A stretch of 64,000 nucleotides of DNA from contig JAUZSE010000001.1 of NCBI GenBank assembly GCA_030949725.1, forward strand, positions 1 through 64,000, read 5' to 3'. Shown here piece after piece: positions 1 through 64,000 of this stretch; the stretch's first letter is position 1; each line of letters begins with the position of its first letter. The notes under the pieces were generated by a model. It was given only the letters and a program-made list of their open reading frames with translations. It was not told the DNA's origin and made no database searches. The translations under genes were made by a program, and so were the position numbers. Source of the DNA: Sulfurovum sp. (GTDB lineage Bacteria > Campylobacterota > Campylobacteria > Campylobacterales > Sulfurovaceae).

Positions 1-811
1 AAACGCTTAGGACTAAAACATAAATAAAACCAAATTACTAGTACTTTTTAGGAATAGCAACATAATTCCAAAGTGGTAAATGTATATCAAAGATAATTTT
101 CATATTCTCTTTAAAGCCCTCTGCATATTTTCTTTTTGTATGAAATACCTTATCAAGAATAGAACTAAAAACTTTCAATCCTGTAGTCGTTTTAGTTTGT
201 GCAATAAGGGTATTTACTAACTCTACACTTGTAAAAATGACTCCTTGTAAAGCTCTTGTGATATGAGGGAATAGGCGATGTTCTATAGGATTATACTTTG
301 ATGTATAAGGAGGATAATGAGCAATACGAATTTCAATTTGTAATTCCTCTGATAACTTCTGTAAATCTTCTTTAAAAATATAGTGACGAGAGCTATTACT
401 GCCCCCACCATCGCACAGTAGTAGCAGTTTATCATGTCCTTGATATTCAATATATCCATAATTTAACCACCAATTTTTGATAGATTCACAAGCAAATTCA
501 CTGGTATCAGCACTTGTCCCTATGGTAATATAACCAATATTTAGGTTTATATCATACAGCCCATGGGGGACAATTTTTCCCTCTGCGTAAGAAGGAAAAT
601 CATGGTCTTTAACTTTAATTATCTCTTGAGTATACAGTTTACCTTCTCGGTATAAATTTCCTAAAAACTCTTTTTTTTTACATCCATACTCAAAACAGGA
701 TTCCCCTCTTTCTTATATTCTTCTTTTAGTTTTTCAATATTTTTAAATTGCTCATCTCTATTTGCAACATCTACTTTTCCTGAAAGTGTTTTAAATGCTT
801 GTCGCTTACGA

Positions 812-2260
812 CAACACCTTAGCCAAAAAACCCCTCTAACCCACCCTTTCATGTGGGTGAATAGCCCCTAAATTGGCAATCTTAAGCGATACCGTCTGAA
901 TTAAATACGCGTTAGCTAAATTCGGAAGTAATTTAAATACCTCTTTGACGTATTTAAGCCCATGGTAGTGGGCTTTAAGGTCAAGAATACTCATCTCTTT
1001 CATAGTAGAGTTTTGACGTAATCCATGAGAAAAATTGACCATAAAAGTAGAGAGATTTGCCCAATTATGGATAGGTGTTTTTTTAATATTCATAAAATCC
1101 TCCATTCCCCAATATTGTTTGGCATCTCGGAAGACAAATTCAATCTGAAAACGAAGTGAATAGTAATCAACAATCTTTTTATAGTCTAATGTCAAATCTG
1201 TAGAGAAGAGATTTACATGAGCAATTTTACCTGTGCTTAAATTTATCTTTTGAATAATTACAACATTGAGCCTATCTGCAAACTTACGATGTAGCATTTC
1301 CATTTGATAAATTCTTGTTTGGATATTCTTATCTTCGTCTATGGTATCTGATTTTAGATAGGGTTCTGGAAGATTATCATAGTCAATAGCATCTCCATAT
1401 TTCCTAGGAGATCCTCTTCCTGCATACTCTCCACTATAAGGAAATAGCAGTGCAGAGTTTTTTGAAGTTTAGAAATGATATGTAATCCACATTGCCTCAC
1501 CATTTGTACAGCAGGATTATTTCCAAATGCTCCATCAAAGACAAAATAAACAATATCAATATGCTTGTCAATCCGTTTAAGTGCCTTATTTACGGACTCC
1601 TGGACAAATTTAAGATAGGGAGAAAGTTCAATATCTTTTTTATCTTTATTCCCACTGCCTTTAGGTCTTCCAACTTTACCATGCTTCTTTTTCTTACTCT
1701 TCTTTACACTTTTATCTTTGATACAACCTTCTTTTTTCTCTCGAACTATTTGTTGTGTACTTAGTGGATAAGCTTTTCTTGTTTCTACACTTATCAAGGA
1801 AAGATTGAGAAATGCCAAACTTTGTATCACTTGGTTTTGGATAGAAGAATAAAACCTATCTACCCCATAAGTATGCTTCCCACTTTTGCTTACTACTACT
1901 TCATCTCCACCCAAAAGATAGACTGAACCCTTTTTTGTTAAATGCGTTTTGATAAACATCCAATTGATTTCTTCCCAATTTATCTTTGAATGAAAGAAGC
2001 GTGTGATAGTTCGATAACTCCCTCCTTTTTCACTCCATCTACTTAATCCTAACATAGTAATCCGTCCTCGCATTGAGAGCAAGGCTTGGATGATTATTTG
2101 TAGTTGTTTATGCTTGTTTTTTGCAATTATAGGTGCGATACATCTTAAGAGTGTTATAATTTCTGTCATGGGATAACTTTATGTTTTTTTGGTTTAAAAT
2201 TATAGTAGTTGTCTCATGGCTTTGGCTTATATTTTGTTTTTGTTTTTGGCTAAGGTGTTG
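812..2260 (-). mobile_element. IS4-like insertion sequence, copy 1 (1449 bp)
   Basis: Its ends are perfect inverted repeats: CAACACCTTAGCCAAAAA from 812 and TTTTTGGCTAAGGTGTTG ending at 2260. TTACGA flanks both sides (806-811 and 2261-2266), a clean 6-bp target duplication inside the ISAzo13 transposase. Two further copies lie at 40811-42271 and 49214-50659, both also with 6-bp duplications. This is the best-preserved copy: its transposase is interrupted only at an A6 tract shared by all three copies. Confidence 0.92.
836..2169 (-). CDS. IS4-like transposase, copy 1, in two frames joined at an A6 tract
   Basis: This is a DDE transposase. The first frame (2169 down to 1354) holds the N-terminal domain, the first Asp in LGGDEVVVSKSGKHTYG, a Lys-rich insert and the second Asp in VFDGAFGNNPAV. 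The second frame continues with YSGEYAGRGSPRKYGD and contains YYSLRFQIEFVFRDAKQYWG, which fits the IS4-type Y-2-R-3-E-6-K signature carrying the catalytic Glu. It ends in HPHERVG. The frames are offset by -1 at the six-A run (T1458-1463 on the plus strand). A -1 slip there gives an uninterrupted protein of about 440 residues. Either the element uses frameshifting or the common ancestor was mutated. No other lesion is visible in this copy. Confidence 0.8.
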
Positions 2261-2711
2261 TTACGAAAATGATGTTTTTTTTAAGAGTTGTTTCACTATA
2301 TCCACATCAACTACAAAACCTTTCTCTGACAATCTAGTTTGTAGCTCTTTCCGTGATAAATTTGTCCACTTTATCGTCTCATCCATCGGTGAACCTGCTG
2401 TACTCTCTGCGATAACCTCTAGGAATGCTTCGTCTAAGCCTTCTCTTGTGAGCAATATAGACTTTCTTCCTCCTCCCTCTTCTCTTTGTCTTTTATTATC
2501 TTTATCTAATTCTGTTCTTAACTCTTTTTGTCCTCTTGACACACCACTATAGTCACATTCAAAGATTTCGCATATATAGCTTATCCCTCCATGACTTAAT
2601 TTGGTTGCTTCTATTCCTGCGTAGCGTCTTCTGTCTTTCTCTGATAAACTTTTATATAGATTTAGCATTTGCTCTTCTATTTCTTTTGGGTACTTTTTCA
2701 TAAATAGTATT

Positions 2712-3056
2712 TTAGCTTATTTTGGGTTTGTTTATCTTGTTGTCCTTACTCACATAGTGATGTATAGACTGTCTACATGCCATTCTTGTACTTATGAGTT
2801 GTGAGGATATACTTAGGTCACTGTTTTTTATGAGTGTTCCTGAGATTTGATTGCATGCATCAAAGCCACTTAATTCCATTTGTTTGAAATCAAAGTCAAG
2901 TATAGCCCTTGCTTTTCGTACTTCCATACCATCCATAATACGCAGATGCCAATTGCCATCTAATGTACTTAAATCTATAGGGTTTTTTTCTGCTTGTAGA
3001 GTGTTTAGAGATAGTATTGCCATAAGGGAGGCAAAAAATATTTTCTGATAGAACAT
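2712..3056 (-). pseudogene. META-domain (HslJ-like) exported protein, truncated by the IS
   Basis: The start at 3056 opens with a signal peptide (MFYQKIFFASLMAILSLNTLQA). A META/HslJ-type domain follows with GNWHLRIMDGMEV, FDFKQMELSGFDACNQISG and STRMACRQ; the pattern of a first strand, then GxxxCNxxSG, then T.MAC is typical of the family. The ISAzo13 element starts at 2745, so the last residues (about KDNKINKPKIS) are read from IS sequence and the true C-terminus lies beyond the left edge of the window. META proteins are small envelope proteins linked to stress or antibiotic tolerance in other bacteria; the role here is unknown. It is transcribed divergently from the next gene. Confidence 0.75.
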
Positions 3057-3116
3057 CCAAAACTTCCTTAAGGGTTATTTTTGATAGTATAATACATATT
3101 ATTTAATGGAGTATGA

Positions 3117-3911
3117 ATGAGATTTATTTTTTTATTTTCTTTAGGGTTTTCAATGCTGTTTTCTTCGGAAATCGAACTTACAAAGAAGCAGGCAAATTAT
3201 ATAGCCCAAAAAGTTTGGCAAAACGAAGGTGCGGGGAAAGATAAATATCTTATATGGTGGAACAAGGGTGAAGATTTTGCTTCATTGGGGATAGGACATG
3301 CTATTTGGTTTAGCAAAGGACATACTGAGAAGTTTAGAGAGGTCTTTCCTATGCTCATTGCATTTATGCAAAAAAAAGGTGTATCTATGCCTGCATGGCT
3401 CACCCCTGAGACGGATTTTCCTTGGGCAAACAAAGAGGCTTTTTTTCTTGCAAAAAAAGCCAAGACAAAGCAGTACATGGAACTTTTCAATTTTCTAAAA
3501 TCTACTTTTTCTTATCAGGCTGAGTTCATGGCACAACGCCTTAGTCAGGCACTTCCACAAATGTTAGAAAGTATTGATAATAAAAAAAGAGAAGCAAAGA
3601 TTAAACAACGTTTTTATGAAGTGATGCACAACAAAGACGGAAGCATTAATGAAAGAGGACTTTATGTGCTTTTGGACTACACCAATTTCAAGGGAGAAGG
3701 CACACTAAAAAGTGAACGCTACAAAGGGCAAGGATGGGGGCTTTTACAAGTACTAGAACATATCAATCCCAAAGAGTCCAACAAACAAAAAGCTTTCGCA
3801 CAATCTGCAAGCCGTATGCTCTCAAGACGCATCAAAAACTCGCCTAAATCACGTGGAGAAGAACGCTGGCGAAAAGGATGGAATGTACGCCTTGAAACGT
3901 ACTGGAAATAA
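3117..3911 (+). CDS. Exported protein of unknown function (possible lysozyme-like fold)
   Basis: This is a 264-residue protein with a short signal peptide (MRFIFLFSLGFSMLFSSE). The mature protein starts with a helix and the segment QNEGAGKDKYLIWWNKGEDF followed by SLGIGHAIWFSKG. The Glu just after the first helix and the Gly-rich SLGIGH loop recall small muramidase active sites, but this is only a resemblance. The C-terminal half is basic and contains KGQGWGLLQVLEHI. I recall similar uncharacterised proteins in other proteobacteria and cannot name a function. A TATAAT-like box at about 3088-3093 could serve as promoter. The start is supported by the signal peptide directly after it. Confidence 0.7.
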   Translation: MRFIFLFSLGFSMLFSSEIELTKKQANYIAQKVWQNEGAGKDKYLIWWNKGEDFASLGIGHAIWFSKGHTEKFREVFPMLIAFMQKKGVSMPAWLTPETDFPWANKEAFFLAKKAKTKQYMELFNFLKSTFSYQAEFMAQRLSQALPQMLESIDNKKREAKIKQRFYEVMHNKDGSINERGLYVLLDYTNFKGEGTLKSERYKGQGWGLLQVLEHINPKESNKQKAFAQSASRMLSRRIKNSPKSRGEERWRKGWNVRLETYWK

Positions 3912-3991
3912 AGGTAGGAATGAATGCTTGTGAAGGGTATTTTGGGTGGTAGAGGGAGATTTGTAGATGAAAGATAATAAGGAGTTAAATT

Positions 3992-4113
3992 ATGAAAGAT
4001 ATAGAAATTGACAATATTATATTGTAGATTTATTATTGATAAAGTACAAAGAAAATGCTTTTAGTAAAAATTATGTACTCAAAAAGAAGTGGAATGAACT
4101 AAGTGAAAAATAA
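3992..4113 (+). pseudogene. Short reading frame with a frameshift, upstream of the RAYT gene
   Basis: AAGGAG at 3979-3984 stands seven bases before an ATG at 3992, a good ribosome-binding arrangement. The frame reads MKDIEIDNIIL and stops. In a second frame DLLLIKYKENAFSKNYVL continues to a TAA at 4111-4113, overlapping the GTG start of the next gene. Joined, this would be a protein of about 40 residues. I do not recognise it. It may be a remnant or a small gene with a one-base error. The rest of the 3912-4102 gap shows nothing else. Confidence 0.3.
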
Positions 4114-4633
4114 ATATTTACCATATACCGATGTAAGCAATCACTGTAAATTTATTACTTTTAGAACAGTTGAGAGTGAAGATTCTACCTTACACGAAAT
4201 CTTAAATCAGAAAAATATATCTGATAAAATGAAACAATATCAAGTAGATACATATCTTGACGGATCAAATAAAGGGGCTTATCTAAATGATGATATACTA
4301 CAATTACTACATAATCTTTTAAAATCACAAGATATGATACTTTATGATTTAGTTGCTTATACAATTATGCCAAATCATATTCACCTTTTGATAGTACCGA
4401 AAAAAAATTTATCTTTTATCATGGAAACAATCAAGAGTATAAGTAAAACAGAGATAAATAAAATTCTTAAGAGAAAAGGTCAGTTTTGGGAAGACAACTA
4501 TCATACTAAAAATGTTAAAAATGAAAATCAACTTGACTTAATCTACAAATATATAAAAAATAATAGCTTGAAACTAAATATAAATAAAGATTTATCTTCT
4601 AGGTTTTACGGTATTTATGAGGAAAATAGATGA
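4103..4633 (+). CDS. REP-associated tyrosine (Y1/HUH) transposase-like protein
   Basis: This is a 176-residue member of the Y1_Tnp family (IS200/RAYT type). The metal-binding HUH motif is in YTIMPNHIHLL (His92-Ile-His94), and the downstream segment GQFWEDNYHTKNV with a helix rich in Asn/Tyr matches the end of RAYT proteins. RAYTs are single-copy DNA-processing proteins derived from IS200/IS605 transposases that act on REP hairpins. No IS200-type ends or REP arrays are evident next to it. It starts with GTG at 4103 and its stop overlaps the ATG of the Fic gene (ATGA), so the two are probably cotranscribed. Confidence 0.8.
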   Translation: MKNKYLPYTDVSNHCKFITFRTVESEDSTLHEILNQKNISDKMKQYQVDTYLDGSNKGAYLNDDILQLLHNLLKSQDMILYDLVAYTIMPNHIHLLIVPKKNLSFIMETIKSISKTEINKILKRKGQFWEDNYHTKNVKNENQLDLIYKYIKNNSLKLNINKDLSSRFYGIYEENR

Positions 4634-5700
4634 AAGAATTCACCCCAAAACTCCTACCACTAAAAAAAGACATAGAAACCAAAGAAATCCTAAAAGCTAC
4701 TACTTTAGCTCATAGAGCATTGGCAGAGTTGAAGGGGTTGGCTAATTCTTTGCCAAATCAGAAGATTGTTATCAATACTCTTGTGTTGCAAGAGGCTAAA
4801 GATAGTTCTGAGGTTGAAAATATTATTACTACTTATGATGAGGTGTATCGTTCTGATATTTCTAATGATTTTATCAATAGTGATAGTAAAGAGGTGCAAA
4901 ACTATAAAGATGCTCTCTATTTAGGCTTTGATATTATTAAAACCAAAGGTGTTTTGACAGTTAATCATATCAAAGAGATTCAAGCAACATTGGAAAAAAA
5001 TGATGCAGGATTTAGAAAGCAAAGTGCTACTGTACTTAAAAATCCTTCAACTGGAGAGATAAAACTTATCCCACCACAGCACCCACAAGATATTATTAAT
5101 CTTATGGCAAATTTGGCAGAGTATATCAATGACCCCACATTAGAAGATTTTGATAGCTTGGTCAAGATGGCTATTATTCATTATCAATTTGAGAGTATTC
5201 ACCCCTTTTATGATGGCAATGGAAGAACGGGGAGGATTATCAATATTTTGTACCTTGTCTTAGAAGGTTTACTTGATATGCCTATACTTTATTTGAGTCG
5301 GTATATCATCAAAAATAAATCAGATTACTATACACTACTCAATAATGTGAGTTTCCATAATGGACTCAATGCGTGGATAATGTTTATGCTAAAAGGTATA
5401 GAAGTGATTTCAAAAGAGACTATTGCAGTGATACGAACGATAGAAGTCTTGATGCAAGAAACAAAAGCTATAATTTTGGAAAAGAAGCCAAAAATTTATA
5501 GTAAAGATTTACTAGAAGCACTTTTTTATCATCCTTATACCAAAAGAGTATTTATAGAAGAACAATTAAATGTTTCAAGACCAACAGCTACCCATTACCT
5601 CAAAGAGCTTGCAAGCATGGAGATTTTGAGAAGTCAAAAGATAGGTAAAGAAGTTTTTTATATTCATGATAAATTATTTAATCTTTTCAAACACATGTAA
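4630..5700 (+). CDS. Fic family protein (AMP-transferase type) with C-terminal winged helix
   Basis: The 356-residue protein has a Fic_N-like first part, the Fic core with HPFYDGNGRTGR at residues 191-202 (catalytic His, phosphate-binding loop), and a C-terminal winged-helix segment (LNVSRPTATHYLKELASMEI). An inhibitory-helix motif of the [S/T]xxxE[G/N] type is present as SSEVEN (Ser59-Glu63-Asn64), which in class II Fic proteins blocks ATP binding in cis. Fic enzymes usually transfer AMP to a hydroxyl side chain of a target protein; the target here is unknown. The gene overlaps the upstream RAYT gene by four bases. Stand-alone Fic-HTH proteins of this type are common on accessory DNA. Confidence 0.88.
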   Translation: MKEFTPKLLPLKKDIETKEILKATTLAHRALAELKGLANSLPNQKIVINTLVLQEAKDSSEVENIITTYDEVYRSDISNDFINSDSKEVQNYKDALYLGFDIIKTKGVLTVNHIKEIQATLEKNDAGFRKQSATVLKNPSTGEIKLIPPQHPQDIINLMANLAEYINDPTLEDFDSLVKMAIIHYQFESIHPFYDGNGRTGRIINILYLVLEGLLDMPILYLSRYIIKNKSDYYTLLNNVSFHNGLNAWIMFMLKGIEVISKETIAVIRTIEVLMQETKAIILEKKPKIYSKDLLEALFYHPYTKRVFIEEQLNVSRPTATHYLKELASMEILRSQKIGKEVFYIHDKLFNLFKHM

Positions 5701-5765
5701 AAAAAGTATCTAAATCTTTACATGTAAAATTTATATGTAAAGAAAACAGTAAAATCTTTACACAT
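5692..5765 (+). promoter_or_regulatory. Cluster of TTTACATGTAAA-type palindromic repeats
   Basis: Four related half-sites lie in 74 bases between the Fic gene and the TRAP gene: CACATGTAAA overlapping the fic stop, the perfect 12-bp palindrome TTTACATGTAAA at 5717-5728, ATATGTAAAG at 5733-5742 and CTTTACACAT at 5756-5765. The last two are inverted copies of each other (9 of 10). The spacing suggests an operator array for a dimeric regulator acting on the downstream TRAP gene. The regulator is unknown; the winged helix of the Fic protein is one candidate. No poly-T tail follows, so a terminator is less likely. Confidence 0.4.
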
Positions 5766-5780
5766 CAAAAAAGGCAAACA

Positions 5781-7685
5781 TTGGAATCAAAAATAAACAG
5801 AATAACGGATATTTACATAACTTACAGTGACCGTATCTCAAAATACGCAGGCTTTTTGGCAGCATTTTTGGTGCTGCTTCTTTCTCTTTTGGTTGTGTAT
5901 GATGCAGGTATGCGTTATCTATTTTCTTCAGGTTCTATCGCACTTCAAGAAGTGGAGTGGCATCTTTTTGATCTGATTTTTTTGTTTGGGCTTTCTTATG
6001 CGTTGAAACATGACAAGCATGTAAGAGTAGATATATTTTTCGAAGGTTATAGCAAAGATACACGCGCTATCGTGCAGATACTTTCGATGCTTTTACTGGT
6101 GCTACCATTTTCATTACTTTTTTTAAATGATGCTTTTGATATGACGATGCAGTCTTATATGCAAAATGAGATCTCTTCAGATCCTGGAGGGCTTACGCAT
6201 CGTTGGTTGATCAAGGCTATGTTAGTAATGTCCTTTGTCTTACTTATACTACAAGCACTCTCCGAAGTACTCAAAGCCTATCATAGGTTAGAGAACAAGA
6301 GGGCATTTATGATGGTTCTTTTGGGTATTTTACTGGTTGGGGTGTTGGTGTATTTGGCTTGGTTTAATCGTATGGCATTTTGGATTGACCCTGTGTTCTT
6401 GATGTTTGCTTTGGCACTGCTGTTACTTCTGATAGGGTTTCAGGTCGCTTTCGTGTTTGCTGGGGTGGCAGTATTTTTTGCAGTCATTACGGATGAAGTA
6501 GGCTTACATGCCTTGGAGATGCTTCCCTATAGAACCTACGGAATCATGGGGAATGTCACACTGATGGCAATTCCTCTTTTTATCTTTATGGGTCTAATAC
6601 TTGAAAAGTCAAAGATGGCAGAGGGTTTGCTGCTCTCTATGGGGAAACTCTTTGGGCAGGTAAGGGGTGGTTTGGCTATTTCTGTGGTACTTGTGGGTGC
6701 TATATTGGCTGCGAGTACAGGCATTGTGGGTGCGTCTGTAGTGATGATGAGTCTTATCGCCTTGCCTTTGATGTTGAAGCATCAGTATAGTCCTGCATTG
6801 GCTTCGGGGAGTATTGCTGCGAGTGGTACGTTGGGACAGCTTATCCCTCCTTCTATCGTGCTTATCATCCTTGGAGATCAAATGCATCTTTCAGTGGGTG
6901 ATTTGTTTCGTGCTGCTGTTGTACCAGGACTTTTACTCATTATCTTGTATGTGGTCTACATCTTAATTGTGGCACATTTCAACAAAGATATGGCACCAGC
7001 TATCGTCTGCGATGAACCTTATGCGGACATAGTCAAAGAAGCACTCAAAGCGATCATGCCTCCTTTGTTACTTATCGCTGTAGTGTTAGGTTCTATTTTT
7101 ATGGGAATCGCTTCGCCTTCAGAGTCGGCTGCGGTGGGTGTCATCGGGGCAGGGTTATTGGCGTTGTTTAATCGTACATTCTCCTTTGCACTCATTCGCT
7201 ATGCTTCCATAGAAACAGTAAAACTCACCGCGATGATCTTTATGATTCTCATAGGTGCTACGGCATTTTCTTTGGTCTTTGGTGCGCTTGGTGGCGGAGA
7301 TATGGCGATGGAGTTTTTCTCATCAGATGGAGATATGGGTGACAAATGGACATTCATCCTTATTGCTATGCTTGTCATCTTTATCTTAGGGTTTTTTATA
7401 GATTTTATAGAAATAGCATTTGTAGTTGTACCTATCTTAGTACCTATCGTAGCACTACTTGGCATAGACCCCATCTGGTTTGCCATACTCATAGCGATGA
7501 ACCTACAAGCCTCCTTTCTTACGCCACCTTTTGGCTTTGCCTTATTTTACTTAAAAGGTGCAGCAGGTGACAAGGTGAGTACAGGGGCTATCTATAAAGG
7601 AGTTATTCCATTTATCGGGTTACAATTACTGGCGTTGGGGATTATTGTGATGTTTCCTGAGTTGATTTATTTGTTTGGGGAGTAG
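5781..7685 (+). CDS. TRAP transporter permease, fused small (DctQ) and large (DctM) subunits
   Basis: This is a 634-residue integral membrane protein. Residues 1-190 form a four-helix DctQ-like domain (GMRYLFSSGSIALQEVEWHL is typical). The remainder is a DctM-like domain of about 12 helices with MAIPLFIFMGLILEKS, ASGTLGQLIPPSIVLI and NLQASFLTPPFGFALFYLKG. TRAP systems take up organic acids using ion gradients and need a periplasmic binding protein (DctP). None is next to this gene, so the substrate is undetermined. The start is TTG at 5781; no nearer ATG precedes the first helix. It is the only gene in its transcription unit. Confidence 0.9.
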   Translation: MESKINRITDIYITYSDRISKYAGFLAAFLVLLLSLLVVYDAGMRYLFSSGSIALQEVEWHLFDLIFLFGLSYALKHDKHVRVDIFFEGYSKDTRAIVQILSMLLLVLPFSLLFLNDAFDMTMQSYMQNEISSDPGGLTHRWLIKAMLVMSFVLLILQALSEVLKAYHRLENKRAFMMVLLGILLVGVLVYLAWFNRMAFWIDPVFLMFALALLLLLIGFQVAFVFAGVAVFFAVITDEVGLHALEMLPYRTYGIMGNVTLMAIPLFIFMGLILEKSKMAEGLLLSMGKLFGQVRGGLAISVVLVGAILAASTGIVGASVVMMSLIALPLMLKHQYSPALASGSIAASGTLGQLIPPSIVLIILGDQMHLSVGDLFRAAVVPGLLLIILYVVYILIVAHFNKDMAPAIVCDEPYADIVKEALKAIMPPLLLIAVVLGSIFMGIASPSESAAVGVIGAGLLALFNRTFSFALIRYASIETVKLTAMIFMILIGATAFSLVFGALGGGDMAMEFFSSDGDMGDKWTFILIAMLVIFILGFFIDFIEIAFVVVPILVPIVALLGIDPIWFAILIAMNLQASFLTPPFGFALFYLKGAAGDKVSTGAIYKGVIPFIGLQLLALGIIVMFPELIYLFGE

Positions 7686-7715
7686 GGTGACAGCCCATCT
7701 TCCCACATATATTAT

Positions 7716-8063
7716 TTAGTCGTCATTATGTAGTTGTCCACTAAAGTCAAAGCCAAATTTCATTTTGTTGGCTATTTCTTCTTGGACTTCGTCTATGAGG
7801 TCTTCGGTTTCACTTTCTATCTGGTCTATGAAAAACTTCTGTTCTCTTTCCCGTCTAAAGGCACGAACCTTATAGGGTTTGTCAGCACCATGTGCTTCAA
7901 CAAATTTTTCAAGTGTGTCTTCCCAAACAATGGTTAGCTCATGTTCTATGCTTTCTTCTTCGTCTTTGCCTGGCAAGGTGTAGTTAAATGCTACTATGTC
8001 TGAGTAGATTATGACCTTAAATGCTTTTTCTTCTGTTTGTGGTGTGACCTCATTGTCTGGCAT
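7716..8063 (-). CDS. Conserved hypothetical acidic protein
   Basis: This 115-residue acidic protein has no signal peptide or membrane segment. It contains YSDIVAFNYTLPGKDEEE, a WEDTLEKFVEAHG helix and a glutamate-rich C-terminal helix (SETEDLIDEVQEEIANKM). No known family is recognised. It is the first of several small minus-strand genes between 7.7 and 9.3 kb with similar acidic, cytoplasmic character. Confidence 0.6.
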   Translation of the reverse strand: MPDNEVTPQTEEKAFKVIIYSDIVAFNYTLPGKDEEESIEHELTIVWEDTLEKFVEAHGADKPYKVRAFRREREQKFFIDQIESETEDLIDEVQEEIANKMKFGFDFSGQLHNDD

Positions 8064-8123
8064 GATTATGTCCTTTGTAATTAGTATTTATTTATTGTTA
8101 TATCAAAGATAGCTTTGGATTAG

Positions 8124-8549
8124 CTAATTTTTAACTTTTTTCATCATCTTGAGCCAGTCGTGATCAAAATTACTGAGTATATAATCTTCACCATGGGGTA
8201 TGGTACACCCAGAACAGTCTTGGTGTACTTGGTTATCTTCTGTGTAAGTGCGTTTGCCACGTTTTGAATTGATAGAACACACAGAGTGATACTCTAAATC
8301 ATCTTCCAAAACAGGCGTTTGGTTGAACCTAAAGTGTGGACATCCACACATATAGCAGTTGAGTTCATACATTTCGTGGCACTTGGTATTTGTAGCATAA
8401 AGCTCACAAAAGTCTGGTTCATTCTTTACCATATTGTCAAAGATGAAGTACTGGACGATGTCATATTCATCGAGTCCTTGTGCTTCAAGTTTTTGCATAA
8501 TTTTTGCATGTTTTGTTGCATGTTGGTCAAACCAATCATTGTAAGTCAT
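8124..8549 (-). CDS. Cysteine-rich conserved protein (metal- or cluster-binding)
   Basis: This 141-residue soluble protein has two cysteine clusters: CYMCGCPHFRF in the middle and QDCSGCTIPHG towards the end, plus earlier Cys at FCELYATNTKCHEMYELNC and SVCSINSKRG. The pattern resembles the small cysteine-rich domain family that often binds zinc or an iron-sulfur cluster; this is inferred from the spacing only. Function unknown. It is divergent from the gene at 8643. Confidence 0.65.
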   Translation of the reverse strand: MTYNDWFDQHATKHAKIMQKLEAQGLDEYDIVQYFIFDNMVKNEPDFCELYATNTKCHEMYELNCYMCGCPHFRFNQTPVLEDDLEYHSVCSINSKRGKRTYTEDNQVHQDCSGCTIPHGEDYILSNFDHDWLKMMKKVKN

Positions 8550-8642
8550 TTTTAATCCTTGTTAGTGTTGAGAGCATAACATATTATTGATGATACTAAG
8601 CAAATAATGCTATGATTCCCCATAATCCCAAAGGAAATACTT

Positions 8643-8945
8643 ATGTATATAGTACAAATTGAAAATGAATGTAAATGTTTTAAAAAAAGTGAATACAGCA
8701 ATAATAAAACATTTGAAACCCAGCAAGATGCCTATCAATATGCAAATATTTTAGCTGAATTGATGAATGACGAATTTTGTAGCACACATACTTTTTCTGC
8801 TCACAGAGCACAAGATAGTAACTTTGTCATAACCGTGGCTATGAATGTCGATAAGATCATTCCTGATTATAATCCTCATATCTCTTGTGATGAAGGTTGT
8901 GACTCTACAGATACATGGACTCTTGAAGATATAAACAAGGATTAA
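8643..8945 (+). CDS. Small conserved hypothetical protein
   Basis: This 100-residue soluble protein starts MYIVQIENECKCFKKSEY and has a helix TQQDAYQYANILAELMNDEF and a strand NFVITVAMNV. It has five cysteines without a recognisable motif. No family is recognised. Its TAA stop (8943-8945) overlaps the stop of the convergent gene at 8942-9256 through the shared palindrome TTAA. Confidence 0.6.
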   Translation: MYIVQIENECKCFKKSEYSNNKTFETQQDAYQYANILAELMNDEFCSTHTFSAHRAQDSNFVITVAMNVDKIIPDYNPHISCDEGCDSTDTWTLEDINKD

Positions 8946-9256
8946 TCATAGTCGTCATCATCAAACTCATCTAAGTCAAAGACCATTTCTACAGGCTCTT
9001 CTTTTACTTCTTTCATATCACTAATATTTGCTACAGAGATATCTAGAGCCATAGCTACAAATGCTGCTAGAGCGTTATCATCTATGATTTCTTGGCATGT
9101 TTTAGATGTATTATATACCGTGAGTATTTGGTCTTTGATGAGTACATCATTGGTGCTAACACCTAATTCTTCTGCTATGTTGTGCATATCAGGACGATTG
9201 AGATGTACTCCGTCAACTTTCATTGTAAAGCCAGTTCTTAAGGGTAATCCGAACAT
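8942..9256 (-). CDS. Small conserved hypothetical protein with acidic tail
   Basis: This 104-residue cytoplasmic protein contains VHLNRPDMHNIAEELGVSTN, which looks like a short helical region, and ends in a run of aspartates (DLDEFDDDDYD). No family is recognised. It is convergent with and overlaps the preceding gene by four bases at the stops. Confidence 0.55.
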   Translation of the reverse strand: MFGLPLRTGFTMKVDGVHLNRPDMHNIAEELGVSTNDVLIKDQILTVYNTSKTCQEIIDDNALAAFVAMALDISVANISDMKEVKEEPVEMVFDLDEFDDDDYD

Positions 9257-9307
9257 TTTTATTCCTATCTTTAATATATTTATTTAAGTTGATTATAGCC
9301 AAATTGT

Positions 9308-10286
9308 TTAATTCAAAGTTAATTCACAAATGACTTGTGCATGGTCACTTTGAAGTAAAGATCCATCTTTATTTTCTTCTAAATGTGCATCTAAAATAGC
9401 ATAATCAGTCACAGAAAAATGATTTGAAACAAAAATATAGTCCAAAACATTTCCTTTTCCTAAAAAATAGCTTGTGGCTTTTCTTTTGGGTTCTTTTGCT
9501 TCTGGGTGAGGATTGTATACCTCTGGCGTATAGAGGTAATGTGCATCGCGTAAGACCAAGTTTTTATCTTTGCTTGTACTATCATGGTATTTAGGATTTG
9601 ATAAGGCATCTATCGTGATCGAATATTCTTTATCATTTAGATCACAAAGTAGAGCAGTGGGCATGTCTTTGGATTTTTCTATATCAAAGAAAAGTGAAGA
9701 TGCCTCACAGAGCCTTTGTTTTAATGATTCAGAATATTTATGTTCTAATGCTTTAAATACTAAGGCTTTTTTATGCTCTAAATTATGGGTTTCATTGAAT
9801 ACATATTCAAATTCACTGTTTCTATTGGATTTTAAATGGCAGACATAGACTAAAAGTTCTTTGTCATTAGGTAGTGTGATCGTTGCCTTTATGGGTATAC
9901 GTGAAAAACGAAACCGACCTTCAAAGTGATGTGCTTTGATGCTAGGTATATGCACGTCAACTGCTTGCATGTCTATTAAGGGGTATTTTGAGGCTATGGC
10001 AACAGTAGTGGAAACATATTTAAATGGATTGTTTTTACTTAATTTTGCAATGTCCACAACTTTAAAATATTTAAATCCTAACTCTTTTACCAGATGTCTC
10101 AAAGCCTTTCGTGAAAACACTTCTTGAAACCCGATGATGTCACAATCCATTTTTAGAATTTGATCTTTGATCCATGTAGTCTTCTCTACCCATTGTCGTT
10201 CATTGAACTTTTCTTTTTTTCGTATACCAAGAGTAGGGAGGTTCTACAAATTGAAAAAGATTAAAGGTGCCTAGTTTTATTTTCAT
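9308..10286 (-). pseudogene. Endonuclease/exonuclease/phosphatase (EEP) family protein, one frameshift
   Basis: The gene starts at ATG 10286 (MKIKLGTFNLFQFVEPPYSW), whose first strand ending in FNL is the EEP signature carrying the metal-binding Asn. The frame breaks at a seven-A run (T10214-10220, plus strand). Six A would give YTKKEKFNERQW and continue into the long open part (WIKDQILKMDCDIIGFQEVF with the catalytic Glu, VCHLKSNRN, CDLND, and SDHAQVICEL at the end). A restored protein would be about 325 residues. EEP proteins hydrolyse phosphodiester or phosphoester bonds; the substrate here is unknown. As read, only an N-truncated product from the internal ATG at 10150 could be made. Confidence 0.85.
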
Positions 10287-10477
10287 AATGTAAGTATATC
10301 TAAAGATGAGATAAAAGCAAATATTTTGATATATCTTCCTATAACTGCAGTATCCACTACATCATCTAAGCTCATCCATATTGTCAGAAGAGGCACCAAA
10401 CTAGATAAAATTTATCAAAATTAAAATAGTATTGAATTTTAGATATAATGAGTAAAATTACACTCAAAGAGTAAATT

Positions 10478-10978
10478 ATGGTTACAAAAGAAGATTTAGC
10501 AAAAGCAATTTTAGATTTAGGTGTAAGCATGGATAAAAGACATGCTAAGACAGAAGCAACTGTTGAGAAAGTAGCTAAACTAATTGGAAATATATCAAAT
10601 AATCAAGGACATATTGCAGAAGAATTTTTCTATAATTCAATCTCAGCTAACCCAACACTAAATGGCATTGACTATGACTTTACAGATAAAAACATCACAA
10701 GAAAAAGATTTGGTATTGAAGATGAATTTGATATGGTTTTAATTAATGCTAAAGATGTAGCAATAATAGAAACAAAATACAAAGCACACTCAAAAGATAT
10801 TATAAAATTAGTTACTAAAAAACTAGAAAACTTTAAAATATTATATCCAGAATATAAAGACTATTCACATCATTTAGCCCTTGCTAGTTTTCATATTAAT
10901 GATGATGTAAAAAAAGAAGCTAAAAAAAACAATGTAATACTGCTACAAAGAAAAGGCGACTTGATAGAAACGATATAA
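10478..10978 (+). CDS. PD-(D/E)XK nuclease-like conserved protein
   Basis: This 166-residue protein has a helical, possibly coiled-coil N-terminus (residues 1-50: KRHAKTEATVEKVAKLIGN), then EDEFDMVLINAKDVAIIETK. The spacing of Asp and Glu-x-Lys on adjacent strands is that of a PD-(D/E)XK nuclease fold, as in DUF3782-like proteins. The cellular role is unknown. In the 190-bp gap upstream (10287-10477) I see only a short open stretch with no start (10317-10424, ending RRGTKLDKIYQN), possibly a remnant of an unknown gene. Confidence 0.6.
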   Translation: MVTKEDLAKAILDLGVSMDKRHAKTEATVEKVAKLIGNISNNQGHIAEEFFYNSISANPTLNGIDYDFTDKNITRKRFGIEDEFDMVLINAKDVAIIETKYKAHSKDIIKLVTKKLENFKILYPEYKDYSHHLALASFHINDDVKKEAKKNNVILLQRKGDLIETI

Positions 10979-11051
10979 CCATTACTGCAATAAAAATTCT
11001 AGTAACTTTAAAATGATAAATATAGGTTTGTTTAAAAATAAAAAGAGGGAA

Positions 11052-11838
11052 TTACCCACATTTCCCAGGTGCACATTTCATGCCGTTAAACTGTCCTGTG
11101 AGTGTGCCATCCATACTGCCTTCGTGCATTTTGTCCATGCGTTCTTTCATCATCTGAGGATGGGCTATGAAGTTGTATCCTTTATAGAGAGTGATACCCC
11201 CGTAGAGGATGACTAGTATACTTGCTAGTTTCATCATAGTGCCACGTAGTGATCCTTTTTGTAGAAACTTGGTAATGATTCCTAAGAAAAATAGGGCAGG
11301 TATGGTTGCTAATCCAAAGGTTGCCATCACCAATGCACCTGAAAGTGGATCTGCTGTACTTGCTGCGATGATAGCAAAGGAGTAGACCAGTCCACAAGGG
11401 ATGATTCCATTGAGTAAGCCTAAAAGATAAAAGCTTTTATATGATTTATCTGACATGAGTTTTCTGAAGTTATTTTGATACCAAGGGTATTTTGAAACAG
11501 ACCATTCTACTGAGCTTAAAAATTTGAAATTTCCAAGAAGTGAAAGACCAGCGAGTATCATCAACACACCTGTGAGTACAAACAGCACACCTTTTGTCGT
11601 GGGAGTAAAAGCAAGTATTTGCCCTAGCAAAACCAAATACTGCACCGAGCATCGTGTAGGTAGTGACACGTCCAAAGTTGTAAGATAAATGTGCAAATGT
11701 TTGTTGCCAATAACTTGTCTGTTGATCTATTTTTGTAGAAGAATAGGCAACAACAATACCTCCGCACATTCCTATGCAGTGTCCTACACTTCCTAAAAAA
11801 GCTGTGGTAAGAATAATAATAAGGTCTAAATTTCCCAT
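11052..11838 (-). pseudogene. Sulfite exporter TauE/SafE-type membrane protein, one frameshift, with C-terminal Cys motif
   Basis: The start at 11838 gives MGNLDLIIILTTAFLGSVGH followed by CIGMCGGIVVAY, the Cys-containing first segment of the short SafE/DsbD-like family found near cytochrome oxidase and copper genes. After GRVTTYTMLGAVFGF the frame is lost at about 11628; removing one base restores FLGQILAFTPTTKG and six helices. The restored length is about 261 residues. The C-terminus ends FNGMKCAPGKCG, a putative metal-binding motif that recurs in two proteins of the efflux locus at 20-25 kb. Related proteins have been linked to copper delivery or thiol transport; the substrate is not determined here. 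Confidence 0.8.
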
Positions 11839-11909
11839 CAGTAATAATCCATTTGTTAATTTGTAAAACTATAGTATACTTTGATTAAATTAGTGTTAAG
11901 GATAGTGTA

Positions 11910-12344
11910 GTGTTTAAAAGCTTGAAGCGGACTGTTACAAAAATATTTAGGGAGCTTTTGGTCCATCATCATGGTTCTTTGGAATATAGGGCAAAAGTTT
12001 TGACACTTATGATTTCTTCAAATGGTGAAATTTGTGAATGTGAAAAACAAAAGCTCAAAGAGATAGCCCAAAGTATTTATGGAGATGATCAAGATAGAGC
12101 AGAACTACTTTTAGATACAGTCCATGAATATCATATAAAAATCATTACCCAAAATGGACTTGATTTTGAACATTTGATTCAGTTAGTTGAAAAAGAAACC
12201 AAAGCTGTAAAACGTTTTGCAGATAAAATAGATATGAAACTCCTTATGCAACTACACGAATGTATGAAAAGTGAGGAAGATATACTTTTCCAGCAACGCA
12301 TATTGGAATTTTTACAAGAATTAAAAGATGAGTATGGAGAATGA
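11910..12344 (+). CDS. TerB-like protein
   Basis: This is a 144-residue helical protein. The segment AKVLTLMISSNGEICECEKQ followed by KLKEIAQSIYGDDQD resembles a TerB/DjlA-type helical domain with acidic loops. The start is GTG at 11910; the region upstream has a plausible TATACT box at 11873-11878. It ends two bases before the preferred start of the TrlF-like gene, so it may be cotranscribed with the defence-like pair. TerB domains occur in stress- and phage-related gene clusters, but the function here is not established. Confidence 0.55.
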   Translation: MFKSLKRTVTKIFRELLVHHHGSLEYRAKVLTLMISSNGEICECEKQKLKEIAQSIYGDDQDRAELLLDTVHEYHIKIITQNGLDFEHLIQLVEKETKAVKRFADKIDMKLLMQLHECMKSEEDILFQQRILEFLQELKDEYGE

Positions 12345-12345
12345 T

Positions 12346-14661
12346 ATGAATGAAAAATTTAAAAATGGCTCGCAATGGGTAAGATTTGATTGTCATTTAC
12401 ATACAAAAGAAGATATTAGTGTTGCAGTCATTACCAATCACAATAAATTTAACAGACATGAATTTAAACAATTGAAGAAAGAGTTTAAAAATGGATATTT
12501 ATTAGCAGGTATAGAGCTTAATATAAAAGAAAGTGCTAATGGCATTCATACTTTAATTGTATTTAATGAAAAGTGGTATGCAAATAAAACAGATGAAGAC
12601 TATATAAACAAATTCTTAAATTCCGTATCAGAAGGGCAAGAAAATTTTGCTACTAAAAATGGTAAAACTAATACCGATTTTATAGAAACAATTAAAAAAC
12701 TAGAAACATATAAACAAAACGGTAGAGATTATTTTATAATATTAGCTGATGTAGAAGGTGAAAAATCGTATATTAAAATTGGTGATTATAATTTTGAAGC
12801 AGTTAAATTTGCATTACAGAATAAAGAATATAGAGTAAAAAAAGAACTCCCTAAAACTGAAAATTCATATATAAAATCAATCTCTTTTAATGGTGGTAAA
12901 TTGGATGGGCAAACTATTGAATTATCATCATCAATGAATAATTTTGTAGGAGTAAGAGGTAGTGGAAAATCTTCTATTATTGAAGCTGTTAGATATGGAT
13001 TAGATTTAGAATTTTCAGATAAAAATGCAGATTATAAATATAAAAATAATTTAATAGAAAAATTATTAGGCAGTGCAGGAAAAATAACAATAAGAGCGTT
13101 TGATAATCGTAGTAATGAATATACTATTGAACGGGTTTATGGTCATAGTGTAGAGATTAAGAAAGATGGAGAAATAAAAAACCTTGATATATTTTCACTA
13201 CTTAATAAACCGTTATATTTTGGACAAAAAGACTTATCAAGTTATAAAGATGGGTATGAAAAAGATTTAATAAATAAATTTATTGGTGATAAAACAAAAG
13301 ATATTAAATCTCAAATTGAGATGAAAAAACAAGAGATAAAATCATTACTAGAAAATATAAAAAAATATGATAATTTAAATGATAAAAAAGAGGAAGTTCA
13401 AAAAAAGATAGAAGAATTAAAATTAAAGATTGATGAGTTTAAAAAGCATAATATTGAAGATAAGTTAAAAAAACAGATGGAATTTAATAAAGATGATTCA
13501 AGTTTCACAAATATTATTAAGGATTTACAAGAGTTTAGAAATGACGCAAATAGTTTTTTAAAGACTTATGAAGAAAATAACTTTTTTGAGAATTTAAAAA
13601 AGTATAAGTCTAAAGAAAATCAAGATATATTTAATAGTCTTTATACAATTATTGATACAAGTAAAGATACATTTTTAAATATCTCTACACAGTTAAATAG
13701 TTTAACATCTAGTTTTAAGGATATAAATTCTTTACATAGTTCTTTCAAAGATAAATATAAAGAATTTAATGATACTTTTTTAGAAGTTCAAAGAAATATT
13801 AATCTTCCTGATAATTTAAGAGCAGATGATTTTATAAATTATACAAAAACATTAAATTCACAAGAATTAATGTTGAAAGAAATTGAAAAATTATCACATA
13901 TAAAAAGTAATTTAAAAAGTAATTTAACAAAACTAATATCTGAATTAAATAATTTATATTTAGATGAATTCAGATTAATAGAAGATGGAATAAATTCTAT
14001 AAATCAAAATAAATCATCTATTGAATTAAAAGCAGAATTTAAAGGCGATAAAGACTCTTTTGATAAATATTTAAGAAATATTTTTAGTGGAAGTGGATTA
14101 ACAAAAACTGATTATGAAAAACTTACGCAATATAAAGATTGTATTGAAATATATAATGACTTTGATAATATATCATTTGGCGGAAATAAACTACTAATAT
14201 TTAAAGAAAAGTTTATAAATTCACTCTCATTACTTCTTACTTTTCAAGTATCAAATAAAGTTGAAATACTTTATAATGGAGAATTACTCGTAAATCATTC
14301 ATTAGGTCAACGTGCATCAGCATTAATACTATTTATTTTGACCCAAAGAGATAATGATATAATCATCATTGACCAACCAGAAGATGATTTAGATAATCAA
14401 ACAATTTATAAAGAAGTTATAGAAGAATTATTAAAGCTTAAAGATAAAACACAATTTATATTTGCAACGCATAATGCTAATATACCTGTATTAGGAGATT
14501 GTGAACAAATAGTAGTATGTGATTATGAAGAAAATAAAATTAATATAGAAATGGGAAGTATAGATAATCATGCTATACAAGATAATATAATAAACATAAT
14601 GGAAGGTGGAGAAAAAGCCTTTAATAAAAGAAGGGATATATATAATTTATGGAAACATTAG
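12346..14661 (+). CDS. TrlF-type PHP-domain/AAA ATPase with shortened PHP domain
   Basis: This protein of about 771 residues starts at ATG 12346, with GGAGA at 12336-12340; two in-frame ATGs further up (12328, 12334) overlap the preceding gene. The N-terminal PHP part has GSQWVRFDCHLHT (HxH metal motif) and, only nine residues later, VITNHNKF. PHP proteins usually have about 25-40 residues between these motifs. The part after ILADVEGEKS also joins directly to YIKIGDYNFEAVKFAL, skipping a usually longer segment. The ATPase has Walker A GVRGSGKSS near residue 202, a long coiled coil (about 310-600) and Walker B IIIIDQPEDDLDNQT near 672, then FATHNANIPVLGD. The layout matches TrlF-like SMC-type ATPases. 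It overlaps the next gene by 13 bases and is markedly AT-rich, suggesting transfer. Confidence 0.8.
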   Translation: MNEKFKNGSQWVRFDCHLHTKEDISVAVITNHNKFNRHEFKQLKKEFKNGYLLAGIELNIKESANGIHTLIVFNEKWYANKTDEDYINKFLNSVSEGQENFATKNGKTNTDFIETIKKLETYKQNGRDYFIILADVEGEKSYIKIGDYNFEAVKFALQNKEYRVKKELPKTENSYIKSISFNGGKLDGQTIELSSSMNNFVGVRGSGKSSIIEAVRYGLDLEFSDKNADYKYKNNLIEKLLGSAGKITIRAFDNRSNEYTIERVYGHSVEIKKDGEIKNLDIFSLLNKPLYFGQKDLSSYKDGYEKDLINKFIGDKTKDIKSQIEMKKQEIKSLLENIKKYDNLNDKKEEVQKKIEELKLKIDEFKKHNIEDKLKKQMEFNKDDSSFTNIIKDLQEFRNDANSFLKTYEENNFFENLKKYKSKENQDIFNSLYTIIDTSKDTFLNISTQLNSLTSSFKDINSLHSSFKDKYKEFNDTFLEVQRNINLPDNLRADDFINYTKTLNSQELMLKEIEKLSHIKSNLKSNLTKLISELNNLYLDEFRLIEDGINSINQNKSSIELKAEFKGDKDSFDKYLRNIFSGSGLTKTDYEKLTQYKDCIEIYNDFDNISFGGNKLLIFKEKFINSLSLLLTFQVSNKVEILYNGELLVNHSLGQRASALILFILTQRDNDIIIIDQPEDDLDNQTIYKEVIEELLKLKDKTQFIFATHNANIPVLGDCEQIVVCDYEENKINIEMGSIDNHAIQDNIINIMEGGEKAFNKRRDIYNLWKH

Positions 14662-15809
14662 AATTAATTGAAAGAATTTCTAAAGGAGAAGATAGTTATA
14701 CACAATTTAAAGTACAAGCTGTAAGTAGTAAAGATTTAGCAAAAGAATTTGTTGCATTTGCAAATGCTGAGGGTGGTATTTTAATTTTTGGTGTTGCTGA
14801 TGATGGAGAGATTAAAGGACTAAGTTTGGATGAGATTGAATCTTTAGGACAATTAATAGGTAATGTTGCAGATAACAATGTTAAACCACCTATTCATCCT
14901 TTAATCCAAAATATGATAATTGATGATAAAAAAGTAATAGTTATATTTGTAAAAAATGGTATTAGTAAACCTTACAAAACAAGTAGTGGCGTTTTTTATA
15001 CAAAATCAGGTGCAGATAAAAAAATAATTTCTGATGAAGAACTACGAAGATTATTTGCTCAATCCAAAAGACTTTTTGCAGATGAAGAGCCTATAAATGG
15101 AACTGATATTTCTCATTTAAATCAACAACTTTTTGATAAATTTTTAGAAAAATATGATAAAAAACTATATAGAGAATTAAAGAATAGTGATTTAGATTTT
15201 ATACGGTTGCTTCAAAACTTTGATATTATGAGAGGTGAAAATTTAACACTTGCTGGTAATTTGATTTTTGGTATAGACCCACAAAGATTTAATAAATCAT
15301 TCTATGTAGATTGTTGCTATTTTGATGGAAATGATATATCTGTAACTAAATATATAAATGAGAGAAGAATCTATGGAGACTTTGAAACTTTATATACTAA
15401 AGCGACAGATTTTTTAAAAAGTAATTTAATAAATCGACAAGTAGATGAAAATTTTAATTCAAATGGAGTACCTGAAATATCTTATGAGGTTATTGGTGAG
15501 TTGGTAGTAAATGCACTTATTCATAGAGATTATCATATCAATAGCTCTATTAAAATTTTTATATTTCATAATAGAGTAGAGATTATCAGCCCTGGAAAAC
15601 TTTATAATTCATTGACTGTTGAGAAGATAAAAATTGGTACTTCAATAAGGAGAAATCAAACCTTAGATAGGATTTGTAATAATATTTTACCTTATACGGG
15701 TAGAGGTAGTGGGATAAAAAGAGTATTAAGTATAGATCCTGATGTTGAATTTATCAATGACATGGATAAAGAAGAATTTAAATGTATTATCCCGAGAGAA
15801 TTGAGATAG
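14649..15809 (+). CDS. AlbA_2 (Schlafen-like) domain protein with C-terminal GHKL-type ATPase region
   Basis: This is a 386-residue protein. Residues 1-140 form an AlbA_2/divergent AAA-4 domain (EDSYTQFKVQAVSSKDLAKE, FANAEGGILIFGVADDGEIK, YTKSGA). The C-terminal third contains VVNALIHRDYHINSS, VEIISPGKL and YTGRGSGIKRV, typical of the ATPase-like region (HATPase_c_4) in this family. Such proteins were once annotated as RecG-like or transcriptional regulators, and AlbA_2 domains occur in several anti-phage systems. It overlaps the TrlF-like gene by 13 bases, so the two are probably translated from one message. It is convergent with msrA at two bases distance. Confidence 0.85.
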   Translation: METLELIERISKGEDSYTQFKVQAVSSKDLAKEFVAFANAEGGILIFGVADDGEIKGLSLDEIESLGQLIGNVADNNVKPPIHPLIQNMIIDDKKVIVIFVKNGISKPYKTSSGVFYTKSGADKKIISDEELRRLFAQSKRLFADEEPINGTDISHLNQQLFDKFLEKYDKKLYRELKNSDLDFIRLLQNFDIMRGENLTLAGNLIFGIDPQRFNKSFYVDCCYFDGNDISVTKYINERRIYGDFETLYTKATDFLKSNLINRQVDENFNSNGVPEISYEVIGELVVNALIHRDYHINSSIKIFIFHNRVEIISPGKLYNSLTVEKIKIGTSIRRNQTLDRICNNILPYTGRGSGIKRVLSIDPDVEFINDMDKEEFKCIIPRELR

Positions 15810-15811
15810 CT

Positions 15812-16336
15812 TTACGCCATCTCTTTCCCAAACTTCGCTTCTAATTTCGCTAACTTCGGGGGTATGACTGCATTGCAATAGCCTTGCATGGGGTTTTGTC
15901 TGTAGTAGTCTTGGTGGTAGGCTTCTGCTTCGTAATAGCAGGCTAAAGGTTCTATGCAAGTGACTATAGGGTCAGTGTAGTCTTTTTGTGCGGCTTCTAG
16001 TGCAGCCTCGGCAGCTTCTTTTGTCTCTTCATCTGTGTAGAGGATGGTGGAGCGGTATTGGGTGCCTCTGTCTCCACCTTGTTGGTTGAGTGTGGTAGGG
16101 TTGTGGACTACAAAGAAAATATCCAAAAGGGTGTCTGAAGTGATGATACTGTCATCGTATCGTATCTTTATCACTTCTGCATGTCCTGTGGTACCTGTAC
16201 ATATCTGTGTATAGGTTGGGTCTAGGGTTTCTCCGTTTGCGTAGCCACTTTCTACATCGCTCACACCTTTGAGTGTCTCAAATACTGCTTCTGTACACCA
16301 AAAGCATCCGCCACCAACTATGAGTTCTTGTTTCAT
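15812..16336 (-). CDS. msrA: Peptide-methionine (S)-S-oxide reductase MsrA
   Basis: This 174-residue enzyme reduces methionine-S-sulfoxide in proteins, using thioredoxin to recycle. The catalytic motif GGGCFWCTEAVF lies at residues 8-19, and YHQDYYRQNP near the C-terminus is the usual conserved element. The length is normal for the single-domain form. It is transcribed alone, divergent from the gene at 16443. A thioredoxin gene (trxC) lies 650 bp downstream of its start. Confidence 0.96.
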   Translation of the reverse strand: MKQELIVGGGCFWCTEAVFETLKGVSDVESGYANGETLDPTYTQICTGTTGHAEVIKIRYDDSIITSDTLLDIFFVVHNPTTLNQQGGDRGTQYRSTILYTDEETKEAAEAALEAAQKDYTDPIVTCIEPLACYYEAEAYHQDYYRQNPMQGYCNAVIPPKLAKLEAKFGKEMA

Positions 16337-16442
16337 GTCTAACCTTTTTTACTTTATTTAATTGGCTATCATATCATAAACTTGGGTAGAAGCATTGTAT
16401 AAAAAAGATATAATACTTTGAAAAAAAAATAAAAGGTAAAAT

Positions 16443-16952
16443 ATGTATGATGAAGAAAGTAATATATTAACACAAGAAGAGCAGATTGGTATATGGAGAA
16501 GTATCATCTATGATTATTTTGCAAACAGATACATCAAAGGTATTTTTGACAACTGTGATACACATTTTGATTATCTTATAGATGCAGTGGTAGAGCAATG
16601 GGCATCTGACTCATCCTTTATTTATGCGTGGAATCCAGGAAGATTGAAGTTTAAACTACGTCCATTGGCTGAAAGTATTGATGCGTATATGTTGGAAAAT
16701 TATGATGATCTTCTTGTTACCGCAAAAGCACTTGAAGAAGAGCGTGAAACCTATCCTTTACCTGAAGATAAAAATTATCTGTCATTACACAGTGGTTTAC
16801 CTGATGAGCTTATCAAAAGATCTGAAGAGAACATAGAGCAACTTAAAGCATGTGCAGAAGATGTGAAAAAGAAAATAGAAGAAATATGTGGTGAGGATTT
16901 CAATAATATGATGAAAGAAGTCGTAGAGAATGCTGAAATGCTTTTAGAATAG
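16443..16952 (+). CDS. Conserved hypothetical soluble protein
   Basis: This 169-residue acidic protein without membrane segments starts MYDEESNILTQEEQIGIWRS; the middle contains AWNPGRLKFKLRPLAESIDA and the C-terminal helices are Glu/Lys-rich (coiled-coil-like). AAAGG at 16433-16437 lies before the start. No family is recognised. It lies 35 bp before trxC on the same strand and may be cotranscribed with it. Confidence 0.6.
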   Translation: MYDEESNILTQEEQIGIWRSIIYDYFANRYIKGIFDNCDTHFDYLIDAVVEQWASDSSFIYAWNPGRLKFKLRPLAESIDAYMLENYDDLLVTAKALEEERETYPLPEDKNYLSLHSGLPDELIKRSEENIEQLKACAEDVKKKIEEICGEDFNNMMKEVVENAEMLLE

Positions 16953-16987
16953 TATGGTAAAATTAAAATAAACTATGGAGAGTATCT

Positions 16988-17416
16988 ATGAATATTAACG
17001 TTGTGTGTCCCCATTGTCTCAAAGTAAATCGTATCCCTAAAAAGGAATCTTATGCCAAAGCCAACTGTGGAGAGTGTAAAGAGTCTCTTTTAGAGTGTAA
17101 ACCAGTGGTAGGTAATGCCAGCATTTTAGCGACCTTTGTTGCCAATTCCCAATTGCCTGTGATTGTGGACTTTTGGGCACCTTGGTGTGGTCCTTGTTTG
17201 CAGATGGCACCACATTTTGAGAAAGCAGCTATAGCGATGCCCTTAAAAGCACAGTTTATGAAAATCAATAATGATGATGAGCAAACACTAGGCTCTACAC
17301 ATCAAATAGCAAGTATCCCTGCAGTACTTGTGTTTAAAGATGGGAAAGAAGTAGATAGGTTTACAGGTGCACGAAACAGTGAGCAGATAGAAGCATGGGT
17401 AAAGCAGTACGTCTAA
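16988..17416 (+). CDS. trxC: Thioredoxin 2 (zinc-containing)
   Basis: This is a 142-residue protein. The N-terminal zinc ribbon has CPHC and CGEC pairs within the first 30 residues, and the thioredoxin fold has the active site WAPWCGPC. This arrangement defines TrxC, a stress-related disulfide reductase. The C-terminal part has SIPAVLVFKDGKEVD with the conserved cis-Pro. The gene ends directly against the start of the response regulator, so the two are probably in one operon. Confidence 0.95.
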   Translation: MNINVVCPHCLKVNRIPKKESYAKANCGECKESLLECKPVVGNASILATFVANSQLPVIVDFWAPWCGPCLQMAPHFEKAAIAMPLKAQFMKINNDDEQTLGSTHQIASIPAVLVFKDGKEVDRFTGARNSEQIEAWVKQYV

Positions 17417-18082
17417 ATGAGTAAGATACTACTGCTTGAAGATGATGCCAACCTCAATGAAACAGTGGCAGAGTTTTTGACAGAAAATGGACATGATGTC
17501 ATCTCGGTCTACGATGGGCATGAAGCACAAGAAAAGCTTTATGAAAGTCAATATGATTTGTTACTTTTAGATGTCAATATACCAGGTATGAATGGCTTTG
17601 AACTTTTGAAAGAAGCCAGAGCTAGTGACATTGTTGCACCTGCTATTTTCATTACTTCTTTGGATTCTGTTGATGATTTGGAAAAAGGATTTGAGAGTGG
17701 TTGTGATGATTATATACGTAAACCATTTGTCCTCAAGGAGTTACTTATCCGCGTGGAAACATTACTGAAACGTGGTTTTTTCCATGCCTCTAAAGAACGT
17801 ATCAAAATTAGAGATAACATCGACTACGATATTAAGAACAATGAACTCATTATAGATGAACAAACAGTATCTTTGGGACATAAAGAGTCGATATTGCTCA
17901 AACTTTTTATGCAAACAGAAGGTGATGTCATAGCACATGCACGCATTTATGCGCATTTGTGGGATTATGATGAAGAACCTAGCGATACAGCATTGCGTAC
18001 ATATATTAAGAACCTTCGTAAACTCATAGGGAAGGAAAAAATTGTTAGCATCAAAAAGCAAGGTTACAAATTCATGGCTTAA
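17417..18082 (+). CDS. OmpR-family response regulator
   Basis: This is a 221-residue protein. The receiver domain (1-118) has EDD near the N-terminus, the phosphoacceptor Asp in LLLLDVNIPGMNGFEL, and the conserved Lys in RKPF. A winged-helix DNA-binding domain follows (about 130-220) with DTALRTYIKNLRKLIGKE and GYKFMA at the end. It starts immediately after the trxC stop and overlaps the histidine kinase gene by 41 bases. The placement upstream of cytochromes and the CusCBA-type pump makes metal or redox sensing plausible, but that is inference. Confidence 0.93.
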   Translation: MSKILLLEDDANLNETVAEFLTENGHDVISVYDGHEAQEKLYESQYDLLLLDVNIPGMNGFELLKEARASDIVAPAIFITSLDSVDDLEKGFESGCDDYIRKPFVLKELLIRVETLLKRGFFHASKERIKIRDNIDYDIKNNELIIDEQTVSLGHKESILLKLFMQTEGDVIAHARIYAHLWDYDEEPSDTALRTYIKNLRKLIGKEKIVSIKKQGYKFMA

Positions 18083-19229
18083 AAGTGAGAAAAAATCTCT
18101 ATTTAGATTTTTGACACTTTATGTGGCTATGGTCATCTTTATGATCACGTTACTTTCCTTGTTTTATTATCAGAGTCAAGAAAAACTGATGCTTTCTGAT
18201 CAACGAGCCATGTTAACTAACTATGCGTATATTCAAACAAAAAAACTTAAAGTCTTGCATCATTTTTTTGATGAAAGTATTGAATATCCTCGTGATTCTC
18301 GCTTCAAATCAGCTATTTATGATATGGAAGATGTACAAATATTTTCTTTACTGGAGGATGAAAATATACACTTCCATGAAGAGATATATATCAGCAAAAG
18401 TTACATACATTTAGTCAAGACACTAGATGAATATTATTTGGGGACAAAATATCTGATTATTGAAGTGGAGGACAGTGGTGCTTGGAGAGGAATAATATGG
18501 AAAAACATTATTGGATATGGTTCTATCTCTTTTTTATTTTTTCTACTTTTTGGGCTGTATCTGGCTAAACTCTTTTTAAAACCAATGCGTGATTCTATTC
18601 TATTGCTCGATAGGTTTATCAAAGATACCACACACGAACTCAATACACCACTTTCAGCAATACTAGCCAATGTTGAGATGATGGATACGGATGTTATGGT
18701 AGAGAAAAACAGAACAAAACTAAAGCGTATCAATATTGCTGCTAAAACAGTTTCTGTACTGTATAAAGATTTAACGTATTTGACTTTGGAGCAGGAGAAG
18801 ACCAATGATGATGAAGTGATCGATATTAGAGAACTTATTTATGACAGGTCAGAATACTTTTCCATTTTGGCACAGTCTAAACATTTAGAATGTAACTTGG
18901 ATTTGGAAGAGTCAAGTATCACGATAGACAGACGTAAATTTACCAGAGTGATCGATAATTTGATCTCAAATGCCATAAAATACAATAAGCGTCATGGTAC
19001 AGTAGGGATAGAATTGAAGCAAGGAAAATTGGTTATTTCGGATACGGGTATAGGCATGAACGAAGATACGATACCTTTTGTGTTCGATAGATATACACGT
19101 TTCAATAATGCCGAGGGTGGCTTTGGTGTAGGCTTAAGTATCGTTAAAAATATAGTAGACGAATATTATATATCTATCGAAGTAGAATCAAAAGAGGGCG
19201 AGGGGACAAGGATGGTGTTAAGATGGTAA
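18042..19229 (+). CDS. Sensor histidine kinase
   Basis: This is a 395-residue membrane kinase with a transmembrane segment near residues 25-45, a short periplasmic domain, a second transmembrane segment near 150-175, then the HisKA domain with DTTHELNTPLSAI (phosphorylated His) and a HATPase domain with NLISNAIKYN, SDTGIGM and GFGVGLSIVKN. The start used is TTG at 18042 inside the regulator gene; no other start precedes the first transmembrane segment in frame. It pairs with the OmpR-type regulator upstream and overlaps the next gene by seven bases. Confidence 0.92.
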   Translation: MLASKSKVTNSWLKSEKKSLFRFLTLYVAMVIFMITLLSLFYYQSQEKLMLSDQRAMLTNYAYIQTKKLKVLHHFFDESIEYPRDSRFKSAIYDMEDVQIFSLLEDENIHFHEEIYISKSYIHLVKTLDEYYLGTKYLIIEVEDSGAWRGIIWKNIIGYGSISFLFFLLFGLYLAKLFLKPMRDSILLLDRFIKDTTHELNTPLSAILANVEMMDTDVMVEKNRTKLKRINIAAKTVSVLYKDLTYLTLEQEKTNDDEVIDIRELIYDRSEYFSILAQSKHLECNLDLEESSITIDRRKFTRVIDNLISNAIKYNKRHGTVGIELKQGKLVISDTGIGMNEDTIPFVFDRYTRFNNAEGGFGVGLSIVKNIVDEYYISIEVESKEGEGTRMVLRW

Positions 19230-19567
19230 AACCTATAGTATGGGCTGTATTATTAGTATTTGTCACATCTACACATTTGTATGCTGAAGATGTCTATGAG
19301 TGTAATTGTGTGGAGTGTCATAGAGAATTACCGACATCTTTGCAACGGATGTTTATGCGTTATCTCCTTGTTTATGGTGGTGAAAAAAACCTCAAAGCAG
19401 GTCTTAAACATTATTTGAAATATCCATTAAGAGAAATATCAGTAATGTCGGAGCTATTTTTAGATAATTATGCCATTAAAAAGAAAACAACGTTGACGAA
19501 TGAGGAGATAGACGAAGCATTGGATATTTATTGGGAAAAATTCAAGGTAATAGGTAGATTGAAATAG
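19223..19567 (+). CDS. Small exported protein with a single CXXCH heme motif
   Basis: This 114-residue protein has a signal peptide (MVKPIVWAVLLVFVTSTHLYA) followed by ECNCVECHREL. CVECH fits the CXXCH heme-attachment motif of c-type cytochromes, and a further Cys sits just before it. The remainder is helical (about 75 residues) and has no other clear motif. It overlaps the histidine kinase by seven bases, so it probably belongs to the two-component operon and may act with the sensor. Heme attachment is inferred only from the motif. Confidence 0.6.
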   Translation: MVKPIVWAVLLVFVTSTHLYAEDVYECNCVECHRELPTSLQRMFMRYLLVYGGEKNLKAGLKHYLKYPLREISVMSELFLDNYAIKKKTTLTNEEIDEALDIYWEKFKVIGRLK

Positions 19568-19634
19568 TCACTTCACAATGTTTTCACAATTGTGTGTTAA
19601 AGTACCTCGTTTTAAATTTAAAGGAAAATATAAA

Positions 19635-19949
19635 ATGAAGAATTTTGCTCAATTGACATTTATTGCTTTATTTGGTTTGACAGTGTTTGTAACAACTACT
19701 TCAGCAGATGTTAGGAAAGGTCAAAAAGTATATCTTAAAGAACTAAAGGTTGATTGTGGCTTCTCTGGAGTTAAATTTGCACATTCACATACGCAAGATG
19801 AATGGGAAGCTATTAATGAAACTGGAAAATTCGCAGTTGAGGTAAAAAGATTGTGTCCTAAATCTAGCATTGAATATAGATATGTTACAGACCTCTATAG
19901 TTTTGTCTACGCATATGCGAAAGATTCGGGGAATTTACCTAGTCGTTAA
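19635..19949 (+). CDS. Small exported protein, cytochrome-like without heme motif
   Basis: This 104-residue protein has a signal peptide (MKNFAQLTFIALFGLTVFVT). The start is chosen at ATG 19635, after AAAGGAAAA at 19620-19628, rather than an in-frame start further up. The mature part begins DVRKGQKVYLKELKVDCGF, like the N-terminus of class I cytochrome c proteins, but no CXXCH is present; the two cysteines (VDCGF and KRLCP) could form a disulfide. It lies between the two-component operon and cytochrome c553. Function unknown. Confidence 0.65.
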   Translation: MKNFAQLTFIALFGLTVFVTTTSADVRKGQKVYLKELKVDCGFSGVKFAHSHTQDEWEAINETGKFAVEVKRLCPKSSIEYRYVTDLYSFVYAYAKDSGNLPSR

Positions 19950-20015
19950 TAGAGTATTAAGCAAAATAGCACTATTATTTTGTTTCTAATGACTAAAAGG
20001 AATTAAATATAGGTT

Positions 20016-20045
20016 CTGATATAAAGGCATTTGCTTTTATATCAG
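20016..20045 (+). promoter_or_regulatory. Strong RNA hairpin upstream of the cytochrome c553 gene
   Basis: CTGATATAAA at 20016-20025 pairs perfectly with TTTATATCAG at 20036-20045. The inner bases GGC/TGCT extend the stem with one G-U pair, and the loop is ATTT. No poly-T follows, and it lies 30 bases before the cytochrome start. It could protect or regulate the 5' end of that mRNA, or be a relic terminator. Confidence 0.45.
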
Positions 20046-20074
20046 TAAGAATATCAATTAAAAAAGGAATTAAA

Positions 20075-20371
20075 ATGAAAAAATTTGCAATCTCAATGTT
20101 ACTAGCTGGATCTACACTACTTATGGCTGACGGTGCTGCTGCTTATGCTAAATGTGTTGGTTGTCATGGTGCAAACGGTGAAAAATCTGCTCTAAATAAA
20201 TCTGCGATTATTACAGGTCAAGATGCAGCTAAAACTGTTGAGCAACTTAAAGGTTACAAAGCTGGTACACTTAATGTTCACGGAATGGGTGGTCTTATGA
20301 AAGGTCAAGTAGCTTCTATGGATGATGCTGCTATCAAAGCTGTTGCAGATTATATTGCAGCAATGAAATAA
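20075..20371 (+). CDS. Cytochrome c553-type periplasmic monoheme cytochrome
   Basis: This is a 98-residue protein with a signal peptide (MKKFAISMLLAGSTLLMADG), the heme-binding motif CVGCH at the start of the mature protein and a Met-containing loop (GMGGLMKGQVASMDD), where one Met is the likely axial ligand. This is the small class I cytochrome that shuttles electrons between bc1 complex and cbb3 oxidase in Campylobacterota. AAAAAGGAATT lies upstream at 20059-20069. It is transcribed alone and is followed by a strong hairpin. Confidence 0.93.
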   Translation: MKKFAISMLLAGSTLLMADGAAAYAKCVGCHGANGEKSALNKSAIITGQDAAKTVEQLKGYKAGTLNVHGMGGLMKGQVASMDDAAIKAVADYIAAMK

Positions 20372-20390
20372 TACGTTTTTAAACGTTTAC

Positions 20391-20416
20391 ATTCAAAAGC
20401 CTTTTGGCTTTTGAAT
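20391..20416. terminator. Bidirectional terminator hairpin
   Basis: A perfect 11-bp stem (ATTCAAAAGCC / GGCTTTTGAAT) with a TTTT loop lies between the convergent cytochrome c553 and lipoprotein genes. The stem is A/T-rich at its base, with runs of A and T that could serve transcripts from either side. Confidence 0.75.
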
Positions 20417-20426
20417 ACTTACCTCT

Positions 20427-20804
20427 TTACATACTACTTCCACATTTACCCGCTTCACATTTCATAGCAGAGACTTCTTTTTTAGGTACTGTTTTAGTAT
20501 TGTCTGCTGCACATTTTGTACTTAATCTTCCTGTACTTTCAACACGCACACAGGCGTAGAGTTTTTTGGTTGTAGATGCTTTTAGAACACAGTCCCGTCT
20601 GCTATCATCTTCTTTGAGTTGATTTAGGATGTTTAATTTCTTTTTAACAAGCACTGCAGAACCATCCACCATAGATGCACCACATTTCCCTGCACCACAT
20701 TTCATCCCACCTTCTGTGATAGAGTCTTTTTGTTTCTCTCCACTACAACCTGAGAATGAGAGTAGAGCCAATACACTTAGATACATTAGATATTTATTTT
20801 TCAT
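20427..20804 (-). CDS. Cys-rich lipoprotein with two MKCxxGKCG motifs
   Basis: This is a 125-residue protein. The signal sequence has a lipobox (LLSFSGC, lipidated Cys near residue 20). Two copies of the same short motif follow, MKCGAGKCGASM near residues 34-45 and MKCEAGKCGSSM at the very C-terminus, separated by a domain with further Cys (SRRDCVLKA, LYACVRVES, STKCAADN). Paired thiols next to Met suggest a soft-metal site, such as Cu(I). It lies 15 bp downstream of the CusA-type gene and probably belongs to the efflux operon. No named family is recognised. Confidence 0.65.
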   Translation of the reverse strand: MKNKYLMYLSVLALLSFSGCSGEKQKDSITEGGMKCGAGKCGASMVDGSAVLVKKKLNILNQLKEDDSRRDCVLKASTTKKLYACVRVESTGRLSTKCAADNTKTVPKKEVSAMKCEAGKCGSSM

Positions 20805-20819
20805 TTTTAACCTCGTTTT

Positions 20820-23800
20820 TTATTTTAACCTATGTTTCTCATACATTTCATAAAAGATTGGTATAAGAAGCAAACTTAACACCGCAGAACTCACAACCCC
20901 ACCTATCATAGGTGCAGCGATACGTTGCATCACTTCTGAACCAACCCCATGGGTATACATAATGGGAAGCAACCCTGCCAAAATGGCAAATACGGTCATG
21001 AGTTTTGGTCTTACTCTTTGCACCGCACCCTCATAGATAGCAGCATTGAGTGCTTGTAAGTCAAACTTGTCTTTAAGCTTTACTTTTGACTCTTCTACTG
21101 CTTCTTTGAGATAGACTATCATCACAATGGCCGTCTCAGAAGCCACACCAAGCAGTGCCATAAAGCCAACTATGATGGCTATGCTCATGTTGAATCCAAG
21201 TATATCTACATAGTAAAACCCTCCTAGTAGTGCAAAAGGAAGGGTAAAGAAGACGATCAAAGTGGGTACTATTTGTCCTAAAGCAAAGTAAATCAATACA
21301 AGTATCACAAGTAAAACAGTAGGAATGATCCAGATGATTTTTTCCATGGCTGACTCAAGATACTCAGATTGTCCTGCCCACTCTATGTAGTATCCTGAAG
21401 GCATTTTAATATCTTCAAGCACCTTGATGGCTTCTTCTTTATAGGTAACTACAGACATGCCGATCTGTGGTGTAATATAGATAAAGGTTACTGGCGTAGC
21501 CATTTCAGATTTTATGACCGAAGCACTTTGCCTATACTCCACCTTTGTAAAAGTGGAGAGTGGTACAAATCCAAAAGGTGTTTTGACTTGTATGTTTCGT
21601 ATCTCTTCTAAGTTTCGGCGTTCTTCTTCTTCAAAACGTAGGGCGATAGGGTAACGCTCCAAACCTTTATACATAGTGGTGATTTTTTTTCCACCAATGG
21701 CAGCAGAGGTGTATTCTAAAATGACAGATTTTGAAATGTTGTAACGTTTTAGTGCTTCTGTATCGATGTTGATGTCGATGAAAAAACCGGCAGAAGCTTG
21801 ATCAGAAATGACAGACTGTGTGCTTTTTAGGTCACGTAGTTTACTTTCTATCTGCTGTGCCACTTCTTGTAATCCTTTGGCATCTTTTCCGTAAAGTTTG
21901 ATACCAAGAGGTGTTCTGATACCAGAAAGTAGCATATCTATACGCCCACGAATAGGGTAAGTCCAAGAGTTTACAAGACCTGTAACTTGCAAGGCTTTGT
22001 CCATCTGCGACATGAGTTTTTCTGTCGTCATCCCTTCTCTCCACTCCTCTTTGGGTTTGAAAGTGATGATAGTCTCTATCATCCCTAAGGGTGCAGGGTC
22101 TGTAGCAGAGTTGGCGCGTCCACCTTTGCCAAATACGGTTTCAACCTCGGGGAAGCTTTTGAGAATTTTGTCTGTTTTTTGTGTGAGCATTTTACTTTGA
22201 TCTACAGAGATACCGTAAGGAGTCACAGGCATGTACATGACTGTTTGTTCATCGAGCATAGGCATAAACTCCCAGTTGAGTTTTTGGTAAAGTGGTACAG
22301 CCAAAAGAAGTAAACCAAAAGCTATGGCGATGACCAAATATTTCAATTTTAATCCATAGACCAAAATAGGATGATAGAGCCAGATGAAAAATCTGTTTAG
22401 AGGGTTTTTGGCCTCAGGTATGATCTTCCCTTTGACGAAAAAAATCATCAGTACAGGTACCAGTGTCACAGACAAAATGGCACCAGCAGTCATAGCAAAT
22501 GTTTTGGTAAAGGCAAGTGGTGTAAATAGCAAGCCCTCTTGTCCTGAAAGTGCAAAGATAGGAAGAAAAGAGACTACTACCAGTGCCAAAGCAAAGAAGA
22601 TGGGTCTGCCGACTATTTGTGAAGCTTTGACTATGGCAGAGATGCGTTCAGTCTCTTTGAGATGTCGCCCATGTTTACCTTCTTCTTTATGTATGGCTTT
22701 ATGGGCATTCTCTATCATGACGATGGAGGCATCGACCATGGCTCCTATGGCTATGGCAATCCCTCCTAAAGACATAATATTTGATCCTATACCAAAAAGT
22801 TTCATAAGTAAGAAAGTTAAACCGATGGTCAAAGGCAAGACAATCAATACAATGAGCGAAGAGCGAAAATGTGCCAAAAAGAGACCGATGATAAGTACCA
22901 CAATAAGGCTCTCTTCAATCAACGTACCTTTTAAGGTATCTACAGCTTTTGAGATAAGTTCGGAACGGTCATAGGTTGTGACGACCTCCACACCTTCTAC
23001 TTTGAGTTCAGATATTTTAGTTTTGATACGTTTAAGTGCAGCATAAACATCTTCCCCATAACGAAGCATAACTATACCACCAACCACTTCACCTTCACCG
23101 TTTAAGTCTGCCATACCACGTCTGGCAGCAGGTACTTTTTCTACACGCCCAATGTCTCCTAGGGTTAGGGGAATGCCATCTTTGGAGTCAATCACGAGTT
23201 CTCGCATTTCATCTAAGTTCTTGATATAACCTTTGGCTTGCACCATCCATTCAAATCCATTTTGAATGACGATACGTCCACCTGTATCGTTGTTGTTGTT
23301 TTTGAGTGTACGCGTGACATCTGCAATGGAGAGATTGTGCTGCACTAGAGCATCGTTGTTTACCGTTATCTGATAGGTCGGTACAAAACCACCGATAGTG
23401 GCTACTTCTGAGACACCATCTACAGCCATAAGTGCATACTTATAGTAGTAGTCTTGCAAGGTACGAAGTTCTTCTAGTGTTTTAGTCTGTGAAGTCAGTG
23501 CATATTCATAAGCCCATCCTACTCCTGAAGCATCTGGTCCTAGTGCCACTTCCATATTGTCAGGTAGTTGAGACTGAATGGAAGCCAATTGCTCAAGTAC
23601 ACGTGAACGTGCCCAGTAAAGGTCTGTACCTTCTTTGAAGATGATGTAAATCAGTGCATTTTCATAGGTAGAGAAGCCACGTACTGTCTCGATGTTTGAG
23701 ATGGCAAGAAATTGTGAGACCAGAGGGTACGTTCCCTGATCTTCGATGATCTCTGGACTTTGACCTTTCCATGTAACTTGCACGATGACTTGAGGAGGCG

Positions 23801-23927
23801 AGAGGTCAGGAAGGGCATCGAGTGGTGTATGTTTCATAGACCATATAGACCCCATCACAATAAATACAGAAGCCATCAAGACTAAAAAACGGTTTTTGAC
23901 ACTCCACGCTATTATTTTTTCAATCAT
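20820..23927 (-). CDS. cusA: CusA/CzcA-family heavy-metal efflux RND pump
   Basis: This is a 1035-residue inner-membrane proton-driven pump. It has the RND layout of 12 transmembrane helices and two large periplasmic loops; the proton-relay helix contains GGIAIAIGAMVDASIVMIE, typical of the HME subfamily (Cu/Ag or Zn/Co/Cd), and the N-terminus has DALPDLSPPQVIVQV. The C-terminal helix region ends LLIPIFYEMYEKH. It forms a tripartite complex with the adaptor and TolC-like protein encoded just upstream. Metal specificity is not fixed by the sequence; the Cys motifs in neighbouring proteins favour copper or silver. The symbol is by similarity. Confidence 0.92.
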   Translation of the reverse strand: MIEKIIAWSVKNRFLVLMASVFIVMGSIWSMKHTPLDALPDLSPPQVIVQVTWKGQSPEIIEDQGTYPLVSQFLAISNIETVRGFSTYENALIYIIFKEGTDLYWARSRVLEQLASIQSQLPDNMEVALGPDASGVGWAYEYALTSQTKTLEELRTLQDYYYKYALMAVDGVSEVATIGGFVPTYQITVNNDALVQHNLSIADVTRTLKNNNNDTGGRIVIQNGFEWMVQAKGYIKNLDEMRELVIDSKDGIPLTLGDIGRVEKVPAARRGMADLNGEGEVVGGIVMLRYGEDVYAALKRIKTKISELKVEGVEVVTTYDRSELISKAVDTLKGTLIEESLIVVLIIGLFLAHFRSSLIVLIVLPLTIGLTFLLMKLFGIGSNIMSLGGIAIAIGAMVDASIVMIENAHKAIHKEEGKHGRHLKETERISAIVKASQIVGRPIFFALALVVVSFLPIFALSGQEGLLFTPLAFTKTFAMTAGAILSVTLVPVLMIFFVKGKIIPEAKNPLNRFFIWLYHPILVYGLKLKYLVIAIAFGLLLLAVPLYQKLNWEFMPMLDEQTVMYMPVTPYGISVDQSKMLTQKTDKILKSFPEVETVFGKGGRANSATDPAPLGMIETIITFKPKEEWREGMTTEKLMSQMDKALQVTGLVNSWTYPIRGRIDMLLSGIRTPLGIKLYGKDAKGLQEVAQQIESKLRDLKSTQSVISDQASAGFFIDINIDTEALKRYNISKSVILEYTSAAIGGKKITTMYKGLERYPIALRFEEEERRNLEEIRNIQVKTPFGFVPLSTFTKVEYRQSASVIKSEMATPVTFIYITPQIGMSVVTYKEEAIKVLEDIKMPSGYYIEWAGQSEYLESAMEKIIWIIPTVLLVILVLIYFALGQIVPTLIVFFTLPFALLGGFYYVDILGFNMSIAIIVGFMALLGVASETAIVMIVYLKEAVEESKVKLKDKFDLQALNAAIYEGAVQRVRPKLMTVFAILAGLLPIMYTHGVGSEVMQRIAAPMIGGVVSSAVLSLLLIPIFYEMYEKHRLK

Positions 23928-23939
23928 TTTTGAACCTTA

Positions 23940-25130
23940 CTAATAAATACTGTTGATTTGTGCATCTGAATCCATCATAAAGAGTGCATTGTCTACCACA
24001 TCTTCACCTTCACTCAAACCATTTTTGACTATATAATACTGATTGTCCAATGGTTCTATCTCAATCTTGACAGGCTCATACTCACCTTTGAATTCTGTGG
24101 CAAGAAAGGCATACCATTGACCATCTTTTCTCATGGCAGCAGTGCGTGGGATGAGAAGTTTTGTTGTACTCGGCATAGAAGAGTGAATCTTAGCATACAT
24201 TCCTGGGAGCAATATGCCTTCTGCATTGTCAACCAGAAAACGTAGTGTAGCAGTAGCTTCTTTAGGGTTCATCATAGGATAAAGCTGTAATTTTTTGGCT
24301 TTAAAAGTTTTTGTGCTACTCTCCACTTTAACGCTAAAGTTTTTTAAGTTTGCTAGAGAAGAGAGTTCTTTTTGAAAGAGTTTTGCTTCTAGCCATACTG
24401 TATCTAGATTGACAATTTCAAAAAGTTTTTGCTGTTTTTTTATACTTGAACCTTCATTGATACTTTTCATAAATACCCAACCAGAAATGGGTGCATAAAT
24501 CGTTGTATATTCATCCACTGTTCTTGTTGTTTTGATAGCTTCAATCTCTTTATCACAAACATTAAGCAGTCTGAGTTTGGCTCTAGCACCCCTTAACATG
24601 CCTGAAGAAAGACGTTTTGCATTGAATTTAAGTGAGCTTAGGTAGTCTTGTTTGGCTTTGAAAACTTCAGCAGAATAAATCTTCACCAATGCTTCTCCTT
24701 CTTCTACCTTTTTATAGAGGGTATTGGCATAAAGTCTTTCTACAAAGCCACTGTACCAGGAAACCACATCAATTTTACGAGACTCTTGGGCTACGATATA
24801 GCCGTAATTGATTTGTTCTTTGGCTGCTTTTTGTGCGATTACTTTTATGGTTCTAACATTAAAAAGCTGTTCTATGACACGTTTGTTTTTACGTTCTTGT
24901 ATTTTTGCTGGATCATTTTTTGCTTTCTCTTTTTCTTTTGCTTCTTCTTCTAGCATTATGGCATGTTCTTTGGCTGTCAAGCCACCTGTATTTTTTGTTT
25001 CATCTGGTTTTGCAGGTGTTACTTTTTTACTGCTCTCATCGCCAGTGCTACATTTCCCTGCTTCGCATTTCATCTCGGCTTGTGCTTCTAGTGTAAAAAG
25101 AAGAAGCGTGAGTATCATTATTTTTATCAT
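23940..25130 (-). CDS. cusB: CusB-type periplasmic adaptor with N-terminal MKCxxGKC motif
   Basis: This 396-residue membrane-fusion protein has a signal peptide (MIKIMILTLLLFTLEAQA). Directly after it comes EMKCEAGKCSTGD, the same Cys motif as in the neighbouring lipoprotein. A Lys/Glu-rich linker follows (about 40-80), then a helical hairpin (KAKQDYLSSLKFNAKRL), a lipoyl-like half and beta-barrel (YAPISGWVFMKSINEGSSI, LPGMYAKIHS). The adaptor links the RND pump to the outer-membrane channel. It overlaps the TolC-like gene by four bases. The extra metal-binding N-terminus is reminiscent of the metal-binding N-terminal segment of E. coli CusB, though the motif is different. Confidence 0.9.
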   Translation of the reverse strand: MIKIMILTLLLFTLEAQAEMKCEAGKCSTGDESSKKVTPAKPDETKNTGGLTAKEHAIMLEEEAKEKEKAKNDPAKIQERKNKRVIEQLFNVRTIKVIAQKAAKEQINYGYIVAQESRKIDVVSWYSGFVERLYANTLYKKVEEGEALVKIYSAEVFKAKQDYLSSLKFNAKRLSSGMLRGARAKLRLLNVCDKEIEAIKTTRTVDEYTTIYAPISGWVFMKSINEGSSIKKQQKLFEIVNLDTVWLEAKLFQKELSSLANLKNFSVKVESSTKTFKAKKLQLYPMMNPKEATATLRFLVDNAEGILLPGMYAKIHSSMPSTTKLLIPRTAAMRKDGQWYAFLATEFKGEYEPVKIEIEPLDNQYYIVKNGLSEGEDVVDNALFMMDSDAQINSIY

Positions 25131-26338
25131 TTTATCTTTCCTATAAGTGCATTGAGTTTGGCTACGGTTCTTAGATAGACGGCTTTTGCCACCGTTCTTT
25201 CTTCGTCAAGATCGAGTTTTTGTTCCAATAGATTGGTATAGGTAAAAAGGTCTTCGCCACTTTCTATGGACGCTTCATTGAGTTCAAACATATGTTGAAG
25301 TTTTGGCAAACTGTCATTTTGTATAATCTCATAGATATGTTGGGCTTCTTTCATTTTTGCGTATGAGATGCGTATGTCACTTTCAAGTGCATATCGGTAG
25401 TCCAATGAAGCACTTTTGGCTGCCAATGCATCTGTATATGCTGCCTCTGTTTCCAGTTTTTCTGAACCATATATGGGCATAGAAAAACCTACAGAAACAG
25501 AGGCATAATCTTCAAACTCTTGACGGTTAAAATATCCTACTTGAACAAAAGGGTCTGGGTTTACTTCCAGTGCTTTTATACTGTGGTTGGCTTTAGCAAC
25601 CTTTGTTTGGGAAAGTGTTTGTTGGTAGGCAGGGCTTTTGTCCACTTGGGAGAGGTAGTAGGCTAATGACTTAGGCTTAAACATACGAAAACTATCGGAG
25701 ACGCTAACATGCTTCTTTTGCACCAGATAAGCAAGTTTTGCTTCTTGTGATTTCTGTACATATTTATAACGTTCTAAGCGTATATGTAGTCGGGAGAGTA
25801 GTAATTCAGCTGCCATACTGCTCGAATGACTCATCGTATCTGTGGAGGTATAGGCATCATAGAGTGCAATGTTTTGCGTGGTTAGTTTTTCATACTGTGC
25901 TACTATGCGTATACGTTCTCTAATTTCCAATATCGAATAAGAAGTCTTTCTAATCTCCTCCGCAAGTTTTACTTTTGAAAGTGCATAAGAGTCTTCTATG
26001 ACAGATTTTTGGGCACGTACAAAATGTTCTCTTGCATCTATCTTCCCAAACCAAGGAAAACGTTGTTTCACATTGAGAGCCTGATATTGCATAGGTTCAA
26101 GTCCACGGTTGGTGGGAGCATCAAAACGAATATCACTGACGTTGAGAGAAAGTTCCGGATTGGACCAGTTTCTGCTTTTTGAGATACGGGCATCCATGCT
26201 CAAAAGGCGATGTTGAATGGCTTGAAGGGAAGGGTGCTTTTTAAATGACTGTTTTATGAGAGAGTCAATACTTTGCGCCTGTAGTGAGGAAAGCGTCAAG
26301 GAAAGGGTTAAAAAAAGATAAAGTATGATAGGCATCAT
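25127..26338 (-). CDS. TolC-family outer membrane channel (CusC-like)
   Basis: This 403-residue protein has a signal peptide (MMPIILYLFLTLSLTLSSLQAQ) and two repeats of the outer-membrane efflux fold, with long helices (QHRLLSMDARISKSRNWSNP, KLAEEIRKTSYSILEIRERI). It is the first gene of the efflux operon tolC-cusB-cusA-lipoprotein. AGGAG precedes the start. It is divergent from the gene at 26477. Confidence 0.88.
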   Translation of the reverse strand: MMPIILYLFLTLSLTLSSLQAQSIDSLIKQSFKKHPSLQAIQHRLLSMDARISKSRNWSNPELSLNVSDIRFDAPTNRGLEPMQYQALNVKQRFPWFGKIDAREHFVRAQKSVIEDSYALSKVKLAEEIRKTSYSILEIRERIRIVAQYEKLTTQNIALYDAYTSTDTMSHSSSMAAELLLSRLHIRLERYKYVQKSQEAKLAYLVQKKHVSVSDSFRMFKPKSLAYYLSQVDKSPAYQQTLSQTKVAKANHSIKALEVNPDPFVQVGYFNRQEFEDYASVSVGFSMPIYGSEKLETEAAYTDALAAKSASLDYRYALESDIRISYAKMKEAQHIYEIIQNDSLPKLQHMFELNEASIESGEDLFTYTNLLEQKLDLDEERTVAKAVYLRTVAKLNALIGKIK

Positions 26339-26415
26339 ATCTCCTAGTGTTTAATCTATATGTAGTATAGTGTAATAGCGTGCATGAAGTGTGCAGATAA
26401 TATCTATAGATTTAC

Positions 26416-26444
26416 TTGACATTATATAGTTTTTTGGCTAAAAT
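26416..26444 (+). promoter_or_regulatory. Sigma-70-type promoter for the DUF4395 gene
   Basis: TTGACA at 26416-26421 and TAAAAT at 26439-26444 are separated by exactly 17 bases, close to the consensus spacing. It drives the plus-strand genes from 26477. The divergent efflux operon has no equally clear promoter. Confidence 0.65.
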
Positions 26445-26476
26445 ACACTCTAAATTTATAATAGAAGGAAAGAAGT

Positions 26477-26920
26477 ATGTCTGCTAGTTGTCCAATATCT
26501 ACAAGAAGAGTTGATTCAAATATGGTAAGAATTATCTCCTTTCAAGTGGCACTTTTTACAGTCCTCATTCTTGTCACTCAAGAAAGTATTTTTGCATTGC
26601 TATTATTGTTTGACTTTTTTATGAGAACTCTACGACAATCCAATTTTAGTCCTTTTCATATATTGGGACAGTTTGTAGTTACGGTGTGGGGTATTGCTCC
26701 TAAGCTTTGTGATGAATCACCCAAAAGATTTGCACTGTATCTTGGACTTATTATTTCATTGTTTCTTGTGGTTTCTTATTTGGCAGGATTTATAGTGTTG
26801 GCTACTATTATAAGCGTTATTTTATTGCTTTGTGCATCATTTGAAACACTGTTTGACTTTTGTATAGGATGTAAGCTATACTACGCCATCCAAATAGGTA
26901 AAGGTTTTTTATATAAATGA
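26477..26920 (+). CDS. DUF4395 family membrane protein
   Basis: This 147-residue membrane protein has four hydrophobic segments. The N-terminal CPISTRRVDSNMVRII and the C-terminal FDFCIGCKLYYAI with a CxxC pair match DUF4395; the middle ESPKRFALYLGLI is also typical. DUF4395 proteins often accompany thioredoxin, rhodanese or sulfur-metabolism genes; their function is not known. GAAGGAAAG precedes the start. The end overlaps the Rrf2 gene by four bases. Confidence 0.88.
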   Translation: MSASCPISTRRVDSNMVRIISFQVALFTVLILVTQESIFALLLLFDFFMRTLRQSNFSPFHILGQFVVTVWGIAPKLCDESPKRFALYLGLIISLFLVVSYLAGFIVLATIISVILLLCASFETLFDFCIGCKLYYAIQIGKGFLYK

Positions 26921-27330
26921 TAGGAATATCAAGCAAAACAATTTATGCAATCGCTGCACTTGAAGAGCTTGGAAAAAGTTCAGAGTGTAAAGTACTCAAG
27001 ATAAAAGAGATAGCAGCAAATGCGAACATTCCCCAAAACTTTTTGGAACAGATACTCTTAGCACTTAAAAAACAAGGTCTTCTTACAAGTATAAAAGGTG
27101 CAAATGGTGGATATAAACTTGCCAAAGACCTCAAAGATATTACGCTTAAAGATGTGGTTATTGTCTTGGAATCAGATATATTTTCTGACAATAACCAAAC
27201 AGATAACCCTGGTTTAAAACTTTTTTGGGATGACCTACGATCCAATGTCTCGAAAGTCTTTGAAATCCCTCTATCTGAACTTAAAAACTATCAACTTAAA
27301 GCAAATGACACACTTAATTACTCAATATAG
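26917..27330 (+). CDS. Rrf2 family transcriptional regulator without iron-sulfur cysteines
   Basis: This 137-residue DNA-binding protein has a winged helix (KIKEIAANANIPQNFLEQIL, SIKGANGGYKLAKD) at residues 25-80. The three-Cys cluster motif that ligates an iron-sulfur cluster in IscR and NsrR is missing; the only Cys is in SSECKVL. This resembles CymR-type members that sense sulfur metabolism through partner enzymes. It is sandwiched between DUF4395 and an O-acetylhomoserine sulfhydrylase gene, which supports a role in sulfur amino-acid control. Confidence 0.9.
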   Translation: MIGISSKTIYAIAALEELGKSSECKVLKIKEIAANANIPQNFLEQILLALKKQGLLTSIKGANGGYKLAKDLKDITLKDVVIVLESDIFSDNNQTDNPGLKLFWDDLRSNVSKVFEIPLSELKNYQLKANDTLNYSI

Positions 27331-27338
27331 GAACGTTC

Positions 27339-28598
27339 ATGTCTAACACAACAGATTTCAATTATTTTAACACACAACTAGTCCATGCCATCGGATCGAG
27401 AGTAGGTCCAGTTGCTCCTACTATCACACCATCTGCTGCTTATGGATATGTAGATGCAGAGGAAGCAGAGGGTATCTTTGCAGCAGAGGTCAATAAACCT
27501 TTATATGCCAGAGTAGGGAACCCTACCAATGCTAAACTTGAAGGTATAGTAGCCAAATTTGAAGGTGGGTTTGGTGCCATTGCTACCTCTTCAGGTATGG
27601 GTGCTATCTCCATGGTATGTACAGCTTTTTTGAATGCTGGAGATGAAATGCTTTGTATTGGTGGTTTCTTTGGGGGTACCTACTCTTTGGTCAATGATAC
27701 TTTGGCACGTTTTGGTGTGACAAACAGTTTTTGTGAAGTGGATGACTTTGCACATATAGAGTCCGCACTCAAACGTGGGGTAAAAATGGTACTTTTTGAA
27801 TCTGTAGGCAATCCAAGTCTTACACTTCCTGATGTACAAGCCATTATAGATCTTTGTAACCGTTATGAAACAGTAGTCATGATAGACAATACACCCACAC
27901 CATTGCTCTTGCGACCACTGACTATGGGTGCAGATATAGTCGTACATTCAAGTACGAAAAATATGTCTGGACATTCTGCTGCACTAGGTGGCATAGCCGT
28001 ATTTAGAGCAGTCAAAGAAGAGGGCGATAAGCTACAGAATGAAAAGTATGCAGACTTACATAAGATAGTCAAAAAGATGGGTAAAAAAGCGTTTATAGCG
28101 ATCTGTAAAAAACGTGCTATACGTGACTATGGTATGACTGCAAATGCTTTTGGTTCATTTATGACTATGATGGGGCTTGAAACCCTGTCTTTAAGAGTAG
28201 AAAGAATCAATCAAAATGTGGAAGTAATCTCCGCACTACTTGATGAAAAGTTACCTAAGGGTATCTCTGTCAATCACCCGTCTTTATCTTCAAGCGCTGA
28301 TAATGCACGTTATAAAGCAGACTTTGCACAAGGATGTGGTCCACTTATCAGTATAGATTGTGGTACAAAAGAGAGAGCATTTAAATTTTTAAATGCCCTT
28401 GAACTTGTGATTCTGACTGCAAATATAGGTGACAATAGAACTTTGGCATTACATATGACAAGTACTATCTACTCAGACTTCGATGAAGATGCACGTAAAT
28501 TTTTAGGTGTACATGAAGGTCTTATTCGAGTTTCTATAGGTTTAGAAGATCCAAAAACAATCGCAGAAGATTTTTTGCAGGCTTCTTTAGTCTTGTAA
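27339..28598 (+). CDS. O-acetylhomoserine/cysteine PLP-dependent sulfhydrylase family enzyme
   Basis: This 419-residue Cys/Met metabolism PLP enzyme has the PLP-binding Lys in VHSSTKNMSGHSAALGG and the family elements YARVGNPTNAKLEGIVA, SSGMGAIS and VRVSIGLED-like IRVSIGLED near the end. It most probably makes homocysteine from O-acetylhomoserine and sulfide, or acts as a methionine gamma-lyase; sequence alone does not separate these. It follows the Rrf2 gene by eight bases, so a shared operon is likely. Confidence 0.9.
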   Translation: MSNTTDFNYFNTQLVHAIGSRVGPVAPTITPSAAYGYVDAEEAEGIFAAEVNKPLYARVGNPTNAKLEGIVAKFEGGFGAIATSSGMGAISMVCTAFLNAGDEMLCIGGFFGGTYSLVNDTLARFGVTNSFCEVDDFAHIESALKRGVKMVLFESVGNPSLTLPDVQAIIDLCNRYETVVMIDNTPTPLLLRPLTMGADIVVHSSTKNMSGHSAALGGIAVFRAVKEEGDKLQNEKYADLHKIVKKMGKKAFIAICKKRAIRDYGMTANAFGSFMTMMGLETLSLRVERINQNVEVISALLDEKLPKGISVNHPSLSSSADNARYKADFAQGCGPLISIDCGTKERAFKFLNALELVILTANIGDNRTLALHMTSTIYSDFDEDARKFLGVHEGLIRVSIGLEDPKTIAEDFLQASLVL

Positions 28599-28599
28599 G

Positions 28600-28623
28600 C
28601 TATTTTTTGTTGCTAAAAAATAG
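28600..28623. terminator. Bidirectional A/T hairpin between convergent genes
   Basis: CTATTTTTT (28600-28608) pairs with AAAAAATAG (28615-28623) across the loop GTTGCT. It lies at the end of the sulfhydrylase gene and overlaps the stop of sppA. The stem is weak in G/C but the T tracts are placed for termination in both directions. Confidence 0.5.
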
Positions 28624-29471
28624 ACGACTTTAAACCATAAAAATAACTCTGAAACTGTAGTATACTTTTTGCGGTGAGTTGGTCAAAAAAGCTTTCAAGT
28701 TTGTCTTTTTCTTTCCATGATGGTTTTTTAACTTTGGCAAGTTTTATGATTTCTGCTTTGGCTTGACTTTTGACACCTATGGCATCTATAAGTCCTACTG
28801 CTTTGGCTCTTTTGGATGAAAATATATGTGCATCTGCATACGCTTTTTCGTTGCTTATGTCTAAACCTCTAGCCTCTGCTACATCTTTCACAAAAAGTTC
28901 ATACGTGTCTTTAGTCAGTGTTTCAAGTTCTGCTCTTTCTTCTGCTGTCCATGCTCTTGTAGGTGTTCCCGCTTCTTTGTAAGTACCTTGTTTGACTATC
29001 TGTGTTTTGATACCTAGAGTGTTCATAAGCTCTTCTACATTGGCACTTTCCATGATGACACCTATGGATCCCACTATGGAGCCAGGATTGGCGATGATAG
29101 TATTTGCATAGATAGATGCATAGTATGAGCCACTAGCTATAATACCTGAGGCATACGCAACCACAGGTTTGTGCTTACCTAACTCTTTGATGGCATAGGC
29201 TATCTCTATAGAAGGAGATACTGCACCACCTGGTGAGTTTACATTTAAGAGTACACCTTTGATATTGGGATCTTTTTTGTGCTGCTTCTATCTCTTTGAG
29301 TATGCTATCAGCAGACATGATAGGGCCTACAAGTCTTATCTCTTGTAGGTTGGCTGTGGTGAGTTGTGTAGTGGATGTAGGCACAAGTACAACAAAAGCA
29401 ATAAGCAGAAAAATCATCCCCATAAAGTGTTGACCAATCCATTTAATTGTGTTTCCTATGGCGCTAAACAT
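28613..29471 (-). pseudogene. sppA: Signal peptide peptidase SppA, one frameshift
   Basis: The N-terminus (from 29471) has a transmembrane segment (MGMIFLLIAFVVLVPTSTTQ). The frame breaks at a six-A run (T29273-29278, plus strand) after EAAQK. With one A removed it continues DPNIKGVLLNVNSPGG and then VVAYASGIIASGSYYAS (serine nucleophile) and NPGSIVGSIGVIME. The restored length is about 285 residues, normal for the short form. SppA degrades cleaved signal peptides in the inner membrane using a Ser-Lys dyad. As read, it would be inactive. Confidence 0.9.
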
Positions 29472-29657
29472 GGGTTGAATGCTTCTTAGCTTTAGCTAGG
29501 GTATAGTGTGGGACTTTCATTGGGTGTTCCTTTTGTTGTTTGTTAAAGAAGGTATTATATCACAACCTCCATACTTTACTCCAAAGCACATTTTTAGTAC
29601 TTTTTGTGTAAAATATGCCCCTTAATTCCCTATTCCCTCTTAAAAAGGACAGAAACA

Positions 29658-31880
29658 ATGTCACAACCCGTTGAAGATTTAGATGAAGTTTTAAAAAACC
29701 ATAAACTTAGCAAAGCAGAGTATGAAGATATCTTACGTATCTTGGATGGTCGTCACCCAAACCTAGTAGAGATAGGTATTTTTTCTGCGATGTGGTCTGA
29801 ACACTGTTCATACAAGTCTAGTACGAAGTACCTTAGAGGTTTTCCTACGGAAGCACCTTGGGTCATACAAGGGCCTGGTGAAAATGCTGGTGTAATTGAC
29901 ATCGGTGATGGTATGGCTGCTGTATTTAAGATGGAAAGTCATAACCACCCATCATTTATAGAGCCTTTTCAAGGGGCTGCCACGGGTGTGGGTGGCATAC
30001 TTCGTGACATCTTTACTATGGGTGCAAGACCTGTAGCCAACCTCAATGCCTTACGTTTTGGGACAGTCAAAGGTGACTCAGATGTTGCCAAATACCAAAG
30101 ACACTTGGTACGTGGTGTGGTAGACGGTATAGGCTCTTATGGTAACTGTATGGGTGTGCCGACCATCGGTGGTGAAGTGAGCTTTGATGAATCTTACAAT
30201 GGTAACATCCTTGTCAATGCCTTTTCTCTAGGACTTGTAAAATCAGATGAAATTTTCCTTGGCGTTGCTTCTGGTCTTGGAAATCCTGTGATGTATGTGG
30301 GCTCCAAAACAGGTCGTGATGGCTTGGGTGGAGCGGTGATGTCTTCAGATTCATTTACAGAAGAGTCAAAATCTCTACGTCCTACCGTACAAGTTGGGGA
30401 TCCTTTTACAGAAAAACTGCTTCTTGAAGCGTGTTTAGAACTCTTTAAAACAGACCTTATCGTAGGTATACAAGATATGGGTGCAGCAGGACTGACATCT
30501 TCTGCTTTTGAAATGGCAGGTAAAACAGGTGCAGGGATGATCATGCATCTTGACAAAGTACCTGCACGTGAAGAGGGTATGACTCCTTATGACTTTATGC
30601 TTTCAGAGTCTCAAGAACGTATGCTCATTTGTGCAAAACAAGGCTCAGAACAAGCCATCATCGACATCTTTGAAAAATGGGGCTTAGATGTAGCTGTGAT
30701 TGGTGAAGTCACCGACACTGCTAGGATGGAACTACTATGGCACGGTGAAAAGTGTGCAGATATGCCCATAGCACCTGTAAGTGAAGAAGCTCCCGTACTT
30801 GATAGACCAGTTTCACGTCCTAAGTACTTAGATGAAGTCAATGCCAAAACAGTAGATAGCTATGAAGCAGTAGACAATCAAAAAGCTTATGAAACACTTC
30901 TTTCAAATATAGAAGTCTCCGATAAAGCATGGGTGTATAACCAGTATGACTCTATGGTACAGACCAATACCACCAAAGGGCCAGGATCTTTAGATGCCTC
31001 TTGTATTCGTATCAAAGAAAATGGCAAGGCTCTTTCTATAAGTTCTGACTGTAATCCACGTATGTGTTACATAGACCCTAGAAAAGGTGCTGCATTAGCA
31101 GTGGTTGAGTCTGGGCGAAATGTTGCTATGTCTGGTGCTAGACCACTTTCTATCACGGATTGTCTCAATTTTGGTAACCCAGAAAACCCAGAAGTGATGT
31201 GGCAGTTCGCTGAATGTTGTGAGGGTATAAAAGAGGCTTGTTTGGCACTCAATACACCTGTAGTATCTGGAAACGTATCGTTATACAATGAAACAAACGG
31301 CGTTTCTGTTTTCCCTACACCGGCTATAGCGATGGTAGGACTCAATGAAGATGAAAACAAAGTACTTCCTTCTGTATTTCAAGAAGAGGGATCACAGATA
31401 CTTCTTATAGGGGAGACTCAAAGTGAATTTGGTGGCTCACTTTATGTGAAAGCATTGTATGGAGAAACTTCAGGGTCTTTACCATCATTTGATTATAAAG
31501 CAGAACTCGCTTTATGGGAACTGGTCATTGAAGCAAACAAAAAAGGTTTGCTTAAGTCTGCTAAAGATGTCAATGCAGGTGGCTTAGCCATCGCACTTTC
31601 AAAAATGGCAGCAGTTTCAAATAAAGGCATAGTTGCTTCGGTTGATTTAGCCCATGATAAAGATATCTTTGATGAAACACAAAGTAGAGCCTTGCTTGAA
31701 GTGAGTTCTGAGAACCTTACTGCGGTTGTGCATATGTCAGTAGCTTTAGGTTTACATGTGACAAATATTGGTTCTGTAGGTGGCGATAAAGTGCAGGTTA
31801 ATGATGTGGGACTCCCACTTGATACCGTAAAAGATATTTACTTTAATACCTTTGCAAGAACCATAGAACAAGATTTATAA
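29658..31880 (+). CDS. purL: Phosphoribosylformylglycinamidine synthase PurL
   Basis: This 740-residue enzyme converts FGAR to FGAM in purine synthesis, together with the small subunit PurS and glutaminase PurQ, which are not in this window. The start is set at ATG 29658 after AAAAAGGA at 29642-29649. Motifs include [41 protein letters not shown]-type [13 protein letters not shown] and [17 protein letters not shown]. The length is typical of the multi-subunit bacterial form. It is eight bases upstream of purH. Confidence 0.97.
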
Positions 31881-31888
31881 GGATAAAA

Positions 31889-33422
31889 ATGAGAGCATTA
31901 ATAAGCGTAAGTGATAAAAAAGACATTGTAGAGTTTGCTAGAGGCTTGGAAAAACTAGGTTGGGAGATCATCTCAACTGGTGGTACATTTAAGAAACTCA
32001 ATGAAGCAGGGGTTAGCGTTATTGAGATAGATGAGGTGACGAAATTTCCTGAGTGTTTTGAGGGGCGTGTAAAAACACTGAATCCTTATGTACACGGTGG
32101 TATCCTTCATAAACGTGGAGATGCAGGACATGTGGCACAGGCTAAAGAACTGGGTGTTGAGGGTATAGACCTTGTGTGTGTGAATCTTTATCCTTTTAAA
32201 GAGACTATAGATAGAACGGAAGACTTTGATGAAATCATAGAAAACATCGACATCGGTGGACCTACAATGGTACGTTCGGCTGCGAAGAACTTTAATGATG
32301 TGCTTATCGTGACTAACGTAAATGACTATGAATCTGTACTTGCTGCACTCAAAACAGATACCAATACCTTGGAGTTTAGAAGAGCGCTTATGATCAAAGC
32401 CTTTGAACATACAGCAGCCTATGATGCGATGATAGCCAATTACATGAACGGTCGTTTTAACGATGGTTTTGGTGAATATCAGTTCATTACAGGTAAAAAA
32501 TCGTTTCAAACACGTTATGGAGAGAATCCTCATCAAAAAGGGGCATTGTATGAGTTTGATAATCACTTTACCAACAACTTCAAACAAGTCAAAGGTGAGG
32601 CATCTTTTAACAATATCAATGATGTAAACGGTGCGTTAAAGATAGCTTCAAGCTTTGGTGATGCAGAAGCTGTGTGTATCGTGAAGCATGGTAATCCTTG
32701 TGGTTTTGCCATCAAAGGTTCTTTGATAGAATCGTATAATGAAGCACTCAAATGTGATAGTATCTCTGCTTTTGGTGGTGTAGTTGCTGTCAATGGTATA
32801 GTGGACGCTCCACTGGCTGAAAAAATGAATGAAATATTTCTTGAAGTTGTAATGGCAGCTGACTTTACTGCTGAAGCATTAGAAATTTTTGGGAAGAAAA
32901 AGCGTTTGAAACTCTTCTCTCAAGGTGGGACTAAGTTGGTGATGTCTAAAGACTCTCATAACTTTAAACATGTTGATGGTGGATTTGTCTACCAAAATTC
33001 AGACTGTATTTGTGACAATGAAGTACATAATGCACATAAAAAATCAGAACTTACCGCTACAGAACAAGAGATGAAAGATTTAGAGATCGCATGGAAAGTA
33101 GCAGGTCTTACCAAGTCTAACTGTGTGGTGTATGTGAAAGACTCCGCTATGGTAGCAGTAGGTATGGGTATGACATCTAGGGTTGATGCTGCACAATGTG
33201 CCTTGAAAAAAAGCAAAAGATATGGGCATAGATGTCTCTGGTGCGGCTATGGCATCTGAAGCCTTCTTCCCTTTCTGTGACAGTATAGATGCGGCAGCAG
33301 CTGCTGGTATCAAAGCTATTATAGAACCTGGTGGAAGCATACGTGATAAAGAAGTGATAGCTGCTGCTGATGAGCATGGTATCTCACTTTACTTTACTAC
33401 AGTTAGACACTTTTTACATTAA
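31889..33422 (+). pseudogene. purH: Bifunctional AICAR formyltransferase/IMP cyclohydrolase PurH, one frameshift
   Basis: The N-terminal IMP cyclohydrolase has [20 protein letters not shown] and STGGTFKKL and the C-terminal AICAR formyltransferase has [24 protein letters not shown] and [12 protein letters not shown]. The frame breaks in a seven-A run (33206-33212) after QCALKK. With six A it continues [20 protein letters not shown] and [14 protein letters not shown] to the TAA at 33420-33422, about 510 residues, the normal length. PurH performs the last two steps of IMP synthesis. A real loss would cause purine auxotrophy while purL upstream is intact, so a sequencing error is suspected. Confidence 0.93.
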
Positions 33423-33479
33423 ACATCTTGCTCATGGAGAATTCATAGCAATTCCCACTAAAACTAAACAAAAAAGAAA

Positions 33480-34220
33480 ATGAAAATGAAACAAACAACA
33501 ATTTTTAAAGTACTAGCATTGTCATTTATGCTTGTGAACTGTGGTAGTACAAATAATAGTACAGGCAACAGTGCAGACAATACAATTAACACTAATGAAA
33601 TTAACGAAAATAATGACATAAAAAAAGTTAGAAAATTAAATGTTATGCAGGATTTTATAAATAGAAATAAACCACAAATTCCTTTTGATGCACCTACATT
33701 TTCGCGAGCAACTATAAGTGAATACCTAGAGATGGTAAATAGAGCAAGAGCTTCTGAGCAAGACTGTGGGGAATATGGTATCAAACCTGCTGTTTCTGCT
33801 CTAAAATGGGATCACTCATTATATAATGCAGCATACGAACATGCTTATGACATGAGAAATGCTAAAGAAGTTTTATCTGCGAGTGACGTACTCCCAAAAC
33901 GCGTCTTTAGCCGTAAAAATGGAGTCATAGTTTATTGGTCATGGCATATTGGTTCAGGATCAGATACAGATTGGACAGATTATACTTGGGAACTAGGTGG
34001 AGCAGGGAGTACCGTGATTCAAAGAATGTATAATAACGGGGTAACGTATACAACGGAATGGGGTGAGGTTGCAGCTGTAGGATTTAAGACAGCACAAGAT
34101 ACTATAGATTGGTGGCTACAGAGTGACGGACACTGTAATATTTTAATGACTGATCTTTATACACACATGGGGTATAGTAAATATGAAAAAGCTTATACTA
34201 TAGATTTTTCAAGGAAATAA
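33480..34220 (+). CDS. CAP/SCP-domain lipoprotein
   Basis: This 246-residue protein has a lipoprotein signal (LALSFMLVNC, lipidated Cys near residue 20), followed by an Asn/Ser/Thr-rich linker (about 23-55). A CAP domain follows: ISEYLEMVNRARASEQDCGE, ALKWDHSLYNAAYEHAYDM, a tryptophan-rich segment with IGSGSDTDWTDYTW, and a C-terminal TIDWWLQSDGHCNILM, matching the W-x-x-S-xx-HCxNIM signature of CAP proteins. The family is extracellular and binds lipids or metals in other organisms; the role here is unknown. An in-frame ATG at 33486 is an alternative start. Confidence 0.85.
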   Translation: MKMKQTTIFKVLALSFMLVNCGSTNNSTGNSADNTINTNEINENNDIKKVRKLNVMQDFINRNKPQIPFDAPTFSRATISEYLEMVNRARASEQDCGEYGIKPAVSALKWDHSLYNAAYEHAYDMRNAKEVLSASDVLPKRVFSRKNGVIVYWSWHIGSGSDTDWTDYTWELGGAGSTVIQRMYNNGVTYTTEWGEVAAVGFKTAQDTIDWWLQSDGHCNILMTDLYTHMGYSKYEKAYTIDFSRK

Positions 34221-34258
34221 ACATCTTGTAAAATTGACTACTAGAGAGTTTACTCCTA

Positions 34259-35035
34259 TTATGTGTGTTTGAATTGATACATCATAATAGAAGCTGCTAC
34301 CCCTACATTAAAACTTTTCACACCTTCCATCATCTCAATCGTCACTACTTCATCGCAGTGAGAGAGTACTTCTTCAGATAAACCAGAGCCTTCGTGACCC
34401 ATAAGCAGTACCCACTTTTGGGCTACTTTTACTTTGGCTAAAGGTGTAGAGTCTTTAGTTACTTCTGCGCCATAGACTCTGTATCCGTAGGCTTTTAGTT
34501 TTTTGAGTGTGACTATAATGTCATCGTAGGTATGGATGTCTAACATCGAGATATGACCCATGGAGACACGCAAAGCACGTCTGGAGTAGGGGTGTGGTCC
34601 ACGTGTGGGGACTAAGTAGGCATCTACACCAAGAGCAGCAGCAGAGCGTGCGATTGAGCCTATGTTTTGTGTGGAGCTAATCTCATCTAACATGATAATG
34701 TTGTCTCCCAAGTTCCTAAGCAATGTTTCTTCTGGACGTATGCCGTGCATCATGACATTGTGGTGGATCTTGTGTCCTACGATGTTTTGCATTTGTTCTT
34801 TTGTTGCTAGATAGAGGATGGCATCTTTTTTGTCTTCTATGAGTGTTTTGTGTGTGTCATAGTACTCTTGTGTGGCTAAGATACTTCGTACTTCTATGTT
34901 TTTTTCTAAAAGTAGGTTGACTACTTTGGGGCTGTCTGCCACAAAAGAGCCATCTGCTTTAAAAGCATGTTCGCGAAACTGGTGGTAAATGTGTAATTCT
35001 TCTGCATTAATATCAGATATATGTATAAAATTCAT
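34259..35035 (-). CDS. SpoU/TrmH-family RNA 2'-O-methyltransferase
   Basis: This protein of about 258 residues starts at ATG 35035 (MNFIHISDINAEELHIYHQF); a longer in-frame start would run into the promoter of tex. A short N-terminal substrate-binding part is followed by the SPOUT knot domain: motif 1 LDEISSTQNIGSIARSAAAL, motif 2 LLMGHEGSGLSEEVLSHCD and motif 3 SFNVGVAASIMMYQF. It methylates a ribose in tRNA or rRNA; the site is not predictable. It is divergent from tex, and the two starts are about 50 bases apart. Confidence 0.92.
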   Translation of the reverse strand: MNFIHISDINAEELHIYHQFREHAFKADGSFVADSPKVVNLLLEKNIEVRSILATQEYYDTHKTLIEDKKDAILYLATKEQMQNIVGHKIHHNVMMHGIRPEETLLRNLGDNIIMLDEISSTQNIGSIARSAAALGVDAYLVPTRGPHPYSRRALRVSMGHISMLDIHTYDDIIVTLKKLKAYGYRVYGAEVTKDSTPLAKVKVAQKWVLLMGHEGSGLSEEVLSHCDEVVTIEMMEGVKSFNVGVAASIMMYQFKHT

Positions 35036-35087
35036 GTGGTATTGTAGCCAAATAAGGGTAAAATCTTTAAAAATATTTTGGATACCT

Positions 35088-37184
35088 ATGCAAAAACTCA
35101 CAACACTTTTAGCACAAAAAACAACACTCAATGAAAATCAAATTAAAAATATACTCATACTTCTTGAAAAGGGAGATACTATTCCGTTTATAGCACGTTA
35201 CCGAAAAGAGTTGACAGGTGGGGCAGATGACGAACAGTTACGCTTATTTTATGAGGTCTATAAGTCTTCTAAGCGTCTTTTGGAACGTAAAGAAGAGATA
35301 CTGCATATCTTGAAAGAGCGTGAACAACTGGATTCAAAGCTACAAAATAGTATCGAAAATGCAAGTACTATGACCCAAGTGGAAGATATTTATAGACCTT
35401 ATAAGGAAAAAAAGAATACAAGAGCTTCCACTGCTATCAAACAAGGGTTAGAGCCTTTAGCCAATACTTTGATCTCTTCAAAACTTTCCAAAGAATCCTT
35501 TATGTCTGAAGCCAAACGTTTTGTAAAAGGGGAGGTCAAAGATGTGGCTATGGCAGTACGTGGTGCACAAGATATAGTAGCAGAACGTTATGCTGATATG
35601 CCAAAAGAGAGGGAAGTACTTCGAGAGATGATACAAAGACACGGACAGGTAGAAGTGAAAGCAACAAAAAAGTTCCAAGATGAGGGTGCGTATAAGAAGT
35701 ATAAAAGTCATAGTGAAAAAGTAGCTTACATTCCCTCACATCGTTACCTAGCGATAAAAAGAGGAGAAAAAGAAAAAGAATTGTCTGTGAAACTGCGTAT
35801 AGATACAGAGCGTTATCTCGATACTCTCAAACGCTATAAACTTAAAGAGTGGATGGGAACAGCCAAAAGTGTACTTTTTGATGCCTATAAAGATGGGTTT
35901 AAACGCTTGCTTTTTCCTTCTATAGAACGGGAAGTGTTTGCTTTGCTTAAAGAGCGTGCAGACCGAGCTGCCATAGGGGTATTTGGTAAAAATATGACGC
36001 AACTTTTTATGACACCTCCTGTGGTAGGAAAAGTACTTTTGGGTGCAGATCCTGCGTATAGAACGGGATGTAAACTAGCAGTCATAGATGAAAACGGGAT
36101 GTACTTAGACCATGCAGTCATTTATCCTGTGCCTCCAAGAGATGAATATGAAAAATCACGGGCAGTCGTTGAAAAGTTGGTAAAAAAATACAAGATAGAA
36201 GGGGTAGCCATAGGTAACGGAACAGCTTCCAATGAAACACAAGAGTTTTTTGCCAAGCTCAATAAAGATGGATTGGATGTACCTTATACTGTAGTCTCTG
36301 AAGCGGGTGCATCGGTGTATTCTGCATCTAGTATAGCGGCTCGTGAGTATCCAAACCTTGATGTGACCATTCGTGGTGCTATCTCTATAGTCCAAAGGGT
36401 GCGTGACCCGATGTCGGCACTGGTTAAGATAGACCCAAAATCTTTGGGTATAGGGCAGTATCAGCATGATGTAGATCAGAAACTTTTAGAGCGAAAGTTG
36501 TATGAGGGTGTTGAGAGTTTGGTGAATTCTGTTGGGGTTGATGTCAATTCGGCTTCTGCTTCTTTACTTTCTTTTGTGGCAGGTATAGGACCTAAGATTG
36601 CAGAAAACATCGTCAACTATAGGGAGAGTCAAGGTGTATTTACTTCTAAAAGTGCTTTGTTGAAAGTCAAAGGTTTAGGCGCTAAAGCTTATGAGCAGGC
36701 AGCAGGGTTTTTACGTATAAGAGAAGGCGAAAGTGACTTTGACAATACGGGTATACATCCTGAAAGTTATGACATAGCAAAAAAAATAAAAACCTACAGA
36801 GATAAAAGTGATATAGTGATGATGGTAAATGATTTGAAGGTAGGTGAATTGACATTAAGAGACATTATGAAGGAACTTGAAAAGCCAGGGTTTGACCCAC
36901 GACATGAATTGCCAAGTATCCCTTTTAAAGATACTTTAACAGATATTTCTATGTTAAGAGAAGGGAGTATCGTCTCTGGTGTGGTGCGTAACATTGCTGA
37001 TTTTGGTGCCTTTGTAGATATAGGACTCAAAAATGACGGCTTGATACATGTTTCTGAAATGAGTGAAAAACGTATTTCACATCCTTTGGAAATGTTGTCT
37101 GTTAATCAATATTTACCACGCATAGAAGTTATAGGCTTAGAGTTGGAAAAGAACAAAGTCAGTTTGAGTCTAAAAGCAATCTAA
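35088..37184 (+). CDS. tex: Tex-like RNA-binding protein
   Basis: This protein of about 698 residues starts at ATG 35088 (MQKLTTLLAQKTTLNENQIK). The layout follows Tex/Spt6: an N-terminal helical domain with GDTIPFIARYRKELTGG, a YqgF-like core (LGADPAYRTGCKLAVIDE, NGTASNETQEF), helix-hairpin-helix segments (VNSASASLLSFVAGIGPKIA, KVKGLGAKAYEQAAGF) and a C-terminal S1 domain (EGSIVSGVVRNIADFGAFVD, GLIHVSEMSEKR). Tex acts in transcription and RNA metabolism. Length and domain order are normal. Confidence 0.95.
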   Translation: MQKLTTLLAQKTTLNENQIKNILILLEKGDTIPFIARYRKELTGGADDEQLRLFYEVYKSSKRLLERKEEILHILKEREQLDSKLQNSIENASTMTQVEDIYRPYKEKKNTRASTAIKQGLEPLANTLISSKLSKESFMSEAKRFVKGEVKDVAMAVRGAQDIVAERYADMPKEREVLREMIQRHGQVEVKATKKFQDEGAYKKYKSHSEKVAYIPSHRYLAIKRGEKEKELSVKLRIDTERYLDTLKRYKLKEWMGTAKSVLFDAYKDGFKRLLFPSIEREVFALLKERADRAAIGVFGKNMTQLFMTPPVVGKVLLGADPAYRTGCKLAVIDENGMYLDHAVIYPVPPRDEYEKSRAVVEKLVKKYKIEGVAIGNGTASNETQEFFAKLNKDGLDVPYTVVSEAGASVYSASSIAAREYPNLDVTIRGAISIVQRVRDPMSALVKIDPKSLGIGQYQHDVDQKLLERKLYEGVESLVNSVGVDVNSASASLLSFVAGIGPKIAENIVNYRESQGVFTSKSALLKVKGLGAKAYEQAAGFLRIREGESDFDNTGIHPESYDIAKKIKTYRDKSDIVMMVNDLKVGELTLRDIMKELEKPGFDPRHELPSIPFKDTLTDISMLREGSIVSGVVRNIADFGAFVDIGLKNDGLIHVSEMSEKRISHPLEMLSVNQYLPRIEVIGLELEKNKVSLSLKAI

Positions 37185-37247
37185 AAATTATATAAATATT
37201 AGGTATAATTCTTATTATTATAAGTATTATATAAAAAAGGATAAACA

Positions 37248-37640
37248 TTGAAAAAAATAATATTTGGATTATTGGTTATGATGACAGCTTTGATGGCAGA
37301 GCTACAACAGGTATGGGCGACACCAGAATTTGTCCAAAAGAACATAAAAATCATTGATATACGTACCCCTGCTGAATGGAAAGAGACAGGCATAGTTAAG
37401 GATTCATATACCATAATGTTTTTTGATGAAGAAGGTAATTTTTTTGTCCCTGACTTTTTGAAAGAACTTGACAAGATAGTGAAAAAAGATGAACCATTCG
37501 CACTTATATGTAGAGTCGGAAGCCGTACAGGTATGGTTTCAGAATTTTTATCAAATAAATTAGGCTATAAGGTGATAAACCTCAAAGGCGGAATCTTGAA
37601 AATGATACATGAGGGATATAAAACTGTACCGTATAAATAG
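37248..37640 (+). CDS. Exported rhodanese-domain protein
   Basis: This 130-residue protein has a signal peptide (TTG start at 37248; MKKIIFGLLVMMTALMAEL). The rhodanese domain has IKIIDIRTPAEWKETG and the active-site loop CRVGSRTG (Cys nucleophile), followed by GYKVINLKGGI. Such proteins bind or transfer sulfane sulfur in the periplasm. It is preceded by AAAAAGGATAAACA at 37234-37247 and lies in its own unit, 90 bases before cbpA. Confidence 0.9.
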   Translation: MKKIIFGLLVMMTALMAELQQVWATPEFVQKNIKIIDIRTPAEWKETGIVKDSYTIMFFDEEGNFFVPDFLKELDKIVKKDEPFALICRVGSRTGMVSEFLSNKLGYKVINLKGGILKMIHEGYKTVPYK

Positions 37641-37654
37641 AAAAACCCTTCAAA

Positions 37655-37689
37655 CTTGATTGACATAGACTAAACTATTCTGATATAAT
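37655..37689 (+). promoter_or_regulatory. Promoter of cbpA-hspR overlapped by a HAIR-like HspR operator
   Basis: TTGACA at 37660-37665 and TATAAT at 37684-37689, 18 bases apart, form a near-perfect sigma-70 promoter. CTTGATT (37655-37661), a seven-base spacer and ACTAAAC (37669-37675) match the HspR-associated inverted repeat (CTTGAGT-N7-ACTCAAG) at 6 of 7 and 5 of 7 positions. It overlaps the -35 box. With hspR two genes downstream this supports autorepression of the operon, relieved by heat or protein stress. Confidence 0.7.
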
Positions 37690-37727
37690 TATATAAATTA
37701 AAATCAAATAATTATTTAGGAATAGTG

Positions 37728-38561
37728 ATGGCAAAAAGTTTATATGAAACGCTTGGTGTGAGTGAAAACGCATCGGCAGATGAAATCAAGAAATCTTACA
37801 GAAAACTCGCAAGAAAATACCACCCCGATATCAATAAAGATGAGAGTGCCGTAGATAAGTTTAAAGAGATAAACGCTGCGTATGAAGTACTCTCCGATAC
37901 AGAGAAAAAATCACAATATGATCAATATGGCGATCAAATGTTTGGTGGACAAAACTTCCATGATTTTGCACAAGGACAGGGTGGTGGGGTAGATCTGGAT
38001 GATATACTCAGACAAATGTTTGGTGGTGGCGGAGGAGGTGGCTTTGGAGGTGGTGGTTTTGGTGGCCCTAATCTCGATACACAAGCACGTATTACTGTAC
38101 CCTTCTTAGTCTCTATTTTGGGTGGTAAACATAATGTATCTGCCAATGGTCAAAGTTTTGACATCAAAATCCCTGCGGGTATTAAGAGTGCTGAGACCAT
38201 GCGTGTACGTGGTAAAGGTAAACAGTATCAGGGGCAGGTTGGTGACTTGCTCATACAAGTAGAAGTGGCTGCTTCAGATGAGTATGAAAGAAAAGGTGAT
38301 AATCTCTATAAAACATTTGATGTGCCTTTGAAAGAAGCACTGTTTGGTGGAAAAATAGCTATAGAAACACCAGAAAAAGAAGTCTCACTGAAAGTACCTC
38401 AAAATACTAAAAATGGACAAAAGTTTAGACTCAAAGGAAAGGGAGTTGCTGACAGAAAAACAGCTATGAAAGGTGACTTGTATCTGGTTGCTAATGTGGT
38501 TTTACCTAATGTGGATACATTGGATGAGGAACTAAAAACGATGATCCAAGAAACACTTTAA
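37728..38561 (+). CDS. cbpA: CbpA/DnaJ-type co-chaperone
   Basis: This 277-residue protein starts at ATG 37728; a GTG codon directly before it is in frame and AGGA at 37718-37721 fits either. The J-domain (5-68) has [19 protein letters not shown] with the HPD tripeptide, followed by a Gly-rich linker ([15 protein letters not shown]) and the C-terminal substrate-binding halves ([27 protein letters not shown]). It has no zinc-finger, as in CbpA and unlike DnaJ. It stimulates DnaK. It is cotranscribed with hspR and controlled by the operator upstream. Confidence 0.93.
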
Positions 38562-38581
38562 AAACACTCTAAGGAGCCTCC

Positions 38582-38953
38582 ATGCATAGTTATGACGAAC
38601 CTGTTTATCTTATATCAGTAGTAGCAACGATGTTAGATATACATCCGCAAACGCTCAGACAGTATGAGAGGGAAGGTCTTGTCCAACCTTCACGTACACA
38701 GGGTCGTATGCGTCTTTATTCTCAACGGGACATAGAGAGAATGAAGCTCATTTTGCGATTAACCCGTCAAATGGGTGTGAATCTAGCAGGCGTAGATATA
38801 GTATTGAAACTAAAACTTCAGATAGATGATATGCAAACAGAGATAGATCAGTTGAGAGAATCACTGTCTAAAGTAAATCGTAACGGATCCGTGCATTCAA
38901 GTAAAGCTTTGGTGACCAAAAGTTCTTATGATATTATCATTTTTGAAGATTAA
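38582..38953 (+). CDS. hspR: HspR, MerR-family heat-shock repressor
   Basis: This 123-residue repressor has a MerR-type winged helix: VYLISVVATMLDIHPQTLRQ, YEREGLVQPSRTQGRMRLYS and DIERMKLILRLTRQMGVNLA, followed by a coiled coil (DDMQTEIDQLRESLSKV). HspR binds HAIR sites and represses chaperone genes, with cbpA as its classical partner gene in Helicobacter. It is 20 bases after cbpA and 3 bases before the GGDEF-EAL gene, so the same transcript may reach that gene too. Confidence 0.93.
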   Translation: MHSYDEPVYLISVVATMLDIHPQTLRQYEREGLVQPSRTQGRMRLYSQRDIERMKLILRLTRQMGVNLAGVDIVLKLKLQIDDMQTEIDQLRESLSKVNRNGSVHSSKALVTKSSYDIIIFED

Positions 38954-38956
38954 GGT

Positions 38957-40807
38957 ATGAAACAGCAAAAACATTATATTTTTCTTCAAAAACAAATACT
39001 CCTTATGATGGGACTCTCTTTGATTCCTGGACTTGTATATGTTGTTTTCGGATGGATTTTTAATGTAATATTTCCTGCGTTGATATGGTATGGGATATTG
39101 ATTGTTATTTCTTGGTATGGATGGAAGTTGTATCAAGAATTTGCTAGCAATAAAATGGACGAAGTACATTTGGCACGTTGGTATAAAAAACTTACATGGT
39201 TTATGTATGTCATTTTTTCTTCTTGGACCGTGATATTTATACTATATGTGGGATATGATGAAGATCATTTACATTATATAGCTATTTTTACGCAGTTAGG
39301 TGCGTCTGTTGTAGCATCGGCATTACTGATTTCAGATAGAAAATTATTTGTGCCTATTTTATTTTTACTAATGTTACCCTTGACACTTTATTTTACGCTT
39401 ATTGGTCTATGGTATGGCTATGTGCTTGCTCTTTTCTCTATGGTCTTTTTAGCTATATTGCTTTATGCCTCATCCAATACCAACAAGTTGCTTGAGGATA
39501 ATTATTTTCAAGCCCAACATGATGCATTGACGGGACTTTTTAATCGTAGGTATTTTACAGAGTATATGGAGTCTTTAAATGAAAGGCTATTGGAAAACGA
39601 TAAAACAGCCTCTATCTGTCTCATTGACCTAGACCATTTCAAAATGATTAATGACTCTTTGGGGCATGATATCGGCGATAAGTTATTGATAGACGTTTCT
39701 AAACGTATAGAACTTTATGTAAAAAATACACATGTGTTGGCACGTTTAGGTGGGGATGAATTTATACTTGTGAGTAAAAGGTTGAGTAATAAAGAGGCAG
39801 ATGTTTACGAAGGATATGCTTTTGCCGAAACTTTACTCAATGTGATGCGAGAGCCGTATGTGATAGAAGGACATACGCTGCATATAACTGTAAGTATTGG
39901 GGTTTATCAACTTGATCCTCGGTCTTTGTTTGCTACAAACTTTATAAAAGAAGTAGATATAGCCATGTATGAAGCAAAGTCTCAAGGACGAGATGGGGTA
40001 GTGGTATTTAATAAAGATATTGAAGAAAAAGTGGAACGACATTTAGATATAGAGCAAAAACTTCATATAGCACTCAAGGAGCATAAACTCAAAGTATATT
40101 ATCAGCCACAGTTTGATTTAGATGAAATATTAGTCGGATGTGAATCTCTCCTTAGATGGCATGATGATGATTTAGGAGTAGTGAATCCTAATGAGTTTAT
40201 AGTGATAGCAGAAAAAACGGGTCTTATCTTAGATATTGGTAATTATGTACTAAAAGAGACATTTAAAACTATAAATAGTTGGAATAAAAAAGGAAAAATC
40301 TTAAAATCTTTTTCGATTAATGTGAGTATCCGACAACTTTTACATGAACCTTTTGTTGAAAAGGTAGCGTATTTACTCATGACATATCTTCCCAATAAAG
40401 AGCCTAAACAAAAAATTTATTTTGAGATAACCGAACATGTTTTTGCCGAAGATATAAACAAAGTAGTTGCTATCATGAACAGGCTAAAAGAAATGGGTAT
40501 TTCATTTTCTATTGATGATTTTGGTACAGGGTATTCTTCGCTAAGTTATTTGAAAATATTGCCTATAGACGAAGTGAAAATAGATAAATCATTCATCGGT
40601 GATTTGTCTGAGAGCAGAAACAATCAGAAAATGATTAGAGCGATTATAGGCATTGCAAAGAATTTTGATTTAACTATTGTAGCTGAAGGTGTCGAAACCT
40701 TTGAACAGATCACTTTTCTTAATATGATAGATTGTGATGTCTATCAAGGGTTTTATTTTGACAAGGCATTGTCAAAAGATATATTTGAAAAGAAATATAT
40801 CCTCTAA
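38957..40807 (+). CDS. Membrane GGDEF-EAL protein (cyclic-di-GMP turnover)
   Basis: This is a 616-residue protein. About six hydrophobic segments fill residues 10-180, then the GGDEF domain (about 190-350) has DALTGLFNRRYF, SLGHDIGDKLLID and LARLGGDEFILVS with an intact active site, and the EAL domain (about 370-610) has CESLLRWHDDDLG in place of the canonical EALLRW, then FEITEHVFAEDINKV and FSIDDFGTGYSSLSYLKILP. GGDEF makes and EAL degrades c-di-GMP; which activity dominates is unknown. Ala in EAL is replaced by Ser, which is tolerated in active EAL enzymes. Its stop codon lies inside the target duplication of the following IS. Confidence 0.92.
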   Translation: MKQQKHYIFLQKQILLMMGLSLIPGLVYVVFGWIFNVIFPALIWYGILIVISWYGWKLYQEFASNKMDEVHLARWYKKLTWFMYVIFSSWTVIFILYVGYDEDHLHYIAIFTQLGASVVASALLISDRKLFVPILFLLMLPLTLYFTLIGLWYGYVLALFSMVFLAILLYASSNTNKLLEDNYFQAQHDALTGLFNRRYFTEYMESLNERLLENDKTASICLIDLDHFKMINDSLGHDIGDKLLIDVSKRIELYVKNTHVLARLGGDEFILVSKRLSNKEADVYEGYAFAETLLNVMREPYVIEGHTLHITVSIGVYQLDPRSLFATNFIKEVDIAMYEAKSQGRDGVVVFNKDIEEKVERHLDIEQKLHIALKEHKLKVYYQPQFDLDEILVGCESLLRWHDDDLGVVNPNEFIVIAEKTGLILDIGNYVLKETFKTINSWNKKGKILKSFSINVSIRQLLHEPFVEKVAYLLMTYLPNKEPKQKIYFEITEHVFAEDINKVVAIMNRLKEMGISFSIDDFGTGYSSLSYLKILPIDEVKIDKSFIGDLSESRNNQKMIRAIIGIAKNFDLTIVAEGVETFEQITFLNMIDCDVYQGFYFDKALSKDIFEKKYIL

Positions 40808-40810
40808 GGG

Positions 40811-42271
40811 CAACACCTTAGCCAAAAATAAAAACAAAATATAAGCCAAAGCCATGAGACAACTACTATAATTTTAAACCAAAAAAACATAAAGTTATCC
40901 CATGACAGAAATTATAACACTCTTAAGATGTATCGCACCTATAATTGTAAAAAACAAGCATAAACAACTACAAATCATCATCCAAGCCTTGCTCTCAATG
41001 CGAGGACGGATTACTATGTTAGGATTAAGTAGATGGAGTGAAAAAGGAGGGAGTTATCGAACTATCACACGCTTCTTTCATTCAAAGATAAATTGGGAAG
41101 AAATCAATTGGATGTTTATCAAAACGCATTTAACAAAAAAGGGTTCAGTCTATCTTTTGGGTGGAGATGAAGTAGTAGTAAGCAAAAGTGGGAAGCATAC
41201 TTATGGGATAGATATGGGATAGATAGGTTTTATTCTTCTATCCAAAACCAAGTGATACAAAGTTTGGCATTTCTCAATCTTTCCTTGATAAGTGTAGAAA
41301 CAAGAAAAGCTTATCCACTAAGTACACAACAAATAGTTCGAGAGAAAAAAAGAAGGTTGTATCAAAGACAAAAGTGTAAAGAAGAGTAAGAAAAAGAAGC
41401 ATGGTAAAGTTGGAAGACCTGTAGGCAGTGGGAATCAAGATAAAAAGATATTGAACTTTCTCCCTATCTTAAATTTGTCCAGGAGTCCGTAAATAAGGCA
41501 CTTAAACGGATTGACAAGCATATTGATATTGTTTATTTTGTCTTTGATGGAGCATTTGGAAATAATCCTGCTGTACAAATGGTGAGGCAATGTGGATTAC
41601 ATATCATTTCTAAACTTCAAAAAACTCTGCACTGCTATTTCCTTATAGTGGAGAGTATGCAGGAAGAGGATCTCCTAGGAAATATGGAGATGCTATTGAC
41701 TATGATAATCTTCCAGAACCCTATCTAAAATCAGATACCATAGACGAAGATAAGAATATCCAAACAAGAATTTATCAAATGGAAATGCTACATCGTAAGT
41801 TTGCAGATAGGCTTAATATTGTGATTATAGAAAAGATAAATCTAAGCACAGGAAAAATTGCTCATGTAAATCTCTTCTCTACAGATTTGACATTAGACTA
41901 TGAAAAGATTATTGATTACTATTCACTTCGTTTTCAGATTGAATTTGTCTTCCGAGATGCCAAACAATATTGGGGAATGGAGGATTTTATGAATATTAAA
42001 AAAAACACCTATCCATAATTGGGCAAATCTCTCTACTTTTATGGTCAATTTCTCTCATGGATTACGCCAAAATTCTGATATGAAAGAGATGAGTATTCTT
42101 GACCTAAAAGCCCACTACCATGGGCTTAAATACGTCAAAGAGGTATTTAAATTACTTCCGAATTTAGCTAACGAGTATTTAATTCAGAAGGTATCCATTA
42201 AGATTGCGAATTTAGGGGCTATTCACCCCCATGAGAGGGTGGGTTAGAGGGGTTTTTTGGCTAAGGTGTTG
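40811..42271 (+). mobile_element. IS4-like insertion sequence, copy 2 (1461 bp), inactive
   Basis: Its ends CAACACCTTAGCCAAAAA and TTTTTTGGCTAAGGTGTTG are the same as in copy 1. TAAGGG at 40805-40810 and 42272-42277 is a 6-bp target duplication; the first copy contains the stop codon of the GGDEF-EAL gene. The copy is 12 bases longer than copy 1, mainly through an 11-bp tandem duplication, and carries several frameshifts. It is in plus orientation, opposite to copies 1 and 3. Confidence 0.92.
40902..42247 (+). pseudogene. IS4-like transposase, copy 2, several frameshifts
   Basis: This is the same transposase as in copy 1. After KSGKHTYGID an 11-bp tandem duplication (ATGGGATAGAT twice, about 41204-41225) shifts the frame and ends the protein at 106 residues. 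Further differences from copy 1 are a seventh A in the run at about 41345, one A fewer near 41445 and an eighth A near 42000, where FMNIKKN ends early. The shared A6 tract is present at about 41628. The protein cannot be functional. Confidence 0.88.
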
Positions 42272-42288
42272 TAAGGGAACACCCCTTA
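42272..42288. terminator. Terminator hairpin displaced from its gene by the IS
   Basis: TAAGGG (42272-42277) pairs with CCCTTA (42283-42288) across AACAC and is followed by TTTA. Its left arm is the target duplication itself, so the hairpin originally included or directly followed the stop codon of the GGDEF-EAL gene. It now sits past the IS, before the convergent mltB gene. Confidence 0.5.
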
Positions 42289-42297
42289 TTTAGCAGA

Positions 42298-43275
42298 TCA
42301 TTTAACATGTTCGGCTATGAGATGTATGGCCATGCCATAAGACGTTGAATTGTTGTAGCGTGTGAGTACTCTAAAGTTTTTTGCACCTAACCATATATCA
42401 TCATGGGTTATATTCCGATTTTTTAAGAGGTATGCTTTAGACTCATTAAATTTCTTTAAAGGTTTGATACCATGTTTTAAGATAGTACTCATAGGAAGTG
42501 TTCGTCTATGCGTTGTTTTTAGTCTTTTATAGCGTTTACCTTTAAATGTTGTAGGTACAGCTACTAACGCACCTTTTCTCCATCCATTTTTATGCATAAA
42601 CTTTGCAACAGAACCAATGCAATCTTCTAAGTCCCAAGGGTCGGTCTTCCCATCATGGTTAAAATCTGACTTATGTTTACGTGCCATAGACGGCACTTGT
42701 TGTACACAGCCTATGGCACCAGCGAAAGATCCTTCTAGTTTAGTGATCTTATATCCTTTTTCACGTGTAAGTAAAAAGAGATGTTTGAATTCAGCTTTAA
42801 AAAACTTTTTCATTCGGTTGGGATGAAATGCAAGTGTTGCTAAGGCATCAAGTACGCTATAGTCACCCATATATTCTCCAAATTTACTCTCCACACCCAT
42901 AAAACCAACGATATAATCAGGATCAACACGGTATTGTCTCGCTGCTCTTTGGAGTGTTTTTCTGTATTGTCTCTTAAACTTTTTTGCTTTTTTTAAACTT
43001 TCTTTATCAAGAACATGTGCTTTGTATCGCTCCCAAGTTCCATTGGTTGTTCCTGATTTATATTTTCCTGTATAGCGTGCAAGTGTATCTCTGTCTAGTT
43101 TGGCTTTTTTCATCACCGAAACGATATAGGAGCGTTTGAAATGGTATTTTTTGACCATCATAGTGACAAATCTTTGTACCTCTTTTTTTGCCATATAGTT
43201 GTACTTTATAGGAGGTCTGTCATCGTTTGCCAATAGTATAAAGGGTATAAGTAGTATAAGTAGTAGTTTTTTCAT
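42298..43275 (-). CDS. mltB: Lytic murein transglycosylase B-like protein
   Basis: This 325-residue protein starts at ATG 43275 with GAGAG just upstream; a longer start at 43293 overlaps the previous gene's stop but has no ribosome-binding site. Signal peptide MKKLLLILLIPFILLANDD without lipobox. The catalytic Glu is in GFMGVESKFGEYMGDYSVLD (MltB signature), followed by LEGSFAGAIGCVQQVPSMAR and DFNHDGKTDPWDLEDCIGSV. It cleaves glycan strands of peptidoglycan to 1,6-anhydro products. It follows the citE-like gene closely on the minus strand. Confidence 0.92.
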   Translation of the reverse strand: MKKLLLILLIPFILLANDDRPPIKYNYMAKKEVQRFVTMMVKKYHFKRSYIVSVMKKAKLDRDTLARYTGKYKSGTTNGTWERYKAHVLDKESLKKAKKFKRQYRKTLQRAARQYRVDPDYIVGFMGVESKFGEYMGDYSVLDALATLAFHPNRMKKFFKAEFKHLFLLTREKGYKITKLEGSFAGAIGCVQQVPSMARKHKSDFNHDGKTDPWDLEDCIGSVAKFMHKNGWRKGALVAVPTTFKGKRYKRLKTTHRRTLPMSTILKHGIKPLKKFNESKAYLLKNRNITHDDIWLGAKNFRVLTRYNNSTSYGMAIHLIAEHVK

Positions 43276-43289
43276 AGTTCTCTCTTTCT

Positions 43290-44207
43290 TCATTTGGTAT
43301 TTAATATCAGTAAAGCATCTTTATAAATAGGTTCATCTATAAATCCATAGGTATCGTCCATAAATCCATTCAAACCTTGTGCCGCATGGGTTTCAAAAGA
43401 TTTTTTTATATGATTGGCTCTTGTGATTTCATAGGGAGAAATAGCAAAAACTTCATTGGCGATTTGCACCTGTTTGGGACCCATACATGCTTTGCTTTCA
43501 AAGCCCATGAGCTTTTCTCGTTGACACCAAGCTTTAAATGTTTTGCTGTCATGATACTCTTGAAACATAAAAGAGATGGGATGTATACCAGCTGTTTTGG
43601 CATCAATTAGGAACTTGGAGAGGATGTAGTCTATGGTGGGGTTGTTAAGGCTTATGAGTGATTGAGGTAAGCCAAGAGAATGTAGCAGGTCAAGTATACC
43701 TAAATTCGCTGTGCTTAAGCGTTCGTCTATACCTAGAGTACTTAGATTTTCAAAGGCTTCTTTGGTTTCAAGTGAGATATGCAGTTCTTTATCTAAAGAC
43801 AGTAAGGTTAGGGCTTGTGCTATCTCTGTTTGTGTTTTTACCTTGGCTATACGTATAGCATCAAAAGAAAAGTCATTTAAAAAAGCAATCTCTTCTGCAC
43901 CACCTTCATTGAGAGGATTTGTACGCACGATGATAAAGCTAGAGGAGTGCTGCATATGTGAAAGAAAAAGTGCTATGTTATGTAGTGCTTCCTTTTTACG
44001 GCTTGGTGCAATGGCATCTTCAAGGTTTAGTGTAATCATATCTGCTTGACTCTCATCCATAGAGTTAAGATGTTTGAGATTGAGAGGATTGAGCATCATA
44101 TTACTACGTTTACGTGTGTGATGACAAGGTTGTTTCTTTTGTGTTCCATATATTGTTGTTGGGTTGTTTAGGTTTTGAAATATCATATAAAAGCATATCG
44201 TAATCAT
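43290..44207 (-). CDS. HpcH/HpaI aldolase/citrate lyase (CitE-like) family protein
   Basis: This protein is up to 305 residues. The recognisable domain begins at about KRSNMMLNPLNLKHLNSMDE, so the true start may be downstream of 44207. Family elements: ADMITLNLEDAIAPSRKKEA (metal-binding Glu/Asp), FIIVRTNPLNEGGAEE, AIRIAKVKTQ, HISLETKEAFENLSTLG and MGFESKACMGPKQVQIANEV. The enzyme cleaves or forms a citramalyl- or malyl-type C-C bond; the substrate is undetermined and no other citrate lyase subunits are present. It is divergent from the helicase gene. Confidence 0.82.
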   Translation of the reverse strand: MITICFYMIFQNLNNPTTIYGTQKKQPCHHTRKRSNMMLNPLNLKHLNSMDESQADMITLNLEDAIAPSRKKEALHNIALFLSHMQHSSSFIIVRTNPLNEGGAEEIAFLNDFSFDAIRIAKVKTQTEIAQALTLLSLDKELHISLETKEAFENLSTLGIDERLSTANLGILDLLHSLGLPQSLISLNNPTIDYILSKFLIDAKTAGIHPISFMFQEYHDSKTFKAWCQREKLMGFESKACMGPKQVQIANEVFAISPYEITRANHIKKSFETHAAQGLNGFMDDTYGFIDEPIYKDALLILNTK

Positions 44208-44278
44208 TTATAAACTAAGGGTATAATAGACATCTTACAAAACTAAAAAAAGATAAATATATTTAGAGGACAATACTT

Positions 44279-45508
44279 TTGCTAGATAAAATAGATATTT
44301 TAGAAGCGCTCAATCATTCCAATGTTTTTTTAACAGGTGGTGCAGGTGTAGGCAAGAGTTATATCACCAATGAAATCATAAAAGACTACCGTAACTCTGC
44401 GAAGCAAGTGGTATCTTTGGGTTCTACGGGAGTATCTGCTGTGAACATAGGTGGATTTACTGTGCATAGTTTTTTTGTCTTTGGTATCTCCTCTAACTTT
44501 GATGAACTCAATCAAAGTGATAAACGATCCAAAAAACGTTTAATGGATTTAAAAAAAATCCTTAAAGCCACAAATCTTATCATCATAGATGAGATAAGCA
44601 TGGTAAGTACCGATTTACTCGACATGATAGCCTATAGACTGAACAACTACGGATACATGGGGAAAGTCCTTTTTGTGGGAGACTTTTTTCAGCTCCCTCC
44701 TGTGGTTAAACATAGCAATAGAAATGATGTTTTTGGCACTAAACTCTATGCTTTTGAGTCTATGGCTTGGGAGAGATTTGATCTTATGGTCATAGAACTT
44801 AGGCATATGAAACGTACTACGGATGCAGAGTTTACGCATATACTTTCAAAAGTTCGTAAAGGTATTTGTGATGATGAGGTCATAGCTTACATGACAAAGC
44901 TGTGGAACAATGAAAGCATGGAACAAGACCCCACATACCTCTATGGACGAAACCTAGAAGTCGAACAAACCAACCGTGCCAAAATCAACGAACTTGAAAC
45001 AGAAGAAACGATACTCTTTGCAAATGTAGAGATGTTTGGGAATGTACACGAAAAGAAGCTACTGGGCTGGAAAAATATGCTTCCTATTACCGAACACCTC
45101 ACACTAAAGGTTGGCGTTCCTATACTTTTTACAGTCAATAAATGGGGTAAATTTGTCAATGGTGAAAGAGGCATACTCAAAAAAATAGAAGAAGACCATC
45201 TGATAGTAGAAAAAGAAGCAGAGTATGTACGTGTAGAACGCCATGAATTTGACCTTGTAGATATGCTAGTAAAAGAAGACGGTACTATAGAGACTATATC
45301 TCTAGCTACGCTTTCCCAATTCCCTTTGAAATTAGCTTATGCAGTGACTATACATAAGAGTCAAGGCATGAGCATAAATAATCTTGTATGCAATGTAGAC
45401 AACATCTTTGCTCCTAGTCAATTTTATGTAGCTATATCTCGTGCAGTAAACCCCAAAAACTTGAAGTTAGATTTTAATAAGGGTGACTTGATGCAGTATT
45501 TGCAGTAG
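44279..45508 (+). CDS. PIF1-type helicase/AAA ATPase
   Basis: This is a 409-residue superfamily 1B helicase. Walker A GGAGVGKSYIT at residues 20-30, Walker B LIIIDEISMVSTDLLDM near 100, motif III VLFVGDFFQLPPV and a C-terminal AYAVTIHKSQGMSINNL with FYVAISRAVNPKNL. PIF1-like enzymes unwind DNA 5' to 3' with forks and structured DNA as substrates. The start is TTG at 44279. The last 13 or so codons recur in diverged form at 50831-50868, beyond an IS-rich stretch. Confidence 0.9.
   Translation: MLDKIDILEALNHSNVFLTGGAGVGKSYITNEIIKDYRNSAKQVVSLGSTGVSAVNIGGFTVHSFFVFGISSNFDELNQSDKRSKKRLMDLKKILKATNLIIIDEISMVSTDLLDMIAYRLNNYGYMGKVLFVGDFFQLPPVVKHSNRNDVFGTKLYAFESMAWERFDLMVIELRHMKRTTDAEFTHILSKVRKGICDDEVIAYMTKLWNNESMEQDPTYLYGRNLEVEQTNRAKINELETEETILFANVEMFGNVHEKKLLGWKNMLPITEHLTLKVGVPILFTVNKWGKFVNGERGILKKIEEDHLIVEKEAEYVRVERHEFDLVDMLVKEDGTIETISLATLSQFPLKLAYAVTIHKSQGMSINNLVCNVDNIFAPSQFYVAISRAVNPKNLKLDFNKGDLMQYLQ
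45449..45486 (+). repeat. Left copy of a 38-bp direct repeat (3' end of the PIF1 gene)
   Basis: This segment encodes NPKNLKLDFNKGD of the helicase and matches 50831-50868 at 34 of 38 positions. Three of the four differences are silent third-position changes. See the repeat at 50831. The 202-bp gap after the helicase (45509-45710) holds only a possible hairpin TACCC...GGGTA with T-rich tail near 45606-45645. Confidence 0.75.
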
Positions 45509-45710
45509 AGTGGTGCAATGTAGATAGCAGGGTGGTGGAGTATTATAAGGGGATAGAGTGAGTGTATAATATTGCATTTAACCCAAACAAGATATAATCT
45601 TCTTGTACCCTTTTTGGTAAACAGGGGGTAGTGTTTTTCTTTTCATTGAGTGGGTGGGCTTGTAGATTTTTATGCTTCAAGCATAGGCAGGGTTATCTCA
45701 GTTGAAAGGG

Positions 45711-46982
45711 TAGGTCATTTTCATACAATATAAACCCAACTATGTAACTAATCTACCCAGAAAGTGAGGGTTATTCCCACAACTTTTAAAAATACCCGAC
45801 ATATTGAGGCTTTTATTGTCAGGTTTATGCTTGTTTAGGTGAAGTTGTATGCAATTAATGACAAAACTCCTAAGAATAGCTAATCCAAAAGGATTGACTG
45901 ATATTTTACAATCGTCCTCTTTGGTTAATCTGTCTTTATAATAATGGTAAGTTTCACAACGCCAATGGTCTTTGATACCTTCTTTAAAGTAGGTAGCACT
46001 TTCTAAAAAATTTGCAATTAAATATTGCTCTTTTACTTTTATTTTACCCTCATTGTCACTTATATATTTTACCTGCTTAATGATTGATTTTATATGACTA
46101 AAAGAGCTATTATCAATGAGTGATTCATCATTTTTGAACTCAAAACGAAAGTCTCTCTTTTTACCCATTTATTCCCTTCAATAGACTCTCTTTTATCTTT
46201 CTCTTCTAAGATAGTATTATTCTCTTTTGCAGATTCCTCTTCAAAGGCTTGATGCACCTGTTTAAGTAATGTTTTTTGGTTACCTTTGACTTTGGCTAAA
46301 TACCTTTTTCCTTTAGCCTCAATCCCATTTAGGCTCTCTACTTGGGTATTTAGTGCATCAAAGGTATATAGAAATGGTTTATCTGAAAACTCCATCTCTA
46401 ATACCTTTTGAAACTCGGGTATCTCGGACTTCTTAGCTCCTAACTCTCTATGGGCAATCACAATTTTAGATGCTGTTTCCACTACATTTAGCATACCTAC
46501 ATTCCGTTTAACAGTATATTTCCCCTTGTGTCCACTTCCATTCATTGTCTTTCCATCTACGGCTAATTGTGTCTTCTCATTGAACTCAACTTTAGGTATA
46601 AAATACTCTCTAAACATCTCTTCTAAGATAGTAGAATCTATGTTTATTATCATTCTTCTTATTGTTGAATATGAAGGTATGTTAAGCTCTTCATTTTCTT
46701 TCCCTATCAGCCTTTTAAAGTACTTCTCATTGAAGTTTATCTTTAGCCAATTATGTTTATCTTTTATTTCTATATTTCCTACAAACATACTACATAAAAC
46801 ACCAAATAATACATCTCTTTGGTTATGTTCTATTTTCTCTTTTGTTACTCTATAATCTGGCAATCTTTCTAATATCTCTAGGGTCATTTCTATATTTATT
46901 AATTCTTTAATTTCTATTTTCATAGATTATTTTAAACATTTATTCGCTTTGTTCTTGCTTGGAATTGTATGAAAATGACCTA
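45711..46982 (-). mobile_element. ISAs1-family insertion sequence (1272 bp)
   Basis: Its ends are TAGGTCATTTTCATACAATA at 45711 and, inverted, TAGGTCATTTTCATACAATT ending at 46982 (19 of 20 identical). GTTGAAAGGG stands on both sides (45701-45710 and 46983-46992), a 10-bp target duplication, within the length known for ISAs1. The single minus-strand transposase is frameshifted. Confidence 0.92.
45740..46923 (-). pseudogene. ISAs1-family transposase, one frameshift
   Basis: The N-terminal 250 or so residues (from 46923) have the ISAs1 layout: DYRVTKEKIEHNQRDVLFGV, LAVDGKTMNGSGHKGK (first Asp), FLYTFDALNTQVESLNGI (second Asp) and YLAKVKGNQKTLLKQVH. After NKWVKRETFVLSS the frame is lost (about 46090-46168), and the C-terminal part continues in another frame: KSIIKQVKYISDN, DHWRCETYHYYKDRL (catalytic Glu helix region) and NPFGLAILRSFVINC. 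The complete protein would be about 394 residues. Confidence 0.88.
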
Positions 46983-47000
46983 GTTGAAAGGGTACGGTGG

Positions 47001-47738
47001 CTAGGATTGTGTTAGGACTTTAATTCTTACAGAATATGTTAAATCTTTTGAATTATTCCCAAGATTTAAAAAACCACTACTTAAAACAATTTCTAAATCC
47101 TCAGCAATGATATATCTATCGTGTAAGTTATTTGGATAGGCTTTTATATCAATATTCATTGATTTTCTCATTTTTTTTAGTTCTGATTGTGCTAATTTTA
47201 ATTCTAAATCATTTGTTTCACTAAAATCTACAAAAACTTCTAAACTTCCATTTTGAGGTAAAATATCGTCTAAAATCTTACTATTTTTCTTCCATTCTTT
47301 TAAAAAGTATTTATCTTTAATTTTTATCTCTTTCTTGTCTGCTAATAAATCTTTGATATACAACCTAATATCTTCTCTCTTTTTATCTTTTTTGCTGTAA
47401 GTTTGAGAAAAAACTACTTCAAGACCATCTTCTGTAATATCTATTTGTTTGATTTTTTTTGTTTTATCTATTGAAGTGACTAGCATTAGTTTTAAATGAC
47501 TCTCTTTTACCAATGCTTCAAAGCTATTTAAATCTTCTTCTATTCTATTTATCAAAGGTGTGTTTACTAATTTTCTCAAAATTTCATCATCTAAATAATC
47601 TAAGTTTCCAAGTTGCCATTCAGAAGTAATACAAGGCTTAAAATGGTTCAATATTTTAGACACTAAAACTTCATCATAATTAGATTTTAAATCATAGGCG
47701 ATTATCTCATCTAATAAATTATCTTCAAGAACTAGCAT
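47001..47738 (-). CDS. Phospholipase-D-like protein paired with the AAA ATPase
   Basis: This 245-residue soluble protein is helical and Lys/Glu-rich over most of its length. Near the C-terminus HDRYIIAEDLEIVLSSGFLN followed by NSKDLTYSVR resembles the half-motif of PLD-like nucleases (HDR followed by a Gly/Ser strand). Only one half-site is seen, so a dimer would be needed. It overlaps the ATPase gene by 14 bases and the ISAs1 element ends eight bases beyond its stop. I infer an effector acting with the ATPase; the biochemical activity is not shown. Confidence 0.55.
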   Translation of the reverse strand: MLVLEDNLLDEIIAYDLKSNYDEVLVSKILNHFKPCITSEWQLGNLDYLDDEILRKLVNTPLINRIEEDLNSFEALVKESHLKLMLVTSIDKTKKIKQIDITEDGLEVVFSQTYSKKDKKREDIRLYIKDLLADKKEIKIKDKYFLKEWKKNSKILDDILPQNGSLEVFVDFSETNDLELKLAQSELKKMRKSMNIDIKAYPNNLHDRYIIAEDLEIVLSSGFLNLGNNSKDLTYSVRIKVLTQS

Positions 47739-49187
47739 TTTTTCTCTTTGCTCTTTTCATCTCCAAGAGTTCACTAAGCGTCACATCAAAAAAGTTCTTT
47801 GGAAAATCTCTATCAAATTGACCAAATTCATCAATATTTATCTGTATAAACTCATCACTGCTTTGTTCTTTATAATAAATAACCACTTCTTCGGGTTCTA
47901 TTTTGCCTTCATATACTAAGTATCGCAGTTTATTTACAATATATTCACTATGCGTTTCCAAAATTGTGGTTTGAGTTTTATAATAATCATCTTCACCAAA
48001 AAGCGTTTCAACAAGTTTGGCTTGTGCTTGTGGATGCAATCCAATTTCAGGTTCTTCTATAATAGTTAGATTATATTTTTCAGGAGTTTCTCTATTTTTA
48101 GCAAACTGAGTAAGAGCAGGAATAATATTACTCACAGAACTACCAAACATATCAAGTCCTAGAGATGTATTTTCATAGTATTTATAGAAGACAAAATTAC
48201 TCTCTTCCGTAACTTTTAATAATTCTATCTCCTGATCTTTTTTAATTAAAAATATTTTATTATCAATCTCTTTAATTTTTAAAGGGTTTTTTTGAAGTCC
48301 TAGGTCTTGGAAATAATAATATTTATTATCTCGTTTATTTTTAAATAGTTGTACTTGCATTTCTTGATTTATATAGCAGTTACCCAATTCATCTATTTTA
48401 TCAAGATTATAATTAAAAATATTTTTTATAGCTTTTTCTAAAAAGGTTATATTTTTTAAATCTTTTGCAATATCTTTGTATTTTTCTCCATTATATCCGA
48501 TATAGTCACTACTATAATTGTAATGAGTCATAATTTCTTTTACCTTGCTAATATGTTTGATAGCTGATATATTGTCTTCTAATATTTGAAATATATCTTT
48601 TAACGGTTCTTCAAACTTATTAAATACTTCAAGATGTTTAATAACTTCATTTTCTATATTCTTGGGATAACTATATAATTGTAGAGATTTAAAATCAGTT
48701 TTAAAGGAAATTTCCTTACTGTTATCTAATATACTTTTAGTGAACTGATCTTTATCATACTCTGTAATTAACTGATTTAAAGTTATAAGGGACTCATTAT
48801 CTTTATATGAAAAACTAATCTTTCTTTTTTTTATCTCTATTACTATATGATTTAAGTAACCATACTCACTTGATTTTATATCATTATTATACAAAAAAGA
48901 TATATTATATATATTCTCTTTTTATCTTTAAATTTAAAGTGTAAATACACATGATTATCTCTACTTTTAAATTCATCTACTTTTCCAAGCTGATGAAAAG
49001 GGTTATCATATTTAACCCGTTTTATATCATTACCTAAAATTTTATTCATACTCAAAAGTGACATAGCTTGTAAAAATGAGCTTTTACCTGATGAATTTTC
49101 TCCCATAAAAATAGTAATTGGTTTTATATCAAGGGGCTTCTCTACGTTACAGGCTTTTATATTCTTTGCTCCAAATCCGATTATCAT
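47725..49187 (-). pseudogene. AAA ATPase (DUF3696/OLD-like), frameshifted at a TA repeat
   Basis: The N-terminus (from 49187) has IIGFGAKNIKACNVEKPLD and Walker A MGENSSGKSSFLQAMSLL (Gly29-Ser37). The frame breaks after KDKKRIY at ATATATATAATATAT (about 48903-48918); removing two bases gives RIYNISFLYNNDIKSSEYGY and continues for about 390 residues to Walker B LTIIEEPEIGLHPQAQAKLV, TTILETHSEYIVNKLRYLV and a short DUF3696-type tail. The joined length is about 486 residues. ABC-like ATPases of this type power several anti-phage systems together with a nuclease gene. IS copy 3 lies 26 bases upstream of its start. Confidence 0.78.
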
Positions 49188-49213
49188 TTTTAGTCCTTAA
49201 TAGTGTATATAAA

Positions 49214-50659
49214 CAATACCTTAGCCAAAAACCCCACTAACCCACCCTCTCAGTAGAGTGAATAGCCCCTAAATTTGCAATCTTAAGCGATACCGTCTGA
49301 ATTAAATACGCGTTAGCTAAATGCGGAAGTAATTTAAATACTTCTTTGACGTATTTAATCCCGTGATAGTGGGCTTTTAGGTCAAGAATACTCATCTCTT
49401 TCATAGTAGAGTTTTGACGTAATCCATGAGAAAAGTTGACCATAAAAGTAGAGAGATTTGCCCAATTATGGATAGGTGTTTTTTAATATTCATAAAATCC
49501 TCCATTCCCCAATATTGTTTGGCATCTCGGAAGACAAATTCAATCTGAAAACGAAGTGAATAGTAATCAATAATCTTTTCATAGTTCAATGTCAAATCTG
49601 TAGAGAAGAGATTTACATGAGCAATTTTACCTGTGCTTAGATTTTTCTTTTGAATAATCACAACATTGAGCCTATCTGCAAACTTACGATGTAGCATTTC
49701 CATTTGATAAATTCTTGTTTGGATATTCTTATCTTCGTCTATGGTATCTGATTTTAGATAGGGTTCTGGAAGATTATCATAGTCAATAGCATCTCCATAT
49801 TTCCTAGGAGATCCTCTTCCTGCATACTCTCCACTATAAGGAAATAGCAGTGCAGAGTTTTTTGAAGTTTAGAAATGATATGTAATCCACATTGCCTCAC
49901 CATTTGTACAGCAGGATTATTTCCAAATGCTCCATCAAAGACAAAATAAACAATATCAATATGCTTGTCAATCCGTTTAAGTGCCTTATTTACGGACTCT
50001 TGGACAAATTTAAGATAGGGAGAGAGTTCAATATCTTTTTTATCTTGATTCCCACTTCCTTTAGGTCTTCCAACTTTACCATGCTTCTTTTTCTTACTCT
50101 TCTTTACACTTTTGTCTTTGATACAACCTTCTTTTTCTCTCGAACTATTTGTTGTGTACTTAGTGGATAAGCTTTTCTTGTTTCTACACTTATCAAGGAA
50201 AGATTGAGAAATGCCAAACTTTGTATCACTTGGTTTTGGATAGAAGAATAAAACCTATCTATCCCATAAGTATGCTTCCCACTTTTGCTTACTACTACTT
50301 CATCTCCACCCAAAAGATAGACTGAACCCTTTTTTGTTAAATGCGTTTTGATAAACATCCAATTGATTTCTTCCCAATTTATCTTTGAATGAAAGAAGCG
50401 TGTGATAGTTCGATAACTCCCTCCTTTTTCACTCCATCTACTTAATCCTAACATAGTAATCCGTCCTCGCATTGAGAGCAAGGCTTGGATGATGATTTGT
50501 AGTTGTTTATGCGTTTTTCTTGCAAGAATAGGTGAGATACAGTTTAGAAGTGTTATAATTTCTGTCATGGGATAACTTTATGTTTTTTTGGTTTAAAATT
50601 ATAGTAGTTGTCTCATGGCTTTGGCTTATATTTTGTTTTTATTTTTGGCTAAGGTGTTG
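49214..50659 (-). mobile_element. IS4-like insertion sequence, copy 3 (1446 bp), inactive
   Basis: Its left end is CAATACCTTAGCCAAAAA (one mismatch) and its right end TTTTTGGCTAAGGTGTTG. TATAAA at 49208-49213 and 50660-50665 is a 6-bp target duplication. It is in minus orientation, like copy 1, and separates the ATPase/PLD pair from its original upstream sequence, which continues at 50666. Confidence 0.92.
49237..50568 (-). pseudogene. IS4-like transposase, copy 3, several frameshifts
   Basis: This is the same transposase as copy 1. After AYPLSTQQIVREKK the A run has five A where copy 1 has six (about 50131-50135), ending the protein at 154 residues. The shared A6 tract recurs at about 49858-49863. 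A T run of six instead of seven at about 49479-49484 shifts the frame after FMNIKK. The Y-2-R-3-E-6-K motif (YYSLRFQIEFVFRDAKQYWG) is present. Confidence 0.88.
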
Positions 50660-50830
50660 TATAAAGAGAGATATTAACAAAAAACCCCTTTGGTTTACAA
50701 TAGTAAATCAAGATTAAAATTATTCCTAGCCCTTTAAAAAATTTAGGATCAAAACACAAAACACAAACAAATCTAAAAATACTGCACGTAAGAAAAAAAA
50801 AGAAGCGATAAGAATCACATTTTTACACCG

Positions 50831-50868
50831 AACCTCAAAAACTTGAAGTTGGACTTTAACAAGGGTGA
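50831..50868 (+). repeat. Right copy of a 38-bp direct repeat (PIF1 gene fragment)
   Basis: Matches the helicase 3' end (45449-45486) at 34 of 38 positions and reads NLKNLKLDFNKGD in the same frame. Most changes are silent, so this copy descends from a diverged coding homologue rather than a recent duplication. The remaining 50666-50940 sequence shows only A-rich DNA and a possible TATAAT at 50882-50888 for rluD. Confidence 0.7.
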
Positions 50869-50940
50869 TAGAGTAAAAATTATAATATAATGATTTTATG
50901 AAGATAAAGTAGGATATGAATCAAATATTGGGAATAATGA

Positions 50941-51895
50941 ATGAATAATTTTATAACGACTGCTTCTGGACGCATAGACAAAATCCTTGCTACAGAACTT
51001 GACGTGAGCCGTAATCAGGTTGAAAAACTTATTAAAGATGGATTGGTATTGTGTCAATACTAAGACTATCACGAAGACCAGTTTTAAAGTTGTGATAGAT
51101 GATGAGATTGGCTATATCATTAAAGAGGCAGAAAAACGTGTAGCTCCTCCTATAGATTTTGATATAGAGATACTGTATGAAGATGAATATCTTTTGGTAG
51201 TCAATAAGCCTTCTGGGCTTGTTGTGCATCCTGCACCTTCTGTAAAAGAGGCAACTTTGGTGGATTGGCTGATACATAAGGGGATTTCTTTGTCTACGAT
51301 AAGTGGAGAAGAACGGCATGGTATCGTGCATCGTATAGACAAGGAGACAACAGGTGCATTGGTGGTAGCAAAAGACAATAAAACACATGAAGCGTTAAGT
51401 AAACAACTGCAAGACAAGAGCATGGGGCGGTATTATCTTGCGTTGATTGATTGTCCTTTGAAAGATGATATTATTGTCGATAAACCCATAGCGAGAAACC
51501 CTAAAAATAGACTGATGATGTCTGTAGTCCATGAAGGAAGAACAGCCAAAACAGCTTTTGTAAAACTATTAACTAGCCGTTACAACATAGAGTTGATTGC
51601 GGCTAAACTTTTTACAGGCAGAACACATCAAATACGTGTGCATTTGAATACATTGGGACGGCATATACTTGGGGATAATTTATATGGCTTTAAGACCAAA
51701 AGAGATAAAATAGCACGGGTTAATCTACATGCATATTTATTGTATCTGGTTCATCCTGAAAGTGGCGAAAGAATGGAGTTTATGGCTCCTCTTTTTCCTG
51801 ACATGAAATTGTATATATCTAAAAATTTTGATCAAAGTGATGTAGATGAAAAAATCGATCCTCTTATACTTGGTACTCGCTTCACTCATAGTTAG
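50941..51895 (+). pseudogene. rluD: RluD-type 23S rRNA pseudouridine synthase, one frameshift
   Basis: The gene starts at ATG 50941 (NNFITTASGRIDKILATELD), with an S4 domain, then loses the frame at about 51049-51050 after KDGLV. Removing one T gives GLVCVNTKTITKTSFKVVID and the catalytic region GIVHRIDKETTGALVV (catalytic Asp in the HRIDKxTTG motif), then RTHQIRVHLNTLGRHILGDN. The full length would be about 317 residues. RluD isomerises uridines of helix 69 of 23S rRNA. The downstream gene overlaps its last 50 bases. Confidence 0.92.
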
Positions 51896-52511
51896 TGGTT
51901 GTGGTGGTATTAAAGGTTTTATGACTTACCGTACGGACGCTTCTTTACAAGGGATCGGTTCAGTGCATGCCTTAGTAACTATGAATTCTGTTGGATTTGA
52001 ATGGACAAAGATAGAAAACAAAAATGTACATGGTATCAATATATATAGAAGCAATGGAGTAGAAAATACACAAAATTTTAAACGTATCGGTACAATAGGT
52101 AATCGCTATGCTACGCATTTTGTAGATACACACGTTAAAGAAAATACAGAGTATAGCTATACTTTTACTACTTTTTCTTCAGGTAAAGAATCTAGCCTAA
52201 GTGAAACATTGTATGTGAAGACAGAGCCTGCATTTTTTGCTGTCTCATTTGTACAAGCCTATGCAGTAGCACCAACTGTGATCAAACTCTTATGGAAACC
52301 ACACAGTAATCTAAGTGTCAATGCATATATTGTGCAGCGTTCTGTAGATGGAGCCCAATGGAAGTTTATCTCACATGTTGAAGGAAGACTAATGGCTGAA
52401 TACATTGATACCTTTGTCCGAAGAGGTAAAAGTTACTCTTATCGGATTATCGCACAAAGTTATGACAAGATACGGGCCAAGCCTAGTCAAGCTACTAAAC
52501 TCACATTATAA
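51846..52511 (+). CDS. Lipoprotein with two fibronectin type III domains
   Basis: This 221-residue protein has a signal with lipobox LASLIVSGCGG. Two FN3-like domains follow: the first about 40-125 (VGFEWTKIENKNVHGINIYR, TEYSYTFTTFSSGKES), the second about 130-220 (TVIKLLWKPHSNLSVNAYIV, GKSYSYRIIAQSYD). Such lipoproteins are found between rluD and trmB in related Campylobacterota, and the function is unknown. The gene starts inside rluD, ten bases before trmB begins at its other end. Confidence 0.88.
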   Translation: MKKSILLYLVLASLIVSGCGGIKGFMTYRTDASLQGIGSVHALVTMNSVGFEWTKIENKNVHGINIYRSNGVENTQNFKRIGTIGNRYATHFVDTHVKENTEYSYTFTTFSSGKESSLSETLYVKTEPAFFAVSFVQAYAVAPTVIKLLWKPHSNLSVNAYIVQRSVDGAQWKFISHVEGRLMAEYIDTFVRRGKSYSYRIIAQSYDKIRAKPSQATKLTL

Positions 52512-52520
52512 GCAGGAAAT

Positions 52521-53705
52521 ATGCCACATTTAAAAGTTAAACCCTTTGATACTTCTATCATAGAATCTCAGATAGCCAAAAGTACTGTGATGACATGTTG
52601 CGGTAAAGCACTTACTAGAGATGATCTTCTCATTGGTGTGGAACATGCTGGAGAAGAGTTTTTGCTACAACTCAAACCAGATGAAAAGGCTTATCTTTTA
52701 AAGTATGACAAGGTCACAAGACCACTTAAGGTAAATATACTTAAAGAAGCACTAGATAAAGTAGCCAAAGAGTTAAACCTTGAGGTACTCTCTTCAAACA
52801 TTGCTGTGTCCAACACCAAAGCAGTACTTTCTTCCCAGTATTTCAAAAAGATAGAAGATTTTGAAACGATTACTTATACCAAAGAGAAGGTCTGCGTGGA
52901 AGTTGGATTTGGATCGGGACGACATTTGCTTTATCAGGCAAATAAGTATCCTGACACACTTTTTATAGGGATAGAGATACATACACCCTCTGCACAGCAG
53001 GTACTCAAACAAATAGAACTTCAAAACTTGGATAATATTTGGGTGGTCAATTATGATGCAAGGCTTTTTCTTGAAATGTTACCTTCAAATGTTTGTGAAC
53101 AGATTTTTGTACATTTTCCTGTACCTTGGGATAAAAAACCACAAAGAAGAGTGATAAGTCCCAGTTTTTTAGAGGAGTCTATGAGGGTTTTGAGAAAAGG
53201 TGGAAGACTAGAGTTACGTACTGACAGTGACAATTATTTTTGGTATGCTCTAAAAACATTTTTTGCTATATCGAAAGTTGAAGTTGAAGTACGTAAGAAT
53301 GAAACATTGGAAGTGACTAGTAAATATGAAGCAAGATGGTTAAAACAAGACAAAGACATCTATGATGTGTATGTAAAATGTACACAAATATCTGAACTTA
53401 AAACAGAGAAAATAGATTTTAATTTTAATGATGTAAAATATACTTTTGGAATAGAAGATCGACTGCCTAAGAAAGCATTGGTTTTTGAAGGATATTTTAT
53501 ACATTTTGAACGCGTGTATAAACTCTCTGAACAGTGTATTTTAATTAAATGTGCTTTTGGGAGTTTCGATAGACCAGAGCATAAATATATACTCTTAGAA
53601 GAAGAATATTGTAGATATTTTGTCTCACCTCCAGTGAAGACAACAGTTAATTTTAAAGCACATGAACAACTAGCAATGCAGATTATGCATGCAAAAGGAG
53701 AATAG
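52521..53705 (+). CDS. trmB: tRNA (guanine-N7)-methyltransferase TrmB, long form
   Basis: This is a 394-residue protein. The methyltransferase core (about 120-290) has VCVEVGFGSGRHLLYQA (SAM site), TLFIGIEIHTPSAQQVLKQ and FVHFPVPWDKKPQRRVISP. The N-terminal extension of about 115 residues and a C-terminal domain after 300 are typical for the Campylobacterota form, in contrast to the short form of about 240. It methylates G46 in the tRNA variable loop. Four bases separate it from ftsE. Confidence 0.93.
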   Translation: MPHLKVKPFDTSIIESQIAKSTVMTCCGKALTRDDLLIGVEHAGEEFLLQLKPDEKAYLLKYDKVTRPLKVNILKEALDKVAKELNLEVLSSNIAVSNTKAVLSSQYFKKIEDFETITYTKEKVCVEVGFGSGRHLLYQANKYPDTLFIGIEIHTPSAQQVLKQIELQNLDNIWVVNYDARLFLEMLPSNVCEQIFVHFPVPWDKKPQRRVISPSFLEESMRVLRKGGRLELRTDSDNYFWYALKTFFAISKVEVEVRKNETLEVTSKYEARWLKQDKDIYDVYVKCTQISELKTEKIDFNFNDVKYTFGIEDRLPKKALVFEGYFIHFERVYKLSEQCILIKCAFGSFDRPEHKYILLEEEYCRYFVSPPVKTTVNFKAHEQLAMQIMHAKGE

Positions 53706-53708
53706 TCT

Positions 53709-54383
53709 ATGTCTAATGTAATACATGCCTCCCACCTTACCCTGGCATATGGAAAAGGCGAGAAAGCGGTCATTAAAGATGCCAATTTTAAAATTGAGAA
53801 AGGTGAGTTTGTTTTTATCACAGGTCCTAGTGGTTCTGGTAAATCTACACTGCTTAAATCACTTTACGGGCAGTTAAAACCAAGCGAGGGTAGCCTCGTT
53901 GTAGGTGGACTAAATTTGGGAAAGATAGGTCATAAAAAGCTTCAAGAACTACGTACACACATGGGTATCATATTTCAAGACTATAAACTTGTGAATGAAT
54001 GGACAGTGTCTAAAAATGTTGTTTTACCTTTGATGATAGCAGGATATTCGACAGAGGTACAGGAGACTCAAGCAAGAAGACTGCTTAAGCATGTAAAGCT
54101 TTCAGAACATGCAAATAAGTATCCATTGGAACTTAGTGGTGGAGAACAGCAACGATTGGGTGTGGCAAGAGCATTGGCAAAAAATCCTGTTATCATTTTG
54201 GCGGATGAACCTACAGGGAACTTGGATGACTACTCTTCTAATGTAATTTGGGATTTGATGGAGAATGCATGTCAACAATTGGACACAACAGTTTTGGTTG
54301 TGACACATAAGATACCAGCAATATTTTCACTGCCGTATAGACATTTTATTATAGAGAGTAAGGGTGTCTATGAAGTTCATTAA
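53709..54383 (+). CDS. ftsE: Cell-division ATP-binding protein FtsE
   Basis: This 224-residue ABC ATPase has Walker A GPSGSGKSTLL, the signature LSGGEQQRLGVARALA, Walker B VIILADEPTGNLD and the H-loop VTHK. FtsE with FtsX forms a membrane complex that recruits and activates peptidoglycan hydrolases at the division site rather than transporting a substrate. It overlaps ftsX by 14 bases. Confidence 0.93.
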   Translation: MSNVIHASHLTLAYGKGEKAVIKDANFKIEKGEFVFITGPSGSGKSTLLKSLYGQLKPSEGSLVVGGLNLGKIGHKKLQELRTHMGIIFQDYKLVNEWTVSKNVVLPLMIAGYSTEVQETQARRLLKHVKLSEHANKYPLELSGGEQQRLGVARALAKNPVIILADEPTGNLDDYSSNVIWDLMENACQQLDTTVLVVTHKIPAIFSLPYRHFIIESKGVYEVH

Positions 54384-55181
54384 AAATCATTTGATGTTTA
54401 TTTTGCCACTTATGGCAATTTTACTGGGGATTGAATTTTATCTCGTATTTGAACGTAGCACCAATACTTATGAAAAAGGATTGACCAAAGGTTATTCTAT
54501 GCTTGTAGTGACAAAAGATCCTATTGATCTTTCGACCCTTCAAGCATTAAATTCACATATAATGTATTCTGAAAAACTTAAACGTGATGCCATTGTTTCT
54601 GAAGTGGCAAAGGGTGTAAATGAGAATACAAGAGAAGCGATACTCGATGCTTTACCTTATTTTTATAATGTTGGACTTGATGCCTATCTTCATACTTCTG
54701 GACTCGAAGAGATTAAAGAAGATCTTGAATCGCACCTCAATATTAAAAAAGTTGAAACCTTTGGAGGGTCTTATAATTCAAGCTATAAACTCTTCTCTTT
54801 TATTAAGTTTACTCTGGAAATATTTATTGTTTTTATGACGATAGTCAGTCTGTTTTTAATTATTAAGCAAATGGAAATATGGAAATATGCACATAAAGAA
54901 CGTATGCAGGTCATGGAAATATTTGGTGCGCCTATGATGCTTAGATCGGGGGTACTTTTTAAAGTTGCCTTGATTGATGCATTTTTTTCAACACTTTTGG
55001 TCTCTGGAATATTTTTCTACCTTAAGTATTATTGGGCAGGGAAAAGTGGCATAGATATTATGATGGAAAATCAGGAAGCACTTTTCAAGATAAGCGATAT
55101 AGGTATTTTATTTTTCTCTTCACTTTTTATTGTAATTATTGCGGTGTATTCGGTAGTATTTAGTAGTAAGGGAGTACAGGA

Positions 55182-55185
<4 letters not shown>
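54370..55185 (+). CDS. ftsX: Cell-division protein FtsX-like permease
   Basis: This membrane protein has about 271 residues. The ATG at 54370 follows TAAGGG with good spacing; a GTG at 54364 is an alternative. It has one transmembrane segment near the N-terminus (MFILPLMAILLGIEFYLVF), an extracytoplasmic loop of about 110 residues, and three more segments (FIVFMTIVSLFLIIKQ, IDAFFSTLLVSGIFFYL, ILFFSSLFIVIIAVYS). FtsX transmits FtsE activity to the EnvC-like protein encoded next. The stop overlaps the GTG start of that gene. Confidence 0.88.
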
Positions 55186-57321
<2,136 letters not shown>

Positions 57322-57346
57322 AGAATGAAATAATAAAGGAATAAAT

Positions 57347-57553
57347 ATGAGAACAGAACAATTAACAGCGTTAGCACTTGAAAGAGTAGATTATGACAAA
57401 TACCTTCTTGCAAATGCAGTAGGAAAAAGAGCCGAGCAAATCGCAAATGGTGCAAAGTCAGTTTTAGAGAGAGATACTTCAGATATGAAATATGCTGATA
57501 TTGCACTTCAAGAAATTGCTGAGGGTAAGATCATTGTAAGTTTAGAAGGTTAA
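57347..57553 (+). CDS. rpoZ: RNA polymerase omega subunit
   Basis: This 68-residue protein contains RVDYDKYLLANAVGKRAEQI, YADIALQEIAEGKI and ends SLEG, the omega signature (R-x-x-x-L-x-x-A-x-x-KRAxQI...ALxEIxxGKI). AAAGGA precedes the start. It supports RNA polymerase assembly and, with SpoT encoded directly downstream, the response to ppGpp. Confidence 0.96.
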   Translation: MRTEQLTALALERVDYDKYLLANAVGKRAEQIANGAKSVLERDTSDMKYADIALQEIAEGKIIVSLEG

Positions 57554-57559
57554 GTTCTT

Positions 57560-59713
57560 TTGGATGCTTTTCTGAATAAAGCTAAAAATATATCTACGAT
57601 AGAAGAGTCCTCTGCACTTCTTTGGGATGAAATTCCCACTCCTCTTCCTGCAACACGTAAGGCTTTGGTACTTGCATTAAAAGCACATGAGGGTCAAACA
57701 CGTAAAAGTGGAGAACCTTATATCGTGCATCCTATTCTTGTTGCTGCGATTACTGCGAAAACTTCAAATGATGAGATGATGGTACAAGCAGCACTTTTAC
57801 ATGATGTGGTTGAAGATACATCCTATACCATAGAAGATTTACGTGAAGAATTTGGAGATGATGTTTCACATATGGTTGAAGGTTTGACCAAGATTGTAGA
57901 AATACGAGATGAAGAACTTGCACCCCCAGATTCAGATGAGAGGCTTATCAATTCTGCACTCACTTTCCGTAAAATGCTCATTGCTTCGATTAAAGATGTA
58001 CGTGTACTTGTGATCAAGCTTTGTGACAGACTACACAATATGCTCACCCTTGATGCCTTGAGTCTGGAAAAGCAAAAACGTATTTCTGAAGAAACGCTGG
58101 TTGTATATGCACCCATAGCACACCGACTGGGTATTTCAAAACTTAAGAATCATTTGGAAGATTTGAGTTTTAAATATATCTATCCTGAAGATTATAAACA
58201 AATAGATACTTATATTAAATCAAATGCACAAAATATTCAGTTTAAGCTCAATGCCTTTATTCAGAATGTCAAAGATACTATGGATAAAGATGGTTTCAAT
58301 AAAGATGAATTTGAAATTATAGGAAGGGTGAAGCACTATTATTCAATTTATCTCAAAATGCATCGTAAAGGTGTAAGTATAGAAGAGGTATTGGATTTAC
58401 TTGCCATTCGTATCATCGTGAAAGATCCTATTGAGTGTTATAGGGTTTTGGGTCTTATGCACTTGAGGTTTACACCGCTTATATCAAGATTTAAAGATTA
58501 TATAGCCGTACCAAAGGAGAATGGATATAAAACTATCCATACGACTTTGTTTGCTGAAGAAGGTATCGTTGAGGCACAAATACGTACAGTAGAAATGCAT
58601 AGACTAGCAGAATATGGTGTGGCAGCACACTGGAAATACAAAGGTGGAGAAAACAGCGTTAATTTAGGCTGGTTAGAGAGTTTACATTATCAAAATGAGT
58701 CCATAGAAGAATTTTATGAATTGGCAAAATCAGATCTCTTTTCTGAAGATATTACCGTCTTTTCTCCTAAAGGCGATTATTATACTTTGCCTAAAGGGTC
58801 TGTGGCTCTTGATTTTGCTTATGCTATACATTCAGAAGTGGGTGCAAATGCAAGAGATGCCTTGGTCAATAAACAAAAAGCGTCACTGCTAAGCATCTTA
58901 AAAAATGGAGATATTGTTAATATCGTTAAAGACAGTAAAGCACATTTATATTGTTCATGGCTAGATACGGTTAAAACATCTAAAGCACAAGATGGCATAC
59001 GATCTGCTTGTAGAGCTAGAATTAAAGAGACAGATAATTTCAGTGCGTATAATATATTGGGTACTTTATTTTCGCAAGAGAGTTTTGTGATGAAAGAACT
59101 TGTCCAAAATATGGAGCATGAAGATACAATTTATAAGTTACCTGTACAATTTGATTATTATAAAGAAATGATACATCAGGTTGCAGACTATCTCGGTACA
59201 ACAGAAGTACGTTTTTGGGAGTTACTGAAAAGAGGCTATAAAAAGCCTAAAATCAAAGAATTGGAACATTTTACATTTTTTACAAATAAGGCATTAGACG
59301 GGGTAGAATTTGATTATTGCTGTCACCCTAAATTGGGTGATCAGATCGTTGCATTTTATAAGGGTAGTAAAGCTATTATACATCATAAATTGTGTAAACA
59401 TGCCTATGCTAAAATCTTAGAGAATGAAGAGATGATCTATGTGCATTGGAGTGGTTCTAAACACTCTAGATATAGACTCACGATAAGTTTACAAAATCAA
59501 AAAGGTATTTTGGCAGATTTGTTGGCAAAACTTTCAGAACTTAATCTCAATATACTGAGTATAGAATTGGGTATACGAAATTCAGAACAAGCAGAATTTT
59601 GTCAAATAGAAGTGGAAAGTTCTGAGTTTAAAAAGCAGAAGATTGAAGAAAAAATTTCACAAACGTTTAAACTCATAGAAATCATAAGTCTAGATGACGC
59701 ATATAATAAATAA
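57560..59713 (+). CDS. spoT: Bifunctional (p)ppGpp synthetase/hydrolase
   Basis: This 717-residue protein starts at TTG 57560, six bases after the rpoZ stop. The HD hydrolase domain has YIVHPILVAAITA and ALLHDVVEDTSYT, with DRLHNMLTLDAL. The synthetase has RVKHYYSIYLKMHRK and DLLAIRIIVKDPIECY, and TVEMHRLAEYGVAAHWKYKG. TGS domain with ITVFSPKGDYYTLPKGSVAL, and C-terminal ACT domain with RLTISLQNQKGILADLLAKL. Probably the only long RSH enzyme, as is usual in Campylobacterota. It controls the stringent response. Confidence 0.95.
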   Translation: MDAFLNKAKNISTIEESSALLWDEIPTPLPATRKALVLALKAHEGQTRKSGEPYIVHPILVAAITAKTSNDEMMVQAALLHDVVEDTSYTIEDLREEFGDDVSHMVEGLTKIVEIRDEELAPPDSDERLINSALTFRKMLIASIKDVRVLVIKLCDRLHNMLTLDALSLEKQKRISEETLVVYAPIAHRLGISKLKNHLEDLSFKYIYPEDYKQIDTYIKSNAQNIQFKLNAFIQNVKDTMDKDGFNKDEFEIIGRVKHYYSIYLKMHRKGVSIEEVLDLLAIRIIVKDPIECYRVLGLMHLRFTPLISRFKDYIAVPKENGYKTIHTTLFAEEGIVEAQIRTVEMHRLAEYGVAAHWKYKGGENSVNLGWLESLHYQNESIEEFYELAKSDLFSEDITVFSPKGDYYTLPKGSVALDFAYAIHSEVGANARDALVNKQKASLLSILKNGDIVNIVKDSKAHLYCSWLDTVKTSKAQDGIRSACRARIKETDNFSAYNILGTLFSQESFVMKELVQNMEHEDTIYKLPVQFDYYKEMIHQVADYLGTTEVRFWELLKRGYKKPKIKELEHFTFFTNKALDGVEFDYCCHPKLGDQIVAFYKGSKAIIHHKLCKHAYAKILENEEMIYVHWSGSKHSRYRLTISLQNQKGILADLLAKLSELNLNILSIELGIRNSEQAEFCQIEVESSEFKKQKIEEKISQTFKLIEIISLDDAYNK

Positions 59714-59726
59714 GGAAGAGTAAGAA

Positions 59727-60926
59727 ATGGTAAGTAAAGCATTAGAAGAGATCAACCGAGGTACTGCGGAAGTCATAGATAGCAAACGTATAGAAAAGCT
59801 TGTTTCAAAATATTATGATGATGGTAGTACATATACAGTCAAGGCAGGATTTGACCCTACAGGTGCAGATTTACACTTAGGACATACTGTACTTCTTCAA
59901 AAGCTTAGAGCTTTTCAAAATCATGGAGGTCGGGTACAGCTTCTTATAGGTGATTTTACAGCAACTATAGGCGATCCGACAGGTAAAAGTGAAACACGAA
60001 AAGTGCTTGACAGAGAAACGATTATGGCAAATGCAAAAACGTATCAAGAACAAGTATTTAATATTTTAGATGAAAGTAAAACAGAAGTAGTATTCAATTC
60101 CACTTGGCTCAATGAACTTGGTGCGACAGGCATGGTAGCATTGACTACTACATTTAGTGTGGCACGGATGCTTGAACGTGATGACTTTGAGAAACGTTAT
60201 AAGGGTGGGGAGAGTATTTCTATTTCTGAATTTATCTACCCCTTACTTCAAGGTTATGATTCTGTGGCACTCAAATCCGACATCGAAATAGGTGGAACAG
60301 ATCAGAAGTTTAACCTTTTGATGGGTAGACATCTTCAACGTGCTTATAATGTAGGCAAAGAACAAGCTGTTTTGATGATGCCTATCTTAGAAGGTCTTGA
60401 TGGCGTACAAAAGATGAGCAAATCTTTAAATAATTATATTGGTATTACGGAAGTTCCCAAAGATATTTACGCCAAAACCCTTTCCATTTCAGATGTCTTG
60501 ATGTGGCGTTATTATGAACTTTTGAGTGAAAAATCACTTGAAGAGATAGCCCAGATGAAAGAAGACGTGGCAAAGGGTACACTTCATCCTAAAAAAGTGA
60601 AAGAAAATTTGGCTCTTGAACTCGTTACAAGGTTCTATAATGAAGAGTTGGCTACACTAGCCAAAGAAGAGTTTGATAATGTTTTTAAATCAAACAAGCT
60701 TCCAACAGACATGAAAGAAATAGAAGTAGAAGAGGGTATTTGGATATGTAAGGCACTTGTTGATGCTGGGATGGAACCTTCTACTTCTCAAGCAAGAAGA
60801 GATATTAAACAAAATGCTGTAAGCATTGATCAACATAAAATCTCTGATGAAAAATTAAATCTTACTTCTGGAGAATACATTCTTCAAGTAGGAAAACGAA
60901 AATTTGCAAAAGTAAAGGTCAAGTAG
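59727..60926 (+). CDS. tyrS: Tyrosyl-tRNA synthetase
   Basis: This 399-residue class I synthetase has the HIGH-like motif GADLHLGHTVLLQKL, KMSKS as MSKSLNNYIG and a C-terminal S4 RNA-binding domain (STSQARRDIKQNAVSIDQ). The form without a longer C-terminal extension belongs to the TyrRZ group. It charges tRNA-Tyr. It overlaps the next gene by one base, TAG/GTG. Confidence 0.96.
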   Translation: MVSKALEEINRGTAEVIDSKRIEKLVSKYYDDGSTYTVKAGFDPTGADLHLGHTVLLQKLRAFQNHGGRVQLLIGDFTATIGDPTGKSETRKVLDRETIMANAKTYQEQVFNILDESKTEVVFNSTWLNELGATGMVALTTTFSVARMLERDDFEKRYKGGESISISEFIYPLLQGYDSVALKSDIEIGGTDQKFNLLMGRHLQRAYNVGKEQAVLMMPILEGLDGVQKMSKSLNNYIGITEVPKDIYAKTLSISDVLMWRYYELLSEKSLEEIAQMKEDVAKGTLHPKKVKENLALELVTRFYNEELATLAKEEFDNVFKSNKLPTDMKEIEVEEGIWICKALVDAGMEPSTSQARRDIKQNAVSIDQHKISDEKLNLTSGEYILQVGKRKFAKVKVK

Positions 60927-62029
60927 TGGAATTTAAATCTTTAAAAATTGGAAAATACACCATTGAAAAACCAATTGTGCAAGGTGGAATGGGTGTAGGT
61001 ATATCTTGGGATCAGTTAGCTGGAACAGTTTCAAAAGAGGGTGGTCTAGGTGTGATTTCTGCTGTAGGTACAGGGGTCTATAAAAAAAGAGCTTATGTTG
61101 TAAAAACAGTAGGAAAAGAGGAAAGACCTCTTGATGCGATTAATTTCTATTCCTATCCTGCACTTAAAAAGATATTTGACAATGCCAGATTGATTTGTGG
61201 AGATGCACCACTTGCAGCCAATGTACTTTATGCACAAAGTGAATACAACCGTGTGGTTGAGGATGCTTGTAAAGCAGGTGCCAATATGATTATCACAGGG
61301 GCTGGTCTTCCTTTGACTATGCCTGAAGCAACAAAAAATTATCCTGATGTGGCACTCATTCCTATAGTCTCAACGGCTAAAGCATTGCGTATATTGTGTA
61401 AACGTTGGAAAAAGACACATAATCGTTTACCTGATGCAGTCATCGTTGAGGGTCCTTTGTCTGGTGGACATCAAGGTTTCAAATATGATGAGTGTTTTAT
61501 GGAGAAAAATCAACTTGAAAATATACTAGGACCTGTAGTAGAAGAAGCAAAAAACTGGGGATCTATGCCTATCATAGCCGCAGGTGGCGTTTGGGATCAT
61601 GATGATATCATCAAGATGATGGATATTGGTGCAGATGGCGTACAAATGGGAACGCGTTTCATCGGTACGGTAGAGTGTGATGCCTCTCAAGTGATGAAAG
61701 ATATTATCATAGGAGCCGAAGCAGATGATATAAAACTCTTTAAATCACCTGTTGGATACCCTGCAAGAGGTGTAAGTACACAGCTGCATGAAGACATAAA
61801 AAAAGGTACAGCACCTAAGGTGGCTTGTATTTCTAACTGTGTTGCCCCATGTAATCGTGGTGAAGAAGCAAAAATTGTTGGGTATTGTATCGCTGATAGA
61901 TTGAGTGATGCTTATGACGGTATTGCTGAGAGTGGACTCTTTTTTACAGGTGCAAATGGATATCGTCTGAAAGAAATTATTACAGTAAAAGAACTTATAG
62001 ATAAACTGATGAATGGTGAAAATAGCTAA
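60926..62029 (+). CDS. FMN-dependent nitronate monooxygenase/FabK-type oxidoreductase
   Basis: This is a 367-residue protein of the 2-nitropropane dioxygenase/FabK family. Motifs: PIVQGGMGVGISWDQLAGTV near the N-terminus, VEGPLSGGHQGF with the catalytic His, IIAAGGVWDHDDIIKMMDIG and GADGVQMGTRFIG (FMN-phosphate site). The start is GTG 60926. Family members are either enoyl-ACP reductases (FabK) or nitronate oxidases; the C-terminal Cys-rich segment (KVACISNCVAPCNRGEE) is characteristic of the uncharacterised Campylobacterota and Firmicutes subgroup. The function is open. Confidence 0.85.
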   Translation: MEFKSLKIGKYTIEKPIVQGGMGVGISWDQLAGTVSKEGGLGVISAVGTGVYKKRAYVVKTVGKEERPLDAINFYSYPALKKIFDNARLICGDAPLAANVLYAQSEYNRVVEDACKAGANMIITGAGLPLTMPEATKNYPDVALIPIVSTAKALRILCKRWKKTHNRLPDAVIVEGPLSGGHQGFKYDECFMEKNQLENILGPVVEEAKNWGSMPIIAAGGVWDHDDIIKMMDIGADGVQMGTRFIGTVECDASQVMKDIIIGAEADDIKLFKSPVGYPARGVSTQLHEDIKKGTAPKVACISNCVAPCNRGEEAKIVGYCIADRLSDAYDGIAESGLFFTGANGYRLKEIITVKELIDKLMNGENS

Positions 62030-62032
62030 TTT

Positions 62033-63193
62033 ATGTCAATATCGGGTCGGGTTTTTCTTTTTTTCTTATTGATGAGTACTTTACTATGTGCTTCTGTAGT
62101 ACATTTGCAAAAAGCAATCATAAAAAAAGGTGAACTCAAACTTTACTTTTCTAAAAACTTTAAGAAAACCAATGTACATCATTTTACATTGAAAAATCCT
62201 CATCGAGAAATCTATGATCTTAAAAATACACGTTTAAGACCCAAAGGTGTACCTTTGGGTTTGGGTTCAAATATAAAGATAGCACAAAATAAAACCAATA
62301 CAGTACGTGTGGTAGTTTTTGCCTCAAAAGATTATAAACCTATGGCATATCAACCGTTTTATTCGGGCAATGAATATTGTATTTCTTTACCCAAAAATAA
62401 TACTCTACTACCTGCTAAACGTTATAAAAAGTATACGGCTAAACAAATTATAAAATCTCATGAAAGACCGCATAAAACTTTTTCAAAAAGATCACATAGA
62501 TATGAACTCATCGTAATTGATGCTGGGCATGGGGGACATGACCCTGGTGCTGTTGGTGGAGGTAAGAAAGAAAAAGACCTTGTGTTACAAATATCAAAGA
62601 GGCTTGAGAGACATCTAAAAAAAAGAGGTCATCCTGTCTATATGACACGAAAAAAAGATCGTTTTTTGAAGCTTCATCAGCGTACAAAAATAGCAGATCA
62701 AAAAAAGGCAGTTTTGTTTATCTCTATACATGCCAATTCTGTACCTAAGAAAAAACGCCATAAAATACAAGGTATTGAAACATTTTTTTTACAAAAAACA
62801 AGAGATGCAAGATCACAACGTATCGCAGCTAGAGAAAACAAATCCGTCTTAAAGGGTACGACAAAACTAAGTCGAAATGTTATCCTAGATTCAGTTTTGT
62901 CAGGACCTAAAATTGTACAGTCTAATAAACTAGCGATTGATGTACAAAGAAGTATGATGACCCACTTACGTAGTCGTTACAAGGGTGTGAAAGATGGTGG
63001 AGTAAGACATGCACCATTTTGGGTGCTTGTAGGTGCTAGTAGACCTTCTATACTCGTTGAAGTAGGATATATCTCTCACTATAAAGAGCGTAAAAGACTT
63101 TTTACGCCCAGATATCAGGAGTTGCTAGTAAAAGGTATTGCAGAGGGTATAGATAACTATCTTGACAACAGAAAAAAAGAAATTGATTTTTAG
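62033..63193 (+). CDS. AMIN-domain N-acetylmuramoyl-L-alanine amidase (AmiC-like)
   Basis: This 386-residue protein has a signal peptide (FLFFLLMSTLLCASVV), then an AMIN-like targeting domain (about 25-125: KGELKLYFSKNFKKTNVHHF, KIAQNKTNTVRVVVFASKDY), a basic linker and an Amidase_3 domain (about 160-386) with VIDAGHGGHDPGAVG (zinc His), Glu in RPSILVEVGYISH and SIHANSVPKK. It cleaves the amide bond between MurNAc and the stem peptide at the division site. A helix inserted between HANS and the Glu motif may be the EnvC-controlled autoinhibitory region. Directly followed by a shorter paralogue. Confidence 0.93.
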   Translation: MSISGRVFLFFLLMSTLLCASVVHLQKAIIKKGELKLYFSKNFKKTNVHHFTLKNPHREIYDLKNTRLRPKGVPLGLGSNIKIAQNKTNTVRVVVFASKDYKPMAYQPFYSGNEYCISLPKNNTLLPAKRYKKYTAKQIIKSHERPHKTFSKRSHRYELIVIDAGHGGHDPGAVGGGKKEKDLVLQISKRLERHLKKRGHPVYMTRKKDRFLKLHQRTKIADQKKAVLFISIHANSVPKKKRHKIQGIETFFLQKTRDARSQRIAARENKSVLKGTTKLSRNVILDSVLSGPKIVQSNKLAIDVQRSMMTHLRSRYKGVKDGGVRHAPFWVLVGASRPSILVEVGYISHYKERKRLFTPRYQELLVKGIAEGIDNYLDNRKKEIDF

Positions 63194-63203
63194 AGGAATA
63201 TAA

Positions 63204-63974
63204 ATGATAAGAATAATATGGATGATAAGTGCTTTACTTTTACTAGGTGGATGTGTGAAATCGAAAGTAAATAGATCGGGTTATATTGTGGTACTTGATG
63301 CGGGACATGGTGGACATGATTCTGGGGCATACTCTGGAGGTAAAAAAGAAAAAGACTTAGTCCTTCAAATTACCAAAAAAGTCTACAAAGAGTTTAAAAG
63401 TAAAGGGTATAAAGTCTATCTTACCCGTGGTAGTGATACCTTCTTAAAATTAGGACAGCGTACTAGAATAGCAGACCATAAGGATGCAAAAGTCTTTATC
63501 TCTATCCATGCCAATGCTATTGCAAATAAACGTCGTTTCAATATAGTAGAGGGAGTAGAGACGTATTTCCTGCAAAAAACAAGAGATGCAAGGTCTCAGC
63601 GTATTGCTGCAAGAGAAAATGATTCCGTTTTACAAGGGACAGATCAATTAAGCAAGGATGTGATCATAGATTCCGTCTTAAATGGTCCCAAGATTATACA
63701 GTCACATAAATTGGCTATCGATGTACAGCGACATATGGTGAAGAATTTACAGAGTCGCTACAATGGGGTGAAAGATGGAGGGGTAAAACCAGGACCTTTT
63801 TATATACTTGTAGGTGCAAGCAGACCATCCATTCTCATTGAGGTAGGGTATCTGACCAATCCTAAGGAGCGACAGCGTTTATTTACCTCTGATTATCAAG
63901 ATGAGATAGCTGAAGGTATTGTATCTGGAGTCAATAGATATTTGGACAATAGAAGAGAAGAGGTAGGGTTTTAA
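63204..63974 (+). CDS. Lipoprotein N-acetylmuramoyl-L-alanine amidase, tandem paralogue
   Basis: This 256-residue protein has a lipobox at LLLLGGC (Cys near residue 17) and an Amidase_3 domain only, without AMIN: VVLDAGHGGHDSGAYSGGKK, SIHANAIANKRR, SRPSILIEVGYLTNPKER. Over the catalytic domain it is very similar to the previous protein, including QKTRDARSQRIAARENDSVL, so it arose by tandem duplication or is kept by gene conversion. Lipid anchoring suggests a different location (outer or inner membrane surface) for the same chemistry. It starts ten bases after the previous gene. Confidence 0.92.
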   Translation: MIRIIWMISALLLLGGCVKSKVNRSGYIVVLDAGHGGHDSGAYSGGKKEKDLVLQITKKVYKEFKSKGYKVYLTRGSDTFLKLGQRTRIADHKDAKVFISIHANAIANKRRFNIVEGVETYFLQKTRDARSQRIAARENDSVLQGTDQLSKDVIIDSVLNGPKIIQSHKLAIDVQRHMVKNLQSRYNGVKDGGVKPGPFYILVGASRPSILIEVGYLTNPKERQRLFTSDYQDEIAEGIVSGVNRYLDNRREEVGF

Positions 63975-63982
63975 AACCCTAC
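63963..63982. terminator. Perfect palindrome at the end of the amidase operon
   Basis: GTAGGGTTTTAAAACCCTAC is a perfect 20-bp palindrome that overlaps the stop of the last amidase gene. It can fold as a stem with a TTTTAAAA-centred loop; a T-rich stretch follows at 63991-64000. It is a plausible terminator. Confidence 0.5.
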
Positions 63983-64000
63983 ATGTTATTTGTAGTTTTT

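Follow-up and report, generated by a model that had tools for sequence, protein, structure and literature searches.

A trlF-trlG pair of the TRL operon with a degenerate PHP domain in a Sulfurovum genome

The window, by which we mean the whole 64,000-nucleotide stretch of Sulfurovum sp. DNA that was analysed, carries the trlF-trlG pair of the named TRL operon as a PHP-degenerate variant. The pair itself already has a name; what is new here is the PHP-degenerate TrlF. Three ORFs, all on the plus strand, are present in the ORF list of the window (Table 1), and both their coordinates and the 13-bp overlap between trlF and the AlbA_2 gene were re-found as given in the preliminary description. TrlF scores 418 bits against NF045780 (TrlF family AAA-like ATPase; curated cut-off, 350), and TrlG, encoded directly downstream, carries the Pfam domains SLFN_AlbA_2 and HATPase_c_4, which bears out the initial naming of a TrlF-type ATPase and an AlbA_2 protein. 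The proteins of pYR3, a published TRL carrier, match full-length (TrlF, 34%, 9e-167; TrlG, 38.5%, 1e-92). The combination, initially not recognised as a named system, is that of the TRL operon. The two genes are indeed AT-rich: the GC content is 0.23 for trlF and 0.27 for trlG as compared to 0.351 for the whole window, and among the 46 ORFs tested trlF ranks lowest and trlG fifth lowest. The trlF ORF encodes 777 residues when read from its first possible codon, and trlG encodes 386. A candidate start for TrlF at ATG 12346, preceded by GGAG (12336-12339), agrees better with the MNxKFxNGS start conserved in homologues, so that the 17-bp overlap of the TerB-like gene with trlF is probably only apparent.

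Table 1. Coordinates, in the window, of the trlF-trlG module and the features at its borders.
Feature	Position	Strand	Basis or remark
TerB-like ORF, GTG start	11910-12344	+	ORF call
5' junction of module	12334..12353	+	host sequence to TATGGAG; overlaps border TGGAGAATGATATGAATGAA
trlF, SMC/Rad50-like ATPase with degenerate PHP	12346..14661	+	NF045780, Shine-Dalgarno, homologues; ORF readable from 12328
PHP remnant (boundaries approximate)	12363..12755	+	alignment; keeps HLHT, TNHN and GxE motifs
AAA_23/SMC-type ATPase part and coiled coil	12756..14661	+	motifs
trlG	14649..15809	+	AlbA_2 aa 14-126; HATPase_c_4 aa about 279-382
3' junction	15807..15822	.	trlG stop, then intact msrA 3' end

The TerB-like gene had been counted as a member of the cassette. 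Its GC content is 32%, it is present in 62 of the 78 genomes of the genus, and in sister genomes it keeps a constant order with msrA and the gene for a SafE-like exporter, the pair being absent. Synteny therefore rules out its membership and identifies it as a genus-conserved chromosomal bystander. The usual order in the sisters is SafE-like exporter, terB-like, acylphosphatase (acyP, named by eye from sequence), msrA, thioredoxin, response regulator and histidine kinase, with variable inserts. In the window, acyP is gone and trlF-trlG stands in its place between the terB-like gene and msrA. The window tracks the host sequence of the nearest sister to GATGAGTATGGAG and thereafter reads AATGATATGAATGAAAAATTT; the border of 20 bases, TGGAGAATGATATGAATGAA, recurs unchanged at the Mod-TrlG border in another Campylobacterota genome, G019, and msrA is intact at the other end of the module. 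A search of the rest of the genome of origin, which is about 70% complete, returned no acyP; it was run without a positive control. We infer that the pair was acquired by horizontal transfer, displacing acyP.

Other genes have also entered this neighborhood. In one sister a BcgI-like restriction-modification (R-M) pair separates acyP from msrA, and in a second one R-M-like genes lie downstream of acyP, both identified by eye; loci L049 and L056 show the acyP-msrA interval of sisters with other inserts, R-M-like genes among them. At 11052-11838 of the window, a SafE/TauE-like exporter gene that forms one frame in the sister genomes is frameshifted.

The description of a PHP remnant proved correct, in that two internal stretches are deleted from the window TrlF as judged against homologues with 69-88% identity in the ATPase part. 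About 24 residues between HLHTKED and ISVAVITNHN are absent, as are about 66 residues of the AHxE...EGSD...G segment; relative to the gene of G062, the stretch coding for PHP has gaps of 72 bp and about 200 bp. A metal-ligand His of the PHP domain is replaced by Asp (LAH to LAD, within ILAD), and EGSD is lost. All the other aligned TrlF rows that cover these segments retain them. A Pfam search of the window TrlF did not match a PHP domain, and the protein lacks a complete one at its N-terminus. Among relatives with a full gene the nearest is L067, whose PHP domain is intact and which shares 88% identity in the ATPase part and 85% over the remaining PHP residues. In L067, an 8-bp direct repeat, AAGATATT, flanks the first deleted segment, which suggests slippage as a route to that deletion. 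The ATPase part shows a Walker A motif (GVRGSGKSS), a signature motif (SLGQR) and a Walker B motif (IIIDQPEDDLDNQ). The TrlF and TrlG identities show mosaic histories. The AF2 model of the window TrlF has modest scores (pLDDT 76, pTM 0.52) and we draw no fold claims from it. Separately, the TrlF encoded at 7986-10559 of L069 has a PHP part 79% identical to that of the window and an ATPase part just 51% identical, a mosaic TrlF that looks as if PHP domains swap between copies.

TrlG is predicted to consist of a Schlafen-like AlbA_2 domain and a histidine-kinase-like ATP-binding domain. Its AlphaFold model is confident per residue (pLDDT 88; pTM 0.66), and Foldseek matched it to DIP2311, human Schlafens and the SAMD9 tRNase domain and, more weakly, to histidine-kinase catalytic domains. 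Sequence profiles of PDB entries returned DIP2311, Schlafens and CbCash, so that Pfam, profile and fold matches all place TrlG in the AlbA_2/Schlafen fold. In the alignment of the family, E14 is invariant, D51 is nearly invariant and Gln19 occupies the second acidic position in all sequences. Thus, the E-x4-E of what we take to be the catalytic acidic triad of Schlafens (E-x4-E ... D) reads E-x4-Q in every aligned TrlG. Because this second acidic residue is a Gln, the RNase activity of TrlG is uncertain, and catalysis is putative. At 11 published sites of loss-of-function substitutions, whose numbering was fitted through a homologue, the window TrlG keeps the wild-type residue in seven cases and has an R-to-K change in two more. 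Four of the published substitution sites, S16, A36, N336 and G355 in the window TrlG numbering, do not vary within the family.

Scanning 84,980 species genomes yielded 28 loci, with the AlbA_2 gene directly after trlF in most of those whose contig continues past trlF (the exceptions are L078, L079, L082 and L088). Co-occurrence had been put forward as a check of the initial proposal; TrlF and AlbA_2 proved to be adjacent across many phyla and frequently within R-M operons. The paired loci come from genomes or MAGs labelled Campylobacterota, Bacteroidota, Spirochaetes, Synergistota, Fibrobacterota, Firmicutes-type and Rhizobium, the gene names in unannotated loci being assigned by eye. The pair stands alone, is borne on plasmids, or lies within R-M operons of types I and III, with the gene orders SNF2-Mod-TrlF-TrlG-Res (L063), TrlF-TrlG-Res (L066), Mod-TrlF-TrlG (L086), HsdM-HsdS-TrlF-TrlG-HsdR (L069) and HsdR-TrlF-TrlG-HsdS-ATPase-HsdM (L091, adjoining a Tn7-like element). 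The window pair, in contrast to these five relatives, has no R-M operon around it. Stand-alone pairs follow housekeeping genes such as dnaK or glnS. No relative of the pair was detected by tblastn in viral contigs.

When 298 Campylobacterota genomes were searched, five of them proved to carry true TrlG (above 500 bits), at six places in all: four with TrlF, one without it in G019, where TrlG lies between Mod and Res, and one as a second copy in the genome of the window, behind a C5-methyltransferase gene split by an IS. An IS-type transposase element with split ORFs is also found at 811-2260 of the window, and a 98% identical copy (G000:C10, L138 6739-8184) is the one that interrupts the C5-DNA-methyltransferase gene just upstream of the second trlG. 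The Mod of the G062 operon had no match in the genome of the window, in a search without a positive control. Other Campylobacterota TrlF subfamilies, at L143-L146, stand in the row SbcD-like, SbcC-like, TrlF (by eye), apparently a different association.

In Photorhabdus laumondii the TRL operon is trlR-trlF-trlG; its TrlG has AlbA_2 (14-128) and HATPase_c_4 (298-365) domains, and its TrlF is annotated as a histidinol phosphatase, and hence as a PHP protein (Hapeshi et al. 2020, PMC7554251). The operon is induced on a temperature shift and halts growth at 36 C, with suppressors in trlG and not in trlF, and the three-gene synteny was seen in only a few other genomes (PMC7554251). The window pair shares with it the two protein families, the domain architecture of TrlG and the patchy distribution, but it has no adjacent trlR (upstream is the TerB-like gene, not a 79-aa trlR) and its PHP domain is mostly deleted. 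In 2025, a pair termed 'RNA-binding protein + AAA-like ATPase' was reported beside RptR and inside a type I R-M system (PMC12255303). These product names match those of TrlG and TrlF in plasmid records, and the pair, which sits between hsdS and hsdR, is very probably the same module. The window copy lies outside any R-M operon and has no RptR gene. The TrlR of pYR3 (79 residues) has the residues reported for RptR, a defence-island repressor, E25, T57, E58, S60, K61, L65, R68, L69, A72 and L74, and one TAGCTA lies 41 bases upstream; from residues and length, rather than an alignment to RptR itself, TrlR would be an RptR-family repressor.

Schlafen RNases fused to a minimal histidine kinase and a wHTH serve as back-up effectors in BREX (PMC12839542). 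They resemble TrlG in architecture but differ in that the partner of TrlG is TrlF, and no BREX genes were seen around the window pair. The Ppl and Spaf_1101 families also combine PHP with an SMC-like ATPase and match the ATPase part of TrlF, but the window TrlF falls far under their curated cut-offs. PrrC and RloC, which are linked to type I R-M, are alike in logic, as an R-M-embedded, growth-arresting second line of defence (PrrC in EcoprrI), but these anticodon nucleases belong to another effector family (HEPN) than the AlbA_2 of TrlG, and we claim no effector homology. Menshen does not name the pair, as a review gives it as DUF262 with an OLD nuclease, nor do the partial or weak PADLOC matches to Ppl, PDC-M49A, mad3 and pAgo. 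The DefensePredictor paper is silent on AlbA, Schlafen and PHP.

On balance, we think it probable that the window pair is a horizontally acquired TRL-type module, with TrlG as a growth-arrest effector, TrlF as an SMC-like sensor and the PHP activity lost in this copy; an R-M-linked, abortive-infection-like growth-arrest module would be the most likely description. The fold matches of TrlG and the published arrest together favour TrlG as the arrest effector and TrlF as its sensor or regulator, and the occurrence of TrlG without TrlF, in G019 and in the genome of the window, agrees with the location of the Photorhabdus suppressors. As to what triggers the module, which RNA it targets, how TrlF and TrlG divide the work and its anti-phage purpose, we infer the following scheme. 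TrlF would sense a threat (foreign DNA, DNA ends or a failing linked R-M system) and govern TrlG. The AlbA_2 domain of TrlG would act on RNA or tRNA, or bind nucleic acid, under the control of the GHKL-like ATP-binding domain, and active TrlG would stop growth. The PHP domain would normally be an extra metal-dependent phosphoesterase or nuclease of TrlF; in this copy, its activity would have been lost through the two deletions and the His-to-Asp change, the ATPase and TrlG being retained. A defence role of the pair is likely. Against the scheme count the Gln at the second acidic position of TrlG, the intact copies that in some cases stand alone amid housekeeping genes, and the published phenotype, a temperature-dependent growth arrest; the papers searched report no phage-defence test of the pair.

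That phenotype, the only one published, and the induction of the operon on a temperature shift could instead mean that the locus arrests growth in response to temperature or stress and has no part in phage defence. We consider this improbable: the pairs recur inside R-M operons of types I and III, on plasmids and beside a Tn7-like element, which together with the RptR-type control points to conflict with foreign DNA, and a temperature effect can be that of a misfiring effector. The PHP gap could be an artefact of assembly, the true gene being intact, as the genome is a draft and the frameshift in the neighboring SafE-like gene makes sequence errors possible. Two separate multi-codon deletions with the frame kept and clean joins are, however, atypical of indel errors, and the His-to-Asp change is an independent substitution, so that we regard an artefact as very unlikely.

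A less remote alternative, though still an unlikely one, is that the pair is a decaying TRL remnant in which the PHP deletions came first and which is still open solely because the loss is recent. The two deletions with the loss of the metal ligand, the repeat around the first deleted segment in L067, and the broken TrlF genes of other Campylobacterota (G148, G232) are consistent with decay. On the other hand, both deletions are in frame, and the 777 and 386 codons, at 23-27% GC, are free of stops and frameshifts. Moreover, dN/dS is well under 1 in all parts (the TrlF ATPase lies at 0.18-0.21 and TrlG at 0.20-0.28; measured against L067, the PHP remnant is at 0.09 and the ATPase part at 0.21). 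These ratios show that trlF has been under purifying selection, but the substitution pattern is mostly older than the deletions and is no proof that the truncated protein functions. Thus, the truncated TrlF may be functional or may be at an early stage of decay. We also entertain, tentatively and with no great expectation, a bolder reading of the growth-arrest module, in which the window holds a working PHP-less TrlF-TrlG, the PHP domain is dispensable, and the SMC-like ATPase and the Schlafen/GHKL effector form the core machine, itself a mobile cartridge for growth arrest; its junction with host genes or R-M operons would be a conserved Shine-Dalgarno/start border.

The TRL operon of 2020, the RptR-linked pair of 2025 and the R-M-embedded TrlF-TrlG appear to form one module. 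With a single module, and with the TrlR of pYR3 resembling an RptR-family repressor, TRL can be tested directly for a role in defence. The PHP-less allele that occurs in nature, like the TrlG-only operons, shows which parts may be dispensable.

Elsewhere in the window, a second AT-rich stretch, with GC down to 0.24 and minus-strand ORFs, is found at 46001-49000. At 4103-5700, an AT-rich, REP-type transposase-like ORF directly precedes the gene for a SoFic-type Fic protein, which matches PADLOC SoFic at 9.7e-111 with an NCBIfam score under its cut-off.
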